From Isosphaera sp. (GTDB lineage: Bacteria > Planctomycetota > Planctomycetia > Gemmatales > Gemmataceae): DNA of 64,000 nucleotides. Position numbers and translations under genes: made by a program. The DNA is taken from positions 1 to 64,000 of the forward strand of contig PNKH01000030.1 in assembly GCA_013822345.1 (NCBI GenBank). The letters are read 5' to 3'. The number at the start of each line of letters is the position of its first letter. Within the stretch, counting starts at the first letter, position 1. This document shows, piece by piece, positions 1-64,000 of this stretch. The notes beneath the pieces were generated by a model, which saw only the letters and a program-made list of their open reading frames with translations, had not been told where the DNA came from and did not search any database.

Positions 1-10
1 GCGAGTTCCC

Positions 11-73
11 GGCGAGCCGGGAGCGTCAGCGACCGGAGGAACGTCCTCCGGTCGCTGACGCTCCCGGCTCGCC
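11..73. repeat. Perfect intergenic palindrome, family A
   Basis: Two perfect 30-bp arms (11-40 and 44-73) flank a 3-nt loop. The arms begin GGCGAGCCGGGAGCG. The element lies just past the 3' end of the minus-strand DUF1559 gene. There is no T-run typical of an intrinsic terminator. Nearly the same arms occur at 2324-2387, so it is a repeated element and not only a local hairpin. Confidence 0.9.
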
Positions 74-90
74 GCGTTACCGCCTCCGGG

Positions 91-1059
91 TCAGTCGAGC
101 GTCCCCACCTCACCCGCGCCCCGGGTGATCAGCCGGGCGAACTGCCGCACCCCGACCGACGCCCGGACGAACTGCACCGACCCGTCCCCGAGCGCCGCGT
201 TCAGCCCTCCGGTGTGCAGCCCGAACGGGGCATACGACCGGCCGGCGTTCAGGTCGCCGGAGTCCGGGATGTACAGGTTCACGCAGTTCACCGCGCACGC
301 GTTCCCCGGCTTCAGCCCGTCGAGGGTGCTGCCGAAGAACCGGGCGGCGGCCGACCGCGGGCGGGCCCACCCGCCCTCCGCGTTCGGGGTCCCGGTGTAG
401 TCCGGCCGGGCCGCCGGCGGGAGCGGCGACGGCCGGTTCCCCACCCACAGCACCGGCCGGCCGACGCTCTCCACCAGCAGCAGGGTGCCCGCCAGGCCGT
501 CACTCACCCGCCCGAACGTCGGCCGCGGCTCTTGCCCGACCGGCGGCATGATCCCGGCCTTCGACGCGTTGGTGGCGGCGTCGATGAACGACGTCAGCCC
601 CAGCCCGATCTGGTCGACCGGCAGGTAGTCGTTGGTCGGGTAGGTGCCGGCGTCGAGGGCGGTCACCGGGTCGGACGGGCACTCGAAGGTCGGGACGCGG
701 CCCCGGGCCAGGGTGTCGTTCCCGCCGGCGTTCCAGGCGAGGGTCGGGTCGTACCGCCCGGCCAGCGCCCCCTTCTCGATGTACGGCAGGACCTTGTGGG
801 TCCACGAGTACCCGACCGGCAGGTCGGGCGTGGTGGTGACGACGGTGTTCGGCAGGAACCCGTTCGCGTCGTGGTGGTGGTGCAGGGCGAGGGCGAGTTG
901 CTTCAGGTTGTTGGCGCACTTCGCCCGGGCCGCGGCCTCGCGCACCTTCTGGACGGCCGGGAGGAGGAGGCCGACCAGCACCGCGATGATGGCGATCACG
1001 ACCAGCAGCTCGATCAGCGTGAACCCGCGGCGCGGGTTCGGGGGGAGAGGGGGTCGCAC
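91..1059 (-). CDS. DUF1559 protein with type IV pilin-like N-terminus
   Basis: A 322-residue protein with a GTG start at 1057-1059. Residues about 12-40 carry the prepilin cleavage/methylation signature [19 protein letters not shown], followed by the typical [24 protein letters not shown] helix. The rest matches the DUF1559 (SBP_bac_10-like) pattern, ending with a GDGSVQF motif near the C-terminus. These proteins are numerous in planctomycetes; they are presumed to be inserted in the membrane and processed by prepilin peptidase, and their function is unknown. The small lipoprotein gene at 1085-1549 lies just upstream, 25 bp away on the same strand, so the two are probably co-transcribed. The same pairing in the other order occurs at 39122-40527. 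Confidence 0.93.
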   Translation of the reverse strand: MRPPLPPNPRRGFTLIELLVVIAIIAVLVGLLLPAVQKVREAAARAKCANNLKQLALALHHHHDANGFLPNTVVTTTPDLPVGYSWTHKVLPYIEKGALAGRYDPTLAWNAGGNDTLARGRVPTFECPSDPVTALDAGTYPTNDYLPVDQIGLGLTSFIDAATNASKAGIMPPVGQEPRPTFGRVSDGLAGTLLLVESVGRPVLWVGNRPSPLPPAARPDYTGTPNAEGGWARPRSAAARFFGSTLDGLKPGNACAVNCVNLYIPDSGDLNAGRSYAPFGLHTGGLNAALGDGSVQFVRASVGVRQFARLITRGAGEVGTLD

Positions 1060-1084
1060 GCTCTACTCCGAAAGGGGCTCCGGG

Positions 1085-1549
1085 TCAGGGGGACAGGGAG
1101 AAGGTCCCGAGGTCGTTGTCGCCCGGGCCGACCCGGGCGGCGAGCGAGGTGGCCCCGGGGGTCGCGTACCGCTCCGGCAGCAGGTTCTTCCCCGTCCCCT
1201 CCGGGTCGCCGTCCTTGTTCCGGACGGTCCGCTCCTTGCTGACGCACACCTTGTACTCGCCGGCCGGCGCCCCGTCCCGGGCGTAGTAGGTGCTCAGCCG
1301 GAAGGTGCCGTCCGGGCCGGTGGTGGCGGTCGGGTGGCGGTCCCGGAGGGCCGCCGGGTCGGTCGGGCAGAGGATGACGACGGCCCCGGCGACCGGCTTG
1401 TTGTCGAACACCACCTTGCCGCCGGCCGGGTAGACCGGCAGGCGGTCGGGTTCGCGGCCGCAGCCGAGGGCGCCGAGGAGCACCAGGAGGAGGCCGGGGC
1501 ACCGGCCGGCGGTCCGACGCGCGGCCCGGCCGACACCGGGGGTGGGCAT
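1085..1549 (-). CDS. Small lipoprotein with carboxypeptidase-regulatory-like fold
   Basis: A protein of about 154 residues from the ATG at 1547-1549; an in-frame TTG two codons upstream (1555) is an alternative start. The N-terminus has arginines, then a hydrophobic stretch LLLVLLGALGC whose Cys is a plausible lipobox Cys. The mature part has the beta-sandwich pattern of planctomycete transthyretin-like/carboxypeptidase-regulatory domains (GGKVVFDNKPVAGAVVIL, then TGPDGTFRL and PAGEYKV). Such proteins regularly accompany DUF1559 genes. It lies immediately upstream of the DUF1559 gene on the same strand. It is probably anchored in the membrane on the periplasmic side; its ligand is unknown. 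Confidence 0.82.
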   Translation of the reverse strand: MPTPGVGRAARRTAGRCPGLLLVLLGALGCGREPDRLPVYPAGGKVVFDNKPVAGAVVILCPTDPAALRDRHPTATTGPDGTFRLSTYYARDGAPAGEYKVCVSKERTVRNKDGDPEGTGKNLLPERYATPGATSLAARVGPGDNDLGTFSLSP

Positions 1550-1634
1550 GAGCAACCCCCGTCTCGGGGACGACGAACGGGACCGTGTGAAAGTCTAACC
1601 CGCACCACCGCCACGCGTCGAGCGGAATCCGCGC

Positions 1635-2249
1635 CTACCGCCGCCGGGCCGTCTTCCGCCGCACCCGGAACTCGCCGCCGCCGCGGAACGTCACCAGCAC
1701 CGCCCCGACCCCGCCGTACCGCTCGAACAACTCCTCCGTCACCCCCTCCTCGTCCGGCCACGGGTAGGCGAACACCACGTCCAGGTCGTCCGGGTCGAGC
1801 CCCAGCTCCCGGTACGCGTCGTCCGCCTCGGTCGTCAGCCAGGCGTACTGCCCGGCGGCGTGCACCCGGCCCTCGGCCCCGGGCGGGACGAAGCTCCCGC
1901 AGACGAACTCGGCCGACAGCCCGAAGTCCTCGGCCAGCCGCCGGGCCTCGTCGACCAGCTGCCACTCGACCTCGATCCCGCAGGCGTCGAACTCGAGCAT
2001 CGCGGCCAGGCAGGTCACCACCCCGAATCCGCTCCCCCACTCGCAGAACCGCCGGCCCCGGATTTGCTCGGAGTCGGCCAGCGCCCGGAGTACGCGGAAC
2101 GCCCCGGCGGGGTCGCTCGGGACGAACCCGGGGATCACCACCTCCTCCTGGAACCGGGCGACCCGCCGGTCCGCCTCGCGGAGGAACCGGGCCACGTCCG
2201 CCGGCGGCGGGTCGGGGCGGACAGCCGGGGTCAGGTCGCGGAGCGGCAT
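1635..2249 (-). CDS. Class I SAM-dependent methyltransferase-like protein
   Basis: A 204-residue protein starting at ATG 2247-2249. The motif I region reads FCEWGSGFGVVT (about residues 69-80), a good glycine-rich SAM-binding loop with the preceding acidic residue. GIEVE about 15 residues later fits motif II, the acidic residue that binds the ribose. A later DVVFAYPWPDEE segment fits motif IV. The substrate cannot be read from the sequence. The length fits a minimal methyltransferase domain with an N-terminal helical cap. It stands alone: the neighbour at 1085-1549 is separated by 85 bp and belongs to a different functional group. The C-terminus is strongly basic (RRKTARRR). Confidence 0.75.
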   Translation of the reverse strand: MPLRDLTPAVRPDPPPADVARFLREADRRVARFQEEVVIPGFVPSDPAGAFRVLRALADSEQIRGRRFCEWGSGFGVVTCLAAMLEFDACGIEVEWQLVDEARRLAEDFGLSAEFVCGSFVPPGAEGRVHAAGQYAWLTTEADDAYRELGLDPDDLDVVFAYPWPDEEGVTEELFERYGGVGAVLVTFRGGGEFRVRRKTARRR

Positions 2250-2323
2250 GGGACGGGAGAATCCGGAAAAGCAGCCCCGCTCGGCGGCGAACGGCGCGGA
2301 AGTCCTACCATGGTGTTGTAGCC

Positions 2324-2387
2324 GGCGAGCCGGGAGCGTGAGCGACCGGAGGAGGCGTTCTCCGGCCGCTCACGCTCCCGGCTCGCC
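2324..2387. repeat. Intergenic palindrome, family A (second copy)
   Basis: Arms 2324-2353 and 2358-2387 pair over 30 bp with two mismatches around a 4-nt loop. The left arm matches the 11-40 arm except for one base. It sits between two divergently transcribed genes (methyltransferase and desaturase), where a terminator would serve neither gene. Confidence 0.87.
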
Positions 2388-2522
2388 AGGACTGCACTCG
2401 CACCGGCCCGGCCCTGCCGGGTAGACTCCCAGGCGAGTTTGCCCGCCCGCGGCGTCCGTTTACCCCGCGGCACGGCGGATGTCCGCCGCGCCGCCCGCAT
2501 CCACCACCCACCGGGTCACCCG

Positions 2523-3494
2523 TTGTCCACCGCCGCACCCGACCTCCACGTCCCGATCCCGGCCACGCCCGAACCGGAACCCCGCCACGACACCCGCACC
2601 CTGGTGTTCGCCTGGCTCGGGACGTTCGTCGGGGTCACCGTCCCGATCGCCGGGGTGGCCGGGGCCGCCGCCGTCACCTGGGGCTGGGGGTTCGGGTGGG
2701 TCGAGCTGGCGCTGCTGGTCGGGATGTACACCGCCACCATGCTCGGGGTGACGGTCGGGTGGCACCGGCTGTTCACCCACCGGTCGTTCCAGACCGTCCG
2801 CCCGGTCCAGTTCGTCCTCGGGGTGCTCGGGTCGATGACCTTCCAGGGGCCGCTGATCGACTGGGTCGGGCGGCACCGGCTGCACCACCAGTACAGCGAC
2901 GCGGACGGGGACCCGCACAGCCCGTACCCGCACCGGCCGGGGGTGTGGGGGTGGCTGGCCGGGTTCTGGCACTCGCACATCGGGTGGGCGTTCGCCCCGA
3001 TGCAGAAGGGGCTGGAGCGGTACGCCGGGGACCTCCGCCGCAGCCCGATGCTCCGGTTCGTCAGCGACTGGTTTGTCCTGTGGGCGGCCCTCGGGGTGCT
3101 GATCCCGGCGGCCGTCGGGTACGCGTTCGGCGGGTGGGAGGGGGCGCTGGCCGGGTTCCTGTGGGGCGGGCTGGTCCGGATCTTCCTCGGCCACCACGTC
3201 ACCTGGAGCGTGAACTCGATCTGTCACCTGTGGGGGACCCGCCCGTACCACAGCGACGACCACAGCCGGAACAACCCGGTGGTCGGGGTGCTGGCGATGG
3301 GCGAGGGATGGCACAACAACCACCACGCGTTCCCGTCGTCCGCCCGGCACGGGCTGCGGTGGTGGCAGTTCGACGCCAGCTACCTCGTCATCCGGCTGCT
3401 CCAGGCGTGCGGGCTGGCGTGGAAGGTTCGGCTCCCGACCGCGGCCGAGCTGGACGCCCGGGACCGGCGGAAGTTGCCGGCCGCGGCCGGCTGA
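2523..3494 (+). CDS. Acyl-CoA/fatty acid desaturase
   Basis: An integral-membrane di-iron desaturase of the delta-9 type, introducing a double bond into fatty-acyl chains. The three histidine clusters are clear: HRLFTH, HRLHHQ and HNNHH, plus the supporting HHVTWSVNSICH and GEGWHNNHH contexts. Hydrophobic segments lie before the first box and between the second and third, as in the family. I prefer the TTG start at 2523 (323 residues). The frame stays open to a TTG at 2439, which would add 28 residues, low in hydrophobicity and rich in Arg and Pro, that do not resemble the family. The gene converges on the acyltransferase gene with only 6 bp between stop codons. It probably adjusts membrane lipid unsaturation. 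Confidence 0.92.
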   Translation: MSTAAPDLHVPIPATPEPEPRHDTRTLVFAWLGTFVGVTVPIAGVAGAAAVTWGWGFGWVELALLVGMYTATMLGVTVGWHRLFTHRSFQTVRPVQFVLGVLGSMTFQGPLIDWVGRHRLHHQYSDADGDPHSPYPHRPGVWGWLAGFWHSHIGWAFAPMQKGLERYAGDLRRSPMLRFVSDWFVLWAALGVLIPAAVGYAFGGWEGALAGFLWGGLVRIFLGHHVTWSVNSICHLWGTRPYHSDDHSRNNPVVGVLAMGEGWHNNHHAFPSSARHGLRWWQFDASYLVIRLLQACGLAWKVRLPTAAELDARDRRKLPAAAG

Positions 3495-3500
3495 CGGCGG

Positions 3501-4595
3501 TCACGCGGCGCGGCGGGCCGGGACTGGCTCGGGAACGGCCGGCGCGGCGGGGCGGGCGGTCAGCCACCCCTCGACCTGTCGGCCCAGCGCGATCCCGGGC
3601 CGCTCCACCAAGCGGTGGGCGACCGCCGTCAGGGCCAGCGACCCCGCCACCAGGCACGGGACGAAGGCCCACCCCGGCAGGGACGACTGGAGGAGCAGGA
3701 TCAGGACCAGGCAGTGGAGCAGGTACAGCGGGTAGCTCCGCTCCCCGGCCCAGCACACGACCCGCGGCATCCGCCGGCGTCGAAGTTCGAGCAGGAGCAG
3801 GAAGACGCCCCCGCCGATCGCATACCGGCAGGCGAAGTGGGCGACGACCGGCCACAGGATCGGCCCCGCCCCGGGGAAGGCCCGGAAGTGGGCCCACCAC
3901 ACGACCCCGACCGCCGCGACCCACCCGGCCAGGAGGCGGTAGAAGGTGGCCCGCCGGATCGCCCCGGTGTAGTACCGGTAGGCGACGAGGCCGGCCACCG
4001 CGGACAGGGCCTGGGCGTGGAGGCTCCAGATCGCGACCGGCCGCCCGTACAGGAGGGGCCGGCCCACCCCGACCACGACCAACAGGACGAGCAGGGCGGC
4101 GAACCCCCGCGGCCCGACCCGGCCGAGCACCCCGGCGGCGAACGCGACCGCGAACCCGGCGTAGGTCAGCCACTCGAACGCCAGCGTCCAGTACACCGGC
4201 CACGCGTACCCGACCCGGAACACGTCCTGGGCCATGGCCGCGTTCGCCACCCACCACCCGGCCCCGTCCGGGGCGCCGTTCCACCCGTAACGTTGCCAGC
4301 CGGTGGCCAGGTACGCCGCGGCCAGCCCGAGACTCAGCCAGTACACGGGGAACAGCCGGGCCACCCGCCGGACCAGGAACGACCGGAGCGGGCGGCCGGC
4401 CTCCAGGCTCATCGGCACCACGAACCCGCTGATCAGGAAGAACGTCACCACCCCGGCCTGACCGAGCACGTAGGTCAGCGTCCAGCCCGTGGTCGCCGGG
4501 AACCGGGCGTTGAGCGCGTGCTCGACGACCACGAGTAGCGCGGCGGCCGCGCGGGCGGCGTCCAGGAAGTCGAGGCGGTTATGGGCGGCGGGCAT
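3501..4595 (-). CDS. Membrane acyltransferase, acyltransferase-3 (OafA) family
   Basis: A 364-residue multi-pass protein from the ATG at 4593-4595. The frame is open for another 70 codons upstream, but that extension is hydrophilic and Pro/Gly-rich, and the family motif starts right after this Met (NRLDFLDAARAAAALLVVVEHA). That motif, with the FFLISGFVV segment about 40 residues later, is diagnostic of acyltransferase-3. About ten transmembrane helices follow, with SYPLYLLHCLVL near the C-terminal end as usual. The family transfers acetyl or other acyl groups to sugars or lipids at the membrane. The acceptor is unknown. It converges with the desaturase gene. Confidence 0.88.
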   Translation of the reverse strand: MPAAHNRLDFLDAARAAAALLVVVEHALNARFPATTGWTLTYVLGQAGVVTFFLISGFVVPMSLEAGRPLRSFLVRRVARLFPVYWLSLGLAAAYLATGWQRYGWNGAPDGAGWWVANAAMAQDVFRVGYAWPVYWTLAFEWLTYAGFAVAFAAGVLGRVGPRGFAALLVLLVVVGVGRPLLYGRPVAIWSLHAQALSAVAGLVAYRYYTGAIRRATFYRLLAGWVAAVGVVWWAHFRAFPGAGPILWPVVAHFACRYAIGGGVFLLLLELRRRRMPRVVCWAGERSYPLYLLHCLVLILLLQSSLPGWAFVPCLVAGSLALTAVAHRLVERPGIALGRQVEGWLTARPAAPAVPEPVPARRAA

Positions 4596-5556
4596 CCGGG
4601 CCTCGGCGGGCGGATCAGGGACCGTCGATTCATCGTCCGGCCGCCACACCGGACTTGAGGGCGCGGCCCGCCGCGACCCTCCCCACCACCCGGGCTCCCG
4701 TCCGCCCCCCGACCCCGCAGAATCCCGCGGCGCGTGCATCAATTCCCGAAGATGTTTCCCGCCCGGAGCGCCGGAAGCCTCGGGAAACACGAGACGAGGC
4801 CGCATCCGTCCTCGCCTGAATTGGGCGGCGTTTCCCGCCCTCCGCCGGCCGAATCTTCTCTCCGCCGGCGAACGTCATCCGCGACTCCGGCAGGGGTGTG
4901 CAGTCCCGACAACGCCCCGCAGGTCGCCCGTCGGTTCCGGGGCCGCGGGCGGTTTGACTTCATCCGCCCGCGGGGTACGAGTGGTGTGCGGCCGGCGGGC
5001 GGGTGCCCGCCCCACCGGTCGCGGTTGGCATCCCCGATACTGGCAAACCGGTTGTGAGGCGGCGGCTGCGCAAAGCCGTGGGTCCCCCGGGAGCGCCTCC
5101 CGGTCGATCGCCAGGTTACCGAAGGGGTTGCAGTACCTCGGCCGCCCGGGGCCACGTGCACGCTTCCTGCACGCCACGGGGAATGACATCGTGCCCGCCC
5201 GACCGCCAGGCGATCGCCGGTTGCTCGCTCACACCCGCCCTGCTTCGCCCCGTCCGGTCTCGCCGGCAGGTCCCGTTCCTGGTGAACACGACCGCCGGCC
5301 CGCGCGACCACCCCCCGGTCGGGGCATGCGGTGAGTGCCGACACGCTCGCCCGGTACGGCGTGTTCCCCGACCCGGGGTGGCGCCCGACAGGCAGGGTCT
5401 CGACCCGGACGACGGCCTCCGCCGTCGCAAGCCGTCGGACGGGACCGGATAGCCGGACTGCCCCGCCAGGGACGACATCCCGCTGGTCGCCCGACTGGGT
5501 ACTCGAAGCACGACGGCTCACGCCCTCCCGTCCGGGCGACCGGACCTTACCCACCG
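4596..5556. other. 961-bp stretch without a convincing gene
   Basis: Open frames exist on both strands but their translations are arginine/proline-rich low-complexity sequences with no recognisable domain, and several overlap one another. Base composition looks less extreme than in the flanking genes, with motifs such as TTCCCGAAGATG and GAATTGG. I see no tRNA cloverleaf and no long palindrome. A 10-bp perfect hairpin lies at 4943-4973. The stretch separates the divergently transcribed acyltransferase and FHA-GGDEF genes. It could be a long control region, a decayed gene or an unrecognised non-coding RNA. Confidence 0.6.
4943..4973. promoter_or_regulatory. Hairpin in the gene-free stretch
   Basis: CCGCGGGCGG (4943-4952) and its exact complement CCGCCCGCGG (4964-4973) flank an AT-richer 11-nt loop, TTTGACTTCAT. 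The loop holds TTGACT, which resembles a -35 hexamer, but no good -10 follows at 17 nt. Its function is unknown; it is simply the clearest structure in the 961-bp gap. Confidence 0.35.
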
Positions 5557-6519
5557 ATGCGAATGGCCCCGCCCGCCGACCCGACCGACCTCAGCCCGGA
5601 CGCGTGGATCGACCCTGCCGCCGCGCGCGACTCGGTCCGCGCCGCCGGGGACGAGACCGGCCGCCTCCCGGCGCCGGTGCCACCCGCCGCCGGGTCGACC
5701 GCCTACCTGGTGCGGGTCCACCCGCTCGGGGACGGGGCCGGGTCGCCCCACCCGGTCGGCCCGCTCCCGGTCGTGATCGGGCGGGGCGAGGCGGCGGAGG
5801 TCCACACCCCCGACCAGTCCGTCTCCCGCCGCCACGCCCGGGTCGGGCTCGGGCCGGACGGCCGGTACCACGTGTTCGACCTGGGGAGCAGCAACGGGAC
5901 GTACGTGAACGAGGCGCGGGTGACCCACGCCGCCCTCGCGGACGGGGACACGGTCCGGGTCGGGCGGGTGGTGTACCGGTTCCTGACGGCCGGCAACCCC
6001 GAGGCCGCGTACCACCGGGAGGCGGCCCGGGCGGCGGGCGAGGACCCGCTCACCGGGCTCTTGAACCGGCGGGCGTTCGACGCCGTCCTGGCCCGGGAGC
6101 TGGCCGCGGCCGCCCGGGCCGGCCGCCCGACCGCCCTCCTGCTGTTCGACGTGGACCGGTTCAAGGACGTCAACGACGGGCTCGGGCACCCGGCCGGGGA
6201 CCACACCCTGCGGGAGGTGGTGCGGCGGGTCCGGGCCGAGCTGCGGGGCGGGGACGTGTTCGCCCGGTCCGGCGGGGACGAGTTCGCGGTCCTGCTCCCG
6301 GGGGCCGACGCGGCGGCGGGGAAGGGGGTCGCGGAGGTGGTCCGGCGGGCGGTCGGCGGCCGCCCGTTCGGGTTCGGCGGGGCCCGGTACGCGGTGACCG
6401 TGAGCGTCGGGGTGGCGGCGTGCGGGGCCGGGGAGTCGGTCGCCCCGGCCGACCTGGTCCGGCGGGCCGACGAGCGGCTGTACGCGGCGAAGGCCGGCGG
6501 CCGGGACCGGGCGGAGTGA
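5557..6519 (+). CDS. FHA-GGDEF diguanylate cyclase
   Basis: A 320-residue cytoplasmic signalling protein from ATG 5557; the frame extends further upstream but only through low-complexity sequence. Residues about 50-145 form an FHA domain with the phosphothreonine-binding motifs GRG (75-77), SRRH (90-93) and SSNGTYVN (111-118). Residues about 160-318 form a GGDEF domain: DPLTGLLNRRAF, LLFDVDRFKDVND, and the catalytic SGGDEF at 238-243. An RxxD product-inhibition site (RGGD, 230-233) sits five residues before GGDEF. All key residues are intact, so it should convert two GTP to c-di-GMP and be feedback inhibited. The FHA domain suggests control by a Ser/Thr kinase; a kinase is encoded at 46205-48823. 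Confidence 0.93.
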   Translation: MRMAPPADPTDLSPDAWIDPAAARDSVRAAGDETGRLPAPVPPAAGSTAYLVRVHPLGDGAGSPHPVGPLPVVIGRGEAAEVHTPDQSVSRRHARVGLGPDGRYHVFDLGSSNGTYVNEARVTHAALADGDTVRVGRVVYRFLTAGNPEAAYHREAARAAGEDPLTGLLNRRAFDAVLARELAAAARAGRPTALLLFDVDRFKDVNDGLGHPAGDHTLREVVRRVRAELRGGDVFARSGGDEFAVLLPGADAAAGKGVAEVVRRAVGGRPFGFGGARYAVTVSVGVAACGAGESVAPADLVRRADERLYAAKAGGRDRAE

Positions 6520-6540
6520 GGGGCGGTGCGGGAGGCGGGC

Positions 6541-6600
6541 GGGAGGGCGAGGCTCCCGCCGAGCCGAAGGCACCCGGCTCGGCGGGAGCCTCGCCCTCCC
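6541..6600. terminator. Perfect 26-bp palindrome between convergent genes
   Basis: Arms 6541-6566 and 6575-6600 are perfect complements around an 8-nt loop. It lies 21 bp after the stop of the FHA-GGDEF gene and before the stop of the convergent TPR-like gene, so it may act as a bidirectional terminator, although there is no T-tract. The arm core is CTCCCGCCGAGCCG. Confidence 0.6.
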
Positions 6601-6636
6601 GGCGGACCCCGTTCCGGCGTCGGACCCGGCCCGGGG

Positions 6637-7143
6637 TCACTCCAGCATGCCGGCCGGCTCGTCGACCGACTCCCGGGGCGGGGCCACGTCCGGGTGGGAC
6701 ATGATCATCCGGGCGCAGCTGTTCCACCGCAGCAGTGGGTCGTCGTTGGCCGGCGGCCGGACCCGCTCGGCCGTCTCGTAGTGGGCCATCGCCCGGCGGA
6801 AGCAGTCGTACGCCGCCTCCCCGCCGCGCGGCTTGTTCGACCGCAGCCACGCCACCCCCTCGCGCTCGGCGATGATGCCGGCGTAGTACGCCCGCTCGTA
6901 CTCCCCGCGGAGCCGCGGCAGGAGCTTGCGGGCCGACGCCGGGGACGCCGGGCGGGTGTCGTGGAACCGGTCGGCCAGGGCCAGCACCAGGGTGGTCAGC
7001 GCCGCCTGGTTGTCCGGGTCGACCCGGAGCACGTCCTCGCAGATGCTCTCCGCCTGCTCCGGCTCGTTCAGCAGCCGGTACCGGTGCGCCTTCTCCAGCG
7101 CCGCCGGGACCCCCTCGGGCGTCAGCGACTTGAGCTCGAACAT
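6637..7143 (-). CDS. TPR-like helical protein of unknown function
   Basis: A 168-residue protein. The start is taken at ATG 7141-7143 because GGGGGA lies about 9 nt upstream; the frame continues 11 codons further. Two or more helix pairs resemble TPR units: ALEKAHRYRLLNEPEQAESICEDVLRVDPDNQAALTTL near the N-terminus and AYDCFRRAMAHYETAERV near residue 130. There is no signal peptide or membrane segment, so it is probably cytoplasmic and mediates protein contacts. The C-terminus (RWNSCARMI) recurs in related planctomycete proteins to my recollection, but I cannot assign a function. It lies downstream of sdhB on the same strand, separated by a palindrome. Confidence 0.75.
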   Translation of the reverse strand: MFELKSLTPEGVPAALEKAHRYRLLNEPEQAESICEDVLRVDPDNQAALTTLVLALADRFHDTRPASPASARKLLPRLRGEYERAYYAGIIAEREGVAWLRSNKPRGGEAAYDCFRRAMAHYETAERVRPPANDDPLLRWNSCARMIMSHPDVAPPRESVDEPAGMLE

Positions 7144-7180
7144 GGCGTCATCCCCCGAGCGCGGGTCGGATGCCAACCGG

Positions 7181-7222
7181 GTTAGCGACGCGTCGAAGAC
7201 GCGTCTTCGACGCGTCGCTAAC
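7181..7222. repeat. Perfect 42-bp palindrome with no loop
   Basis: GTTAGCGACGCGTCGAAGAC (7181-7200) is followed by GC and its exact complement (7203-7222), so the whole 42 bp is self-complementary. GACGCGTC occurs three times within it. It sits 5 bp before the sdhB stop codon, between sdhB and the TPR-like gene. Confidence 0.85.
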
Positions 7223-7227
7223 CGGGG

Positions 7228-7983
7228 TTACTTCTTACGCGGGCGGAACACGAGCTGGATGAGCTTCAGCACCGGGTCGTAGAACTCGTCCACCACCCGC
7301 TCCTTGAGCGGGATGATGGCGTTGTCGGTGATCGTGATGTGCTCCGGGCAGACCTTGGTGCAGCACTTGGTGATGTTGCAGTACCCGATCCCGTACTCCT
7401 TCTTCAGCTCCGGGACGCGGTCGCCGGTGTCGAGCGGGTTCATCTCCAGCGAGGCGGCGTAGACGAGGAACCGCGGGCCGACGAACTGCTCGTGCTTGTG
7501 GTGGTCCCGGAGGACGTGGCACACGTCCTGGCACAGGAAGCACTCGATGCACTTGCGGAACTCCTGCACCCGGTCGGCGTCCTCCTGGGCCATCCGCCAG
7601 GTGCCGTCCGGGGCGTCCGCCGGCCGCGGCTTGAACGGGGCGATCCGCTTCTTCACCTCGTAGTTCCAGGACACGTCGGTGACGAGGTCCTTGACCGGCG
7701 GGAACGCCTGCATCGGCTCGACGATCACCGGCTGGTCGGTGGGGAGGTCGTCGAGCCGGGTCATGCACATCAGCCGCGGGACGCCGTTCACCTCGGCCGA
7801 GCACGACCCGCACTTGCCGGCCTTGCAGTTCCACCGGCAGGCGAGGTCCGGGGCCTGGGTCGCCTGGATCTGGTGGACGGCGTCGAGGACGACCATCCCC
7901 TCCCCGACCTCGGCGGGGTAGTCCCGGAACTCGCCGCCGCCCTCCGGCTTCGTGCGCCAGATGCGGAACGTGGCCTGGCCCAT
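7228..7983 (-). CDS. sdhB: Succinate dehydrogenase/fumarate reductase iron-sulfur subunit
   Basis: A 251-residue electron-transfer subunit linking the flavoprotein to the membrane anchor. The N-terminal ferredoxin domain has the [2Fe-2S] ligands C53, C58, C61 and C73 (NCKAGKCGSC then C). The C-terminal domain carries CIECFLCQDVC (C145, C148, C151, C155) and CNITKCCTKVCPEH (C202, C207/C208, C212), which supply the [4Fe-4S] and [3Fe-4S] centres. Start ATG at 7981-7983. It is the last gene of a minus-strand sdhC-sdhA-sdhB operon. A 47-bp-arm palindrome separates it from sdhA, which is unusual in an operon whose subunits are made in equal amounts. Confidence 0.97.
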   Translation of the reverse strand: MGQATFRIWRTKPEGGGEFRDYPAEVGEGMVVLDAVHQIQATQAPDLACRWNCKAGKCGSCSAEVNGVPRLMCMTRLDDLPTDQPVIVEPMQAFPPVKDLVTDVSWNYEVKKRIAPFKPRPADAPDGTWRMAQEDADRVQEFRKCIECFLCQDVCHVLRDHHKHEQFVGPRFLVYAASLEMNPLDTGDRVPELKKEYGIGYCNITKCCTKVCPEHITITDNAIIPLKERVVDEFYDPVLKLIQLVFRPRKK

Positions 7984-8003
7984 AGTCGTTGGTCCTTGTC
8001 TTT

Positions 8004-8112
8004 AGCCCCGAAGGGGCGGCGAGGGAATAGCCCGGGGTGCCAACCCCGGGCGGCCGGTGCGGGCGCCCGGGGTTGGCACCCCGGGCTATTCCCTCGCCGC
8101 CCCTTCGGGGCT
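8004..8112. repeat. Long perfect palindrome between sdhA and sdhB
   Basis: Arms 8004-8050 and 8066-8112 are perfectly complementary over 47 bp with a 15-nt loop. This is the longest perfect stem in the window. It fills most of the sdhA-sdhB gap, starting 21 bp before the sdhB start on the minus strand and ending 12 bp from the sdhA stop. In the sdh mRNA it would form a very stable hairpin. Confidence 0.93.
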
Positions 8113-8124
8113 CCGGAACACCGT

Positions 8125-9987
8125 CTACTTCAGCTCCTCCGGCAGCTTCCCGCCCGCCTCGGCCGCGATCGCGTCCTTCAGCTCGCCCGGCATCGGCGGG
8201 ACCGGCTCCAGCCGGACCTGCATCCGGCCGTCCGGGCCGCGCGAGGTGATCGTGTTCACCTTCCCGAAGTTCGCCGTGTCCTTGTTCGGGAAGTCGTCCC
8301 GGAACTGGGCCCCGCGGCTCTCCTTGCGCACCAGCGCCGCCCGGGTGATCCCCTCGGACACGGTCAGCAGGCTGTGCAGGTCCATCGCGGTGTGCCAGCC
8401 GGGGTTGTACTCGCGGTTCCCGGGCACCTTGCACCTCGCCGACCGCCGCTTCAGTTGCTCCAGCCCCTCCAGCGCCCGCAGCATCTCGTCCTCCCGGCGG
8501 ACGATCCCGACCAGGTCCTGCATCATGTCCTGCAGGTCCTGCTGCACCTTGAACGGGTTCTCGTCCCCGGCCCGCTCGAACGGCTCCAGCGCCCACCGCC
8601 CGGCCGCGTCCACCTGGTCGGCGTGGACCTGGCCGGCCGCGGTCTCCTTCGCGTACCGCGCCGCGAACTCCCCGGCCCGCTTGCCAAGCACGAGCAGGTC
8701 CGACAGCGAGTTCCCGCCGAGCCGGTTCGCCCCGTTGATCCCGGCCGCGCACTCCCCGCACGCGAACAGCCCCGGGATACGTGACATCTGGGTGTCGCTG
8801 TCCACCCGGACCCCGCCCATGACGTAGTGGGTGGTCGGCCCGACCTCCATCGGCTCCTTCGTGATGTCGAGCCCGCCCAGCTCCTTGAACTGGTGGTACA
8901 TGCTCGGCAGCTTCTTCTTCCAGTGCTCGGCGGCGTCGAACCCGCGCTTCCGCTTGCCGAACCACTGGGCGAAGGTCTGCAGCTCGAGGAAGACGCCGCC
9001 GTGCGGGCTGCCGCGGCCCTCTCGCACCTCGCGGACGATGCACCGGGCGACGTGGTCGCGGGTGAGCAGCTCCGGCGGGCGGTTCGCGTCCTTGTCCCCG
9101 AGCACGTACCGGAACCCCTCCTCCTCGTCCTTCGCCGTCTGCGGCTTGTAGTTGTCCGGGATGTCGCCGAACATGAACCGGTCGCCGTTGCTGTTCCGCA
9201 GGACGCCGCCCTCGCCGCGCACCCCCTCGGTGACGAGGATGCCGCGGACGCTCGGCGGCCACACCATCCCGGTCGGGTGGAACTGGACGAACTCCATGTC
9301 GATCAGTTCGGCCCCGGCGTCGTAGGCGAGGGTGTGGCCGTCGCCGGTGTACTCCCACGAGTTCGACGTGATCTTGAACGCCTTCCCGACCCCGCCGCAC
9401 GCCAGCACCAGGGCCTTCGCCCGGAACACGGTGAACCGGCCGCGCTCGCGGTCGTAGGCGAGGGCCCCGGCGATCCGGTCCCCGTCCTTCAGGAGCCGGA
9501 CGACGGTCCGCTCCATGTAGACACTGATGCCGCGGTGGACGCCGTGGTCCTGCAGCGTGCGGATCAGTTCGAGGCCGGTGCGGTCGCCGACGTGGGCGAG
9601 CCGCGGGTACTTGTGCCCACCGAAGTTCCGCTGGAGGATGCGGCCGTCGGCGGTGCGGTCGAAGACGGCCCCCCACGCCTCCAGCTCGCGGACCCGGGCC
9701 GGCGCCTCCTGGGCGTGGAGCTGAGCCATCCGCCAGTTGTTGACGTACTGCCCGCCGCGCATCGTGTCGGCGAAGTGGACCTTCCAGTTGTCGCGCTCGT
9801 CCACGTTGGCCAGGGCTGCGGCGATCCCGCCCTCGGCCATGACGGTGTGGGCCTTCCCGAGGAGCGACTTGCACACCAGGCCGACGGACACGCCGGCAGC
9901 GGACGCCTCGATCGCGGCCCGCAGCCCGGCGCCGCCGGCGCCGATGACGATCACGTCGTGCTCGAAGGTCTGATAATCGGTCGGCAT
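8125..9987 (-). CDS. sdhA: Succinate dehydrogenase/fumarate reductase flavoprotein subunit
   Basis: A 620-residue catalytic subunit oxidising succinate to fumarate. The dinucleotide-binding motif VIVIGAGGAGLRAA lies at about 13-26. HTVMAEGGI, with H47 as the expected covalent FAD attachment, follows. The active-site segments FHPTG (H237) and RGEGG (257-261) are intact. The length and the C-terminal helical domain with NREYNPGWH fit the family. I chose ATG 9985-9987 because the flavin fold starts 12 residues later; the open frame runs much further upstream through the intergenic repeats, without homology. It is flanked by palindromic elements on both sides within the sdh operon. Confidence 0.97.
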   Translation of the reverse strand: MPTDYQTFEHDVIVIGAGGAGLRAAIEASAAGVSVGLVCKSLLGKAHTVMAEGGIAAALANVDERDNWKVHFADTMRGGQYVNNWRMAQLHAQEAPARVRELEAWGAVFDRTADGRILQRNFGGHKYPRLAHVGDRTGLELIRTLQDHGVHRGISVYMERTVVRLLKDGDRIAGALAYDRERGRFTVFRAKALVLACGGVGKAFKITSNSWEYTGDGHTLAYDAGAELIDMEFVQFHPTGMVWPPSVRGILVTEGVRGEGGVLRNSNGDRFMFGDIPDNYKPQTAKDEEEGFRYVLGDKDANRPPELLTRDHVARCIVREVREGRGSPHGGVFLELQTFAQWFGKRKRGFDAAEHWKKKLPSMYHQFKELGGLDITKEPMEVGPTTHYVMGGVRVDSDTQMSRIPGLFACGECAAGINGANRLGGNSLSDLLVLGKRAGEFAARYAKETAAGQVHADQVDAAGRWALEPFERAGDENPFKVQQDLQDMMQDLVGIVRREDEMLRALEGLEQLKRRSARCKVPGNREYNPGWHTAMDLHSLLTVSEGITRAALVRKESRGAQFRDDFPNKDTANFGKVNTITSRGPDGRMQVRLEPVPPMPGELKDAIAAEAGGKLPEELK

Positions 9988-10009
9988 CGGTCGGTAATCC
10001 GCGTCGAAT

Positions 10010-10195
10010 GGTTTAGTCCCGGAGGGACGGCAGACGGCAGCCAGGGGTGGAGGCCACGCCCGCTTCGGGCGGGGCCGGAACCCCTGGCGGGCGTCGGCGG
10101 AACCTCCCTGGCTCGTCGCTGTCGCGCGCCAGGGGTTGCGCTGCGCTCCACCCCTGGCTACACTCGGTCGCCCCTCCGGGGCTGCGGTCAAATCA
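10010..10195. repeat. Composite inverted repeat between sdhC and sdhA, family D
   Basis: About 185 bp of nested inverted repeats. AGCCAGGGGTGGA (left) pairs with TCCACCCCTGGCT (right), and AACCCCTGGCG with CGCCAGGGGTT. The outer TCCCGGAGGGA and CCCTCCGGGG segments also pair. Most of the same modules recur at 44399-44550 in swapped order. The element occupies nearly the whole 200-bp gap between sdhC and sdhA. Confidence 0.85.
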
Positions 10196-10979
10196 ACCGG
10201 TAATCCGTCCACACGCCCATCGAGCACAGCCGGACGTAGACATCGGCGAACATCACCGAGATCAGGCTCATCCACGCCCACAGCCCGTGCCGGCGGTTCA
10301 GGGCGCTGCACCCCTTGTACATCGCCTGGCATGCGGGCGAGTCGGTCAGGCAGTCGCGGCGGCCGCCGACGATGTGCCGCAGCGAGTGGCACCCGAACGT
10401 GTACCCGGACAGCAGGACCACGTTGACCGTCAGCACCAGCGACCCGACGCCGACCCCGAACCCCTCGCCGGGGAACCAGAACGACGTCACCGCGTCGTAG
10501 GCGAGCAGCCCGATGAACAGGACCGCGACGTACATGAAGTAGCGGTGGACGTTCTGGGCCTTGAGCGGCCAGCCGCTCTCGCCGACGTACCCCTTCCGCG
10601 GCTCGCCGACGGCGCACCCGGGCGGGTCGGCCCAGAACGCCTTGTAGTACGACCCGCGGTAGTAGTAGCAGGTGGCCCGGAACCCGGCCGGCGCCCACAG
10701 GATCAGCAGGGCGGGGGAGTACGGGAGCCAGCCCGGCCACCACGGCGGGGCCGACCCGAACCACGCGTGCGGCGAGGTGCCGAACAGCTCCGGGGAGTAG
10801 AACGGCGACAGGTAGTTGGTGCCGGGCAGCCAGTAGTGGGCACTCTGGAACGCGGCCCAGGTGGCGTACACGATGAACAGCGACAGGCCGACGAAGACGA
10901 GCGCCGGCGGGAGCCACCACCGGTCGCGGCGGGTGGTCTCGCCGAACGACCGCCGGACCGGGAGAGGAATCCCCGCCAT
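10188..10979 (-). CDS. sdhC: Succinate dehydrogenase membrane anchor, five-helix SdhC type
   Basis: A 263-residue membrane protein with five hydrophobic segments (about residues 25-45, 85-105, 150-172, 180-202 and 235-255), as in single-subunit anchors that bind heme b and reduce quinone. Candidate heme-ligand histidines are in AHYW, NVHRYFMY and GCHSLRH. The assignment comes mainly from its place directly upstream of sdhA-sdhB; anchor subunits diverge quickly. It has extra hydrophilic loops, one with Cys residues (DSPACQAMYKGCSALNRRHG), that are longer than usual. Start ATG 10977-10979 has a GGAG about 8 nt upstream. A promoter-like element lies at 11011-11039. Confidence 0.8.
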   Translation of the reverse strand: MAGIPLPVRRSFGETTRRDRWWLPPALVFVGLSLFIVYATWAAFQSAHYWLPGTNYLSPFYSPELFGTSPHAWFGSAPPWWPGWLPYSPALLILWAPAGFRATCYYYRGSYYKAFWADPPGCAVGEPRKGYVGESGWPLKAQNVHRYFMYVAVLFIGLLAYDAVTSFWFPGEGFGVGVGSLVLTVNVVLLSGYTFGCHSLRHIVGGRRDCLTDSPACQAMYKGCSALNRRHGLWAWMSLISVMFADVYVRLCSMGVWTDYRLI

Positions 10980-11010
10980 GCAACGCTCCGGGTGGTATCG
11001 GGAGAGAGCT

Positions 11011-11039
11011 ACGATAGGCCCGCCGCGGGACGGTCGCAA
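11011..11039 (-). promoter_or_regulatory. Putative sigma70-type promoter of the sdh operon
   Basis: On the minus strand TTGCGA (11034-11039) and TATCGT (11011-11016) are separated by exactly 17 bp, 31 bp before the sdhC ATG. Each hexamer matches four of six consensus positions. In DNA this GC-rich that is suggestive, but it has not been tested. Confidence 0.4.
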
Positions 11040-11071
11040 GTGGCCGGGGCGGAAAACCCCGGCCGCGCCCG

Positions 11072-13192
11072 TTACTTCGCCCCGCGGCCGCGCCACAGGC
11101 GGTCGGCGAAGTCCATGAACCGCTCCCAGTCGTAGGCGGTCAGGTTGTGGACGCCGCGGCGGACGTGGTATCCGACCCGGCCGCGGGCCAGCGGGGTGTC
11201 GAGCGGCGGCATCTCGTCCGGCTTCAACCCCGGGTGCTTGTACAGGTCGTACACCGGGGCGGCGTGGGCCAGGGCCAGGAACTCGCCGCGCGGGTCGGCC
11301 CACAGGTCGGCGTCGGCGCTGGCGACGTACAACCCGCGCGGGGCGATCAGGGCCAGGAGTTGGTGCTGGTCGACCGGCAGCTCGTCCTCCCGGCCGTCGT
11401 ACGTCTTGAAGTTGTCGCAGAACCAGTGCAGGAAGCCGCGGTTGATCGCCGCGACCGTCTCCCCGAACGGGCGGCGGCTCAGGGCCGCCCCGCCGCACCC
11501 GGAGTCGTTCGACACCACCAGGCCGAACCGCTCGTCCTGCGCCCCCGCCCACAGGGCCGTCTTGCCGCCGCGGGAGTGGCCGACGACCGCGACCTTCGAG
11601 GCGTCGACCGCCTGGTCCGTCTGGAGGTAGTCGAGCACCCGGCTCGCGCCCCACGCCCACGCCGACAGGGTCGCCCACGAGTCCTCGCCGGGCTTCCCGC
11701 CGCCCTCCGGCCACACCCCGCGCACGCCGCCGGCCCGGGCCGCGTCGTCCTTCTTGTCCGCGTCCACGTCGTTGGTGCGGAACACGGCGGTGGCGTACCC
11801 CCGGGCGACGATCTCCTCCGCCGGCCAGAACCCGTCCGTGACCTTGCGGGTCGGGTCGGCGCTCTCGACCCCGCGGTTGTTGATCAGCACGAACGCCGGC
11901 ACCGGCCCCTTCGCCGCGTTCGGAATGAGCACCGCCGTTTCGAACGTGAACGACTTGCCGCCTGCGTCCCGGCTGGTGATCCGCACCCGCTTCAGGGTCG
12001 CCCGGCCTTCGAGCGCCTTCGGGTCGGTGTGGGTGACCTCGAACCGCACCTCGGCCGGCTTCTCCGGCGGGCGGCCGTAGACGTGCTTGCGGAACAGGTC
12101 GAGCGTCGCCGGCCGGCCCTTCTTCTCCCACTCCTCGGCGGTCGTGATCCGGCCGCCGCCGACCGCGAGCGGGTCGGGGAGCTTCACCTCGGGCACCTTC
12201 TCCTCGCGGAAGTTCCACGTCACCTTCCGCTTCTCGAGGTCCGCGAGCAGCTTCGGGTCCGCACGCCAGGGGAGGGGGGTGGCGGTGTGCCCGCGCTCCC
12301 GCCACGCCCACGCGAACAGGTTGCGGGTGTCGGTGTACCGGCTGTCGTTCGAGGTGCTGCCGAGGACGACCACGAGGAGTTGGTCGGCCCCGCGCCGGCC
12401 GCTCGCGACCAGGCACGACCCGGCCGCGGTCGTGGTCCCGGTCTTCACCCCCTCGTACCCGTCGATCCCGAGCAGCCGGTTGGTGTTGTCCCAGACGACC
12501 GCCCGCTTCTCCCCGCCCGGGGCGGTCGCCTCGCACTCGTGCCGGCGGGTGCCGACGTACCGCCGGAACCGCGGGTCGGTCATCGCCGCCGCGGCGAGGG
12601 CGGCGAGGTCGCGGGCGCTCGACAGGTTCTTCCCGAGCCCGTGCGGGTCGAGGTACTTCGTCTCGGCCAGCTTCAGCGCGGCGGCCCGGCGGTTCATCTC
12701 GCCGACGAACAGCCCGAGCGGGTCGGCGTCCTTGTCCTTCCCGAACCGCCGGCCGAAGTGCTCGGCGAGCGCGACCGCCGCGTCGTTCCCCGAGGGGAGG
12801 AGCAGCCCGAAGAGCATGTCGCGGACGCGGAACTTCTCGCCGGCCTCAATGCGGGCGCCGCTGCCGGTGGTCTTCGCCGCCCGCTCGGTGACGGTGATCG
12901 TCTCGTCGAGCACCCCCGGGTCATCTGCCGCCAGGCGGAGGACGAGCCAGGCGGTCATGATCTTGGTGGTGCTGGCGATCACCAGCGGCTCCGCCTCCTT
13001 CGACCCGTATAGCAGTTTCCCGGTGGCCCCGTCGGCGACCGCCCACGCCTTCGCGGAGACGGCCGGCGGGCCGTCGACCCGGTCGGCCGGGGCCTTCGCG
13101 GGGAGTGGGGCCTTCTCCGCGGGCGGTTGCGGCAGGGCGGGAACGGCGGCAAGGCCGGCGAGTGCGAGGCCCAGCAGGAGTCGGCGAACCAT
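11072..13192 (-). CDS. Fusion of D,D-carboxypeptidase (peptidase S11) and CE15-like esterase
   Basis: A 706-residue exported protein with a signal peptide at about 1-20. Residues about 42-300 form a penicillin-binding D-alanyl-D-alanine carboxypeptidase with all three active-site motifs: S74-T-T-K77, S134-G-N136 and K250-T-G252. Residues about 330-706 form an alpha/beta hydrolase resembling glucuronoyl methylesterases (CE15). It has the nucleophile elbow GHSRGG (S540), a buried alpha/beta core and the late catalytic His context GVHNLTAYDW (H682). The single frame has no gap or stop. The first half should trim peptidoglycan peptides; the second should cleave ester bonds, possibly between lignin and glucuronoxylan or an analogue. 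I do not recall these two joined. Start ATG 13190-13192. Confidence 0.88.
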   Translation of the reverse strand: MVRRLLLGLALAGLAAVPALPQPPAEKAPLPAKAPADRVDGPPAVSAKAWAVADGATGKLLYGSKEAEPLVIASTTKIMTAWLVLRLAADDPGVLDETITVTERAAKTTGSGARIEAGEKFRVRDMLFGLLLPSGNDAAVALAEHFGRRFGKDKDADPLGLFVGEMNRRAAALKLAETKYLDPHGLGKNLSSARDLAALAAAAMTDPRFRRYVGTRRHECEATAPGGEKRAVVWDNTNRLLGIDGYEGVKTGTTTAAGSCLVASGRRGADQLLVVVLGSTSNDSRYTDTRNLFAWAWRERGHTATPLPWRADPKLLADLEKRKVTWNFREEKVPEVKLPDPLAVGGGRITTAEEWEKKGRPATLDLFRKHVYGRPPEKPAEVRFEVTHTDPKALEGRATLKRVRITSRDAGGKSFTFETAVLIPNAAKGPVPAFVLINNRGVESADPTRKVTDGFWPAEEIVARGYATAVFRTNDVDADKKDDAARAGGVRGVWPEGGGKPGEDSWATLSAWAWGASRVLDYLQTDQAVDASKVAVVGHSRGGKTALWAGAQDERFGLVVSNDSGCGGAALSRRPFGETVAAINRGFLHWFCDNFKTYDGREDELPVDQHQLLALIAPRGLYVASADADLWADPRGEFLALAHAAPVYDLYKHPGLKPDEMPPLDTPLARGRVGYHVRRGVHNLTAYDWERFMDFADRLWRGRGAK

Positions 13193-13233
13193 GTTCGTTC
13201 CCGTGGGACCGTAGAGGTCGGAGTGCGGGGTCG

Positions 13234-13299
13234 CCGGGCCGCCACGGAGGGCGGCCCCTACCGAATGTGTGGTAGGGGCCGCCCTCCGTGGCGGCCCGG
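13234..13299. repeat. Perfect 29-bp palindrome
   Basis: Arms 13234-13262 and 13271-13299 are perfectly complementary around the 8-nt loop GAATGTGT. It lies between the DUF1501 stop (13308) and the start of the S11/CE15 fusion (13192), both genes on the minus strand. Arm core: GGCCGCCACGGAGGGCGGCC. Confidence 0.9.
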
Positions 13300-13307
13300 A
13301 CCGCTGG

Positions 13308-14765
13308 TCAGCGGAGCAGCTCCTTGATCGGCTTCTGCTCCTCGACCCCGGTCAGCCGCTGGTCGAGGCCCTGGAACTTGAACGAGAACTTCGCGTGGTC
13401 GATCCCGAGGCAGTGGAGCACGGTGGCGTTCAGGTCGTTCACGTGGGCCGGCTTGTCGGCGACGTTGTAGCTGAAGTCGTCCGTCTCGCCGTACACCTGG
13501 CCGCCCCTCACCCCGCCGCCGGCGAGCCACATGCAGAAGTTCCGCGGGTGGTGGTCCCGGCCGTAGGTCGTCTTGTTCAGCGTCCCCTGGCAGTACACCG
13601 TCCGGCCGAACTCCCCGCCCCACACGACCAGGGTGCTGTCGAGCAGCCCGCGCTGCTTCAGGTCGGTCAGCAGGGCGGCGGTCGGCCGGTCGGTGTCGAG
13701 GCACTGGCTGCGGAGGTCGTTCGGCAGGTTCCCGTGCTGGTCCCACCCGCGGTGGAGGACCTGCACCGCCCGCACCCCGCGCTCGACGAGCCGGCGGGCG
13801 AGGAGGGCGCTGGCCGCGAACGACCCCGGCTTGTGCACCTCCGGGCCGTACAGGTCGAGCACCTTCGCCGACTCCTTCGACAGGTCGACCAGGTCGGGCA
13901 CGCTCCGCTGCATCCGGAACGCCATCTCGTACTGGGCGATCCGGGTCAGCGTCTCCGGGTCGCCGTACTTGTCGTAGGTCTTCTTGTTCAGCTCGCCGAG
14001 GGTGTCGAGCATGGCCCGGCGGCCGTCCTCGGAGACACCGGCGGGGTTCTGGACGTACAGCACCGGGTCGCCGACGCTCCGCAGCGCCACGCCGCTGTAC
14101 TTCGTCGGCAGGAACCCGCTCGCCCACATCCGGGAGAACAGGGCCTGGGCGGCCGCCTTCGACGTCCACCACGGGGTGAGGACGACGAACGCCGGGAGGT
14201 CGTTGCTCTCGCTGCCGAGGCCGTAGGCGAGCCAAGACCCGACGCTCGGCTTGCCCGGCACCTCGCTCCCGGTCATGACGAACGTGCAGGCCGGGTCGTG
14301 GTTGATGGCGTTCGTGTGAACCGTCTTCACCAGCGCGATGTCGTCGACGCACTTGGCGGTGTGCGGGAGGAGTTCGCTCACCCACATGCCGCACTTCCCG
14401 TGCTGGGCGAACTTGAACATGCTCGGGGCGACCGGCAGCCGGGCCTGGTGGCTGGTCATCGTGGTGATCCGCTGGCCCATCCGGACCGTCGCGGGGAGGT
14501 CCTTGTCGAAGTGGTCGGCGAGCTTCGGCTTGTGGTCGAAGGTGTCGAGCTGGCTCGGCCCGCCGTTCATGTGGAGGTAGATGACCGCCTTGGCGGTCGG
14601 CGGGTGGTGCGGGAACCCGGGGAGCGGCGGGTGGACGCGGTCGGCGGTGGCGCCGGCGCGGCGGCCGGCGAGGAGGGCGAGGGCGGCCCCGCCGAGCCGG
14701 AGGCCCGTCGAGCCGAAGAACTGGCGGCGGGTCTGGTGGAGGGTGTGTTCGTGGAGCGGGTTCAT
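13308..14765 (-). CDS. DUF1501 protein, Tat-like export signal
   Basis: A 485-residue protein starting at ATG 14763-14765. The N-terminus [20 protein letters not shown] has the twin-arginine and hydrophobic pattern of a Tat signal. The body is a DUF1501 (sulfatase/alkaline-phosphatase-like fold) protein with the typical [54 protein letters not shown] and GRDHHP motifs. In planctomycetes such proteins normally pair with a DUF1549/DUF1553 cytochrome protein. Here that partner is absent, unlike at 54659-58932. Their substrate is unknown. The metal-binding residues expected of the fold (D and H in GRDHHPRN) appear intact. Confidence 0.92.
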
Positions 14766-14844
14766 GGCTGGTGGAGAAGAGGTTGGACAGGATAACAGGA
14801 TGAACAGGATCAGAAACTCGGGGCCCCCGGCGGGTGTTCCGGGG

Positions 14845-14987
14845 GCAGGGCCAACGCATCTAGAATAAGCCGCCTTCGGCGATCTTGCATTCCCGAGCGC
14901 GGTTTCGGCCAAGGGAAGGGAGGGGACGCTCACCATCGCCTTGAATCAGAGGCCGTTTTCAAGGCGATTTAGATGCGTCGGCCCTGC
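14845..14987. repeat. Imperfect nested inverted repeat in an AT-richer gap
   Basis: The outer arms 14845-14862 and 14970-14987 pair over 18 bp with one mismatch (GCAGGGCCAACGCATCTA against its complement). An inner 11-bp hairpin, ATCGCCTTGAA (14935-14945) with TTCAAGGCGAT (14958-14968), is perfect. The sequence between them is lower in GC than the surroundings. It fills the gap between DUF1501 and DUF1080, both on the minus strand. Confidence 0.75.
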
Positions 14988-15018
14988 TCGTAACCCTGTC
15001 GAAACTCTTTTCCGCCTC

Positions 15019-15762
15019 CTACTTCACGGGTTTGATCCGCACGTTCCGGAAGGCGACCGGGCCGTGGTCGGCCTGGAGCATGAACGGCCCGGTCGGCGTC
15101 TCCTTCTTCACCCAGTTCGCCCCGGTCGGCGTCTTCAGCTCCTGGTTCTCGTGGACCAACTCGCCGTTCAGCACCGCCTTCACCACCACCGCGTTCGCCG
15201 TCTTCTCGCCCTTCGCGTCGAACCGCGGCGACCTCCACACCACGTCGAGCGTCTGCCACTCCCCGGCCGGCTTCGCCGCGTTCACCCTCGGGGCGATCCC
15301 CTTGTCGAGGTGCTTATACCCCATCGAGGCGTCGGCCCGCGGGTAGATGCCGCCCGTGCTGTCCCCGCTCAGCTCCTTCTTCCCGGCCGTGTCCAGGATC
15401 TGGATCTCGTACACGGCGTGGAACTTGATCCCGGAGTTCGAGTTCTTCGCGATCAGGAACTCGACGTGCACCTCGCAGTCCCCGTACTCGGCCTTGGTGA
15501 CCAGGTCCGGGAGCCGCCCGGTCTCGCCGTTCACCCAGACCGTGCCGCCGTCCTTCGGGGTGGCGGCCAGGCGGGTGTTCTTCTCCGGGTTCAGCCTCAC
15601 CCCGTCGGTCGCGACCCACTTCGGGTCGAACTTCTTCCACGCGTCCGGCCTCAGCAGGTCGACCCACCCGTCGGCCGGCTTCGGGTCCGGCTTCTTCGGG
15701 TCGTCGGCCCCGGCGAGGGAGCCGGCGGACGCGGCGAGGAGGAGGGCGAGGGCGGTCTTCAT
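15019..15762 (-). CDS. DUF1080 (3-keto-disaccharide hydrolase-like) secreted protein
   Basis: A 247-residue protein with a signal peptide (MKTALALLLAASAGSLAGA), start ATG 15760-15762. The rest is one DUF1080 domain, a concanavalin-like beta-jelly roll: the typical strands DCEVHVEFLIAKNSNSGI, a YEIQILDT segment, GEWQTLDVVWRSPRF and PVAFRNVRIKP at the end. Characterised members hydrolyse 3-keto-glycosides, while others may only bind sugars. It is divergent from the lactonase gene at 15853, with 90 bp between starts. A second, more distant DUF1080 protein is at 18159-18803. It probably acts in the periplasm or outside the cell. Confidence 0.9.
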   Translation of the reverse strand: MKTALALLLAASAGSLAGADDPKKPDPKPADGWVDLLRPDAWKKFDPKWVATDGVRLNPEKNTRLAATPKDGGTVWVNGETGRLPDLVTKAEYGDCEVHVEFLIAKNSNSGIKFHAVYEIQILDTAGKKELSGDSTGGIYPRADASMGYKHLDKGIAPRVNAAKPAGEWQTLDVVWRSPRFDAKGEKTANAVVVKAVLNGELVHENQELKTPTGANWVKKETPTGPFMLQADHGPVAFRNVRIKPVK

Positions 15763-15852
15763 GGCGGTCGGTCCCTGGGGTGATTTCGTTACCGGCGGCG
15801 CGGCGGGGCCATTATCATCAACCCTCTCGCCCGCCCCACACCGGAGGATTCT

Positions 15853-16980
15853 ATGCCCCTCTCCCGCGCCGCGGCCGCCGCGGCCGTGCTCCTGGCCGCC
15901 GGGACCGCCGCGGCCGACGACCACTGGGTGTTCCTCGGCACGTACACCGGCAAGTCGGACAAGGACAGTAAGGGGATCTACCGGGCGAAGTTCGATTCGA
16001 AGACCGGCAAGCTCGGCGCCCCGGAGCTGGCGGCCGAGATGGGGAGTCCGTCGTTCCTGGCGGTCCACCCGACGAACAAGTACCTGTACGCGGTCGGGGA
16101 GGGCGGCGGGAAGGAGGGCGGGCCGGTGGTCGCGCTCGGCCTCGACGCCAAGACCGGGAAGCTGACGAAGTTGAACGAGGAGAAGAGCGGCGGGGCCGGC
16201 CCGTGCCACATTTCTGTCCACCCCAGCGGGCTCTGGGTGACAGTGGCCAACTACGGCGGCGGGAGCACGGCCGTGTTCAAGCTCGACCGGGACGGGGAGC
16301 TCGCCGGCCGGGTCGGGCTCGTCCAGCACCAGGGGAGCGGGCCGAACAAGGGGCGGCAGGAGGGGCCGCACGCCCACTGCTCGTTCTTCGACCCGTCCGG
16401 GAACTTCGCCCTGACCGTCGACCTGGGGACGGACAAGGTGAAGGTGTTCCTGTTCGACCCGGCCCGGGTGACGGAGATGCCTGATCGGGACATCAAGCTC
16501 CCGGCCGGGTCCGGGCCGCGGCACATCGCCATCGCCCCGGACGGGAAGTTCGCCTACGTCTGCGGGGAGCTCGACTCGACGGTCAACGTGGTCGAGTTGG
16601 CGGAGAAGGGCGGCGGGAAGGTGGTGCAGTCCCTCTCCACGCTCCCCAAGCCGACCCCGGGGAACTCGACCGCCGAGTGCGTCCTGCACCCGTCCGGGAA
16701 GTTCGTGTACGTCTCGAACCGCGGGCACAACAGCGTCGCGGTGTTCAAGGTCGGGGAGGACCGCAGGCTGACCGCCGCCGGGCACATCACCGGCGACATC
16801 AACACCCCGCGGAACTTCAACATCGACCCGACCGGCAAGTGGATGCTGATCGCGAGTCAGGGCGGCGGGAAGGTCGGGGTGTGGGAGCTCGACCCGGCCA
16901 CCGGGATGGGGAAGGAGACCGGGAACACGATCGCGATCAGCCGGTGCGTGTGCGTCAAGTTCGTGCCGATGGCCAAGTAA
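15853..16980 (+). CDS. Lactonase-family seven-bladed beta-propeller
   Basis: A 375-residue protein of the 6-phosphogluconolactonase (YbhE/Pgl) family with an added signal peptide (about 1-20), so it works outside the cytoplasm. Motifs typical of the family are GTYTGKSD.KGIYR near the start, SPSFLAVHPTNKYLYAV, GPCHISVHPSG, GPHAHCSFFDPSGNFALTVDLGTDKV, GPRHIAIAPDGKFAYVCGEL and a final TPRNFNIDPTGKWMLIASQ. Start ATG 15853 has GGAGG 6 nt upstream. The export signal argues against a role in the pentose phosphate pathway and for hydrolysis of an extracellular sugar lactone. It is followed by a second propeller gene 64 bp downstream on the same strand. Confidence 0.9.
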   Translation: MPLSRAAAAAAVLLAAGTAAADDHWVFLGTYTGKSDKDSKGIYRAKFDSKTGKLGAPELAAEMGSPSFLAVHPTNKYLYAVGEGGGKEGGPVVALGLDAKTGKLTKLNEEKSGGAGPCHISVHPSGLWVTVANYGGGSTAVFKLDRDGELAGRVGLVQHQGSGPNKGRQEGPHAHCSFFDPSGNFALTVDLGTDKVKVFLFDPARVTEMPDRDIKLPAGSGPRHIAIAPDGKFAYVCGELDSTVNVVELAEKGGGKVVQSLSTLPKPTPGNSTAECVLHPSGKFVYVSNRGHNSVAVFKVGEDRRLTAAGHITGDINTPRNFNIDPTGKWMLIASQGGGKVGVWELDPATGMGKETGNTIAISRCVCVKFVPMAK

Positions 16981-17044
16981 GTGGTCAGTGGTCAGCCAGG
17001 CACCCCCGCCGTCGGCCGGCGGGGGCTACTTCCGGAGGTCACCC

Positions 17045-18079
17045 GTGCTCGTCCTACCCGTTCTGCTGCTGCTCCCCGCCGCGTCGCCGCCCGGGCCGAA
17101 GAAACTCGAACGCGTCGGCGAGGTCCGGAAGATCTGGGACGGGGGGAAGCACAACGCCTTCACCGACCTGGTCCGGTTCCGCGACCGGTGGTTCTGCACC
17201 TTCCGCGAGGGGGACGCGCACGTCGGCGGGGACGGCACGGTCCGCGTCCTCACCTCGGCCGACGGGGTCGCGTGGGAGTCGGCCGCGCTGCTCGCGGAGA
17301 AGGGGGTCGACCTCCGCGACCCCAAGTTCTCCGTCACCCCGGACGGGCGGCTGATGATCGTCGCCGGCGGGTCGGTGTACGAGGGGACGAAGCTCCTCGG
17401 CCGCCGGCCGCGGGTCGCGTTCTCGAAGGACGGCAAGGACTGGACGCCGACCCGGAAGGTCCTGGACGAGGGCGAGTGGCTGTGGCGGGTGACGTGGCAC
17501 GGCGGGAAGTGCTACGGGGTGTCGTACAACGCCGCCGCCCGGACCACCGAGGCGGCGAAGGAGGCGGCCAAGACCGGCAAGGCCGAGCCCGGCCCGGCCG
17601 ACTGGAAGCTGAAGCTGGTGGTCAGCACCGACGGGGAGAAGTTCGACCTGGTGACCCACCTCGACGTGCCCGGCCACCCGAACGAGACGACGCTGCGGTT
17701 CGCGCCGGATGGGACGATGGTCGCGCTGGTGCGGCGGGAGGGCGGCGACACCCACGGCTGGGTCGGGGCGGCGGCGGCCCCGTACAAGGAGTGGAAGTGG
17801 AAGGACCTCGGCGCCCGGGTCGGCGGGCCGAACTTCGTGTTCCTGCCGGGCGGCCCGGCGGTGGCGGCGGCGCGGCTGTACGACAAGCCGGTGCGGACGA
17901 GCCTCGGGCTGCTCGACGTGACCGGGGGGAAGCTGACCGAGGTGCTGACGCTGCCGAGCGGCGGCGACACCAGCTACGCCGGGCTGGTGTGGCACGACGA
18001 CCTGCTGTGGGTGAGCTACTACTCGTCGCACGAGGGGAAGTCGAGCATCTACCTGGCCAAGGTGCGGGTCGGGAAGTGA
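17045..18079 (+). CDS. Exo-alpha-sialidase-fold (BNR-type) protein
   Basis: A protein of about 344 residues from the GTG at 17045, chosen because a perfect GGAGG lies about 7 nt before it and a signal peptide (VLPVLLLLPAASP) follows; an ATG at 16988 has neither. The body has sialidase/neuraminidase-superfamily features: KHNAFTDLVRFRDRWFCTFREG, an Asp-box-like SADGVAWESAALL, PDGRLMIVAGG, PRVAFSKDGKDWTPTRKVL and PNETTLRFAPDGTMVALVRRE. The initial Arg/FREG segment resembles the arginine-bearing RIP region. Whether it cleaves sialic acid or another glycoside is not clear. It lies downstream of the lactonase gene and is probably in one unit with it. Confidence 0.85.
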   Translation: MLVLPVLLLLPAASPPGPKKLERVGEVRKIWDGGKHNAFTDLVRFRDRWFCTFREGDAHVGGDGTVRVLTSADGVAWESAALLAEKGVDLRDPKFSVTPDGRLMIVAGGSVYEGTKLLGRRPRVAFSKDGKDWTPTRKVLDEGEWLWRVTWHGGKCYGVSYNAAARTTEAAKEAAKTGKAEPGPADWKLKLVVSTDGEKFDLVTHLDVPGHPNETTLRFAPDGTMVALVRREGGDTHGWVGAAAAPYKEWKWKDLGARVGGPNFVFLPGGPAVAAARLYDKPVRTSLGLLDVTGGKLTEVLTLPSGGDTSYAGLVWHDDLLWVSYYSSHEGKSSIYLAKVRVGK

Positions 18080-18083
18080 GTTC

Positions 18084-18148
18084 CCCGTGGGCGAGGCACT
18101 CCTGCCTCGCCCCTGCCGTGGGCGAGGCAGGAGTGCCTCGCCCACGGG
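18084..18148. terminator. Perfect 28-bp palindrome between convergent genes
   Basis: Arms 18084-18111 and 18121-18148 pair perfectly around a 9-nt loop. It starts 5 bp after the sialidase-fold gene stop and ends 11 bp before the convergent DUF1080 stop, the expected place for a bidirectional terminator. No T-run follows. Arm core: GGGCGAGGCACTCCTGCC. Confidence 0.65.
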
Positions 18149-18158
18149 ACGACTCCGC

Positions 18159-18803
18159 TCACTTGAACGGGGTGATCCGGACGTTGCGGTAGCTGACCGC
18201 GGCCCCGTGGTCCTGGAACCCGATGTGGCCCTCCCGCTTGAAGTCCTTCAGGGCCGTCTTGAACTTATTCTTCGACCCGTCCGGGTTCTTCCCGCCCTCG
18301 GTCCACTTGTCCAGGTCCATCTCGTTCACCTTCTCGCCGTTCACCTCGACGGTGATGACGCTCCCCTTCGCGGTGACGGTCATCTTGTTCCAGTCGTCCT
18401 TCTTGCTGGCGTCCTTGGTCGGGGCGACCAGGTCGTACAGGGCGCCGACGCTGTGCCTCCCGGGGTTACCGGGCTTGTCCACCTGGATCTCGATCCCGGT
18501 CTGGACGTTGTCGGTCGGCTTGTCGGTGCGGATGAACACCCCGCTGTTCCCGGCCGTCTTGAACTCCAGCTCCAGCCGGAAGTCGCCGAACCGGTCCTTC
18601 GTCCAGATGTCGCCGCCGGCCGCCTCCCGGGCCATCGCCCCGTCCTTCACCACCCACCCCTTCGTCACCGGATCCCCCTTGGCGGTCTGCCAGCCGACGA
18701 AGTCGGTCCCGTTGAACAGGGGCCTGGCAGCGGACTTGTCGTCGGCCGCGGGGGCGGCGAGCCCGGCAGCCAGCAGCGGGAGGGCGAACAGGACGCGGGT
18801 CAT
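18159..18803 (-). CDS. DUF1080 secreted protein (second copy)
   Basis: A 214-residue protein with a signal peptide (MTRVLFALPLLAAGLAAPA). Start ATG 18801-18803 has AGGAG about 9 nt upstream. It has the classical DUF1080 layout: PLFNGTDFVGWQTAKGD at the N-terminus, FGDFRLELEFKTAGNSGVFIRT, GIEIQVDKPG, WNKMTVTAKGSVITVEVNGEKV and a closing HIGFQDHGAAVSYRNVRITP. The family is a concanavalin-like sugar-binding or 3-keto-glycoside-hydrolysing fold. This copy is closer to the family consensus than the one at 15019-15762. It is downstream of DUF58, separated by a family B palindrome. Confidence 0.93.
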   Translation of the reverse strand: MTRVLFALPLLAAGLAAPAADDKSAARPLFNGTDFVGWQTAKGDPVTKGWVVKDGAMAREAAGGDIWTKDRFGDFRLELEFKTAGNSGVFIRTDKPTDNVQTGIEIQVDKPGNPGRHSVGALYDLVAPTKDASKKDDWNKMTVTAKGSVITVEVNGEKVNEMDLDKWTEGGKNPDGSKNKFKTALKDFKREGHIGFQDHGAAVSYRNVRITPFK

Positions 18804-18836
18804 GGGAAGGCACTCCTGGGGAATGGGGCTTCGGTT

Positions 18837-18945
18837 CCTGGACCGCGGCCGTCCCGGCCGCACGTGAACCGTCGGGTGAGCTTCGGGCGTTCCCCCCGGA
18901 GCCACTCGAATCGGGTACCGGCGGCCGGGACGGCCGCGGTCCAGG
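18837..18945. repeat. Palindrome, family B (copy 1)
   Basis: Perfect 25-bp arms 18837-18861 and 18921-18945 (CCTGGACCGCGGCCGTCCCG...) enclose a 59-nt loop. The right arm ends one base before the DUF58 stop codon. The same arm recurs at 26643, 48853 and 54579. Confidence 0.92.
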
Positions 18946-19824
18946 TCAGGCGCCGCGGCGCTTCTGCAGGTACGCGGCCAGCTCGTGGCCGAGGTCGGCG
19001 TCGGTCCGCAGTCGGACGTAGTCGACCTCCATCGCCCGGCACCCGGCCTCGACCGCGGCGACGTGGTCGCCGAGCGCCTTCAGGTAGCTGTCGCGGACGC
19101 CGGGCGGGTCGGTCAAGATCTCGGGCAACCCTTCCAACCCGCGGAACAGCGTCGTGTTCCGGAACGGGAAGTCGAGTTCCGCCGCGTCGAGGGTGTGGAA
19201 TAGCACCACGTCGTGCTTCTGGTAGCGGAGGTGCTGCAGCCCGGCGAGGATGTCGGGCACGTCGTCGAGCAGGTCGCTGAACACGAACACGACGCCGCGG
19301 CGGCCGGTCCGCCCGGCCAGCTCGTTCAGCACCGGGCCGAGCCGGGCCGGGCCGGGGAACGGCCCGTCCGCCAGCACCCGGCACACCTCCCGCAGCTGCG
19401 TCACCTGGCCGGACGGGCGGAGCAGCGCCCGCACCCCGCCGGCGAGCGTCGCCACCCCGGCCGCGTCCGTCTGGTTCAGCACGAGGTAGCACATCGCCGC
19501 CGCCGCCCCGCACGCGAGGTCGTACTTGGTGCGGGAACCCGACCCGTAGGCCATCGACTCGCTCGCGTCGACCAGCAGCCAGGCGACGAGGTTGGTCTCC
19601 TGCTCGTACTGCTTGAGGTGGAACCGCTCGGTCCGGCCGAACACCTTCCAGTCGATGTGCTTGATGTCGTCGCCCGGGGCGTACTCCCGGTGCTGGGCGA
19701 ACTCGACCGCGAACCCGTGCCGCGGGCTGCGGTGCCGGCCGGACAGGTAGCCCTCGACCGCCTGCCGGGCCTCCAGCTCCAGCCGGTCGATGCGGGCCAG
19801 TACGGTCGGGTCGGGGACGGGCAT
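18946..19824 (-). CDS. DUF58 protein with von Willebrand A-type fold
   Basis: A 292-residue protein from ATG 19822-19824. It contains the DUF58 signature HREYAPGDDIKHIDWKVFGRTERFHLKQYEQE followed by a vWA-like metal site, DASES (D86, S88, S90). No transmembrane segment is visible, so this is the soluble short form. DUF58 proteins are encoded next to MoxR AAA+ ATPases, as here (MoxR lies upstream at 19927-20973), and are thought to act with them in assembling or activating protein complexes. The gene is flanked on both sides by palindromes. Confidence 0.95.
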   Translation of the reverse strand: MPVPDPTVLARIDRLELEARQAVEGYLSGRHRSPRHGFAVEFAQHREYAPGDDIKHIDWKVFGRTERFHLKQYEQETNLVAWLLVDASESMAYGSGSRTKYDLACGAAAAMCYLVLNQTDAAGVATLAGGVRALLRPSGQVTQLREVCRVLADGPFPGPARLGPVLNELAGRTGRRGVVFVFSDLLDDVPDILAGLQHLRYQKHDVVLFHTLDAAELDFPFRNTTLFRGLEGLPEILTDPPGVRDSYLKALGDHVAAVEAGCRAMEVDYVRLRTDADLGHELAAYLQKRRGA

Positions 19825-19831
19825 GGGTCTG

Positions 19832-19924
19832 GTAGGGTGGGCCGAGCCGGCGCTTCGCCGGCGAGTCCCACCGCGTCTGAGGAGGTGGGACTCGCCGGCG
19901 AAGCGCCGGCTCGGCCCACCCTAC
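19832..19924. repeat. Perfect 41-bp palindrome between MoxR and DUF58 genes
   Basis: Arms 19832-19872 and 19884-19924 are perfectly complementary over 41 bp with an 11-nt loop. The left arm itself contains the smaller hairpin CCGGCGCTTCGCCGG. It fills the gap between the DUF58 start and the MoxR stop, within an otherwise compact minus-strand pair. Confidence 0.93.
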
Positions 19925-19926
19925 AC

Positions 19927-20973
19927 CTACGCCTCGCGCGCCGGGACTTCCTTCAGCAGCCGGCGGACGATCTCGTCCGGGTTGACGCCGTCGGCCTTGG
20001 CCGCGTAGTTGGTGATCACCCGGTGGCGGAGCACCGGCAGGGCGACGGCCTTCACGTCCTCGGTCGCCACGTACGCCCGGCCGCGGAGCAGGGCCCGGGC
20101 CTTGGCCGCCAGGATCAGGTTCTGCCCGGCCCGCGGCCCGGCCCCCCAGGTCACGTACTTCCGGACGAAGTCCGGCACGTCCGGGTCGGCCGGCTCCCCG
20201 TCCTGGCCGTGCGGGCGGGTCAGCCGGGACAGCTTCAGCGCGTACCGGATGACGTACCCGGCGGCCGGCACCTTCCGCACCAGCCCCTGCATCGCCAGCA
20301 GCTCGTCCCCGGCGATCACCCGGTCGAGCCGCGGCCTGGCCGCCGAGGTGGTCGACTCGATCACCCGGAACTCGTCCTCCTCGGACGGGTACCCGACGGT
20401 GATGGTGAACATGAACCGGTCCTGCTGGGCCTCCGGGAGCGGGTAGGTCCCCTCCTGCTCGATCGGGTTCTGGGTGGCCAGCACGAAGAACGGGTCGGGC
20501 AGGCGGTGGCGGGTGCCGGCGACCGTCACCTGCCGCTCCTGCATCGCCTCCAGCAGGGCGGCCTGGGTCTTCGGCGGGGTGCGGTTGATCTCGTCGGCCA
20601 GGACGACGTTCGCGAAGATCGGGCCGTGGAGGAACCGGAACGCCCGCTGGCCGGTCGCCCGGTCCTCCTGCAGCATCTCCGTCCCGGTGATGTCCGACGG
20701 CATCAGGTCGGGGGTGAACTGGACCCGGTTGAACGACAGGTTCATGCAGTCCGCGAGGGTGCGGATCATGAGCGTCTTGGCCAGGCCCGGCACCCCGACG
20801 AGCAGGGCGTGCCCCTGGCCGAGCAGCGCGATCAGGAGGAACTCGAGGACCGCGTCCTGGCCAACGATCGCCTTCCCGCACTCGGCCAGGACGCGGTCGC
20901 TCGCGTCCCGCAGCTGCGCCGCGGCCGCCGCCTCGTCCGCCGACAGCCCGACCGGTTCCCCGCGGATCGCCAT
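19927..20973 (-). CDS. MoxR-family AAA+ ATPase
   Basis: A 348-residue AAA+ protein, start ATG 20971-20973. The Walker A motif is GVPGLAKT (60-67) and the Walker B is VVLADEIN (D127, E128), followed by the MoxR hallmark RTPPKTQAALLEAMQERQV. Sensor 1 is in FVLATQNPIEQEGTYPLPEAQQDRF and sensor 2 is in the C-terminal domain. It should hydrolyse ATP to remodel a partner, most likely together with the downstream DUF58 protein. A 1279-residue TPR/propeller gene lies upstream in the same orientation. A family C palindrome separates the two. Confidence 0.96.
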   Translation of the reverse strand: MAIRGEPVGLSADEAAAAAQLRDASDRVLAECGKAIVGQDAVLEFLLIALLGQGHALLVGVPGLAKTLMIRTLADCMNLSFNRVQFTPDLMPSDITGTEMLQEDRATGQRAFRFLHGPIFANVVLADEINRTPPKTQAALLEAMQERQVTVAGTRHRLPDPFFVLATQNPIEQEGTYPLPEAQQDRFMFTITVGYPSEEDEFRVIESTTSAARPRLDRVIAGDELLAMQGLVRKVPAAGYVIRYALKLSRLTRPHGQDGEPADPDVPDFVRKYVTWGAGPRAGQNLILAAKARALLRGRAYVATEDVKAVALPVLRHRVITNYAAKADGVNPDEIVRRLLKEVPAREA

Positions 20974-20988
20974 GGACCCCTCAGTTCT

Positions 20989-21050
20989 GGCGAACCCCGA
21001 CCGTCAGGGAGGGGGTGACGTCACCCCCTCCCTGACGGTCGGGGTTCGCC
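20989..21050. repeat. Perfect 62-bp loopless palindrome, family C
   Basis: GGCGAACCCCGACCGTCAGG and the following 11 bases (20989-21019) are exactly complementary to 21020-21050, centred on GTGACGTCAC with no unpaired base. About 40 bp of the same sequence recurs at 60052-60091. Confidence 0.92.
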
Positions 21051-21055
21051 CGGAC

Positions 21056-24000
21056 TCACCTCAACCACACCACCCGGTCGCCGGTCGCCACCACCGCCAC
21101 CCCGCCGGCGAACCACGCGGTCACCGCCGGGCCGGCCGCCGGCACCTCCACCCCGCCGAGCCGGTTCCCCGTCTCCGGGTCGAAGAACAGCACCGGCACC
21201 GACCGGGTCACCCACGCATCATACGCCGTCGCCGCCAGGGCGGGGAGGCGGCCGGGCCGCGGGTCGGCCCGGAACGACCGGGCCAGGCGGGCGAACACGC
21301 CCGCCACCGGCTCCCGCGGGATCCCGGCCTCCGGGTACGCGATCACGCACCTCGACCCGGCCCGCACCACCCACCCGCCGGACCCCCGCGCGTCCGGCAG
21401 GTCGACCTCCCACGCCGGCTTCCCGTCCTTCAGCCCGACCGCCGACAGCCGGTTCCCGGCCGGGACGTACACCCGGTCGGCGTCGGCGTCGGCCAGGGAC
21501 AGGTCGACGCGGTCGGCGTCGAGGAACGCGGGGCAACACGCCCACGCCGACTTCCCCGTGACCGGGTCGACCCGCTCCAACTCGACGCCGTGGTTGCGGT
21601 GGACGGCGACGAGCACGGCGTCGCCCCACGCCCGGACCTGCGGCGGCTCCCCCGCCAAGCTCGCCTCGCCGTCCTCCGTCCGGACCCACTTCACCCGCCC
21701 GGAGGTCAGGTTGAGGAGCCGCACCAGGCCGGGGCCGTCGGACACCGCCAGCCGGTCCGGGGCGACCTCCGCCGGCGGCAACGCCCACCACGCCCGGGCC
21801 GTCGGCTGGTCGAACCCGGGCACGTCGAGCACCCGGCCGGTGTCGAGGCGGACGACCCACCGCCGGCCGTCGGACAGTTGGGCGACGACCAGTCGGCCGG
21901 CGACGGCGAAGGTCGGGCCGAACCGCGGGTCGCCGGGGAGGCCGTGCGGCCGGAAGCGGGCCGTCCCGTGCGTCCCGAGCACCCACGCCACCCGCCGGCC
22001 GGGCAGGTCGAGGGCGATCAGGTGCCGGTCCCCGAGGCGGGCGACGAGGGTCGACCCGGCCAGGCGGAACGCCGACAGCTCGGCCGCCGGCGGGTCCCGG
22101 TCGGTGACTATCCGGAACGCCCCGGCGCGGTCCGGCAGCGGCTCGGTCGTCGGCACCCGGAACACCCACGCCGCAGCCGGGCCGGCGCCGTACACGGCGA
22201 CCGCCGACCGGCCGGCAGCGACGAACCCGCCCGGCAGGTCGGCGGCGTGGGTGAACCGGTCGCACGCCCGGTGCCGGGTGACATCCCCGTTCGCCACCGG
22301 CACGGCGAGGAGTTCGTCCGCGGTTGTGACGACGAGCCGGGTCGGCGGGCCGCCGCCCGGCAGCCGCCGGAGCGGGGCCGACCCCGGCGGCAGCCGGAGC
22401 GTCCGGTCGATGTCGGCTTCGGGGGACAAGGTCGGGGCGTCGTCCGGCTTCGGCTCGCAGCGCGGGGGCGACGGCGGCGCGACCGGAGCGGCGTCGCGGC
22501 CGACGTGGCGGAGGACCAGGGTGTCGAGGGTGGCGGGGACGCCGTCCGGCGGGAGGAGCCATTCGCCGCGGAGGTCCGGGGTGAGCGCCGCCCGCACGTC
22601 GGCCGGGAGCTTCGCCTCGTCGTCGGCCTTCGGGAGGAGCGGCAGCAGCCGGGCGGCGGCCCAGGCCCGGAGCGGCGCGTCGAAGTCGCCGCGGGCCGCG
22701 GTCAGGAGCAGCTCCCGGGCGGAGGCTGAATCGCCGGCGGCGAGGGCGGCGTCGGCCCGGGCGGCCAGGTCGCGGAACCGCCCGCGCCCGTCCGACACCG
22801 GGAACCGCTTGTCGAACGGGACGAACCCCCACACCTCGGTCGGGGTGACGACGACCAGCACCCCGTCGGCGTAGGCGAGGTTGCCGAACGTCCGCGGCGG
22901 GGCGAACTCCTCGGCGTGCGCGGTCCTCAGTCGGGGTGGGCGAGTGCCGGTCTGTGGGTCAATGAAGAACAGCCCCGCACGTCCCGGCCAGGCGAACACC
23001 TCGTCGGTGACGAAACCGCGGCCGTAGGGCGGGTCGGGTTTCGCCTCCCACCCGTCCGGCTCGCGGGACGAGCCGGTCGCCACGTCCAGCCCGCGGACGC
23101 CCGCCACCGGGCCGGTCACGTTGACGATCAACCTCCCGGCCGCCACCCCGACCACCTGCGCCCCCTCGACCGGCCCGGACTCCCACAGCAGCCGGCCGGT
23201 CTCGGCGTCGAGGGCGTATACCCGGTCGGCGTCGGCCGGGGCGACGAACACCCGCCCGCCGCTGGCGACCGCGGGGGCCGGGTCGGCGGAGCGGGTCGGG
23301 TCGGCCTTCCGCGACCGCGGGTAGCGGAACGCCCACGCCCGCCGGCCGGTGGCCGCGTCGAGGGCGACGACCGCCCCGGTGTTCGACAGGAACACGACGT
23401 GCCGGCCGGCGAGGGTGACCAGCTCGTGCCGGACCCGCGGGTCGGCGGACTGGGGGGGCGGGCCGTCGCACACCTCGGCGGCCCACGCCGGGGCGGGGGC
23501 GATGGCGGCGTCGGCCGGGTCGTAGCACGCGACCCCGTGGACCACCCGCCCGCCCTCGAACCGGGCGAACGCCGCCCACATCCGCCGCCCGGCGACGACC
23601 GGCGCCCCCTCCCACGCCGTCGGCGCCTTCCCGCCGCCCGGCGGCCGCACCCGCCACAGTTCCCGGTACGCGGCCCCGTCCCGGCCCGGGGCCAGGCAGA
23701 CGATCGCGGTCTGGTCGCCGGGCTCCTTCGGGTCGGGGGCGCGGACGGCCGTCGGCCCGACCCGGACGTACAACCGGTCGCCGGCCGCGGCGAGCGTCGG
23801 GCTGCCGTCCGGCGGCGGCCGGTTGTCCCGGTCGGGCGGGGTCGGCGTCGGGTTCGCCAGCCGGCCGGGCATGTCGACCTTCCGCCCGGTCATCAGGTCG
23901 AACCCGTACACCGCGGCCCCGTCGGTGACGAACACCTTGCCGCCGGCGATGACCGGGTGACCCATCGGCGGGCGGGCGGGCGGCCCGGTCGGGGCCTTGC

Positions 24001-24895
24001 GGTGCCGGTCCCCCTGCGGGAGGGGGGCGGTCCACGGCTGGTCGGTCGGGAAGTTCCACGTCGCGGTCGGCGGCGACACGCGCCCGGACCGGTCCGGCCC
24101 GCCGCCGAACGCCGGCCAGTCGGCACCCGGGTTGGCGGCCGGGGCCACGACTGGTTTGGACGGCTGTGACGGTTTCGGGGTGGCGGCCTTCAGGTGGATG
24201 TCGAGCGTGTCGGCGAACGGCCCGTCCCGGCCGGCGAGCAGCCCCGTTGCCCCGGGGTGCTTCTCGCGGAACGCCGCCAGGTCGGCCTTCGCCCGCTCGA
24301 CCTCCCCCGCGAAGACGGCGGCCAGGATGAGTCGGGCGCGGAGCGCCGCCGGGTCGGCCTTCGGGTCCGGGTGGACGATGTCCGCCCCGGGGTCGGGGAG
24401 GAGCCGCCGCCACGCCGCCTCGGCGGCCCGGAACTCGCCGCGCTCGAACAGTAGGTCGCCGAGCAGGAGGAGCCCGTCGGCCGCCGGGCGGGAGACGAAG
24501 TACCGGTCGAGGAGCTGCCAGAGCGGGGCCGGGTCGCGGTCGCGCCGGGCGGCGGCGAGGAGCTTCCCGGCCGGGTCGTCGACCCGGTCCTGGTAGCCCT
24601 TCAGGGTGTCGGCCGGGAGGCGGGCGAGGAGTTGGTGCGCGACCCACCGGGCCGGGCGGTACTGCCTGTTGTCGGTGCTGACGAGGTCGTCGCCGGCCTC
24701 GTCGAGCAGCTTCTGGAGGGCGTCGGCGGCGTCCGCGGCGTGGCCGGCGTCGAGCTTGGCCCGGGCCTCGGCGAGCCGCTTGGAGGTCTGGGCCGAGTCG
24801 CCGCTGAGGTTGGCCGGGTCGGGGGCCGGCGGCTGGGCGGCCGCCGGGGCGGCGAGCAGCAGGGCGGCGCAGACGGTGCGGCAGGCCCGGTTCAT
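21056..24895 (-). CDS. Very large exported TPR and PQQ-type beta-propeller protein
   Basis: A 1279-residue protein from ATG 24893-24895; an upstream in-frame ATG lacks a signal context. A signal peptide (MNRACRTVCAALLLAAPAAA) is followed by a helical region of about 230 residues with TPR-like repeats (AEARAKLDAGHAADAADAL, LLGDLLFERGEFRAAEAAW). A proline-rich linker leads to WPAFGGGPDRSGRVSP, the usual opening of PQQ-like quinoprotein propellers. Repeated blades follow (VFLSNTGAVVALDAATGRRAWAF, VYALDAETGRLLWES), then a middle helical segment and a second set of blades to the C-terminus. It is probably a periplasmic scaffold or sensor; no enzymatic residues stand out. It is upstream of the MoxR-DUF58 pair. 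Confidence 0.85.
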   Translation of the reverse strand: MNRACRTVCAALLLAAPAAAQPPAPDPANLSGDSAQTSKRLAEARAKLDAGHAADAADALQKLLDEAGDDLVSTDNRQYRPARWVAHQLLARLPADTLKGYQDRVDDPAGKLLAAARRDRDPAPLWQLLDRYFVSRPAADGLLLLGDLLFERGEFRAAEAAWRRLLPDPGADIVHPDPKADPAALRARLILAAVFAGEVERAKADLAAFREKHPGATGLLAGRDGPFADTLDIHLKAATPKPSQPSKPVVAPAANPGADWPAFGGGPDRSGRVSPPTATWNFPTDQPWTAPLPQGDRHRKAPTGPPARPPMGHPVIAGGKVFVTDGAAVYGFDLMTGRKVDMPGRLANPTPTPPDRDNRPPPDGSPTLAAAGDRLYVRVGPTAVRAPDPKEPGDQTAIVCLAPGRDGAAYRELWRVRPPGGGKAPTAWEGAPVVAGRRMWAAFARFEGGRVVHGVACYDPADAAIAPAPAWAAEVCDGPPPQSADPRVRHELVTLAGRHVVFLSNTGAVVALDAATGRRAWAFRYPRSRKADPTRSADPAPAVASGGRVFVAPADADRVYALDAETGRLLWESGPVEGAQVVGVAAGRLIVNVTGPVAGVRGLDVATGSSREPDGWEAKPDPPYGRGFVTDEVFAWPGRAGLFFIDPQTGTRPPRLRTAHAEEFAPPRTFGNLAYADGVLVVVTPTEVWGFVPFDKRFPVSDGRGRFRDLAARADAALAAGDSASARELLLTAARGDFDAPLRAWAAARLLPLLPKADDEAKLPADVRAALTPDLRGEWLLPPDGVPATLDTLVLRHVGRDAAPVAPPSPPRCEPKPDDAPTLSPEADIDRTLRLPPGSAPLRRLPGGGPPTRLVVTTADELLAVPVANGDVTRHRACDRFTHAADLPGGFVAAGRSAVAVYGAGPAAAWVFRVPTTEPLPDRAGAFRIVTDRDPPAAELSAFRLAGSTLVARLGDRHLIALDLPGRRVAWVLGTHGTARFRPHGLPGDPRFGPTFAVAGRLVVAQLSDGRRWVVRLDTGRVLDVPGFDQPTARAWWALPPAEVAPDRLAVSDGPGLVRLLNLTSGRVKWVRTEDGEASLAGEPPQVRAWGDAVLVAVHRNHGVELERVDPVTGKSAWACCPAFLDADRVDLSLADADADRVYVPAGNRLSAVGLKDGKPAWEVDLPDARGSGGWVVRAGSRCVIAYPEAGIPREPVAGVFARLARSFRADPRPGRLPALAATAYDAWVTRSVPVLFFDPETGNRLGGVEVPAAGPAVTAWFAGGVAVVATGDRVVWLR

Positions 24896-24922
24896 GGGGG
24901 TGCCCGGCGGGACGGCGTACAA

Positions 24923-24937
24923 TGCCATTCTTGGCAA
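24923..24937. promoter_or_regulatory. Possible operator-like inverted repeat
   Basis: TGCCA-TTCT-TGGCA lies about 30 bp upstream of the large propeller gene start, in an AT-richer pocket that also contains TACAAT at 24918-24923. The short symmetric arms resemble a transcription-factor site, but chance occurrence cannot be excluded. Confidence 0.25.
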
Positions 24938-25017
24938 TCCCGCCGCGGGCACAAGAATCCCGGGCGGAAAATGTCCGCGGTTCCGGGGTGGGTGGTCGGG
25001 TGGTCTCGGTGCGTGGC

Positions 25018-25189
25018 GCCCCTCACCCGGCCCGTCGGGGCGCCGGGCCGACCTCTCCCCGGCGGGGAGAGGTGGGGGTGGTGCGGCGACCGGACCGCCA
25101 TCCGACCCGAGAAGCTCTGGAGGAGGCGGGCGGCCCCACCTCTCCCCGCCGGGGAGAGGTCGCCGGCGCTTCGCCGGCGGGTGAGGGGC
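25018..25189. repeat. Nested inverted repeat in a 330-bp divergent gap
   Basis: An outer 12-bp pair (25018-25029 with 25178-25189) and an inner perfect 29-bp pair (25049-25077 with 25134-25162) enclose unique sequence. Each inner arm is itself a hairpin, ACCTCTCCCCGGCGGGGAGA. The gap (24896-25225) lies between the divergent propeller and cytochrome genes and holds no coding signal beyond this element. Confidence 0.85.
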
Positions 25190-25225
25190 ACTACGTCAAG
25201 AGTGAAACCGACGGGGTAGCCGATA

Positions 25226-26641
25226 ATGCCGACCCGACTTCTCCCGCTCCTCGCCCTCCTCGCCGCCGGGTGCGGCTCCGGCGACGGGTCCCCGCCGCTC
25301 GCCGCGGCGCCGGCGGCCCCGGCCGCCACCTACCCCGCCCGCACCGACCTGATGGTGGTCAAGCTACTCGACGGCGCCCCGCGGCGGTGGCCGTCGACCG
25401 GGTTCCTGCCGGTCAAGAGCGCCCGCCACCCGGCGGCCACCCCGGACCGCGACCTGGCCGACGACCTCCGCAAGCAGTTCGGCAAGAACGTCCTCGACCC
25501 CGCCGACCTCAACCCGGCGCAGGCCGAGCAGTTCGCACGCCTCCTGACCGCGGCGTTCGGCACCCCCGCCGACCCGCGCGTCCGGCTCCCCGGTTGGGAC
25601 GCCGTCGCCGCCGCGGTCGCGTCCCGGAAGCTGAAGGCGGACCCGTTCAAGGCCGACTGGGAGTCGGCGACTGCGGCCCACGCGGGTCTACAGCTCGACG
25701 ACGCGGCCCTGGCCCGCGGGTCGGTCCTGTACCGCCGGTGGTGTCTCCAGTGCCACGGCCCGACCGGGGCCGGCGACGGGGCCCACGCGGTCGAACTGAA
25801 CGCCCCGCCGCGCGACTACCGCCAGGGCGTGTTCAAGTTCGTCACCGCGTTCCCGAAACCGGGCCAGCCGAAGAAGGGCCTCGGGCCGAGCGGCAAGCCG
25901 CGCCGCGACGACCTGAAGCGGACCGTCCGCAACGGGATCGACGGGTCGATGATGCCGGCGTTCCCGACGCTGTCGGAGGCGGAACTCGACGACCTGGTGA
26001 GCTACGTCGTCCACCTGTCGGTCCGCGGCGAGACGGAGTTCGCGGCGGCGACCCGGGCGATGCAGCCGACGGAGGACGACCCGGACTTCACCGGCCCGGA
26101 GCTGGACTGGCTGTTCGACCAGAGCCTGATGGCGGTCCTCCACAACTGGGGCGTCGCCGCCCGGAGCGAGATCCCGGTCCCGCCGCAGAACTGCGCCACC
26201 GCCGACGACCGGCTGGCGTCGGCGTTCAAGGGGTTCAAGCGGTACCACTCGGCCGAGTTCGGGTGCGCGTCGTGCCACGCGAACTACGGCCGGGAGCCGC
26301 AGCTGAAGTGGGACCTGTGGGGGACCGTGGTGCAGCCGCGGAACCTGGTGCTCGGGGTGTACCGCGGCGGGCGGCGCGGCGAGGACCTGTACGCCCGGCT
26401 GTACGGCGGCATCCACCCGAGCGGGATGACCGCGTTCGGGAACACCCTGGCCGCCGGCCCGAGCTACCTCGACAAGCCGGACAAGCTGTGGAACGTCGTC
26501 CACTTCCTCCAGGCGCTCGCCGACCCGGCCGACCGCCGCCGGCTCCAGGACCCGGCCGTGCTCGCCGCGGTCAAGGAGCGGCTGCGGGCCGAGGGCGACC
26601 CGTTCCTCGACGACCTGGCCGCGGTGAGGCTGGACCCGTGA
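25226..26641 (+). CDS. Diheme c-type cytochrome lipoprotein
   Basis: A 471-residue protein with a lipoprotein signal (MPTRLLPLLALLAAGC; lipidated Cys16). Two heme-attachment motifs are visible: C173-LQ-C176-H177 in RRWCLQCHGPTGAGDGAH, and C347-AS-C350-H351. The first lies in a class I cytochrome c domain whose distal methionine could be in GSMMPAFPTLSEAELDDLVSYV. The second domain ends with another possible Met region (HPSGMTAFGNTLA). It should carry electrons at the outer face of the cytoplasmic membrane or in the periplasm; its partner is unknown. Start ATG 25226. Confidence 0.92.
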   Translation: MPTRLLPLLALLAAGCGSGDGSPPLAAAPAAPAATYPARTDLMVVKLLDGAPRRWPSTGFLPVKSARHPAATPDRDLADDLRKQFGKNVLDPADLNPAQAEQFARLLTAAFGTPADPRVRLPGWDAVAAAVASRKLKADPFKADWESATAAHAGLQLDDAALARGSVLYRRWCLQCHGPTGAGDGAHAVELNAPPRDYRQGVFKFVTAFPKPGQPKKGLGPSGKPRRDDLKRTVRNGIDGSMMPAFPTLSEAELDDLVSYVVHLSVRGETEFAAATRAMQPTEDDPDFTGPELDWLFDQSLMAVLHNWGVAARSEIPVPPQNCATADDRLASAFKGFKRYHSAEFGCASCHANYGREPQLKWDLWGTVVQPRNLVLGVYRGGRRGEDLYARLYGGIHPSGMTAFGNTLAAGPSYLDKPDKLWNVVHFLQALADPADRRRLQDPAVLAAVKERLRAEGDPFLDDLAAVRLDP

Positions 26642-26642
26642 G

Positions 26643-26764
26643 GTCCTGGACCGCGGCCGACCCGGCCGCTGGCGTAGGCGCGTCGGACGGCGACGGTCCT
26701 CGTGGGACGGCCGACGCGCCCGCGCTCCGTCGCGGGAGCGGCCGAGACGGCCGTGGTCCAGGAC
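26643..26764. repeat. Palindrome, family B (decayed copy)
   Basis: Arms 26643-26670 and 26737-26764 match the family B arm (CCTGGACCGCGGCCG...) and pair over 28 bp with about three mismatches, enclosing a 66-nt loop. It sits exactly between the convergent stops of the cytochrome and patatin genes and overlaps neither. Confidence 0.8.
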
Positions 26765-29335
26765 TCACCCCCGCGGCGACTCGCGGTCCACCTCCGCCAG
26801 CGACAGCGCCGCCCGCGGGGCGGCCGTTCGCAGGTGCCACCAGTTCAAGAGCGACTCGACCCGCCGTCGGAACCGCTCCCCGCCGGGCGTCGACTCGTCC
26901 GCCGCCGCCTCGATCGCCCGCACCTCGTCCTCCAGCAGGGTGAAGTTCAGCGCCACCCCCTCCGGGGCGTCCAGCTCGAACGCCACCGTCGCGAAGAACC
27001 CCTTCGGGAACCCGTTGGCCACGAACGTGTCCTCCAGCAGGTGGAGGAGGTTGTCGTTCCGGAACGCGTTCGCCGCGGTCAGCGAGTTCCACAGCCCGGC
27101 CGGCGGGGTGGTGAGCCAGTGCAGCCCGCGGGCCGGCAGCGACGGGAACGCGTCCGTCACCGCCTCCCGCTTCCGCCCCGCCTCGCTCACCCCGTCCCGC
27201 ACCTGGATCACCACCACCCCGCTGGTGTTCTCCCGGATCCAGTCCAGGTTGTTGAACAGCCAGGACGCGGCCACCCCGATCCCGAAGTTGTCGTAGTACC
27301 CGGCGTCCACCACCCGCCGCGGCGGGTTGGTCGGGAGCATCACCCCGGGCAGGACGTACGGGAACGACGCGCTCATCCGGGCCGCGGTCGCCACGGTGAA
27401 CTCGGTCGCCCCCGGGAACAGCTTGAAGAACTCCACCCCCTCCCGGGACAGGAGCCCGAACCCCTCCGGGTCGTCCGGGCTGCGGGTCGTGTCCTCGCCG
27501 AGGATGAACGCCCGGTTCTGCGTCACCCCGCTCAGGTCCAGGTTGCTGACGAACAACTGCCGCCCGTCCTCGACCAGCATCGGGGCGAAGATCAGGCTCG
27601 GCCGCCACCCGGCCGCCTCCCCGTCGCGGAGGGCCGCCAGCGGGACGTGGAGCTGGCCGCGGCAGGCGGCCTTCAGGGCGTCCTCCAGCGCCTGCCCGCG
27701 GTCCCAGGCGAACTTCGCCGGGGCGAACAGGGCCGGCAGGTCGTGGTTCACCAGGGTGTGGGTGATCGGGGTGAGCAGGTCGTGCCGGACCCCGGCGTTC
27801 AGGTCCGCGTGGGTGAGCGGGGACGCGTTGCCGCCCGGCCGCTCGACGAGGTTCCGGTTCACCCCCCCGCCGCGGGTCGGCTCGGCCAGGCTGGCGACGT
27901 AGTACGCCCCGGCGATCATCCCCCCGGACGCCCCGACCACCAGCCGGGTGTGGTACGGCAGGGCGACCGGCGGGCGGCCCCGGCCGGGCCGGAGGAACCG
28001 CTCCTCCAGGGTCGTCAGCACCTGCATGGCCCACGCCGCCGACCGCGACCCGCCGCCGCTCAGCGACACCACCGCCAGCGGCGGCTTCCCCCCGCCCCAC
28101 GCCAGCGGGTGCGGGTACCGGACGGCGTGGCTGAACACCGGGGCGACCGCCGGCCCGCCGCCCGGGACCGCGTACACCCGGGCCGCCGCCGCCTCCGCCG
28201 ACGCCTCGTCCGTCACCCCGGCCTCGGCCTCCGCCAGCTCCCGGTACCGCTCGTCGAGCGGCAGCGGCCCGCCGGCCCGCGGCAGGTTCGGGAACCGGAA
28301 CTTGTACGCCCGCCCGGCCACCAGCGCCAGGGTGAACAGGGCGATCAGGACGAAGTTGCTCGACACCGCCAGCGGCGGGAACACGGTGAGCACGATGGTC
28401 AGGAACACCGCCAGGTTCAGCAGGAGCACGATCCCGACCGCCGGGGAGAACAGCCGCAGCCCGGCCGGCAGGAGGATGATGACGACCGACGCGACCAGGA
28501 TGACCGCGAAGTTGACGACGAACGCGGCGTACGCCGGGTGGTACGGGGCGAACCACTCCCGCTCCCGCCCCGCCCCGCGGACCGGGGCCGCCGGCCTCCC
28601 GCTCTGCCCCGACACGTGCCGCTCGACCGCCGCCCGCCGCTCCGACGCCTTCCCCCACCCGGCGGTGTCGACCAGCCAGTTCCCGACCGGGTCGGCCAGC
28701 TTCTCCCGCGGCAGCGACAGGACGCCGGCCGTCAGGGCGGTGATCAGCACCCACCCGGCGACCGCCCCGAGCGGCAGCCAGACCGCGTACCCGACCCGCA
28801 TCCGCCGCCGGGCCGGCTCGTACGGCCGCCACCCGCCGACCGTCCACCAGACGAACCGGACGACCAGCTGGATCACCAGCACCAGCACCGCGACGGCCAC
28901 CGCCAGCGCCCCGGCGGCGGCGGCCACCGTCCCGGCGTAGGCCGAGACCGACTTGATGTCCGCCGGGTCGTACCGGAACCGACCGGGGAAGTCCGGGTGG
29001 GCCAGGCCCTTGTCCGGGGTGTAGGGCGGGCGGACCTCGCAGAACGGCGGGCGGTCGACGGTGAAGTTGGTGGCGAACTCCTCGAACACGTACCCGGCCA
29101 GCAGGGTCTGCCAGACCACCGCCCCGACCCCGATCCCGATCATGAACTGCGGGAACCGCTCCGGGTGCCAGAACAGCCGCGGCAGCCCGATCCCGAGCCC
29201 GAGCCGGAAGAACAGCACCAGGACCAGGAACGCGAGCACCGCCGGCAGGGCGAGCGGGACGCTGAACCCGTTCAGCAGGGTCCACCACACCCACTCGCGG
29301 AGGAACACGGTGACCGGCTCGGGGAGAGGGGGCAT
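26765..29335 (-). CDS. Multi-pass membrane protein with C-terminal patatin-like phospholipase domain
   Basis: An 856-residue protein from ATG 29333-29335, picked because GGAGG lies 6 nt upstream; the open frame extends further through repeats. Residues about 1-350 contain around seven to nine hydrophobic segments (for example 25-47, 63-80, 140-165, 190-212 and 278-345). Residues about 415-800 hold a patatin-like serine lipase: oxyanion loop SGGGSRSAAW (G427-S432), nucleophile elbow GASGG (S470) and the catalytic Asp in VDAGYYDN (D677). It should hydrolyse acyl esters of phospholipids at the membrane on whichever side the C-terminus faces. Fusion of patatin to so large a membrane module is uncommon. 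Confidence 0.88.
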   Translation of the reverse strand: MPPLPEPVTVFLREWVWWTLLNGFSVPLALPAVLAFLVLVLFFRLGLGIGLPRLFWHPERFPQFMIGIGVGAVVWQTLLAGYVFEEFATNFTVDRPPFCEVRPPYTPDKGLAHPDFPGRFRYDPADIKSVSAYAGTVAAAAGALAVAVAVLVLVIQLVVRFVWWTVGGWRPYEPARRRMRVGYAVWLPLGAVAGWVLITALTAGVLSLPREKLADPVGNWLVDTAGWGKASERRAAVERHVSGQSGRPAAPVRGAGREREWFAPYHPAYAAFVVNFAVILVASVVIILLPAGLRLFSPAVGIVLLLNLAVFLTIVLTVFPPLAVSSNFVLIALFTLALVAGRAYKFRFPNLPRAGGPLPLDERYRELAEAEAGVTDEASAEAAAARVYAVPGGGPAVAPVFSHAVRYPHPLAWGGGKPPLAVVSLSGGGSRSAAWAMQVLTTLEERFLRPGRGRPPVALPYHTRLVVGASGGMIAGAYYVASLAEPTRGGGVNRNLVERPGGNASPLTHADLNAGVRHDLLTPITHTLVNHDLPALFAPAKFAWDRGQALEDALKAACRGQLHVPLAALRDGEAAGWRPSLIFAPMLVEDGRQLFVSNLDLSGVTQNRAFILGEDTTRSPDDPEGFGLLSREGVEFFKLFPGATEFTVATAARMSASFPYVLPGVMLPTNPPRRVVDAGYYDNFGIGVAASWLFNNLDWIRENTSGVVVIQVRDGVSEAGRKREAVTDAFPSLPARGLHWLTTPPAGLWNSLTAANAFRNDNLLHLLEDTFVANGFPKGFFATVAFELDAPEGVALNFTLLEDEVRAIEAAADESTPGGERFRRRVESLLNWWHLRTAAPRAALSLAEVDRESPRG

Positions 29336-29371
29336 GGGACCTCCGGGCGTCGGGGGTTGGTCTTCCATTCG

Positions 29372-29420
29372 GCCCCCGGCTCGCCGGGGGTTCTGCCGGC
29401 ACCCCCGGCGAGCCGGGGGC
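29372..29420. repeat. Perfect 20-bp palindrome in a divergent gap
   Basis: Arms 29372-29391 and 29401-29420 pair perfectly (GCCCCCGGCTCGCCGGGGGT) around a 9-nt loop. It lies between divergently transcribed patatin and epimerase genes, so it is not placed to terminate either. Confidence 0.87.
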
Positions 29421-29520
29421 TCTGTGAGACTACCGGAAACCCGCCCGCCCGGCACTTGCCCCGCCGTTCCGCCGCCCGGACAATGCCGCCACTCTCCTCC
29501 TCCCCGACCGGAGCCAGGCC

Positions 29521-30363
29521 ATGAAGACCGGGATGAACCTCCTGCTGTGGACCGGCGGCGTGACCGCCGAGCACTTCCCGCTGCTCGGCAAGCTGAAGGC
29601 CGCCGGGTTCGACGGGGTCGAGTTGCCGGTCTTCGGCGGCACCCCGGCCGAGTACAAGCCAATCCGGGCCGAGCTCGACAAGCAGGGGCTGAAGTGCACC
29701 ACGGTGACCATCCTGACGAAGGAGACGAACGCGGTCAGCCCGGACGCGGCGGTCCGCCGGAAGGCGGTCGAGTGGCTGAAGACCGTCGTCGAGATCAACC
29801 ACGTGCTCGGGTCGGAGACGCTGTGCGGCCCGTACCACTCGGCGATCGGCGAGTTCAGCGGGACCGGGCCGACGGCGGACGAGCTGAAGCGGTCGGCGGA
29901 CGTGCTGCGCGAGGTGGCCGAGGCCGCCAAGGCCGCGAACCTGATGATGGCGATCGAGTACCTGAACCGGTTCGAGTGCTACGTCCTGACGACCGCGGCG
30001 CAGGCGGTCGCGCTGGTCAAGGCGGTGGGCCACCCGAACTTCCGCACCATGTACGACACGTTCCACGCCCACATCGAGGAGAAGGACCAGGCGGCCGCGA
30101 TCCGGACCGTCGCCCCGGTGCTGGCCCACGTCCACATCAGCGAGAACGACCGCGGCACGCCGGGCACCGGGCAGGTGAACTGGGACTCGGCGTTCAAGGC
30201 GTTCAAGGAGGTCGGGTACGACGGGTGGGTGACGATCGAGGCGTTCGGCCGGGCCCTGCCGGACCTGGCGGCGGCGACGAAGGTGTGGCGCGACCTGTTC
30301 CCGTCGCCTGAGGACGTGTACACGAACGGGCTGGCGTTCCTCAAGAGCCGGTGGGGCCGGTGA
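29521..30363 (+). CDS. Sugar isomerase/epimerase of the D-tagatose 3-epimerase type
   Basis: A 280-residue TIM-barrel enzyme. The metal-binding residues are E146 (AIEYLNRFE), D179 (MYDTFH), H205 (HVHISENDRG) and E240 (TIEAFGR). Their spacing (33, 26 and 35 residues) is the spacing I recall for the manganese site of D-tagatose/D-psicose 3-epimerases (E152, D185, H211, E246). The following Arg of NDRGTPG, used in phosphate or sugar binding, is also present. It is probably a cytoplasmic ketohexose C3 epimerase, though hydroxypyruvate isomerase and other AP-endonuclease-2 superfamily activities cannot be excluded. No signal peptide. Start ATG 29521. Confidence 0.9.
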   Translation: MKTGMNLLLWTGGVTAEHFPLLGKLKAAGFDGVELPVFGGTPAEYKPIRAELDKQGLKCTTVTILTKETNAVSPDAAVRRKAVEWLKTVVEINHVLGSETLCGPYHSAIGEFSGTGPTADELKRSADVLREVAEAAKAANLMMAIEYLNRFECYVLTTAAQAVALVKAVGHPNFRTMYDTFHAHIEEKDQAAAIRTVAPVLAHVHISENDRGTPGTGQVNWDSAFKAFKEVGYDGWVTIEAFGRALPDLAAATKVWRDLFPSPEDVYTNGLAFLKSRWGR

Positions 30364-30570
30364 CGCCGCTCCCGGAGCGCGGCCGTCTCGGCCGCTGCCG
30401 GGCGAGCCGGTGATGCCGGCCGGGGGGGTGGCGCCGCAACCCCCGCCCGCTTCCCCCACCTGCCGTGCCTCCCGGGGCCAACCGCCGCCGCCTTGCCGGC
30501 CGATGTACGATGTGGTCGCGAGACCACCGGGGCGGACGGCCCCGGCACCGGGCACGGCAGGAGGCAGCGG

Positions 30571-31659
30571 ATGCGACGGTCCTTCTGGTTGGCGGGGTTG
30601 GGCGGCGTGGTCCTGGCCGTCGGCTCGGGTGCCCAGTCCCCGGTCGTGCCCCTCCCGCCGGCGCAACCGGCACAGCCCGCCCCGCCGGCCGCCGAGTGGG
30701 CGAACAAGTTCTTCCTCCCGGACATCGCGGCCAACCGGGAGCAGCCGGCCCCGCCGGTCGTCACCCACAACTTCGGCGAGGTGCCGCACGGCACCCTGTG
30801 CGCCCACACGTTCACCATCACCAACGTGTACGACGTGCCGATGCAGGTGACCGAGGTGCGGAAGAGCTGCACCTGCCTCGGGTACGTCCCGGTCACCAAG
30901 ACGCTCCAGCCGAACGACACCGCCGAGTTCACGGTGACGATGGACACCGGCAAGTTCGTCGGGTTCAACGCCCAGACCTTCTACGTCACCTTCGGCCCGA
31001 AGTACGTGTCGACCGCCACCCTGCGGGTCCAAGCGACGAGCCGGACGGAGGTGAGCGTGAACCCCGGTGCGGTGGCGTTCGGGACCGTCCCGCAGGGGTC
31101 GAAGGCGTCCCAGTCGGTGACCGTGAAGTACTCCGGCCGGTCCCGGGACTGGAAGCTGACCGAGGTGGTGCCGGTGAAGGGGCCGTTCGAGGTGAAGGTG
31201 TCGGAGGCGAGCCGGGGCGGGCCGCTCCGCGGCGGGGCCGAGTACCAGGTGGACGTGACCCTGAAGCCGGGCGCCGGCCCCGGCCCGATCTCCGAGCAGG
31301 TGGCAGTGAAGACGACCGACCCGGCGCACCCGGTGGTCCACATCGCCGTCACCGGGGCGGTGGCCGCCCCGGTCGAGCTGAACCCGAGCCGGGTCCGGTT
31401 CGACGGGGCCGCGGTCGGCCGGCCGGCGACCCAGCGGGTGCTGGTGCGGGCGGCGAAGCCGTTCCGGGTGCTCGGGGTGGACGGTGCCGGGGACGGCATC
31501 TCGGCCGAGGTGGCGAACGCCGCCGCCCCGCTGCAGGTGCACTTCCTGACGGTGACGTTCGACCCGAAGGCGGCCGGGGCGGTGTCGCGGACGCTCCAGG
31601 TCCGCACCGACCTCGACGGCGGCACGGTAGCGCTGCCGGTGGACGCCGAGGCTCGGTGA
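30571..31659 (+). CDS. Exported DUF1573 protein
   Basis: A 362-residue protein from ATG 30571, with an AGGAGG about 8 nt upstream; an upstream in-frame ATG lacks this. The signal peptide (RRSFWLAGLGGVVLAVGSGA) is followed by a Pro-rich linker. A DUF1573 domain follows: NFGEVPHGTLCAHTFTITNVYDVPMQVTEVRKSCTC and the strand LQPNDTAEFTVTMDTGKFVG. Two further Ig-like repeats come after (about 160-260 and 265-360), each opening with V-NP/LNP-x-x-V-x-F. The fold is an ASPM/MSP-like beta-sandwich; the role is probably binding or structural in the periplasm. The paired Cys in KSCTCLGY are conserved in the family. Confidence 0.9.
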   Translation: MRRSFWLAGLGGVVLAVGSGAQSPVVPLPPAQPAQPAPPAAEWANKFFLPDIAANREQPAPPVVTHNFGEVPHGTLCAHTFTITNVYDVPMQVTEVRKSCTCLGYVPVTKTLQPNDTAEFTVTMDTGKFVGFNAQTFYVTFGPKYVSTATLRVQATSRTEVSVNPGAVAFGTVPQGSKASQSVTVKYSGRSRDWKLTEVVPVKGPFEVKVSEASRGGPLRGGAEYQVDVTLKPGAGPGPISEQVAVKTTDPAHPVVHIAVTGAVAAPVELNPSRVRFDGAAVGRPATQRVLVRAAKPFRVLGVDGAGDGISAEVANAAAPLQVHFLTVTFDPKAAGAVSRTLQVRTDLDGGTVALPVDAEAR

Positions 31660-31665
31660 GAAGAG

Positions 31666-31782
31666 AAGGGGTGAACGGGTGAGGGGGTGAGGGGGTGACA
31701 AGACGGCCCCGGTCTTCTCACCCCCTCACCCCCTCACCCCCTCACCCCCTCACCCCCTCACCCCCTCACCTGTTCACCCCTT
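31666..31782. repeat. Hairpin with an expanded 8-bp tandem array on one arm
   Basis: The outer arms AAGGGGTGAAC (31666-31676) and GTTCACCCCTT (31772-31782) are complementary. Inside, the left arm has about two to three GTGAGGGG units. The right arm (31718-31765) has six perfect tandem copies of TCACCCCC plus a partial seventh. The asymmetry suggests replication slippage on one arm. It lies between the DUF1573 and DUF255 genes. Confidence 0.9.
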
Positions 31783-31827
31783 CCGGGCGTACAATCACGT
31801 CGCCCTCTCAACCCCGAAGCCGCCCCC

Positions 31828-33894
31828 ATGCGAAGCCCCAACCGCCTCGCCGACGAGACCAGCCTGTACCTCCGGCAGCACGCGAACAACCCGGTCGACT
31901 GGTACCCGTGGGGGCCGGAGGCGCTGGCCCGGGCGAAGCAGCTCGACCGCCCGATCTTCCTGTCGGTCGGGTACTCGGCGTGCCACTGGTGCCACGTCAT
32001 GGAGCACGAGAGCTTCGAGGACGAGGCGACCGCGGCGGTGATGAACGAGCACTTCGTGTGCGTGAAGGTCGACCGGGAGGAGCGGCCGGACCTCGACAGC
32101 ATCTACATGACCGCCCTCCAGGCGATGACCCGCGAGGGCGGCGGGTGGCCGCTGAGCGTGTTCCTCACCCCGGACATGACCCCGTTCTTCGCCGGCACCT
32201 ACTACCCGCCGGACGACCGGTACGGCCGGCCGAGCTTCCGGAAGCTCTTGCTGGCGATGCACGACGCCTGGGTGACCCGCCGCGGCCAGGTGTTCGAGGT
32301 CGGCCGGAACGTCGCCGCGTACCTCGCCGGGACCGGGCAACTGGCTGCGAGTGACACCCCGCTGTCACCGGACCTCCTGTCGAACGCGTTGGCGGTGCTG
32401 CGGCGCGTCTTCGACCCGACCCACGGCGGGTTCGGGTCGGCCCCGAAGTTCCCGCACGCCCTCGAACTGAGGCTGCTGCTGCGGCTGCACCGGCGGTTCG
32501 GCGACGCGGCCGCCCTGCACATGGTGCGGTATACGCTCACCCAGATGGCCCGGGGCGGGATGTACGACCAGGTCGGTGGCGGGTTCGCCCGGTACAGCGT
32601 CGACGCGAAGTGGCTGGTGCCGCACTTCGAGAAGATGCTTTACGACAACGCCCTGTTGGCGACGGCGTACACCGAGGCGTGGCAGGTCACCCGCGATCCG
32701 TTCTACCGGCAGGTCACGACCGAGACGCTCGAGTACGTGATGGAGGAGATGACCGCCCTCGGCGGGGCGGTCTTCAGCACCCAGGACGCCGACAGCGAGG
32801 GCGAGGAGGGGAAGTTCTACGTTTGGGGTGAGGCGGAGGTCCGCGAGGTGCTCGGGCCGGAGCTGGGCGAGTTCGCGTGCCGGGTGTGGGGGGTGACCGC
32901 CGGCGGCAACTTCGAGGGACACAACATCCTGTTCCGCGCCCGCAGCGACGAGGACGACGCGAAGCTGCTCGGGCTGTCGGTCGCCGCGTTCCGGGAGAAG
33001 CTCGACGAGGCGAAGGGGAAGTTGTACGCCGTCCGGGCGAAGCGGGTGTGGCCGGGGCGGGACGAGAAGATCCTGACGGCGTGGAACGGGCTGATGATCG
33101 CCGCGCTCGCCAAGGCCGGGGCGGCGTTCGGCGACGACCGGTACGTCGACGCGGCGGTGAACGCCGCCGACTGGTGCCTGGCCCACCTCCGCGGCCCGGA
33201 CGGCCGGCTGTTCCGCAGCGGCGCGGCCGACGGCACCGCCAAGCTGAACGGCTACCTGGAGGACTACGCCTTCCTCGCGGACGCGCTGGTGACGCTGTAC
33301 GAGGCGACGTTCGACGTGAAGTACCTGCGGGCGGCGGCCGACCTCGCGGACGTGATCCTGACGCACTTCGCCGACCCGGCCGGGCCGGGGTTCTTCTTCG
33401 TCGCCGACGACCACGAGGAGTTGATCGCCCGGACGAAGGACTCGCACGACGGGTCGACCCCGAGCGGGAACGCGGTCGCGGTCACGGTGCTGTTGCGGCT
33501 GGCGAAGCTGCTCGACCGCCCGGCCTACGCCGCGAAGGCGGAGGAGACGCTGCGCGGGTATCGCGAGACGATGGCCGAACACCCCGCGGCCGCCGGCCAG
33601 ATGCTCGTCGCCCTCGACTTCCACCTCGGCCCGACGACCGAGGCGGCGGTGGTCGGTCCGGCGGGCGACCCGGAGACGGACCGGGCGCTGGCGGCGGTCC
33701 GCGCGGCGTTCCGGCCGAACCAGGTGATCGCGTTCCACGACCCCGCCACCGGGCCGGCCCCCGACCTCGTCCCGCTGCTGAAGGACAAGCCGGCGGCCGG
33801 CGGGCGGGTGACGGTGTACGTGTGCGAGAACTTCGCGTGCCGGGAACCGCTGGTCGGGGCGGACGCGGTCGAACGGGCGTTCGCGGCGACGTAG
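31828..33894 (+). CDS. DUF255 thioredoxin-fold protein (YyaL/SPATA20 family)
   Basis: A 688-residue protein from ATG 31828. The N-terminal 160 residues form a DUF255 thioredoxin-like domain with [24 protein letters not shown] and the redox-type motif [16 protein letters not shown] (C52-HW-C55). The remainder is an (alpha/alpha)6-barrel resembling glycan-processing barrels and epimerases, with [27 protein letters not shown] and ANPSGN-like [12 protein letters not shown] motifs. Family members are widespread, and the role is unresolved (thiol oxidoreductase or sugar processing). No signal peptide, so it is probably cytoplasmic. Full length for the family. Confidence 0.94.
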
Positions 33895-33901
33895 GTTTCT
33901 G

Positions 33902-33960
33902 ACAAGCCCGCGGCGCGAGCAAGGGCAGAGCAGAAGCCCTTGCTCGCGCCGCGGGCTTGT
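33902..33960. terminator. Perfect 25-bp palindrome between convergent genes
   Basis: Arms 33902-33926 and 33936-33960 are perfectly complementary (ACAAGCCCGCGGCGCGAGCA...) around a 9-nt loop. The element starts 7 bp after the DUF255 stop and ends 7 bp before the convergent propeller gene stop, so it is the best-placed bidirectional terminator candidate in the window. Confidence 0.7.
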
Positions 33961-33967
33961 TACATCG

Positions 33968-36900
33968 TCACTTCCCGTCCCAACTCGGCAGCCGCCCCGG
34001 GGTCCACGGCGCCCCGGCGGCGTCGAGCGTCTTCTCGAGCGCCGGGAAGTCCACCTCCGCGAGTTGCCGCAGCTTCGCCAGCTCGGCCGCGAACTCCTTC
34101 GCCGCGATCCCGTAGGCGTCGGACTGCGTCCCGGTCGGCTTCGACAGCGACTGCACCGACGCCCCGCCGGCGTACCGCACCCGGTCGGCGATCGACACCG
34201 GCACGCTCTCGTTCCGGGCCGCCGTCACCGTGTCGCCGCGGAGCGCCCGCAGGACCAGGCGGTTCGCGTCGATCATGTCGCGCACCTTCTTCCGGCTCGC
34301 CTCGTCCGCCTTCGGGGCGGCGTCGAGCGCCCGCCGGACCGCGTCGAGCCGGGTCCCCAGCTCGGTCGCCACGTTCGTGGCCCCGGTCACCGCCCGGGAA
34401 AGCTTCAGGACGCGCCGGTGGAACGCCACCTGCTCCGCCACCGCCGCCGGGTCCGGGTCGCCGAGGGTGTCGAGCACCACCTCGAACCCGACCGGCCCGG
34501 TCACCTGCGACGCCTCCCCGCGGTACCGCTTGAACAGCGTCACCGTGTACTTCCCCGGGGCGGCCAGCGGGCCGGTCCCGCGCGGCGGGCCGTCGTCGTC
34601 GTCGTCCGCCTCCCGGCGGGTCGTCGGGGCGGGGAGCGTCGCCCCGGGGTCGCGGAGGTCCCACGTCACCCGGTGCGTCCCCTCGGTCACCGCCCCGGGC
34701 ACGGTCCGCACCACGTTCCCGTCCGCGTCGGAGATGACCAGGAAGATCGTCGGCGCCTCCTCCTCGGCCTCCACCCGCAGTTCCTCCGGCGTCGGGTAGG
34801 GAAGGGGCGTGCCGTCCTTCTCGGCCTTCTTCTCGGCGTCCTTCCGCAACTGCTTCCGGGTCTTCAGCCCGTCCTTCAGGTAGTAGGTGAACGTCGCCCC
34901 GAACGGCGGGTTGTCGGCGGTGTAGAAGGACGCCCCGAGCGACGCCTTCCCGGACCCGCCGAACTGGGCGCTCGGGACGTACAGCACCGCGTCCCGCACC
35001 GGGAACAGGATCGCGTCCTTCTTCGCCGTCAGCTCCGGCGACAGGAGCCGCAGCGGGGAGTAGTCGTCGAGCACGTAGATGCCGCGGCCGAACGTGCCGA
35101 TCACCAGGTCGTTCATCTTCTGCTGGACGCACAGGTCCTTCACCTGGATCGTCGGGAAGCCGCCCCGGACGCGGCCCCACTTCTTCCCGCCGTCGAGGGT
35201 GACGAACAGCCCGAACTCGGTGCCGGCGAACAGGAGGTTCGGGTCGACGTGGTCCTCGGCGACGCAGTACACGGTGCCGCGGGCCGGCAGGTCGCCGGCC
35301 ACGCTCACCCACGTCTTCCCGCCGTCGGTGCTCTTCAGCAGGTACGGGGCGAAGTCGCCGTTCTTGTGGTTGTCGAAGCAGGCGTAGACGGTCCCGGCGT
35401 CGTGCTGCCCGGCGACCAGCTTGCCGACGTAGGTCCGCTCCGGCACGCCCGGGAACTGCTCCACCTTCCGCCACGCCTTCCCGCCGTCCTCGGTCACCTG
35501 CACCAGCCCGTCGTCGGTGCCGACGTAGATCAGCCCTTCCTTCTTGGGCGACTCGGCGAGCGCGACGGAGTTGCCGTAGATGCTCGTCGAGCCGTGCTTG
35601 AACACCGCGTCCGGCCCCCAGAGCTTCCCCATCACCGGCAGCTTGTTGCGGTCGAGTTGCCGCGTCAGGTCGGGGCTGACCGGCTTCCACGAATCGCCGC
35701 GGTCGTCGCTCCGGAACAGGACGTTGCCGGCGAAGTACAGCCGCTTCGGGGCGTGCGGCGAGATGATGAGCGGCGAGTCCCAGTTCCACCGGAGCGGGGC
35801 CTCGCCGGCGGCCGGCTGCGGCTGGATCTGCACCCGCTGGCCGGTGCGGCGGTCGTACCGGCACAGCCCCGCGTACTGGTACTCGGCGTAGACGATGTTC
35901 GGGTCGGTCGGGTCGACCTTGCAGTGGAACCCGTCGCCGCCCTGGACCACGAACCAGTCCTGGTTCATGATGCCGTGCCGGCTGCGGGTGCGGGCCGGGC
36001 CGCCGAGGGTGAAGTTGTCCTGCGTCCCGCCGTAGACGTGGTAGAACGGGCCGCTCTGGTCGCAGGTCACGTCGTAGAACTGGGTGACCGGGAGGTTCGG
36101 CTTCATGTGCCAGTTCGCCCCGCGGTCGAAGCTCTCGTAGACCCCGCCGTCGCACCCGCACAGGTAGAACTTCGGGTCCTTCGGGTCGATCCACAGGGTG
36201 TGGTTGTCGACGTGCTTCCAGTTCTCGGACAGCGGGGCCAGCGTCCGCCCGCCGTCGTCCGACACCTGGATGCGGACGTTCATCGCGTACAGCCGGTCCT
36301 TGTTCGCCGGGTCGACCACCAGGTGCGAGTAGTACTGGGCCTGGGCGGCGAACGGGTTCCGCTTCTCCCACGTCACCCCGCGGTCGGTGCTCCGGTGGAT
36401 GCCGCCGGCCCCGTCCGCCGCCTCCACGATCGCGTACACCGTGTCCGGGTCGGACGGGGCCGTCGCCAGGCCGATCCGCCCGAGGTCGCCGGCCGGCAGC
36501 CCGGCGGTGACCTTCTTCCACGTCTTCCCGGCGTCGGTGCTGCGGTGGATCGCCGACCCAGGGCCGCCGTTGATGATGGTCCAGACGTGCCGGCGGCGCT
36601 GCCAACTCGCCGCGACCAACACGTCCGGGTTCCGCGGGTCGAGCACCACGTCGGTGACGCCGGTGTTGTCGTCGATGCTGAGCACCTTCGCCCACGTCTT
36701 CCCGCCGTCGGTCGTCTTGTGCAGCCCGCGGTCGCCGCCCTCCTTCCACAGCGGTCCCTGGGCGGCGACGTACACCGTGTCCGAGTCGCGCGGGTCGATC
36801 ACGATCTTCCCGACGTGCTCGGACTGCTTCAGCCCGACGTTCGCCCACGTCTTTCCGCCGTCGGTGCTCTTGTACACCCCGTCGCCGTACCCGACGCTCC

Positions 36901-37255
36901 GCTGGCTGTTGTTCTCCCCGGTTCCGACCCACACCACGCTCGGGTTCTTCGGGTCGAGCACCACGCACCCGATCGAGTACGACCCCTCGTTGTCGAAGAC
37001 AGGCGCCCACGTCGTGCCGGCGTTCGTCGTCTTCCACACCCCGCCGCTGGCGACGGCGACGAAGTAGCGCGACCGGTCGGTCGGGTGGACGGCGAACCCG
37101 ACGACTCGGCCGGAGGTGACCGCCGGGCCGACGAGGCGCGGCCGGAGGGCGGCGATCGGGAGGCCCTTCTCGGCCGGCTTGTCGTCCGGCTTTCCGGGCT
37201 GCGGCCCGGTCTGGGCCGGGGCGAGGGCGAGGGCGAGGAGCAGGGCGGGTGACAC
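33968..37255 (-). CDS. Large exported sortilin/VPS10-like beta-propeller with Asp-box repeats
   Basis: A protein of about 1095 residues. I place the start at GTG 37253-37255 because it opens a signal peptide (VSPALLLALALAPAQT); the frame runs on upstream only through repeat sequence. Many Asp-box/BNR motifs (S/T-x-D-x-G-x-T-W) recur: TTNAGTTWAPV, KSTDGGKTWANV, KTTDGGKTWAKV, RSTDAGKTWKKV, RSDDRGDSWKPV and others, consistent with two propellers or one ten-bladed sortilin-type propeller. The segment VGTGENNSQRSVGYGDGVYKS is typical of the bacterial glycosyl-hydrolase/VPS10 group. The C-terminal 300 residues add a beta-sandwich and helical region. No catalytic acid set is obvious; it may bind ligands or cleave glycans. 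Confidence 0.88.
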   Translation of the reverse strand: MSPALLLALALAPAQTGPQPGKPDDKPAEKGLPIAALRPRLVGPAVTSGRVVGFAVHPTDRSRYFVAVASGGVWKTTNAGTTWAPVFDNEGSYSIGCVVLDPKNPSVVWVGTGENNSQRSVGYGDGVYKSTDGGKTWANVGLKQSEHVGKIVIDPRDSDTVYVAAQGPLWKEGGDRGLHKTTDGGKTWAKVLSIDDNTGVTDVVLDPRNPDVLVAASWQRRRHVWTIINGGPGSAIHRSTDAGKTWKKVTAGLPAGDLGRIGLATAPSDPDTVYAIVEAADGAGGIHRSTDRGVTWEKRNPFAAQAQYYSHLVVDPANKDRLYAMNVRIQVSDDGGRTLAPLSENWKHVDNHTLWIDPKDPKFYLCGCDGGVYESFDRGANWHMKPNLPVTQFYDVTCDQSGPFYHVYGGTQDNFTLGGPARTRSRHGIMNQDWFVVQGGDGFHCKVDPTDPNIVYAEYQYAGLCRYDRRTGQRVQIQPQPAAGEAPLRWNWDSPLIISPHAPKRLYFAGNVLFRSDDRGDSWKPVSPDLTRQLDRNKLPVMGKLWGPDAVFKHGSTSIYGNSVALAESPKKEGLIYVGTDDGLVQVTEDGGKAWRKVEQFPGVPERTYVGKLVAGQHDAGTVYACFDNHKNGDFAPYLLKSTDGGKTWVSVAGDLPARGTVYCVAEDHVDPNLLFAGTEFGLFVTLDGGKKWGRVRGGFPTIQVKDLCVQQKMNDLVIGTFGRGIYVLDDYSPLRLLSPELTAKKDAILFPVRDAVLYVPSAQFGGSGKASLGASFYTADNPPFGATFTYYLKDGLKTRKQLRKDAEKKAEKDGTPLPYPTPEELRVEAEEEAPTIFLVISDADGNVVRTVPGAVTEGTHRVTWDLRDPGATLPAPTTRREADDDDDGPPRGTGPLAAPGKYTVTLFKRYRGEASQVTGPVGFEVVLDTLGDPDPAAVAEQVAFHRRVLKLSRAVTGATNVATELGTRLDAVRRALDAAPKADEASRKKVRDMIDANRLVLRALRGDTVTAARNESVPVSIADRVRYAGGASVQSLSKPTGTQSDAYGIAAKEFAAELAKLRQLAEVDFPALEKTLDAAGAPWTPGRLPSWDGK

Positions 37256-37393
37256 GGCGAGCCCCGTGGGGGTGGTGGTGTCGGGCGAGTTGGGAGGGCT
37301 AGAGTACGCCCGGCCGGGGCGGGCGGACACGCGGCCGACTCGGGGTGGACTTCCGGAGGCCGGGCGGCCGATACTGCCGCCGGTCCGCCGTCC

Positions 37394-37488
37394 GGGTGGC
37401 GTCTCAGTCCGGTGGGGCAGGCATTCCTGCCTGCCCCTTGTCGCTCGGCAGGCAGGAATGCCTGCCCCACCGGACTGAGACGCCACCC
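37394..37488. repeat. Perfect 42-bp palindrome in a divergent promoter region
   Basis: Arms 37394-37435 and 37447-37488 are exactly complementary over 42 bp with an 11-nt loop. It lies between the divergent propeller and GT39-type genes, 26 bp before the latter's ATG. Because the arms are symmetric, both strands encode nearly identical spurious peptides (GQAFLPA... and NACPTGLRRHP). Confidence 0.93.
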
Positions 37489-37513
37489 GTCGTCCGGCCC
37501 TGGGGGCGTGGTG

Positions 37514-39010
37514 ATGCGCGTCGCGTCCAAACTCTCCGCGAGTGTTTGGGGCCGGGTCCGGGTGCCGGGGTGGGCGTGGTTCCCGGCCGGGCTGGCGGCG
37601 TACCTGGCACTCGTCGTCCTGATCCGGGCGTCGCTGTCCCGGAGTCTGATGGCCGACGAGTCGGAGCAGTTCGCCCTGTCGCAGGTGCTCGCCCTCGGGT
37701 ACGGGGCCCAGTCCCCGCTCATCATCTGGCTGGTGTGGGCGGCGGTCGGGGTGTTCGGGCCGTCGGCGGCGGCGGTGGTCGGGGTGCGGGTGGCGGCCCT
37801 CGGGCTGATGTACGCCGGGCTGTACGCCCTCGGGCGGGTGCTGACCCCGACCCGCGGGCGGGCCGCCCTGTGCGCCGCCGCGGCCCTGCTGGTCCCGGTC
37901 GTCTGCTGGGACTTCGTGGTCGACAAGATGCACACCCCGATCACCGCGGCGGCGGCCGCGTTCACCGTCGCCGCCCTGGTGCGGGCGGTCCGCGGCGGCG
38001 GGGCCGGGTGGGCGGCGGCGGTCGGGGGCCTGGCCGGGCTCGGGGTGCTGGCGAAGTACACGTTCGTGCCGTTCGCCGCCGGGCTGGCGGTCGCGTGCCT
38101 GACGGTCGGGCCGTACCGGCGGTGGCTCCTGTCCCGCCGCGGGGCGCTGGCGGCGGTGGTCGCGGCGGCGGTGGTGGCCCCGCACGCGGCGTGGGCGCTC
38201 GCCAACCGGGGGGCCGTCTCAGGGGTGGTGACGGACGCCCTGACGAAGCGGCCCGGGCACCCGGCAGTCGCGATGCTGATCGGGGCGGCGGACGTGGCCG
38301 TCGGGTCGTTCGCCTCCGTCCTGGCGGTGTTCGGGATGGCCGCGCCGGCGGTGTTCCGCCGCCAGTCGTCCGCCCCGCCGGAGGTGCGGCTGCTCGGGCG
38401 GGCGGTCGGCCTCGGGTGCCTGGCCGCGGTCGCGGCGGTGGCCGCCGCCGGCGGGCACCAGTTGCGGGCCCACTGGTTCACCCCGGTCGCGGTCCTCCTG
38501 CCGGTGTTCCTCGTCGCCCGCCTCGACCGCGCCGCCGTCCCGCGGTGGCGGGTGGCCGCCCTGTGGGGGTGGGTCGGGGTGGTCGTCGTCGGGATCACCG
38601 GCTGGGCGGCGGTGCTGGCGGCGACGGACTGGACGAAGCCCGGCGAGTGGTTCCGGGCCCGGGACCGGTTCGCGGCCGACGCCGCCGCCCTGCTCGCCGA
38701 CCGGCCGGACTTCGTCGTGTGCGACGCCGTCCGGGACGCCGGGAACTACCGGCTCGCGTCCCCCGGGTCGACGGTGGCGGTGCTCGGCACCCCGCCGGCC
38801 GCCCGCCCGGCGGTCCGCGGCCCAGTCGCGGTGTTCGTGTGGGAGTTGAAGGACCCCGGGGCCCGCCGGGAAGACCCGGTCGCGGCGCTCGCCCGGGAGT
38901 ACGGCCTCCGCCCGGACGGCCCGGTCCGGGTGAGCCGGGAGCCGGCCCCGGGCGAGCCGCCGTGCCGGCGGGTGGCGGCGGTCCGGGTCGTCCCGGTGGA
39001 CGGGCGGTGA
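37514..39010 (+). CDS. Polytopic membrane glycosyltransferase-like protein (GT39/ArnT type)
   Basis: A 498-residue protein from ATG 37514; GTG codons two and one codons earlier are alternatives. Around ten hydrophobic helices extend from about residue 20 to 390, then a soluble C-terminal domain of about 110 residues. The first extracytoplasmic loop contains LMADESEQFALSQVLALGYG, which fits the acidic DE motif of GT-C enzymes that use polyprenyl-phosphate sugars (GT39/PMT_2, ArnT). A later AKYTFVPFAAG segment fits too. It probably transfers a sugar to a lipid or protein outside the membrane. The specificity is unknown. Confidence 0.8.
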   Translation: MRVASKLSASVWGRVRVPGWAWFPAGLAAYLALVVLIRASLSRSLMADESEQFALSQVLALGYGAQSPLIIWLVWAAVGVFGPSAAAVVGVRVAALGLMYAGLYALGRVLTPTRGRAALCAAAALLVPVVCWDFVVDKMHTPITAAAAAFTVAALVRAVRGGGAGWAAAVGGLAGLGVLAKYTFVPFAAGLAVACLTVGPYRRWLLSRRGALAAVVAAAVVAPHAAWALANRGAVSGVVTDALTKRPGHPAVAMLIGAADVAVGSFASVLAVFGMAAPAVFRRQSSAPPEVRLLGRAVGLGCLAAVAAVAAAGGHQLRAHWFTPVAVLLPVFLVARLDRAAVPRWRVAALWGWVGVVVVGITGWAAVLAATDWTKPGEWFRARDRFAADAAALLADRPDFVVCDAVRDAGNYRLASPGSTVAVLGTPPAARPAVRGPVAVFVWELKDPGARREDPVAALAREYGLRPDGPVRVSREPAPGEPPCRRVAAVRVVPVDGR

Positions 39011-39037
39011 CATCGGGGTGGCCGGGGCGACTACAAT
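39007..39037 (+). promoter_or_regulatory. Possible promoter of the second DUF1559 operon
   Basis: GTGACA (39007-39012) resembles a -35 box and TACAAT (39032-39037) a -10 box, five of six matches each. The 19-bp spacer is longer than ideal. It overlaps the stop codon of the preceding gene and lies about 85 bp before the DUF1559 ATG. Confidence 0.35.
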
Positions 39038-39121
39038 GAGGATGCCGGGTCGGCGCGACTCGCTCGGACCGGTTCATCCCCGCGCCCCGGCACCGTCGCC
39101 CGTCCTCTTCGAGTTCCCGTC

Positions 39122-40159
39122 ATGCCTTCCCCATCTTCGCCGGCCCCGCGCCGGCCGCACGGGTTCACGCTGATCGAACTGTTGGTGGTGGTCGCCATCA
39201 TCGCGGTCCTGGTCGGGCTGCTCCTGCCGGCCGTCCAGAAGACCCGGGAGTCGGCCGCCCGCACCCAGTGCGCGAACAAGATCAAGCAGATCGCCCTGGC
39301 GATGCACAACGCCCACGACGCCCGCGGCCGGTTCCCGGCCGGGCTGGAGGTGGCGAACCTGCCGCCCGGGCAGTCGTGCCCGAACCGGCCGCACCCGTCG
39401 AACGACGCCCGCACCCCGTGGGCGGTGGCGATGCTCCCGTACGCCGAGCAGGACCCGCTGTTCCAGCGGTTCGTGCCGACCGGGACGTTCGCCATCAACC
39501 GCCAGTTCCTGCCGAACGCGAACGCCGCCAACCGGGACAACCAGGTGGTGCCGCTCGGGATGTTCCACTGCCCGTCGGACGCCAAGACGGTCGGGTCGGA
39601 GCGGTCGAACTACCTGCCGGTGGCCGGGGGCGGGAAGCCGAGCTGCGACCCGATGAACCCGAACGACGTGCCGGGCGTCAACTGCCCCGGGTGCGTGGCG
39701 AACAACACCCCCACCTTCATCCTGTACGCGAACGGGGTGTTCTTCATCAACTCCCGGACCCGGCTGACGGACATCTCGGACGGGTCGTCGAACACCTACC
39801 TGATCGGGGAGAGCAAGTACCAGGTGGCGGACCTCCGGCCGCAGCCCACGGACAACGAGAAGCGCGGGATGTGGTCCGGCGGGGCGTACCTGGACGTGAA
39901 CTGGCGGTACTACTCGGCCATCACCGCGGCGGTCGAGCCGGTCAACCAGCCGGCCCGGGCGGCCGGGGACTACACCCCGACCGATGTCCGGCTGACCGAG
40001 GCGCTGGTCGGGCGGACGGTCGGCAGCTTCCACGCCGGCGGGTGCAACATGGCGTTCGCCGACGGGAGCGTCCGGTTCGTGTTGAACTCGACCGACATCA
40101 ACCTGCACCGGGCCCTGGGGACGATCAAGGACGGGCTCCCCGCCGGGGGTGCCCCGTGA
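39122..40159 (+). CDS. DUF1559 protein with type IV pilin-like N-terminus
   Basis: A 345-residue protein from ATG 39122. The prepilin motif [22 protein letters not shown] is followed by [31 protein letters not shown]. The DUF1559 body contains [52 protein letters not shown] and the closing [23 protein letters not shown]. It should be processed by a prepilin peptidase and inserted in the membrane. The function of the family is unknown; planctomycete genomes carry dozens to hundreds. Its stop codon overlaps the start of the downstream lipoprotein gene (GTGA at 40156-40159), implying translational coupling. Confidence 0.95.
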
Positions 40160-40527
40160 CCCGGGTCGCGCTCGCCGCCGCGCTCGGGCTGGCCGCCGCC
40201 GGGTGCGGGGCGTCGGGGGTGCCGGTGACCGGGACCGTCACCGTCGACGGCCAGCCCCTGTCCGGCGGGCTGGTCGCGTTCGAGCCGGCCCCCGGGTCCG
40301 GGACGACCGGGGCCGGGGCGGTGGCCGGGGTCCGCGACGGGCGGTTCGACATCCCGGCCGGGAAGAACCTGGTCCCCGGGAAGTACGTGGTCCGGGTGGG
40401 GCCGCTCCCGCCGGCGTCCGGGGAGGACCTGAAGACCGCCCCGCCGCAGTTCAGGCCGTGGGAGACCACCGTCGACCTCGCCGCGGGGGCCGCCCCGTTC
40501 GAGTTCGACGTGCCCGGCAAGAAGTGA
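40156..40527 (+). CDS. Small lipoprotein coupled to DUF1559
   Basis: A 123-residue protein whose GTG start (40156) overlaps the TGA stop of the DUF1559 gene by 4 bp, so translation is likely coupled. The signal peptide ends in [13 protein letters not shown] with a lipobox Cys (about residue 17). The mature domain is carboxypeptidase-regulatory-like: [22 protein letters not shown], then [23 protein letters not shown]. It is shorter than, and only partly similar to, the lipoprotein at 1085-1549, but the two occupy equivalent places next to DUF1559 genes. It ends 5 bp before the convergent giant gene's stop. Confidence 0.88.
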
Positions 40528-40532
40528 CCGCC

Positions 40533-43500
40533 TCACGCCGACCGCTTCAGCAGCGCCGGGGCGTCCGGGGCGGCCTCGGCGACGTGCTCCAGCAGCTTCC
40601 TCCACGCGTCGCCGGCCGGCACCGCCCCGGCGACCCGCTCCAACTCGGCCGCCAGGTCCGCCGCCGACTCGTACGGCCGCCCGGCCGCGACCGTGTCGGC
40701 CATCGGCGGCTCCGGGTCCGCCTCCAACCGCCGGACGACCGCCTGCAGCGGCTCCGGGAACGGCTTCGCCTTCTTCCCCTTCGCCCCGAGCCGTGCCCAC
40801 CCGCACAGCACGGCGCCGAGCGCCCGCAGGTCGCCCGCGAAGCTCGGGTCGCCGGCCGGGGCGGGTGAGGTTGACAGCCACGGCGGCTCGCCGAACCCGG
40901 TCACCTTGAGCACGCCGGCCGGGGTGAGGACGAACGCGTCCGGGGTGAGCCGGCCGTGGGCCAGCCCGTGCCGGTGGGCGGCGGCGACCCCGGCGGCGGC
41001 CATCGCCGCGAGCCGGGCCCAGCACCCGGGGTGGGCGACCTCGGCCGGCCAGTCCGGGGCGTACAGCCCGGCCGGCCACTCCTGCACGGCCGCCGGCCGG
41101 CCGGCGATCTCCAGCACCTCGACCACCGCCGCGAGGTTCGGGTGGGCGGCGTCCCGGGCGGCCGCGAACCGCTGCCGGAACTCGTCCGGGCGGACGGCGT
41201 CGTGCATCTCCGCCTCGGCGAGGTGGCGGAGCAGGAACACCCCGGGCGCGGCCGGGTCGGACACCCGGTACAGGGCCTCGCGCGGGGTGACCCGGAGCCG
41301 GTCGATGACCCGGAACCGGCCGACCACCAGCGCGTCGAGGTTGCCGGCCTCGATGAGGGCGAGCTGGTAGAGGGTGACGACCCCGCTCGCGAGGAGGACC
41401 TGGCGGAGCGTCCGCCGCTGCCGCCCGGCCTCCGCCCACAGGGCCGCGAGGGTGTCGGCGTCGACCAGGGCGTGCGACCGGAGGAGGTCGCCGAGCTGCC
41501 GGTCGCCGGGGTCGACTTCCTCGGGCGGCGAGCCGCGACCGCCAGGGAGCGGTTCGGGCGGACCACCCGCTCCCTGGCGGTCGCGGCTCGCGGGGTCCGA
41601 CGGGTCGTGCAACTTGAGTGGTGCCGCCTCGGTCTCGGCCGCCTTGCCGCCGGCGAGTTCGCGCAGCTTCCGGCGGTACCAGTCGCGCATGTCGGCGAGG
41701 TGCCGCTCGACCTCCGCCCGCCGAGACGCCACCGCCTCGCGCTCGCGCCGTAGCCGGTCGGCCTCCTCGGCGAGGTGGGCGGCGGACGCGTCCGCCTGCC
41801 GGGCGGCCGCCTCGACCGCCCGCTCACGGGAGGTCAGCTGCGACTCGCTCCCGGCGACCGTTCGGCGGATGTCGGCGACCTGGGCCTGCCAGTCGACCAA
41901 CTGCTGGCGGAAGGCGGCGACGGCGAGCCGGTGCTCGGCCCGGGCCCGGTTCAGCCCCTCCTCCTGGTCGCGGAGCCGGTCCGCCTCCTGCCGCACCTGG
42001 GCCCGGACGGCGGCCAGGTCGTCGCGGCTGAGCCGGGCGAAGTCGTGCAGCTCGGCGAGGTGGCCGCGGAGGGCGTCGCGCGCCGAAGACAGGCGGTCGA
42101 GGGCGGCCCGGGCCTGGGCCTCGAGTTCCGGGGCCTGCTCGCGGAGGGTGTCGATCTCGGCCCGGGCCCGGGCCTGGAACGCGGTCAGTTCCTCGGCGGC
42201 GCGGCGGCCGGCGTCGGCGGCCGCGGCCCGGTCCGTTTCCCACCTCGCCCGCGCCTCGGCGAGACTCTTCCGCTCGGCCGCGACCGACGCCCCGACCTCC
42301 TTCAGCCGGGCCACCTGCCGGGTCAGCGCCTGCTCCTTCTCGGCGTTCGCGGCGGCCCGGGCGTCGGCCTCCCGGGCGCGGGCGGCGAGGTCGTCCTCGG
42401 CGGCTTGGCGGGCGGCCTCGGCGGCGGACCGGGCCTCGTCCGCGGCGGCCCGCTCGGCGGCGGCCTGGCGGGCGAGGTCGTCGACCGACCTGGCCCGGGC
42501 GGCGAGGTCTTCGGCCCGGCGGCGGAGCTGTTCTTGGAGGGCCTGGCGGGCGTCCTCGGCCTGGGCGAGCGCGGCCTCGCGCTCGCGCACCGCGACCCGG
42601 TCCGCCTCCAGCCGGGCCTGCAGGTCGAGGGCCTGCGTCATGCGGCCCTTGAGCGTCCCGGCCTGCTCGGCGAACTCGGCCGCGCGGACATCCAGTTCGC
42701 CTTCCAGCGTGCGGAGGCGGGCGGCCTCGGCGGCGAGGGCGTCCTGCTGTTGCTTGATCTCGGCCAGCCCGGCGGCGAGGAGCGAGTCGCGCTCGTCGAG
42801 CCGGCGGCGCTCCCGGGCGGTGTCGGCCTGGACGGTGGCGAGTTCCGCCCGCAGCTCTTCCGCCTCGCGGACCCGGTCGCGGAGTTCGGCCAGCGCCTCG
42901 TCTTCGCGGGCCCGGGCGGCGGCGAGCTGCGTCACCTCCCGCTCGGCATCCTTCCGGGTGCGGTCGAGCTTCGCCCGCAGCACCGCCAGCACCGCCTGCT
43001 GCGACTCGAGCTGGCCGGCCCGCTCGGCCAGGGTCGCGGACTGGGCGTCGAGGTCGGCCTTCTGCCGGTCGAGCCGGTCCGCCTCGGCCCGGAGCCGCTC
43101 CCCCTCGGCCGTCGCCGCCCGCACCGTCTCCTCCCACTCGCCGGCCTCCCGCCGCATCTGCTGGTGCCGGGCGTCGACCTCCCGCTCGCGCCCCGCCAGG
43201 GTCTGCTCGCGCTCCTCGACCGCGGCCGTCCGCCGCTCCAGCCGGACCAGGTCGTCGCGGAACTCCTGCCGGCCGCGGTCCAGCTCGGCGCGGCCCGCCG
43301 CGACCTCCACCTCGCGGTGACTGAGGTCGGTTTCCCGCCCGTCGAGCGCCGCTTCCCACGCGGTCAGGCGTTCGGTCGTGGCGGCGCGGTCGGCGTCGAA
43401 CTCCTCGCGGGCCCGGTCGAAGATGGCCCGGTCGGCGGCGAACAGCTCGCGCTGCCGGGCGAGTTCCTGTGCCGCGGCGGCGAGCCGGTCCTGGCCGTCG

Positions 43501-44252
43501 CGCAGTTCCTGGAGCTGCGGGGCGAGCGCGGCGACCTCGGCCGCAGTTTCCGCGCGCCGCCGGTCCAATTCGACTGCCGCCGCTTGCACCTCGGCCTCGC
43601 GCCGGGCGACCTCGTCCCGGCCGGCGGCCACGTCCGCCTCGCGGGCGTCCAGTTCGGCGGCCCGCCGCTCGGCGTCGCCGACCAGCGCCCGGTGCCGCTC
43701 GTACTCGGCCTCCATCTCGCGTCGGCGTCGGTACCACAGGACGCGGTCCGCCTCCAGCTCCTCGGTCTGCCGGTCCAGGTCGCGCACCCGGCGGACCAGG
43801 TCGGCGTCGGGAACGGGCGCGGCAAGGGGTGTCGGGGCCGGCGGGACGACGGCGGCCGGCGGCTCCGGGGCGAGCGGGACGAACGTCGGGGTGAGGACCG
43901 CGGCCGGCGCCTGGAAGGTGACGGTGATCTCGACCCCGGCGACGGCGATCACGTCGCCCGGGCTGACCGGGGCGGGGGCGTTGGCCGGGAGCGGGGCGCC
44001 GTTCAGCAGGACCGGGAGGACCGGGGTGAGGCGGCGGGCCCGGACCCCGTCCGGCTTGCGGGTCACCTGGCAGATGACCGGCGGGAGGTTGGCGGCCGGG
44101 AGTCGCAGGTCGCACCCGCCGGCCCCGCCGATGAGGAACTCGCCGCCGCCGACCTCGTAGGTGACCGGCCGGCCGCCGGCGGCCCGCACGTCGAGCCGGA
44201 CCCGGGGGAGCTCGGGCCGGTCGGCGGCGGGCGGCGGGGGGTGGCCGATCAT
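40533..44252 (-). CDS. FHA / long coiled-coil / pseudokinase protein
   Basis: A 1239-residue protein, start ATG 44250-44252. Residues about 18-118 look like an FHA domain (EFLIGGAGGCDLRLP, then VLLNGAPLPANAPAPVSPGDVIAV), but the usual GR and SxxH residues are not all there. Residues about 160-880 are an almost unbroken coiled coil rich in Glu, Arg, Ala and Gln. A linker of about 30 residues (888-909) is encoded by a palindromic repeat. The C-terminal 300 residues have a protein-kinase-like layout but lack the key residues: the HRD position reads AHGRLTPDAF, the DFG position reads VTGFGEP, and no ATP-binding lysine is evident. It is therefore probably a cytoplasmic scaffold with a pseudokinase head. 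Confidence 0.85.
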   Translation of the reverse strand: MIGHPPPPAADRPELPRVRLDVRAAGGRPVTYEVGGGEFLIGGAGGCDLRLPAANLPPVICQVTRKPDGVRARRLTPVLPVLLNGAPLPANAPAPVSPGDVIAVAGVEITVTFQAPAAVLTPTFVPLAPEPPAAVVPPAPTPLAAPVPDADLVRRVRDLDRQTEELEADRVLWYRRRREMEAEYERHRALVGDAERRAAELDAREADVAAGRDEVARREAEVQAAAVELDRRRAETAAEVAALAPQLQELRDGQDRLAAAAQELARQRELFAADRAIFDRAREEFDADRAATTERLTAWEAALDGRETDLSHREVEVAAGRAELDRGRQEFRDDLVRLERRTAAVEEREQTLAGREREVDARHQQMRREAGEWEETVRAATAEGERLRAEADRLDRQKADLDAQSATLAERAGQLESQQAVLAVLRAKLDRTRKDAEREVTQLAAARAREDEALAELRDRVREAEELRAELATVQADTARERRRLDERDSLLAAGLAEIKQQQDALAAEAARLRTLEGELDVRAAEFAEQAGTLKGRMTQALDLQARLEADRVAVREREAALAQAEDARQALQEQLRRRAEDLAARARSVDDLARQAAAERAAADEARSAAEAARQAAEDDLAARAREADARAAANAEKEQALTRQVARLKEVGASVAAERKSLAEARARWETDRAAAADAGRRAAEELTAFQARARAEIDTLREQAPELEAQARAALDRLSSARDALRGHLAELHDFARLSRDDLAAVRAQVRQEADRLRDQEEGLNRARAEHRLAVAAFRQQLVDWQAQVADIRRTVAGSESQLTSRERAVEAAARQADASAAHLAEEADRLRREREAVASRRAEVERHLADMRDWYRRKLRELAGGKAAETEAAPLKLHDPSDPASRDRQGAGGPPEPLPGGRGSPPEEVDPGDRQLGDLLRSHALVDADTLAALWAEAGRQRRTLRQVLLASGVVTLYQLALIEAGNLDALVVGRFRVIDRLRVTPREALYRVSDPAAPGVFLLRHLAEAEMHDAVRPDEFRQRFAAARDAAHPNLAAVVEVLEIAGRPAAVQEWPAGLYAPDWPAEVAHPGCWARLAAMAAAGVAAAHRHGLAHGRLTPDAFVLTPAGVLKVTGFGEPPWLSTSPAPAGDPSFAGDLRALGAVLCGWARLGAKGKKAKPFPEPLQAVVRRLEADPEPPMADTVAAGRPYESAADLAAELERVAGAVPAGDAWRKLLEHVAEAAPDAPALLKRSA
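41528..41591. repeat. Palindrome inside a coding sequence
   Basis: Perfect 25-bp arms 41528-41552 and 41567-41591 (GCGAGCCGCGACCGCCAGGG...) with a 14-nt loop. It lies within the FHA/coiled-coil/pseudokinase gene and is translated as part of SRDRQGAGGPPEPLPGGRGS. It marks the boundary between the coiled coil and the pseudokinase. Confidence 0.92.
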
Positions 44253-44565
44253 GGGTCCGTCCGCCCCGGCGTGGCCCGGGGAGTGCGTCCGTGCGTGCGG
44301 AACGGTCGAGGGTGGGGATTGGAACCGATCCCGCCGCCCCCGGTCAAGGCGAACCGGCGGGGGTGCGTTCCGTCATCCCCCGGAGTCACGGGTAGGCCGC
44401 CGGGGGTTGCGCTGCGCTCCACCCCCGGCTACCCTCGGTCGCCGCTCCGCGGCTCACAATGCGGGTGTAGCCCCGGAGGGGCGGTCGACGGTAGCCAGGG
44501 GTGGAGGACCCGCCCGCCTCGGGCGGGGACGGAACCCCTGGCGGGCTGGGGGCGGCACCGAACCG
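44253..44565. repeat. 313-bp gap with composite family D repeats
   Basis: From about 44399 to 44550 the gap carries the modules seen between sdhC and sdhA: TTGCGCTGCGCTCCACCCC...GGCTAC...CTCGGTCGCC, then TAGCCCCGGAGGGGCGG, GTAGCCAGGGGTGGAGG, and GGAACCCCTGGCGGG. Relative to 10010-10195 the two halves are in swapped order. The first 145 bp of the gap hold no recognisable element. No gene is evident. Confidence 0.8.
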
Positions 44566-46083
44566 TCACTTCTTCGCCTTCTTGAACTCCTGGTCGAACA
44601 GCCGCAGCCCCTCCACCTTGCCGTCGGCCCCGAGCCGGAACTGGGCGTCCAACGTCGTCCGGTCGAACGACACCACCTCGTCCGCCGGCTCCACCGGCAC
44701 CGCGGTGAACGTGTCGTGGTGGTGGTGCTCCAGCCGGAACACCAGCTTCCCCCACCGCACCGCCAGGCGGTCGCCCTCGACCGAAACCTCCGCCCGGCCG
44801 TAGGCCACTTCCTCGTACCCGCCGGCGAACTCCTTCAGCGGCAGGCTCGGCGTCGTGTCCGGCTTCCGGTCGGTCTTCCGCTTCTCCAGCCGGGCCGCCG
44901 TCTGGAAGTCGAGCAGGGCCAGGGCCGCCTTGCCGTCCTTCGCCCAGTCCTCGGCCGGCAGCCCGAGGAGCCGGTCCAGCGCCGACTTCGCGACCGCCTC
45001 GCAGAACAGCGACGGGCGGAGGTTGCAGACCACGAACACCCCCACCTTCTTCTCGGGGACCAGCATGCACTGTGCCCGGAACCCGGTGAGCGTGCCGCCG
45101 TGCGAGACGCAGTCGAACCCGCGGTAGTCGTGGACGAACCACCCCAGTCCGTAGGCGTGGAACCGCCCGGCCTTCGGCGGGAAGTACAGGGCGAACGGCC
45201 CGGTCGGCTTGAACAGCATCTGGGCGGTGTGCGTCTCCTTCAGGGCGGCCGCCGGGAGGAGCCGCTTCCCGCCGAACGCCCCGCCGCCGAGCTGGAACCG
45301 GAGCCACGCCCCGAGGTCGCGGGCGGTGCTGCTGATGCTCCCGGCGGCGCGGGCCGAGTCGAGGTTGTCCCACTTCACCGGCGAGATGGACTTGTCGAGG
45401 GCGTGGTAGTGCGGGGTGGCGTGGTCGGCGGCCGCGACCGCCTCCCGGCCGGTGCAGGTGGTCGCGGTCATCCCGAGCGGGTCGAAGATCCGGGCCTTGG
45501 TCAGCGCCGGCCAGTCGGTCCCGGCGAGCTTCCCGGCGACCACCCCGGCGGTCGTGAACGGGACGTTCGAGTACTCCCAGGTGCTGCGGAACGAGGTGGA
45601 CGGCTTCGCCTTCACCCACCGGCGGATGACCGCCTCGCTGTCCCAGGTCGGGGCCCCGGCCCACAGCATGTCGTGCCGCGGCATCCCGGTCCGGTGGCTG
45701 AGCAGGTCGCGGAGCGTCACCTCCCGGTCGGCCGCCGGGTCGGACAGGCGGAAGTAGTCGAGGTGGTCGTGCACCTTGTCGTCCCACTTCAGCTTGCCGT
45801 CGGCGGCGAGCATCGCCACCAGGGTGCTGGCGAACGCCTTGGTGCACGACGCGATCGCGAACACCGTGTCCGGGGTGACCGTCTCCGGCTTCCCCTTCTC
45901 GCGGACGCCGAACCCTTTCAGGTAGACGACCGCGTCGTCCTTCACCACGACCACGGCCGCCCCGGGCACCTCCATGTCCTTCAGGGCGGCCTCGACCAGC
46001 CCGTCGAACGCCTTGGCGTCGAAGTCGGCCGCGCGGGCGGGCGGCGGGGCGAGGAGGAACAGCAGCAGGGCCAGGCGGCACAT
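44566..46083 (-). CDS. Serine hydrolase, beta-lactamase/class C PBP-like family
   Basis: A 505-residue exported protein, start ATG 46081-46083, with a signal peptide (CRLALLLFLLAPPPARA). The active-site motifs of the class C beta-lactamase/esterase family are present: S79-CT-K82 in FAIASCTKAF, Y171-S-N173 in TWEYSNVPFT, and an HGG in SHGGTLTGF in place of the usual KTG/HSG. The last 120 residues form a separate beta-domain (FAGGYEEVAYGRAEV, then RWGKLVFRLEHHHHDTF), typical of DUF3471-type extensions. It may be a D-aminopeptidase, esterase or D,D-peptidase; a beta-lactamase role is not implied. It is one of two serine-acyl-enzyme proteins in the window. Confidence 0.88.
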   Translation of the reverse strand: MCRLALLLFLLAPPPARAADFDAKAFDGLVEAALKDMEVPGAAVVVVKDDAVVYLKGFGVREKGKPETVTPDTVFAIASCTKAFASTLVAMLAADGKLKWDDKVHDHLDYFRLSDPAADREVTLRDLLSHRTGMPRHDMLWAGAPTWDSEAVIRRWVKAKPSTSFRSTWEYSNVPFTTAGVVAGKLAGTDWPALTKARIFDPLGMTATTCTGREAVAAADHATPHYHALDKSISPVKWDNLDSARAAGSISSTARDLGAWLRFQLGGGAFGGKRLLPAAALKETHTAQMLFKPTGPFALYFPPKAGRFHAYGLGWFVHDYRGFDCVSHGGTLTGFRAQCMLVPEKKVGVFVVCNLRPSLFCEAVAKSALDRLLGLPAEDWAKDGKAALALLDFQTAARLEKRKTDRKPDTTPSLPLKEFAGGYEEVAYGRAEVSVEGDRLAVRWGKLVFRLEHHHHDTFTAVPVEPADEVVSFDRTTLDAQFRLGADGKVEGLRLFDQEFKKAKK

Positions 46084-46119
46084 GGGGGGGCTCCGGGGGG
46101 TCGGGGTCTCCCGGATAAG

Positions 46120-46208
46120 GTAGGGTGCGTCGAGCGAGTCTTCGAGCGACGACGCACCGCCGCCCCCCTGTGCGTCGTCGGTCCGAAGCGGACCTCGACG
46201 CACCCTAC
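46120..46208. repeat. Imperfect nested palindrome
   Basis: The outer arms GTAGGGTGCGTCGAG (46120-46134) and CTCGACGCACCCTAC (46194-46208) are perfect. An inner pair CGACGACGCAC (46147-46157) with GTGCGTCGTCG (46170-46180) is also perfect. It lies between the start of the serine hydrolase and the stop of the upstream kinase gene, and overlaps the last codon of the latter. Confidence 0.82.
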
Positions 46209-48823
46209 ACGGCCGGCCGGGCCGCGTCCCCTCGCCCGCCCGTGGTGCAGGTGTGCAGTCCGAACGCCGCGAGTCCGACCACCAGCCCGAGTGCCAGCAG
46301 CCCGCTCGCGGCGTAACCCGACGACGGGTCGAGCGAGATCGGGAACCACAGGGCGTTGCAGACGAACGCGGCCGCGATCACCGCCAGCGCCCCGAACCGG
46401 ACGAGCAGGCCGAGCACCAGCAGGTGGTTCAGGGCCAGGAACGCCCAGGCCGCGGTCGGGGCGGTCTGGCCGAGGTCCCGGGCGTGAACCACGGTCCACA
46501 CCAGGACGTACGCGGCCCCGTACAGCCACGGCCGGCGGAGCAGCTGGCGGAGCACCAGCAGGAACAGCAGGTTGTAGAAGAACGCCGTCCGGAACGAGTA
46601 CACGAGGTTCGCGAGCAGGTTCCCGGCCCAGTACCCGGAGACCCGGGTGTTCGGCACCCACCAGTCCCACCACGGGGCCGGCGGCGGCTCCCCGAGCCAC
46701 CCCGGGACCTGGTTCCCGAGCATCGCCACCACCGTCCACGCCACCCCGCCGAGCACCCCGACCAGCAGGTCCCGGCCGACCAGCGGGTCCCGCACCCGAC
46801 CGCCGAGCAGCCGCGTCCACGACACCACCGCCTCCGGCCACCACCGGCGGACGAGCGGCTCCAGGGCGACGTAAGACCCGGCGACGAGGCACGCCCAGTA
46901 CAGGGCGAACGCCAGACCCATCACCAGCGACCGGACCTCCAGCTGCAGGGCCGCCAGGCCGGCGAGTTGGTGCCGGGTCTCCAGCGCCCAGACGGCCATC
47001 TGCATCCCGAACACCAGCACCCCGAGCCGGACCGCCCCGGGCGCGTCCGCCCGCCCGGCCCGCAGGTTCGCCGGCCCGAGCACGAACACCACCGCCAGCA
47101 CCGGCAGGAACAGCTTGAACGACGACGAGATCCCCGACCCCTGGTCCCCCAGCCCCTGGACCGACTCCCCGGTGTCCCGCCGGGTCCACGCCGCCACCAC
47201 CTGGAACGCCACCACCCGGTTCCCGTGCGTCGCCGCCTCCACCCGGAACGGGTACTCGTCGGCGGCGGGGGCGGGGGCGGGCGCCCAGGCGTACCGCTTG
47301 TCCGCGAACCCCGGCGGCAGCCACCCCGGCACCGCCGGGGCGAACCGGGCGAGGTCCAGCCCGGCCGCCTCGAACCACCGGCTCCAGTCCGGTTCGCCGC
47401 CGGCGGTCGGCCACCGCGGGTCCGGGTCGCGCTCCGGCGGGACGGCGTGGAACTGCAGCAGCCGGCCGCGCACGTCGAGCCGGGCGGCCGCCATCCCGGG
47501 GACCGTCGGGGCCGGGTCGGACCACGTCACCCGCCCCGGCTCCAGCGACCCGGGGTACGGGTAGAACAGGTCCGGCTTGAGCGGCTCGGGCGTCTGCCGG
47601 CACCAGAAGTGGATGGCGGCGGCCGGGCGTCGGCGGACCCGCCCCGGCCAGTCCGGCGGGTCGTCCGGGCCGAACGGGTGGTTCAGGAACTTCTGGTCGT
47701 GGTCGAACCCGACCGCGTCCGCCCGGCCCGGGAACCCGGCCAGCCGGAACACGTCCCGCCCGCGGACCGCCAGCTCGTCCGCCGACTCCGGCAGCCCGAC
47801 CATCCCGACCAGCATCACCCGGTCGTACAGGGCGAGGAACGTCGCCAGGCCGAGGAGGACCGCGGCGAACACTGCGACCCCGACCGCCGGCCGGAGCCGC
47901 CCGACCCCGCCGGCCGCCGCGACCAGCTCCGGGGACGGGGTCACCCCGGCGGCCCGCGCCTCGGCCAGCGGGTCGCCGCCGGGCAGGGCGGCCAGCACCT
48001 CGGCGGCCGACGCCGGGCGGTCGGCCGGGTCGGTCTCCAGGCAGCGGACGATCACCTTCCCGACCGCCGGGTCGAGTTCCGGGACCAGCTCGGACGGGTT
48101 CGACGGGGCGGAGTCGCGGCGGGCGTCCGGGAACGCCCGCTTCCCGGTGAACAGCTCGTACAGCACCAGCCCGAGGGCGAACAGGTCGGACCGGGCCGTC
48201 ACCTCCTTGCCGGCCGCCTGCTCCGGGGCCATGTACAGCGGGGTCCCGGACCGCACGTCCCCGACCGCGTCGGCGGTGGCGGCGAGCCCGAAGTCGGTCA
48301 GCCGGACCCGCCCGCGGCCGTCGAGCATGACGTTCGCCGGCTTCAGGTCGCGGTGCAGTAGCCCCTGGTCGTGGACCGCGGCGAGCGCCCCGGTCAGTTG
48401 GCGGGCGATCTCGATGCCCTTCTCCCCGGGCACCCGGCCGACCCGCCGGAGGAGCGACGACAGGTCCTCCCCGTCGACGAACTCCATCGTCAGGAACGGC
48501 TGGCCGGCGTGCTCGGCGAGGTCGTGGACGCGGCAGACGTGCGGGTGGGAGACGCGGCGGGCGGCGGCCACCTCCCGGCGGAAGTCGGCGAGCCGGGCGG
48601 GGTCGGCGGCCAGGTGCGGGGGGAGGAACTTGAGCGCGACCGGCTGGCCGAGGGAGAGGTCGTCGGCCCGGAACACCTCGCCCATCCCGCCCTTGCCGAG
48701 CGCCGACACGACGCGGTACCGGCCGGCCAGCAGCGACCCGGGCGGGAACCGCTCCCCGGGGAAGGGCGTGTTCGGCGGCCCGTTCGGCGCCGGGAGGGTG
48801 TACGGGCCGGTCGGGTCGCGCAT
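46205..48823 (-). CDS. Ser/Thr protein kinase with a large multi-pass membrane C-terminus
   Basis: An 872-residue protein from ATG 48821-48823. Residues about 36-310 form a complete Hanks-type kinase: GKGGMGEV (43-50), catalytic Lys K65, HRDLKPAN (H157-R-D159), DFGLA (D177) and GTPLYMAPEQ. A single helix at about 340-360 leads to an extracytoplasmic region of about 220 residues of unknown fold (SADELAVRGRDVFRLAGFPGRA near its start). Eight or more hydrophobic helices follow from about 580 to 860. Kinase activity looks intact. The membrane part resembles no sensor I recognise; it may be a transporter-like or CAAX-protease-like module. Its substrates could include the FHA proteins in this window. 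Confidence 0.9.
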   Translation of the reverse strand: MRDPTGPYTLPAPNGPPNTPFPGERFPPGSLLAGRYRVVSALGKGGMGEVFRADDLSLGQPVALKFLPPHLAADPARLADFRREVAAARRVSHPHVCRVHDLAEHAGQPFLTMEFVDGEDLSSLLRRVGRVPGEKGIEIARQLTGALAAVHDQGLLHRDLKPANVMLDGRGRVRLTDFGLAATADAVGDVRSGTPLYMAPEQAAGKEVTARSDLFALGLVLYELFTGKRAFPDARRDSAPSNPSELVPELDPAVGKVIVRCLETDPADRPASAAEVLAALPGGDPLAEARAAGVTPSPELVAAAGGVGRLRPAVGVAVFAAVLLGLATFLALYDRVMLVGMVGLPESADELAVRGRDVFRLAGFPGRADAVGFDHDQKFLNHPFGPDDPPDWPGRVRRRPAAAIHFWCRQTPEPLKPDLFYPYPGSLEPGRVTWSDPAPTVPGMAAARLDVRGRLLQFHAVPPERDPDPRWPTAGGEPDWSRWFEAAGLDLARFAPAVPGWLPPGFADKRYAWAPAPAPAADEYPFRVEAATHGNRVVAFQVVAAWTRRDTGESVQGLGDQGSGISSSFKLFLPVLAVVFVLGPANLRAGRADAPGAVRLGVLVFGMQMAVWALETRHQLAGLAALQLEVRSLVMGLAFALYWACLVAGSYVALEPLVRRWWPEAVVSWTRLLGGRVRDPLVGRDLLVGVLGGVAWTVVAMLGNQVPGWLGEPPPAPWWDWWVPNTRVSGYWAGNLLANLVYSFRTAFFYNLLFLLVLRQLLRRPWLYGAAYVLVWTVVHARDLGQTAPTAAWAFLALNHLLVLGLLVRFGALAVIAAAFVCNALWFPISLDPSSGYAASGLLALGLVVGLAAFGLHTCTTGGRGDAARPAV

Positions 48824-48850
48824 GGCGCCTGGCGGGGTTGGCGGGCTTGG

Positions 48851-48968
48851 TTCCTGGACCGCGGCCGTCCCGGCCGCCCCACCGACCCCCAGCCGTCCGC
48901 TCACCGGCGGACCGGTGGCGTCCCCGCGCCGGGTCGGTGGGGCGGCCGGGACGGCCGCGGTCCAGGAA
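48851..48968. repeat. Palindrome, family B (extended copy)
   Basis: Perfect 38-bp arms 48851-48888 and 48931-48968 share the family B core CCTGGACCGCGGCCGTCCCG and extend it by 13 bp. The loop is 42 nt. It lies between the M61 peptidase stop and the kinase start, both on the minus strand. Confidence 0.93.
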
Positions 48969-48980
48969 AGACGCGGCCGG

Positions 48981-50855
48981 TTATTTCCCGCCCCCCGCGG
49001 CGGGCGGGGCGAGCGGCTTGAGGATGTCGGCCAGGCGGTCCGGGCCGTCGCCGCGCTCCAGCCTCGGGTACCGCGCCCCGCCGGCGTACCCGACCGCGTG
49101 CGTCTTGTAGAACTCGCCCGTCTCGGTCAGCAGCTCCAGCTTCCCGCCGGTCTTCGTCGCGGCGACCGCGGCCTTCACCCCGGCGTCCGAGTACTTCCGC
49201 CCGTTGACCGCGACCACCTTCATCCCCGGGGCCAGCCCCGCCTTCGCCGCCGGGCCGTCGGGGACCACGTCCGTCACCTTGCCGTCGGCCCCGAGCAGCA
49301 GCCCGACCGACGGGGCCAGGTTCAGCCCCTTGGCGTAACTCTCCTGCGCCTCGAACACCGGCGTCGGCTTGTCCCCGTACGTCAGCTTCCACCCGCCCTC
49401 GGTGATGCCGTCGAGCGGCGGGGTTTCGGTCGGGACCGACACTCGGCGGGCGAAGTGCCCCTTCCAGTCGTGGGCGGCGACGCCGTTCAGGGCGGCGACC
49501 AGGTCGTCGAGCGTGTACCCCGAGACGCGCGGCTTCCCGCCGTCACCACCGTAGAACACCCGGCAGAAGTCGTCGAGCGACTTCTTCCCGTCCGTCTTCT
49601 TCCGGATCAGGACATCGGCCTCCAGCCAGAGGAGCGTCCCCTCGTCGTAGTAGTCGAGCGACCGGCGGTACGAGGTCCACCCCGGCGGGGCGGGGAGCAG
49701 CACGAAGTTCGCCGCGGCGGTGTCGTCGAGCGGCCGCCACGCCCGGCCGCGGGACTGGGTCATCCGATCGGCCGCGACCCCGATCACGTCCCGGGCCTGG
49801 TCCGCGGTGAGGAGCCCGGACCGGGCGGCCAGCACCTCGCCGAGGTAGTTCGTCAGCCCCTCGTACACCCACAGCAGCCGCGTCTTCTGGGCCTGGCCGT
49901 AGTCCGGGACGACCATGTCGGCCGGGCGGCGGAACTTGCCGTTCCACGAGTGGGCGAACTCGTGCGGCAGCAGCCCGGCCCACCCGAGCTTGACGGTCGC
50001 GTCGGTCAGCCCGTTCTCGGGGAGCCGGTTGTCGCTCGACTCGTGGTGCTCGAGCCCGAAGTTCGGCACCTGGTCGCTCAGCGAGAGCAGGAAGGTGTAC
50101 GACCGGTAGTGGCGGGTGCCGAACAGCAGCCCGGCCTCGGTCACGAGCCGCTCCCACGCCGCCTTGGTGTCGGCCGGGATGTCCAGCTTGGCCGGGTCGT
50201 CGTACGCCAGGACGACGCGGTGCTTCGGTCCGATCGGGACTTCCTTCAGGTGCTCGCCGGCGAGCAGCGGGGAGTCGATCAACTCCTCCAGCGGGACCGC
50301 GGTGAACGTCACGCGGTCGCCGTCGGCCTTCTCGGCGGTCAGGGCGGTGCCGTGCTTCCACCCGGCCGGGAGCTTGACGGTCGCCCGGAACGGCCGGGCG
50401 AGGACGCCCTTGCCGCCCGGGTAGACGAGCACCTCGTTCCAGTTCAGGATCGCCAGCTTCGGGCTGGCGGCGGTCAGGGTGGCGCCGAGCCAACTCCCGG
50501 TGCCGGGCGGCTGCAGCAGGAGGTCGAACGTCACCTCGACGCCCTTCGCACCCTCCGGGACGGTGACGTGGTAGGCGTGGGTGTCGATGTCGTCGCGCCG
50601 CCAGGTGAGCGGGCTGCCGCCGGCGGCGACGCGGAACCCGGCCTGCTCGCTGACCGGGCCGATCGGGCCGTGCGTCCCGGGGATCCATTTCGGGTAGTGG
50701 AGGGTGAGCGGGCCGGGCGTCGCCGGGACGGTCAGCGTCGCGCGGACCTTTCGCCGGGCGACGCCGGACAGGTCGACCTCGACCTCGACCGGCGGGTCCG
50801 CGGCCCGGGCCGGGGCGGCGGCGAGGAGCAGAACCAGGACGGCGGCGCGACTCAT
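48981..50855 (-). CDS. M61 glycyl aminopeptidase-family metalloprotease with PDZ domain
   Basis: A 624-residue exported protein (signal peptide about 1-19). An N-terminal beta-domain (about 20-190) precedes a thermolysin-like domain with the zinc motif H298-E-F-A-H302 in LLPHEFAHSWNGK, the characteristic M61 arrangement. The third zinc ligand is expected in the VYEGLTNYLGEVLAARSGLL segment. A PDZ domain sits at about 515-600 (GLNLAPSVGLLLGADGKVTDVVPDGPAAKAGLAPGMKVVAVNGRK). It should cleave peptides in the periplasm, with preference for N-terminal Gly or Ala by family analogy. Start ATG 50853-50855. It is adjacent to a second metalloprotease gene on the same strand. Confidence 0.93.
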   Translation of the reverse strand: MSRAAVLVLLLAAAPARAADPPVEVEVDLSGVARRKVRATLTVPATPGPLTLHYPKWIPGTHGPIGPVSEQAGFRVAAGGSPLTWRRDDIDTHAYHVTVPEGAKGVEVTFDLLLQPPGTGSWLGATLTAASPKLAILNWNEVLVYPGGKGVLARPFRATVKLPAGWKHGTALTAEKADGDRVTFTAVPLEELIDSPLLAGEHLKEVPIGPKHRVVLAYDDPAKLDIPADTKAAWERLVTEAGLLFGTRHYRSYTFLLSLSDQVPNFGLEHHESSDNRLPENGLTDATVKLGWAGLLPHEFAHSWNGKFRRPADMVVPDYGQAQKTRLLWVYEGLTNYLGEVLAARSGLLTADQARDVIGVAADRMTQSRGRAWRPLDDTAAANFVLLPAPPGWTSYRRSLDYYDEGTLLWLEADVLIRKKTDGKKSLDDFCRVFYGGDGGKPRVSGYTLDDLVAALNGVAAHDWKGHFARRVSVPTETPPLDGITEGGWKLTYGDKPTPVFEAQESYAKGLNLAPSVGLLLGADGKVTDVVPDGPAAKAGLAPGMKVVAVNGRKYSDAGVKAAVAATKTGGKLELLTETGEFYKTHAVGYAGGARYPRLERGDGPDRLADILKPLAPPAAGGGK

Positions 50856-50875
50856 GGCGGACTCCGGTGTGAAAA

Positions 50876-50964
50876 CCGCGTAGCCGCGACGCGGAGTCCT
50901 CGGAGCGGAGCGCGGGGGTGTCGCCCGCGCTCCGCTCCGAGGACTCCGCGTCGCGGCTACGCGG
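50876..50964. repeat. Perfect 41-bp palindrome between two protease genes
   Basis: Arms 50876-50916 and 50924-50964 pair perfectly with a 7-nt loop. The arm starts CCGCGTAGCCGCGACGCGG. It lies between the metzincin-type protease stop (50980) and the M61 start (50855), both on the minus strand. Confidence 0.93.
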
Positions 50965-50979
50965 GAGGTGCGCGGCGAG

Positions 50980-53499
50980 TCACTTCTTGTCGTCGCTCAG
51001 GATCGCCTTGATCTCGGCCTCCAGGTCGCCGAGGTGCGCGGCGGTGGCGGGGTCCTTCGCCTTCCCCTTCGCCTCCCGCACGTCCTTCTCCAGCTTCCCG
51101 AGCGCGACCCGGGCGACCGCCCGCAGCTCGCCCCCGCGCGGGCCGATGTCGCCGAGGATCGGCAGACCCCGCGGCAGCCCCGGCCCGCCGCCCGGCGAGG
51201 CCGACGCCGGCGGGGTGAACTCCTGCTTCAGGATGTCGACGTAGCTCCGCTGGAGCTGCCGCCGCACCGGGTCGACCTTCGGGTCCCCGGCCTTCAGCTC
51301 CGAGAAGATCCCGGCCTGCAGGTCGTCGACCAGCTCCGCCGGGGTATACGCCTTGTCCCCGAGCAGCACCTCGGCGTCGAACAGCTGCCCCATCTTCGCC
51401 GGCCCGAGCAGCGACGAGAGGAGCGACCGCTGCTGGCCGGTGACGGCCGACGCCGCCCCGGAGAACTTGAACAGGTTCACCACCGCCGGGTCGAGCAGCT
51501 TCGCCGGGGTGGTGAACGCGTTCTCCAGCAGGAACTTCACCGCCGCCTTCTGCTTGTCCTTCGGGACCCGGACGAACGTCTCCGTCCCGCGGCCGCCGAG
51601 GGTCCGGTTCTCGACCACCCCGCCGACCTGCTTGGCCACCGCGGAGAACCACCGCGACCGGTGCCCGACCACCTCCTGGTACGCCTCCTCCAGGAGGCTG
51701 AAGTCCTCGCCCTTGGCGGTCGTCGCCGACACCAGGTGGCCCATCACCCGGTCCAGGTTCTTCAGCCCCAGGGCGGTCGCCTGGACCGGGTCGCTGCCGA
51801 TGTTCTCGGTCAGCACCGTCGGGTCGACCCGGGACGGGGCGTCCTCCCCGCCGAACCGGAGGAACGGGTTCTCGATCTGCTTGGCCGCCCACTCGTCCAG
51901 CGTCTTCCGCTCGTCCTCGGCCGTCTTCATCCCGGGGATCGCCTTGTACCCCCACTCGATCGCGAAGAAGTCGTACGGGGCGAGCTTCGGGATCAGGTGC
52001 TTCGTCTCGATCTTGTCCTCCGGCTGGGCGACGTAGTTGTACCGCCCGTACGACATGATCGACCCGACGCTGCCGTTCTCGGCGGCGAACTTCGGGTCCC
52101 GCAGCTGGCTGACCGAGAACGCCTGGCTGGCCCGGTGGTTGTGCCGCAGCCCGAGGGTGTGCCCGACCTCGTGGGCGGCGATGTACCGCAACAGCTCGCC
52201 GGTCAGCTCGTCGGGGAACGGCAGCTTCCGGGCCCGCTCGTCGACCGCCGAGCACTGGACGAAGTACCACAGCTGGGCGAGCTTCACCACGTCGTGCCAG
52301 AAGATGATGTGGGCGGAGATGATCTCGCCCGACCGCGGGTCGTGGACGTGCGGCCCCATCGCGTTGGCGACCGGCTCGGCCACCCACCGGATCACGCTGT
52401 ACCGGGCGTCCTCCGGGTCCCAGTTCGGGTCCTCGGCCCGGCTCGGGGCGTCCTTGCACACGATCGCGTTCTTGAACCCGGCCTTCTCGAACGCCGGCTG
52501 CCAGTCCTCGACCCCCTTCTTCAGGTACGCCCGCCACTTCTCCGGGATCTCGTTCGACAGGTAGAAGGTGATCGGCTTGACCGGCTCGCTCACCCCGTCC
52601 CCCGGGGTCTTCTTCTCCAGCCGGTAGCGGGTGATGTACTCCCGGTTCCGGGCCCACCCGCGCGGGTCGGCGAAGTCGGTGAACCCCTCGGTGAAGTACC
52701 CGACGCGCGGGTCGAAGAACCGCCCGGTCATCGGGGCCTCCGGCAGGATCGCCAGGCTCTGGTGAACCAGGGCGGTGACGCTCCGGGAGCTGCCGCCGGG
52801 GTTCAGCCCGGGGGGCAGGCCCGGGATGTTCAGCCCGCCCCCGCCGCTGCTCCGGAAGGTGACCGTCGCCCGGGACTCGACGTTCGCCGGGAACGCCTTC
52901 ACGTCCATCACGTACGACCGGGACACGTCGACGCTCGCCCCGGCCCCGCCGGCCGCCCGGGTGATCGGCAGGTCCGGGTAGCCGCCGACGACCGCGTCGG
53001 AGACGTTCACCACCGCCGCCCGGTCCTTCCCCTCGCACTCGACCGCGAACGTGCCGATGATGGCGTCGGTGGCCGAGGCGTCGACCGCCGCCTGGATGGC
53101 CTTCCCGTCGGACCGCTTTCCGAACCCGACCTTCCACAGGTAGATCTTGTTCCCGCGCCGCTCGAACCGGAGGACGGCGTCGCCGAGCGACGCCCCGCCC
53201 CAGCTGCTCCCGCCAGGCCCCTTGGCCACCTCCGCCTGCCACAGGAACAGCCGACCGAGCTTGTCCTGCGGGATCTCGAAGTACACCCTGTCCTCGTGCC
53301 GGTGGACCGCGAACACCCCCGGCTGGGTCTTGAAGTCCTTGGTGATCACGTCGTCGTACTTCTTCAGCTCCCCGGCCTTGGGGGTGGTGGCCCCCTTCGG
53401 GAACGGGAAGCCCTTCGGCAGGTCCTGGGACCGGCCGGGGGACGACAGGGCGACGAGCGCGGCGGCTGCGGTCGCGCACAGGACGAGCCGGGTACGCAT
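50980..53499 (-). CDS. Exported zinc metalloprotease, metzincin-type (DUF4953/DUF5117 family)
   Basis: An 839-residue protein from ATG 53497-53499 with a signal peptide (about 1-24). The zinc site is H443-E-x-x-H447-x-x-G-x-x-H453 (AAHEVGHTLGLRHNH), a complete metzincin signature. Upstream are the DUF5117-like region (FEIPQDKLGRLFLWQAEVAKG, VGYFTEGFTDF) and a DUF5118-like N-terminus. The C-terminal DUF4953-type region includes IMSYGRYNYVAQPEDKI, whose Met could form the Met-turn. It probably degrades proteins or peptides in the periplasm. A TACAAT hexamer lies 49 bp upstream on the same strand. Confidence 0.9.
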   Translation of the reverse strand: MRTRLVLCATAAAALVALSSPGRSQDLPKGFPFPKGATTPKAGELKKYDDVITKDFKTQPGVFAVHRHEDRVYFEIPQDKLGRLFLWQAEVAKGPGGSSWGGASLGDAVLRFERRGNKIYLWKVGFGKRSDGKAIQAAVDASATDAIIGTFAVECEGKDRAAVVNVSDAVVGGYPDLPITRAAGGAGASVDVSRSYVMDVKAFPANVESRATVTFRSSGGGGLNIPGLPPGLNPGGSSRSVTALVHQSLAILPEAPMTGRFFDPRVGYFTEGFTDFADPRGWARNREYITRYRLEKKTPGDGVSEPVKPITFYLSNEIPEKWRAYLKKGVEDWQPAFEKAGFKNAIVCKDAPSRAEDPNWDPEDARYSVIRWVAEPVANAMGPHVHDPRSGEIISAHIIFWHDVVKLAQLWYFVQCSAVDERARKLPFPDELTGELLRYIAAHEVGHTLGLRHNHRASQAFSVSQLRDPKFAAENGSVGSIMSYGRYNYVAQPEDKIETKHLIPKLAPYDFFAIEWGYKAIPGMKTAEDERKTLDEWAAKQIENPFLRFGGEDAPSRVDPTVLTENIGSDPVQATALGLKNLDRVMGHLVSATTAKGEDFSLLEEAYQEVVGHRSRWFSAVAKQVGGVVENRTLGGRGTETFVRVPKDKQKAAVKFLLENAFTTPAKLLDPAVVNLFKFSGAASAVTGQQRSLLSSLLGPAKMGQLFDAEVLLGDKAYTPAELVDDLQAGIFSELKAGDPKVDPVRRQLQRSYVDILKQEFTPPASASPGGGPGLPRGLPILGDIGPRGGELRAVARVALGKLEKDVREAKGKAKDPATAAHLGDLEAEIKAILSDDKK

Positions 53500-53547
53500 G
53501 GTTGGCACCACGGGAGAGGGGACCATCAGGATGGGAAAGCTGAGGAG

Positions 53548-53553
53548 ATTGTA
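53548..53553 (-). promoter_or_regulatory. -10-like TACAAT upstream of the metalloprotease gene
   Basis: TACAAT on the minus strand, 49 bp before the ATG at 53499. The -35 region is weak (TGGCAA at an 18-bp spacing). The same hexamer occurs near two other gene starts in the window (31790 and 39032). Confidence 0.3.
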
Positions 53554-53699
53554 CGGCGTGGGCCGGCCGGATTGCCAGTCCCGACCGTGACGGCCGGGGA
53601 AGAATCCGGGCGGAATAACCGGCACGTTCGGCCGAGCGCCCGGGCGGTCGGCGGCCGATCGTCCGGAAGCGCGACCCCACGCCCCCGGAGTTCCCCGGC

Positions 53700-54551
53700 A
53701 TGACCCCGCTGGTGTTGCTCGCCCTGACCGCCGGCGCCGAACCGGCCGCGGGGCCGGTGGTGGCCGAGAGGCGGCTACCGTCGGTGCTGCGGCCACTCGC
53801 CCGGCTCCGGGCTAAGGAGGAGGACCTGGCCCGGCCCGGGTTCGGCAAGCCGGCGCCGGCCGGGTCGTACCTCTGGCAGCCGACGTACGAGCTGGACTTC
53901 TGTCTCCGCGGCCCGACCCGGGAGTACCGGCCGCAACCCGGTGACATCGTGCTGTCAACGGACGGGTCGGTGTTCTGGACGGCGATGCACAACCTGGCCG
54001 GGACGAGCCACCCGACGCACTCGATGGTGGTGTTCGCGTTCCCCGACGGGTCGCTCGGCATCCTGGAGGGCGGCCCGCACGACACGCTCAAGTGCCGGGT
54101 GCTGGACCCGCTCGCCCACATGCTGACCTACGAGGCGGAGGGGCGGGTGTGGGTGCGGCGGCGGGCCGTCCCGCTCACGGCCGAGGAGTCGTGCCGGCTG
54201 ACCGAGTTCGCGCTCGCGGCCGACGGCCGGCGGTTCGCGCTCGGCCGGCTGGCCGGGCAGCTGACCGTGTTCCGCACCCGCGGCCCGGTCCGCACCGCGT
54301 TCGTCGGAAAACCTCAGGGTCTCGACCGGAACAGCTACTTCTGCAGCGAACTGGTGATGGAAGCGCTGGCGTACGCCGGGTTGGTCGACCCGCGGACGGC
54401 GCGGCCGTCGGCGACGTACCCGCGCGACATCTACATGGACGCGTCGCCGAACCCGTACCTGAACCGGCACCTGCACCTGTCCCCGGCGTGGGACCCGCCG
54501 GCCCGGTGGACGAGCGCCCCGGACGGCCCGGGTGTTGAACCGCGGCGGTAA
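53700..54551 (+). CDS. Permuted NlpC/P60-like (YiiX family) hydrolase
   Basis: A 283-residue protein with a short hydrophobic N-terminus (MTPLVLLALTAGAEPAAG) that may be a signal peptide. It has the order of circularly permuted papain-fold enzymes of the YiiX/YebB type: GDIVLS (81-86), the histidine in THSMVVF (H107), and the cysteine in NSYFCSELVMEALAYAG (C215) late in the chain. Such enzymes cleave amide bonds in peptidoglycan peptides or lipids. The gene is divergent from the metalloprotease, with 200 bp between starts, and is followed by a family B palindrome. Confidence 0.85.
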   Translation: MTPLVLLALTAGAEPAAGPVVAERRLPSVLRPLARLRAKEEDLARPGFGKPAPAGSYLWQPTYELDFCLRGPTREYRPQPGDIVLSTDGSVFWTAMHNLAGTSHPTHSMVVFAFPDGSLGILEGGPHDTLKCRVLDPLAHMLTYEAEGRVWVRRRAVPLTAEESCRLTEFALAADGRRFALGRLAGQLTVFRTRGPVRTAFVGKPQGLDRNSYFCSELVMEALAYAGLVDPRTARPSATYPRDIYMDASPNPYLNRHLHLSPAWDPPARWTSAPDGPGVEPRR

Positions 54552-54578
54552 GTGTGGACAATGCGCCGGTAGCATCCC

Positions 54579-54638
54579 CCTGGACCGCGGCCGTCCCGGC
54601 CGCTGCCGTTCGAGCGGCCGGGACGGCCGCGGTCCAGG
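54579..54638. repeat. Palindrome, family B (compact copy)
   Basis: Perfect 26-bp arms 54579-54604 and 54613-54638 with an 8-nt loop. The arm is CCTGGACCGCGGCCGTCCCG plus GCCGCT. It ends 20 bp before the ATG of the DUF1549/DUF1553 gene. Confidence 0.93.
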
Positions 54639-54658
54639 ACTGACGCCCCGGACGCGCC

Positions 54659-57565
54659 ATGCCCCGCCTCCCCGCCGCGCTCGTCCTCGTCGCGCTCGCC
54701 GAGCCGCTGTCGGCGGCTCCGCCGGACTTCGACCGCGAGGTCGCGCCGGTGCTGGCCGCCCGCTGCCTCGACTGCCACTCCGGGCCGAAGCCGAAGGGCG
54801 ACCTCGACCTGTCCCGCAAGGCCGGCGTCGACCCGGCCGAGGTGTGGCGGCGGGTCGAGGCCGGGGAGATGCCGCCGAAGAAGCCGCTGCCGGCGGCCGA
54901 GGCGAAGGTGCTGAAGGCGTGGGTGGACGGCGGGGCGAAGTGGGGCACCGACCCGATCGACCCGTTCCGCTTCACCACGGCGGCGCGGGCCGGGTACGAC
55001 TGGTGGAGCCTGCAGCCGGTGAAGCGGCCGACTCCGCCGCCCGGCCGCCACCCGGTCGACGCGTTCGTCCTCGCCAGGTTGAGTGACAAGGGGTTGTCAC
55101 CGTCGCCGCCGGCCGACCGCCGGGCGCTCGTCCGCCGCGTCACGTTCGACCTGACCGGCCTCCCGCCGGCGCCGGAGGAAGTCGAGGCGTTCGTCAACGA
55201 CCGTGCCGCCGACGCCTACGAGAAGGTGGTCGACCGGCTGCTGGCGTCGCCGCACTACGGCGAGCGGTGGGCCCGCCACTGGCTCGACGTCGTCCGGTAC
55301 GGGGAGACCGACGGGTTCGAGCGGAACGCACCCCGCCCGACCGCCTGGCACTACCGCGACTGGGTCATCCGGGCGCTGAACGCCGACCTCCCGTACGACG
55401 AGTTCGCCCGGCTGCAGCTCGCCGGCGACGTCCTCCGTCCCGACGACCCCGACGCGGTGAAGGCGACCGGGTTCCTCGTCACCGGGGTCCACAACACGGT
55501 CCTCGGCAACGACCGGATGCGGGCGGTCGCCCGGCAGGACGAGCTGGAGGACATCGTCGGGGCGGTCGGGCAGACGTTCCTCGGGGTGACGGCGAACTGC
55601 GCCCGCTGCCACGACCACAAGTTCGACCCGGTCTCGCAGACCGACTACTACCGGCTCGCCGCGGCGCTGTCCGGGGTCGGGTTCGGCGAGCGGCCGCTGC
55701 CGGACACGAAGGGCGGGGCGGAGGTGGTGCGGTTACAGAAGCGGCTCGACGAGGTGGCGCGGGAGTTGGACGCGGTCGAGGGGCCGGCCCGGAAGGCGGT
55801 GCTCGCGGAGCAGGGCCGCAACGGGGTCGCGCCGCCGTCGCCGGTGGCCGCATGGGACTTCCGCTTCGGCGGGGACGATCTCGTCGGGAAGCTGCACGCC
55901 AAGCCGGTCGGCGGGGCGAAGTTCACCCCGGACGGCGCCACCCTCGACGGCAAGACCGGGCTGGTGCGCACCCCGCCGCTGCCGTTCGACCTGAAGGCGA
56001 AGACGCTCGAGGCGTGGGTGAGGCTCGACGGCCTGGCCCAGCGCGGCGGGGGCGTCATCACGGTGCAGACGCCGACCGGGAGCGAGTTCGACTCCGTCGT
56101 GTACGGCGAGCAGGAGGCCGGCCGGTGGATGGCCGGGAGCGAGTTCTTCCGCCGCACCCGGTCGTTCGCCGGCCCCGAGGAGACCGGGAAGGACTTCGTC
56201 CACGTCGCGGTCACGCTCGCGGCCGACGGCACGGTGGCCGCGTACCGGAACGGCAAGCCGTACGGCAAGGGCTACGCGGCGAAAGGGCCGGCGGCGTTCG
56301 CGGCCGGGAAGGCGGTGGTGGTGTTCGGGTGCCGGCACGAGCCGGCCGGCGGGAACAAGATGCTCGCCGGGACGGTGTCGGCGGCCAGGTTGTATGACAC
56401 CGCGTTGTCACCGGAGCAGGTGGCGGCGGCGTTCGCGGCCGGCCCGGCGGTGGTGTCGGACGCGGCGGTCGAGGCGAAACTCACTCCGGGGGAGCGGGCG
56501 ACCCGCGCCGCCCTTCGGAAGCAGCGCGGCGAGTTGACGACCGAGCTCGACGGCTTGCGGCAGCGGGCGTCGGGGAAGGCGTACGCCAACGTGCCGCAAG
56601 CGCCGGGGGTGACGCGGTTCCTCGCCCGCGGCGACATCGACCAGCCCGGGGCGGCCGTCGCCCCCGGCGGGCTGCCGGCGGTCCGCGGCACCGCCGACTT
56701 CGGCCTCGCCCCGGACGCCCCCGACGCCGACCGCCGCCGCAGGCTCGCCGGGTGGGTCGCCTCGCCGCAGAACCCGCTGTTCGCCCGGGTGATGGTGAAC
56801 CGCGTCTGGCACTACCACTTCGGCGCCGGGCTGGTCGAGACGCCGAGCGACCTCGGGTTCAACGGCGGCCGGCCGAGCCACCCGGAGCTGCTCGACTGGC
56901 TCGCCGCCGAGTTCGCTGACCGCAAGTTCAGCCTGAAGGCGCTGCACCGGCTGGTCGTCACGTCGGCGACCTACCGGCAGGCGTCCGCCCCGCGGAAGGA
57001 CGCCCTCGCGGTCGACGCCGACAACCGCCTACTGTGGCGGTACCGGCCGCACCGGCTGGAGGGCGAGGCGGTCCGCGACGCGATGCTGGCGGTGAGCGGG
57101 CTGCTGAACCCGGAGGTCGGCGGGAAGGGGTTCAGCGACTACCGCGAGAGGAACTTCAACGGGACCGCGTACTTCGACCCGTTCGACCCCGTCGGCCCGG
57201 AGTTCCACCGCCGCAGCGTCTACCGGTTCACGCCCCGCGGCGGGAACCAAGGACTGCTCGACGCCTTCGACTGCCCCGACCCGGCGGCCGCGGCGCCGCG
57301 GCGGGCGGTGACGACGACCCCGCTCCAGGCGCTGGCGCTGTGGAACAACGGGTTCGCGCTGCGGGCCGCCGACGCCCTCGCGGCGCGGGTGGCGAAGGAG
57401 GCGGACGGCGTCGGGAATCAGGTGGCGCGTGCGTGGCGGCTGGCTTACGGCCGCGACCCGACGGCCGCGGAGGCGAAGCTCGCCGCGGACCTGGTCGCCG
57501 CCCACGGGCTGAAGGCGCTCGCCCGGGCGCTGTTCAACAGCAACGAGTTCGTCACCGTCGAGTGA
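54659..57565 (+). CDS. Planctomycete cytochrome c protein: PSCyt1-DUF1549-LamG-DUF1553
   Basis: A 968-residue exported protein, signal peptide about 1-20. Near the N-terminus is a PSCyt1 heme motif, C36-LD-C39-H40. A DUF1549 domain follows (DAFVLARLSDKGLSPSPPADRRALVRRVTFDLTGLP and YGERWARHWLDVVRYGETDGFERN), including a second CxxCH, C314-AR-C317-H318 in CARCHDHKFDPVSQTDYY. Residues about 395-530 are a concanavalin/LamG-like sugar-binding insert. DUF1553 closes the protein (FARVMVNRVWHYHFGAGLVETPSDLGFNGG, TTPLQALALWNN). It is probably a periplasmic redox protein for polymer breakdown. Its stop overlaps the DUF1501 start (GTGA). Confidence 0.95.
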   Translation: MPRLPAALVLVALAEPLSAAPPDFDREVAPVLAARCLDCHSGPKPKGDLDLSRKAGVDPAEVWRRVEAGEMPPKKPLPAAEAKVLKAWVDGGAKWGTDPIDPFRFTTAARAGYDWWSLQPVKRPTPPPGRHPVDAFVLARLSDKGLSPSPPADRRALVRRVTFDLTGLPPAPEEVEAFVNDRAADAYEKVVDRLLASPHYGERWARHWLDVVRYGETDGFERNAPRPTAWHYRDWVIRALNADLPYDEFARLQLAGDVLRPDDPDAVKATGFLVTGVHNTVLGNDRMRAVARQDELEDIVGAVGQTFLGVTANCARCHDHKFDPVSQTDYYRLAAALSGVGFGERPLPDTKGGAEVVRLQKRLDEVARELDAVEGPARKAVLAEQGRNGVAPPSPVAAWDFRFGGDDLVGKLHAKPVGGAKFTPDGATLDGKTGLVRTPPLPFDLKAKTLEAWVRLDGLAQRGGGVITVQTPTGSEFDSVVYGEQEAGRWMAGSEFFRRTRSFAGPEETGKDFVHVAVTLAADGTVAAYRNGKPYGKGYAAKGPAAFAAGKAVVVFGCRHEPAGGNKMLAGTVSAARLYDTALSPEQVAAAFAAGPAVVSDAAVEAKLTPGERATRAALRKQRGELTTELDGLRQRASGKAYANVPQAPGVTRFLARGDIDQPGAAVAPGGLPAVRGTADFGLAPDAPDADRRRRLAGWVASPQNPLFARVMVNRVWHYHFGAGLVETPSDLGFNGGRPSHPELLDWLAAEFADRKFSLKALHRLVVTSATYRQASAPRKDALAVDADNRLLWRYRPHRLEGEAVRDAMLAVSGLLNPEVGGKGFSDYRERNFNGTAYFDPFDPVGPEFHRRSVYRFTPRGGNQGLLDAFDCPDPAAAAPRRAVTTTPLQALALWNNGFALRAADALAARVAKEADGVGNQVARAWRLAYGRDPTAAEAKLAADLVAAHGLKALARALFNSNEFVTVE

Positions 57566-58932
57566 GTCCCCGTTTAGCCGCGACCGCGTCCCTCCACCTC
57601 CTCCTGCGCGACGGCGTCGTGTCGGCAGCCCCGCGGCCGGTCGCCAAGGCGAAGCGGGCGGTCCAGGTCTCGCTCGTCGGCGGGATGAGCCACCTCGACA
57701 GCTTCGACCACAAGCCGGAACTCGCCAGGCGGCACGGGCAGTCGCTCCAGACCGACACCAAGCCGGACGTGTTCTTCGGCCAGGTCGGCCGGCTGCGGAA
57801 ACCCGACTGGGAGTTCAAGCAGCGCGGCAAGTCCGGCCTGTGGGTGTCGGAGCTGTTCCCGCACCTCGCCGCCGTGTCGGACGACCTGACCGTGATCCGG
57901 TCGATGACCGCCGACAGCGCGAACCACACCCCGGCGCTGTTCGTGCAGAACAGCGGGTTCCAGTTCAACGGGTACCCCGCGCTCGGGTCGTGGCTCAGCT
58001 ACGGCCTCGGCACGCTGGCCGACGACCTGCCGGCGTTCGTGGTGCTGCCGGACGGCCGCGGCGACCCGAACGGGGCGGCGTCGAACTGGTCGAGCGGGTT
58101 CCTGCCGGCCCAGCACCAGGGGGTGACGTTCCGCGGCGGGGAGTCGCCGGTCCGCGACCTGTTCCCCGAGAAGCCGGTCGGCGCCGCGGAGGAGAACGAC
58201 TCGCGCCGGTTCCTCGGCAAGCTGAACGCCCTCCACCTGGAGCGCCGCGGCGGGGAGGCGGACCTCGCGGCGCGAATCACGAGTTACGAGCTGGCGGCGA
58301 AGATGCAGCTGGCGGTGCCGGCGGTGGCGGACTTGGCGAAGGAGGCGGCGCGGACGAAGGCGGCGTACGGGCTGGACGAAGCGGTCACGGCCGACTGCGG
58401 GCGGCGGTGCCTGCTGGCCCGGCGGCTGCTCGAGCGCGGGGTGCGGTTCGTGCAGGTGTACAGCGGCGGGCCGATCGCCGGGACGCCGCGGACGAGCTGG
58501 GACGCGCACGAGAACGTCCGCGAGAACCACGGGGCCGAGGCCGCCCGGATCGACCGGCCGGTCGCGGCCCTGCTCGCCGACCTGAAGGCCCGCGGGATGC
58601 TCGCCGACACGCTCGTGATCTTCACCACCGAGTTCGGCCGGACGCCGTTCACGCAGAGCGCCGGGGACGTGGTCGGGACCGGCCGGGACCACAACAAGTA
58701 CGGGTTCTCGTGCTGGCTCGCCGGGGCCGGCCTGAAGCCCGGCCTGGCGTTCGGGGCGACCGACGAGGTCGGGTGGAAGGCGGCCGAGCACCCGGTCGCG
58801 TGGCACGACTTCCACGCCACCGTCCTGCACCTGCTCGGCATCGACCACGAGCGGCTGACGTACTACCACAACGGCATCAAGCGCCGCCTCACGAACGTCC
58901 ACGGCGAGGTGGTGAAGGGCGTCCTCGCCTGA
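57562..58932 (+). CDS. DUF1501 protein, partner of the DUF1549/DUF1553 protein
   Basis: A 456-residue protein whose GTG start (57562) overlaps the upstream TGA by 4 bp. It has the DUF1501 motifs [66 protein letters not shown] and GRDHNKYGFSCWLAGAG. The N-terminus is short (MSPRLAATASLHLLLRDGVVSAAP) and lacks the twin-arginine signal seen in the copy at 13308-14765, so its export route is unclear or it travels with its partner. These two genes form the standard planctomycete pair. Confidence 0.93.
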   Translation: MSPRLAATASLHLLLRDGVVSAAPRPVAKAKRAVQVSLVGGMSHLDSFDHKPELARRHGQSLQTDTKPDVFFGQVGRLRKPDWEFKQRGKSGLWVSELFPHLAAVSDDLTVIRSMTADSANHTPALFVQNSGFQFNGYPALGSWLSYGLGTLADDLPAFVVLPDGRGDPNGAASNWSSGFLPAQHQGVTFRGGESPVRDLFPEKPVGAAEENDSRRFLGKLNALHLERRGGEADLAARITSYELAAKMQLAVPAVADLAKEAARTKAAYGLDEAVTADCGRRCLLARRLLERGVRFVQVYSGGPIAGTPRTSWDAHENVRENHGAEAARIDRPVAALLADLKARGMLADTLVIFTTEFGRTPFTQSAGDVVGTGRDHNKYGFSCWLAGAGLKPGLAFGATDEVGWKAAEHPVAWHDFHATVLHLLGIDHERLTYYHNGIKRRLTNVHGEVVKGVLA

Positions 58933-59029
58933 CGCCGCGCGAACCCGGCGGCGGACTCCGTGTCACCCCCTCCGTATCTTGATGGATGGCGGGCGCGGCC
59001 CGCCGTTCTCCAACCCGTGGGGGTGTGCC

Positions 59030-60046
59030 GTGTCCGTGAACGTGGCGGTGGTCGGCGCGACCGGGGCCGTGGGCGACCTGATGCGGACGGTGCTCGCCGA
59101 GCGCCACTTCCCGCTGAAGTCGGTCAAGTTCCTCGCCTCGGAGAAGAGCGCCGGCAAACCGGTCACGTTCGCCGGCCGGACGTACACCGTCGAGCCGCTC
59201 CGGCCGGAGGCGTTCGCCGGCGTCCAGATTGTGCTGAGCAGCACGCCCGGCTCCGTGAGCAAGGAGTTTTCGCCGATCGCGGCGAAGGCCGGCGCGATCG
59301 TCGTCGACAACTCGTCCGCGTGGCGGATGGACCCGGACTGCCCGCTGGTGGTGCCGGAGGTGAACGCCGACCAGCTGCACCACATCAAGAAGGGGATCGT
59401 CGCCAACCCGAACTGCGTCGCCATCCCGCTGTGCGTGGCCGTCAAGCCGCTGCACGACCTCGGCCGGATCAAGCGGATCGTGGTGTCGACGTACCAGTCG
59501 TCGTCCGGGAAGGGGGCGAAGGGGCTGATCGACTTCGCCAACCAGATGTCGGCGTGGGCGGCGGGGAACCCGGTCCCGGCGCCGACCGCCCACCGGGCGC
59601 AGCTCGCCGGGAACGTCGTCACCCTCGACTGGACGCTCGACCCGAACGGGTTCACCGAGGAGGAGAACAAGGTCGTCAACGAGACGAAGAAGATCCTCGG
59701 GGACGCGACGATCGGGGTCTGCCCGACGTGCGTCCGGGTGCCGGTGAGGGTGGCCCACTCGGAGGCGATCACGGTCGAGTTCCACCGCCCGGTGTCGGTC
59801 GAGGCGGCGCGGGCGGCGCTGGCGAAGGCCCCGGGCGTGACCCTGATGGACGAGGCGAAGGGCGAGTTCCCGCAGCCGATCCACGCCGAGGGGAGCGACA
59901 GCACGTTCGTCGGCCGGGTGCGGCAGGACCCGTCGAACCCGAACGCCCTGTGCCTGTGGGTGGTGAGCGACAACCTCCGCAAGGGGGCCGCGACGAACGC
60001 CGTCCAGTGCGCCGAAGAGTTGGTGAAGCGCGGGATCGTGAAGTGA
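59030..60046 (+). CDS. asd: Aspartate-semialdehyde dehydrogenase
   Basis: A 338-residue cytoplasmic enzyme reducing aspartyl-phosphate to aspartate semialdehyde with NADPH, the branch point to lysine (and diaminopimelate), threonine and methionine. The NADP-binding loop is VVGATGAVG near the start. The catalytic cysteine is C129 in VANPNCVAIPL. The substrate-binding QSSSGKGAKG (STYQSSSGKG) and the late RQDPSNPNALCLWVVSDNLRKGAATNAVQ are intact. I chose GTG 59030 because the Rossmann fold begins six residues later; an in-frame ATG at 58979 would add 17 unlikely residues. Confidence 0.96.
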   Translation: MSVNVAVVGATGAVGDLMRTVLAERHFPLKSVKFLASEKSAGKPVTFAGRTYTVEPLRPEAFAGVQIVLSSTPGSVSKEFSPIAAKAGAIVVDNSSAWRMDPDCPLVVPEVNADQLHHIKKGIVANPNCVAIPLCVAVKPLHDLGRIKRIVVSTYQSSSGKGAKGLIDFANQMSAWAAGNPVPAPTAHRAQLAGNVVTLDWTLDPNGFTEEENKVVNETKKILGDATIGVCPTCVRVPVRVAHSEAITVEFHRPVSVEAARAALAKAPGVTLMDEAKGEFPQPIHAEGSDSTFVGRVRQDPSNPNALCLWVVSDNLRKGAATNAVQCAEELVKRGIVK

Positions 60047-60051
60047 GTCCG

Positions 60052-60149
60052 GGCGAACCCCGACCGTCAGGGAGGGGGTGACGTCACCCCCGCGTGAGGT
60101 GACACCCCCGCGCGCGTCGCTACCCCGTCGCTCACGCTCCGGGTTCGCC
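60052..60149. repeat. Chimeric palindrome, family C left arm with family A-like right end
   Basis: 60052-60091 repeats the family C sequence found at 20989-21029 almost base for base. The right end (60127-60149, GTCGCTCACGCTCCGGGTTC...) instead resembles the family A right arm. The outer ends GGCGAACCC and GGGTTCGCC still pair. It lies between asd and truA. Confidence 0.8.
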
Positions 60150-60156
60150 GAAACCC

Positions 60157-60909
60157 ATGCGGAACTTCAAGCTCACCGTCCGCTACGACGGGACGGACTT
60201 CTTCGGCTGGCAGACGCAGCCCGGCCGGCGGACGGTGCAGGAGACGCTCGAGAAGGCGTTCGTCGAGATCACCCATGAGGGGCGCGTCCGGCTGAACTGC
60301 AGCGGGCGGACGGACTCCGGCGTCCACGCGGTCGGGCAGGTGGCGAACGTGTTCTCGGCGACGAAGCTGCCGTGCGACACGCTGCTCCGGGCGGTGAACG
60401 CGAAGCTGCCGGCCGACGTGTGCGTTCGCGAGTTGGTGGAGGTCCCGCAGAGCTTCTGCGCGAACAAGGACGCCGTGCGGAAGACGTACCGGTACGTGAT
60501 CCAGGACGGCCGGGTGCAGGACCCGTTCCTGCGGAAGTACGCGTGGTTCGTGCGGCAGCCGCTGGACGCGGCGGCGATGTCACGGGCGGGGGAGTGTTTG
60601 GTCGGGCGGCACGACTTCCGGTGCTTCGAGACGGAGTGGCCGAACCGGCTGACCAGCGTGCGGACGGTGACGCACCTGTCGGTGAACCGGTTCGGCGAGT
60701 GCCTCTGGATCGACGTGGAGGCGAACGGCTTCCTGTACAACATGGTGCGGGCGATCGCCGGCAGCCTGGTGCAGGTCGGCCGGGGGTTCTGGCCGGAGAC
60801 GCAGGTCGCCGAGGTGTTGAAGGCGATGGACCGCCGGCTCGCCGGCCCGACCGCCCCGCCGGAGGGGCTGTTCCTGATGCGGGTGACGTACCCGCCGCTT
60901 GCGGCGTAG
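60157..60909 (+). CDS. truA: tRNA pseudouridine(38-40) synthase
   Basis: A 250-residue enzyme converting uridines 38-40 of the tRNA anticodon stem to pseudouridine. The N-terminal YDGTDFFGWQTQPGRRTVQ and the catalytic loop GRTDSGVHAVGQVA, with D53, are diagnostic. The RYVIQDG, FRCFE and LYNMVRAIAGSLVQVGRG segments complete the family pattern. Length is normal. The stop codon lies within a short palindrome (60894-60934) just before aroA. Confidence 0.97.
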   Translation: MRNFKLTVRYDGTDFFGWQTQPGRRTVQETLEKAFVEITHEGRVRLNCSGRTDSGVHAVGQVANVFSATKLPCDTLLRAVNAKLPADVCVRELVEVPQSFCANKDAVRKTYRYVIQDGRVQDPFLRKYAWFVRQPLDAAAMSRAGECLVGRHDFRCFETEWPNRLTSVRTVTHLSVNRFGECLWIDVEANGFLYNMVRAIAGSLVQVGRGFWPETQVAEVLKAMDRRLAGPTAPPEGLFLMRVTYPPLAA

Positions 60910-60934
60910 CCGCGGGCGCTACGCCGCAAGCGGC
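60894..60934. repeat. Perfect 16-bp palindrome overlapping the truA stop
   Basis: GCCGCTTGCGGCGTAG (60894-60909) pairs with 60919-60934 around a 9-nt loop. The left arm contains the last codons and TAG of truA. The right arm ends 12 bp before the aroA ATG. Confidence 0.85.
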
Positions 60935-60945
60935 TCAATCAATCC

Positions 60946-62253
60946 ATGTCCGACCTCACCTACCCGCCGGAACTGGAAGTCGTCCCGCTGGCGAGCCCGC
61001 CGTCCGCGACGGTGACGGTGCCCGGGAGTAAGAGCGAAACCAACCGGGCGCTGGTGCTGGCCGGACTCGGCGGCCTCAACTTCTGCGCCCTCAGCGGGGC
61101 GCTCCAGAGCGAAGACACCGCGGTGATGATCGAGGCGCTCCGCCTCCTCGGGTGCAAGGTCAACATCTTTCCGGACTCGCCCGACACCATCCGGTTGATC
61201 CGGCCCGAGCTGTTGGGAACGACGCCCGCCCCGCCGGACCTGTTCGTCGGCAACTCGGGCACCACCATTCGGTTTCTGACCGCGATGCTCGGAACGCTGA
61301 CCGGCCGGTTCCGGCTGGACGGCGTGCCGCGGATGAGGGAGCGGCCGATCGAGGAACTGTTGGACGGGATGCGGCAACTCGGGGTCGTGGCGCGGAGCGA
61401 GGCCGGGAACGGGTGCCCGCCGGTGATCGTCGAGGGGACCGGGCGGATGGGCGGAACGGCCCGCATCCGGGGCGACCGGAGCAGCCAGTTCTTGAGCGGC
61501 TTACTCATGGTCGGGCCGTTCACCTCGTCCGAAACCGTGATCGAGGTCGAAGGCCCGCTCGTGTCCGAGCCCTACGTCGCGATGACGCTGGCGATGATTG
61601 ACGCATTCGGTTACGACGTCGAGGTCGGCCCGGGCCACCGCTACCGGTTCCCCCCTAATCAGGGCCGTCGCTTCGCAAGCACCTCCTACAACATCGAACC
61701 CGACGCCTCCGCCGCGTCGTACTTCTGGGCCGCGGCGGCCGTCACCGGCGGGCGGGTCACCGTCTCCGGGCTGACCCGCAGTTCGCTCCAGGGCGACGTG
61801 CGGTTCGTCGACGTGCTCGCCGGGATGGGCTGCCGGGTCGAGGAGTGCGACGCCGGGATCACCGTCCACGGCGGGCCGCTCCGCGGCACCGACGCCGACA
61901 TGAACGACATCAGTGACACCGTGATGACACTCACCGCGGTGGCTTGCTTCGCGGACGGCCCGACCACCATCCGGAACGTCGCCCACATCCGCCACAAGGA
62001 GACGGACCGGATCGCCGCGCTGGCGACCGAACTGCGGAAGCTCGGGGCGGGGGTCGAGGAGCGGGCCGACGGGCTGACCATCACCCCGCGGCCGCTGACC
62101 GGCTGCCCCGTGGACACCTACGACGACCACCGGATGGCGATGAGCCTGGCACTCGTGGGGCTCAAGGTGCCGGGCGTCGTGATCCGGAACCCCGGTTGCG
62201 TGGCGAAGACGTACCCGGGGTTCTGGCAAGACCTGGCGAAACTGCGCGGGTAA
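60946..62253 (+). CDS. aroA: 3-phosphoshikimate 1-carboxyvinyltransferase (EPSP synthase)
   Basis: A 435-residue enzyme joining phosphoenolpyruvate to shikimate-3-phosphate in the aromatic amino-acid pathway. Key motifs are PGSKSETNRALVLAGL (substrate lysine and serine), GNSGTTIRFLTAML, RERPIEELLDGMRQLG, GDRSSQFLSGLLM and the late DTYDDHRMAMSLALVGL. NVAHIRHKETDRIAALATEL, with the catalytic Glu/Asp/Arg cluster, is intact. The length is full. It follows truA by 36 bp on the same strand. Confidence 0.97.
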   Translation: MSDLTYPPELEVVPLASPPSATVTVPGSKSETNRALVLAGLGGLNFCALSGALQSEDTAVMIEALRLLGCKVNIFPDSPDTIRLIRPELLGTTPAPPDLFVGNSGTTIRFLTAMLGTLTGRFRLDGVPRMRERPIEELLDGMRQLGVVARSEAGNGCPPVIVEGTGRMGGTARIRGDRSSQFLSGLLMVGPFTSSETVIEVEGPLVSEPYVAMTLAMIDAFGYDVEVGPGHRYRFPPNQGRRFASTSYNIEPDASAASYFWAAAAVTGGRVTVSGLTRSSLQGDVRFVDVLAGMGCRVEECDAGITVHGGPLRGTDADMNDISDTVMTLTAVACFADGPTTIRNVAHIRHKETDRIAALATELRKLGAGVEERADGLTITPRPLTGCPVDTYDDHRMAMSLALVGLKVPGVVIRNPGCVAKTYPGFWQDLAKLRG

Positions 62254-62260
62254 ACGAAGA

Positions 62261-62281
62261 CGGCCGGGGTAAACCCGGCCG
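62261..62281. terminator. Short hairpin between convergent genes
   Basis: CGGCCGGG (62261-62268) and CCCGGCCG (62274-62281) pair around GTAAA, just after the aroA stop and before the convergent small gene's stop. It is the only terminator-sized hairpin here; no T-run follows. Confidence 0.5.
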
Positions 62282-62295
62282 CTCGCCCGCTCACG

Positions 62296-62466
62296 TCACT
62301 TGCCCTCTTCTTTCGGAGGCTCCGTCCAGAACGGGCTCAGCCGGCGGATCTTGTACAGCACCTTGTCCCGGTCGGCCCCGGTCGCCGTCTCCAGCTTCGC
62401 CTTCAGCTTCGTCATCTTCTTCTTCCGGCTGTACCGCCGGTCGAGTTCGATCCGCCGCTCCACCAT
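62296..62466 (-). CDS. Very small basic protein
   Basis: A 56-residue protein from ATG 62464-62466 with a strong AGGAGAG about 6 nt upstream, which makes it a real gene despite its size. It starts MVERRIELDRRYSRKKKMTK and is dense in Lys and Arg; the middle part looks helical (KLKAKLETATGADRDKVLYKIRRL). It ends FWTEPPKEEGK. Similar tiny proteins occur in planctomycetes (possibly DUF6800), but I cannot confirm this. The charge suggests nucleic-acid or ribosome binding. It is divergent from the membrane protein at 62503, with only 36 bp between starts. Confidence 0.8.
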   Translation of the reverse strand: MVERRIELDRRYSRKKKMTKLKAKLETATGADRDKVLYKIRRLSPFWTEPPKEEGK

Positions 62467-62502
62467 ATACTCTCTCCTGACGCGCCCCGGTACCCGAGTA
62501 CG

Positions 62503-63816
62503 ATGAGTCAACCTTACACCCCGGCCCCCCGGCCGGCAAGACTCGCCCGGGCCGTCCTCCTCGCCGCCTGGGCCGCCCTGACCGCCGGGGCGGTCGGGTT
62601 CGTCGTCGCGTTCGGGTCGAACGCCCCGTACGCCGACGAGTGGGAGTTCGTCCCCGCCCTGCTCGGCCGCGAGCCGGCCGGGCCGTGGCTGTGGGCCCAG
62701 CACAACGAGCACCGGCTGCCCCTCCCGCGGGCTGTCTACCTCGCCCTGTTCAAGCTCACCCACGACTTCCGGGCCGGGATGCTCCTCCAGGTCGGGATGC
62801 TCTCTGCTCTGAGCCTCGGGCTGATGGCCCTCGCCGCCCGGCTCCGCGGCCGACCCGCCTGGCCGGACGCCTTCTTCCCCGTCTCCCTGCTCCACCTCGG
62901 GCACTGGGAGAACTTCGTCATGGGCTACCAGCTCTGCTTCGCCCTGTTCACCGTGCTCGTCACCGGGTTGGTGGTGGTAGCCCTGCGGGCGACCCGCGAG
63001 ACCGCGTTCCGGTCGGGGGTGGCGGCCGGCACCCTCAACCTCTTGTTGGTGCTGACCGGCGGGGCCGGGCTGGCGGTCGCCCCGCCGGTCTGCGCGTGGG
63101 TCGTTTACTTGGCCGCGGCCGAGTGGCGGGCGGGGCGGCGGGGGCGGGCGGCGGTTCTCATCGGTCTGGCGGTCCTACCTCCGGCGTATTGTGTTCCATA
63201 CTTCACCGGCTACGAGCACCCCCCGCACCACCCGCCGACCAGCTCCGACCCGGTCGCGGTCGCCCGGGTCGCCGCCGAGGGGCTGGCGATGGCCGCCGCC
63301 CCCGGGGCGCCGCCGGTCTGGGCGGTCGTGTTCGCCGCCGAGGTGGTCCTCGGCCTGGCCACGGTGCGACTCCTCGTCGGGGGTCCGGGCGGGGACCGAA
63401 CTTCGGCATTCGGCTTGGCGGCGGTCGCGGCCGGGGTGGTGCTGCTCGTGCTGGCGGTCGGGCACGGGCGGGCGGCGATGGGACCGGGGATGGGGCTGTG
63501 GTCCCGGTACGGGCTGCTGACGTGGCCGCTGCTGGGGGCCGCGTACCTCGTCTGGGTGCGGGCCGGGCGGGAGGCGGTGCCGATGCTGATGTGCTTCGCG
63601 GCGAGCCTCGCGTTCGTCCCGAACACCGGCACCGGGATGGCGGTCGGCAGCGCGGTCCGGGCGGGGTACGACCGGATCCGGGCGGACGTCCGGGCGGGGG
63701 TGCCGGTGGCGGCACTGGTCGACCGGCACCTGAAGGGGACGGGGCAGGAGGGGCGGGCGGCCCGCGGCATCCCGATGCTGCGCGAGGCCGGGGTCGGGGT
63801 GTTCGCGGGGAAGTGA
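62503..63816 (+). CDS. Multi-pass membrane protein of unknown function
   Basis: A 437-residue protein with about ten hydrophobic segments (for example residues 17-40, 95-115, 145-168, 175-215, 270-330 and 345-390). The first loop, SNAPYADEWEFVPALL, holds an acidic ADEWE stretch that recalls GT-C glycosyltransferases, followed by NEHRLPLPRAVYLALFKLTHDFR. That places it loosely with polyprenyl-dependent sugar transferases or YfhO-like proteins, but I do not recognise the family. The C-terminal 60 residues are soluble. It is immediately followed (3 bp after its stop) by the next gene. Confidence 0.72.
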   Translation: MSQPYTPAPRPARLARAVLLAAWAALTAGAVGFVVAFGSNAPYADEWEFVPALLGREPAGPWLWAQHNEHRLPLPRAVYLALFKLTHDFRAGMLLQVGMLSALSLGLMALAARLRGRPAWPDAFFPVSLLHLGHWENFVMGYQLCFALFTVLVTGLVVVALRATRETAFRSGVAAGTLNLLLVLTGGAGLAVAPPVCAWVVYLAAAEWRAGRRGRAAVLIGLAVLPPAYCVPYFTGYEHPPHHPPTSSDPVAVARVAAEGLAMAAAPGAPPVWAVVFAAEVVLGLATVRLLVGGPGGDRTSAFGLAAVAAGVVLLVLAVGHGRAAMGPGMGLWSRYGLLTWPLLGAAYLVWVRAGREAVPMLMCFAASLAFVPNTGTGMAVGSAVRAGYDRIRADVRAGVPVAALVDRHLKGTGQEGRAARGIPMLREAGVGVFAGK

Positions 63817-63819
63817 CCG

Positions 63820-64000
63820 ATGTTCGACGTGGACCCGTGGTGGGTGGCGGGCGGGGCGGCGGCCGCGGCCGTGCTGGTCGTCGCCGGCCGGTGGGGGTGG
63901 CACCTCGCCCGGGCGGTGCAGGCCGAGCGGGCCCGGGAGCTGTTCCGCCTGCAGCACGAGCGGTACGAGGAGGCGTTCCTGAAGGCGGCCGGCGCGACCG
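63820..64000 (+). CDS. Membrane-anchored protein, cut by the window end
   Basis: The first 60 codons of a gene starting at ATG 63820, 3 bp after the previous stop, so the two are probably co-transcribed. The translation starts MFDVDPWWVAGGAAAAAVLV: a short lead, one transmembrane helix (about residues 9-24), then a charged, helical, probably coiled-coil segment (RAVQAERARELFRLQHERY). The product cannot be identified from this part. Confidence 0.75.
   Translation, partial: MFDVDPWWVAGGAAAAAVLVVAGRWGWHLARAVQAERARELFRLQHERYEEAFLKAAGAT

Follow-up and report, generated by a model that had tools for sequence, protein, structure and literature searches.

The window analysed here, the whole stretch of 64,000 nucleotides, carries at 11072-13192 on the minus strand a single open frame of 706 codons plus stop, in which Pfam and PDB matches place a peptidase S11 half (residues 1-302, 12287-13192, minus strand) ahead of a CE15 glucuronyl esterase half (residues 309-706, 11075-12268, minus strand). 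An ORF check found the coordinates and the uninterrupted frame of the first-pass annotation of this DNA to be correct; that annotation gave no strand, and the plus-strand translation of 11072-13192 contains a stop. The window is GC-rich and long chance ORFs are frequent in it, so that the length of an ORF is by itself weak proof, and the case is carried by the domain matches and codon use. GC at the three codon positions is 0.72/0.54/0.96 in the S11 half and 0.71/0.50/0.98 in the CE15 half, and among 18 longer frames taken as genes in the window's first 25 kb, 16 reach a GC3 of at least 0.93, one of them the fusion, with frames in the loci of five relatives at 0.68-0.94. The codon-adaptation index, referenced to nine window genes that themselves score 0.74-0.92, is 0.75 for the S11 half, 0.82 for the CE15 half, and 0.14-0.62 for the five other reading frames. 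Because codon use is uniform across both halves, a chimera of two organisms is unlikely. The frame opens with a predicted export signal (about residues 1-22, 13127-13192, minus strand; called on hydropathy, with the cleavage site placed by eye), where Kyte-Doolittle hydropathy peaks for the whole protein (2.24, residues 5-6) and which is present likewise in stand-alone S11 relatives; the fusion protein is probably exported. Upstream, a DUF1501 gene (13308-14936, minus strand; PF07394, E 1.7e-149) ends its frame 115 bases before the fusion starts, and between the two genes lies a perfect 29-nt inverted repeat with an 8-nt loop (13234-13299), a hairpin without a T run and no terminator by the T-run rule. 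Promoter and terminator scans found none.

By family, the first half belongs to the D-Ala-D-Ala peptidases: Peptidase_S11 (PF00768) covers residues 42-279 (E 6.8e-48; 163.7 bits, Pfam cut-off 27.6), residues 45-297 match the S11 structure 3mfd (E 7.5e-32, phmmer against PDB chains), and NCBIfam returned sub-threshold matches of D-Ala-D-Ala carboxypeptidase type only. The motifs SxxK (S74TTK77, 12962-12973), SxN (S134GN136, 12785-12793) and KTG (K250TG252, 12437-12445), all on the minus strand, follow one another in the correct order, and S74, K77, S134, N136 and K250-G252 are invariant in an alignment of 11 S11 sequences. Modelled with AlphaFold (pLDDT 82.0), this half is predicted to adopt a penicillin-binding/beta-lactamase-type fold, with the Streptomyces K15 D,D-transpeptidase as best Foldseek match (E 5e-21; PDB 1skf/1es4, TM-score 0.88-0.89 by target length, 33-34% identity). 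Low-molecular-weight penicillin-binding proteins (PBPs) of family S11 consist of the S11 domain alone or carry a C-terminal beta domain and an anchor, the PBP5 subgroup having a C-terminal beta domain with an amphipathic anchor. The S11 half has SxxK, SxN and KTG in common with these proteins (PBP5/6, DacB), but in the fusion it is a CE15 domain that lies C-terminal to S11; a PBP5-type beta domain is absent, with the CE15 half beginning at residue 309 directly behind S11 and no other Pfam domain there. The halves were aligned and modelled separately, and a whole-fusion alignment, which misplaced CE15 N-termini onto the S11 half, was left unused for modelling.

The second half matches the Pfam family GCE_fung, glucuronyl esterase (PF22244), at residues 410-649 (E 2.7e-35; 122.7 bits, cut-off 27) and, over residues 326-702, the CE15 structure 8q6s (E 5e-101, phmmer against PDB chains), which is also the best Foldseek match of its AlphaFold model (pLDDT 84.6, E 1.6e-39). 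The nucleophile elbow of CE15 enzymes follows the pattern G-[HC]-S-R-x-G-K, and it is matched here by G538HSRGGK544 (11561-11581, minus strand), with S540 as predicted nucleophile. Together with the predicted catalytic acid D629 (11306-11308) and the predicted catalytic H682 (11147-11149), both on the minus strand, S540 makes up a complete S540-H682-D629 triad, and D563 (11504-11506, minus strand) stands at the second acid position, where the consensus of relatives has Asn. Across 29 aligned CE15 sequences, S540, R541, G543, K544, D629 and H682 do not vary. The GHSRxGK elbow and the Ser-Asp-His set are shared with the bacterial CE15s OtCE15A (6syr), Phocaeicola 8q6s, MZ0003 (6ehn) and Solibacter usitatus 6gry, and identity is 44% to 8q6s, 43-46% to OtCE15A and 39% to 6ehn. 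An ungapped pairwise alignment equates S540, D563, D629 and W631 with Ser267, Glu290, Asp356 and Trp358 of OtCE15A, both enzymes having a second acidic residue; Glu290 and Asp356 are described as two redundant acids in OtCE15A (PMC6937553), Trp358 is reported to stack with xylotriose in docking (PMC6069808), and a broader substrate scope is reported for MZ0003 (PMC5722869). Stand-alone CE15 relatives have their own signal peptide, whereas the fused CE15 half has none and is attached to S11. Pfam, phmmer/PDB and fold matches, the domain searches that the first-pass annotation had proposed, agree with its naming of the two halves, and the SxxK, SxN and KTG set and the GHSRGG elbow with a late His that it had read from the letters are all present, their catalytic residues being invariant in the homologue alignments. 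A degenerate active site in either half was considered and rejected on the conserved residues and the sound model folds.

The junction consists of residues 303-308 (TATPLP, 12269-12286, minus strand), between the end of S11 and the mature start of CE15. Among the homologues listed, stand-alone S11 relatives carry a tail of 1-12 residues past the last aligned residue near 302, and of 45 CE15 homologues 14 begin where residues 307-309 of the fusion align, usually with a W that matches W309 and directly follows the signal peptide, and most others where residues 325-328 align; the nearest CE15 relative, that of genome G512, belongs with the 14 in its starting point, and the nearest relatives begin their mature chain at the position of residue 309. 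Hydropathy in the junction region reaches a maximum of −0.1 (Kyte-Doolittle) against 2.24 at the N-terminal signal. What is missing at the joint is the tail and stop of S11 and the start and signal peptide of CE15, and by these alignments the joint falls exactly on the domain boundary. A frameshift or one-base error, a concern of the first-pass annotation, left no sign and was rejected: at the exact joint the signal peptide of CE15 has been lost and not merely read through. Because the joint is exact, the CE15 signal lost and GC3 uniform, both a base error and a two-organism chimera are disfavoured. Assembly could also have mis-joined two separate genes from within the same genome, as the single sighting and the draft state of the assembly (226 contigs) might suggest, but we consider this highly improbable: the joint keeps the reading frame and coincides with the border of each domain, the gene sits 11 kb inside a contig of 70,291 bases, both halves match the neighbouring genes in codon use, and the genome has no further S11 match besides the fusion. 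The S11-CE15 fusion is confirmed as a real domain fusion, so far of a single genome.

A second fused copy, expected as one match spanning the halves or as two matches at adjoining places, was found in none of the 18 other genomes of the genus and, among the matches listed, in none of the further genomes searched in the family (94, the 18 included), the class (396) and the phylum (391); these sets overlap, and overall the count is 0 of 748 other genomes (749 with its own, G000-G748). Candidates scored per genome were two for class and phylum, up to 12 for the family and up to 19 elsewhere, a depth at which a divergent fusion could escape. Nor was a copy present in the 80 loci kept of 117 confirmed on further genome contigs, and the two domains lie in one locus in 0 of 198 fetched loci, many reaching 1.5 kb beyond the match and no further, and in 0 of the 104 loci that span at least 7 kb. 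Genome G500, with a match at residues 238-699, was tried as a split S11/CE15 intermediate and rejected, its locus being a CE15 gene with no S11 match. The survey of other genomes that the first-pass annotation had proposed thus brought no recurrence, the architecture being confined to its own genome among the matches listed. In the literature, as far as the sources were available to us, no paper was found that joins glucuronoyl esterase, D-alanyl-D-alanine carboxypeptidase and fusion, and none there describes an S11-CE15 pairing. The architecture is new and built of two known families. Planctomycetal CE15s as such are already known (PMC4951047, PMC11131199), and so are CE15 enzymes with more than one catalytic domain, namely the CE15-GH8 protein from Bacteroides eggerthii (PMC8417218) and CkXyn10C-GE15A (PMC8280721), which, as reported, resemble the fusion in holding CE15 and a second catalytic domain in one chain but have a glycoside hydrolase as partner, where the fusion has a peptidase.

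Evolutionarily, the S11 half is most similar, among the matches listed, to a stand-alone S11 of its own family (L072 of G451, 68% identical), and in an S11 tree of 31 rows it falls in a 22-row group whose other members are 19 own-family rows, one from another family and one further bacterium; support for this group is 92/86, below the 95 mark of the tool, one branch of the tree is very long (L173), and no starred set holds the query. The CE15 half is 69% identical, among the matches listed, to the stand-alone CE15 of G512, a member of another family (f3), and forms a three-row group with the stand-alone CE15s of G512 and G165 (SH-aLRT 99) in a quick tree without bootstrap that took in 90 of 131 rows (the 70 best and 20 of the own genus). 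CE15s of the own genus make up a separate 18-row clade, one row of it from the same genome as the fusion, with two further own-genus rows elsewhere; the clade sits on a long branch of 1.73 that drew a long-branch warning, and its placement is unsure. G512 has an S11 as well, 53% identical to that of the fusion and on a different contig from its CE15. On the simplest reading of these relationships, the CE15 half would derive from outside the genus.

The DUF1501 gene offers a further clue to the history of the locus. In G500 and G308 a DUF1501 relative (62.5% and 39% identical, respectively) lies directly upstream of CE15 in the same orientation, with gaps of 198 and 169 bases. Among loci of 7 kb or more, DUF1501 matches occur in 3 of 77 CE15 loci and 8 of 27 S11 loci; two of the three CE15 cases are directly upstream, and the third (L125) is 1.8 kb away and reversed. 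The CE15 locus of G512 has no DUF1501 relative, weak relatives (28%) lie near S11 in opposite orientation in three genus mates, and in a comparison of 18 loci with the first 30 kb of the window no S11 locus of a relative had its gene order. The DUF1501 relatives directly upstream of CE15 in G500 and G308 give a hint, and no more, that S11 may have entered a locus that was once a DUF1501-CE15 pair. The same two loci, where DUF1501 precedes CE15 alone as if S11 had dropped in, also speak for the chief rival to the reading that we favour below, namely that a rearrangement joined two genes fortuitously, that the halves keep their old roles with no shared substrate or benefit, and that the chain was kept for export of CE15 by the S11 signal. 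This rival, which we take seriously while judging it unlikely, would suit an architecture that occurs in one genome only, among the matches listed, and S11 and CE15 genes that lie side by side in no fetched locus; however, both active-site sets are intact and codon use is uniform, and a working export solution was retained, since CE15 itself brings no signal.

Beyond DUF1501, Pfam identifies a 3-keto-disaccharide hydrolase (15019-15783), a 7-bladed lactonase on the opposite strand (15853-16980) and, past a protein without a family match (16988-18079), a second 3-keto-disaccharide hydrolase (18159-18905), which puts two such hydrolases and the lactonase all within 6 kb upstream of the fusion. 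Downstream lie a 263-residue protein without a family match and then the flavoprotein and iron-sulphur subunits of a succinate dehydrogenase/fumarate reductase. Families of 3-keto-disaccharide hydrolase and lactonase type are common in planctomycetes, and a relative of the lactonase (30%) adjoins CE15 in 1 of 77 CE15 loci (G342). A Pfam scan of 14 neighbouring proteins of the window matched no lignocellulose-degrading family, and a role on lignin esters, which the first-pass annotation brought up for CE15, would follow from membership in family CE15. Judged by family assignment, the upstream genes would fit carbohydrate breakdown better than wall upkeep.

For a peptidase of this kind, the wall genes of the host matter. 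The PBP transpeptidase domain (PF00905) has no match in the genome (95% complete), with 10 of 14 control genomes matching, and the single match to the Mur-ligase domain (PF08245) is FolC (NCBIfam, 367.5 bits against 162.65); this search covered PF00905 and the Mur-ligase domain. PF00905 occurs in 143 of 397 class genomes, within the family in G487 and G484 only, where the match is weak; all 18 genus mates appear among the genomes that have none. Strong S11 matches (E < 1e-40) occur in 21 of 95 family genomes (22 lie over the cut-off, the extra one being G478 at 28.1 bits), and of these 21 none is among the 143 with PF00905 and ten are among those listed as without a match. Published accounts diverge: in a 2025 study murA, C, D, F, G, murJ and ftsW are reported lost from Pirellulales, Isosphaerales and Gemmatales (PMC12283558) and in another too few peptidoglycan genes are reported for Gemmata massiliana (PMC4672568), versus reports of lysozyme-sensitive peptidoglycan sacculi in Gemmata obscuriglobus and essential peptidoglycan genes in all species analysed (Jeske et al., PMC4432640), with a review also cited for peptidoglycan in planctomycetes (PMC5147048). 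The canonical cross-linking enzymes were not found in the host by our search, but the host may still make its own substrate for the S11 half. Along the lines of the first-pass annotation, the fusion could be a self-envelope enzyme, whose S11 half would trim the cell's own reduced peptidoglycan as its CE15 half cut an ester of an envelope polysaccharide. The report of peptidoglycan in Gemmata obscuriglobus (PMC4432640), the resemblance of the S11 half to the K15 D,D-transpeptidase and the place of the fusion as the only S11 match of the genome are in its favour, but neither a PBP transpeptidase nor a Mur ligase was found in the genome, mur genes are reported lost in Gemmatales (PMC12283558), and a strong S11 in just 21 of 95 family genomes argues against a general envelope need, so that we regard it as rather improbable. 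Two halves with intact motifs in one frame stand from that interpretation; the link to remodelling of the own wall is weak.

Ten S11 proteins of relatives were scanned, of which five (L131, L135, L151, L165, L166) combine Beta-lactamase2, PG_binding_1 and S11, two (L023, L186) have PG_binding_1 and S11, and three (L072, L153, L167) have neither partner; these counts disregard a weak match to Beta-lactamase2 that overlaps S11 itself. The proteins with all three domains resemble the fusion in being multi-domain chains with a related S11 (48-57% identical), but their partners are N-terminal and wall-related, and CE15 is absent. PF00905 is present in the genome of L166 (G424), and the genomes of L186 (G512) and L023 (G053) are not among the 143 with PF00905. 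PG_binding_1 on these relatives suggests peptidoglycan as the S11 target, perhaps foreign peptidoglycan in hosts without a PBP. As for the CE15 partner, six planctomycetal genes from five MAGs (L075, L076, L077, L081, L083 and L085, with L076 and L077 in the same MAG) fuse CE15 to a polysaccharide-lyase-14 domain, a family of polyuronate lyases, which suggests that the possible substrates of CE15s include polyuronate esters besides lignin esters.

Taking these lines together, the reading that we favour, at about even confidence, is a genuine fusion in one planctomycete lineage that makes an exported degradative enzyme with two activities, directed at polymers outside the cell. A stand-alone-type S11 of the family is joined at the domain boundary to the mature part of a CE15, so that one N-terminal signal now serves both. 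The CE15 would have come from outside the genus, and the joint would have arisen when the stop of S11, whatever lay between the genes and the signal peptide of CE15 were lost; the order of events may have been that CE15 joined the S11 gene, or that S11 entered a DUF1501-CE15 locus. Once exported, the halves would act as two independent serine hydrolases in tandem, the S11 half cutting D-Ala-D-Ala peptides in the peptidoglycan of other bacteria and the CE15 half an ester on a uronic-acid polysaccharide, and the target would be outside polymers rather than the cell's own wall. The favoured reading draws on the exact joint, the loss of the CE15 signal, the invariant catalytic residues and the sound folds; on the grouping of the S11 half with its own family and of the CE15 half apart from the clade of the genus; on a genome without a PF00905 match, with FolC as its one Mur-ligase-type match and the fusion as its sole S11; on the absence of all 21 strong-S11 family genomes from the PF00905 set; on the PG-binding domain of sister-family S11s, found also in G512 and G053 outside that set; and on the sugar-related neighbours upstream. 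Against it stand the occurrence of the fusion in one genome, with both domains in no fetched locus, the succinate dehydrogenase/fumarate reductase genes downstream, the support of the S11 group under the 95 mark, the 95% completeness of the genome, and the sacculus reported for Gemmata obscuriglobus (PMC4432640), by which the organism may have a substrate of its own.

How the halves might cooperate is a matter of hypothesis. We can picture, as a long shot, a D,D-peptidase that outlasted the loss of the usual peptidoglycan-building genes, no longer had a part in wall upkeep, and became one exported tool with a uronoyl esterase against a single mixed target of peptides and uronic-acid polymers. 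Candidates for such a target would be walls of bacteria, whether prey or dead, that contain uronate polymers, or a wall of the planctomycete's own with ester bonds not yet described. If both activities serve one target, that target would carry both D-Ala-D-Ala peptides and uronate esters. More broadly, S11 proteins, some with PG-binding domains, persist in planctomycetes where no PBP transpeptidase was found, a persistence that bears on the dispute over how, or whether, planctomycetes build a wall, and the absence of a PBP transpeptidase match in the host makes the fusion the odder and the more interesting.

Across the 95 genomes of the family to which the source genome belongs, a strong S11 peptidase was found in 21 and a weak match to the PBP transpeptidase domain (PF00905) in 2, and the two sets were disjoint, with no genome of the 95, the source genome included, seen to carry both. 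Related S11 proteins vary in domain make-up: five (L131, L135, L151, L165, L166) have Beta-lactamase2 and PG_binding_1 domains upstream of the S11 domain, and two (L023, L186) have PG_binding_1 alone at that position. The genome of L166 (G424) is PF00905-positive; those of L023 (G053) and L186 (G512) are absent from the list of PF00905-positive genomes. As judged by eye, the stand-alone S11 relatives L018, L020, L099 and L172 begin with a twin-arginine-like stretch (e.g. NRRQFLQ), and these N-termini suggest an export route different from that of the query's signal.

Upstream of the fusion lies a DUF1501 gene (13308-14936), relatives of which sit directly upstream of a CE15 gene, on the same strand, in genomes G500 (62.5% identical) and G308 (39% identical). 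In the gap that separates the end of the DUF1501 gene from the start of the fusion lies a perfect inverted repeat (13234-13299; 29 nt, loop of 8 nt), and no other copy of its 21-nt core was found in the 64,000-nt window when up to 3 mismatches were allowed. Also upstream are two 3-keto-disaccharide hydrolase genes (15019-15783 and 18159-18905), between which lies a gene for a 7-bladed lactonase.

CE15 domains also occur with another partner in one chain, where a polysaccharide lyase 14 domain is fused on their C-terminal side (L075, L076, L077, L081, L083, L085; e.g. L077:3708-5876), an architecture that the domain scan returned for all six genes scanned, from five planctomycetal MAGs. This partner domain hints that polyuronate esters are the target of the lyase-14-fused CE15s.
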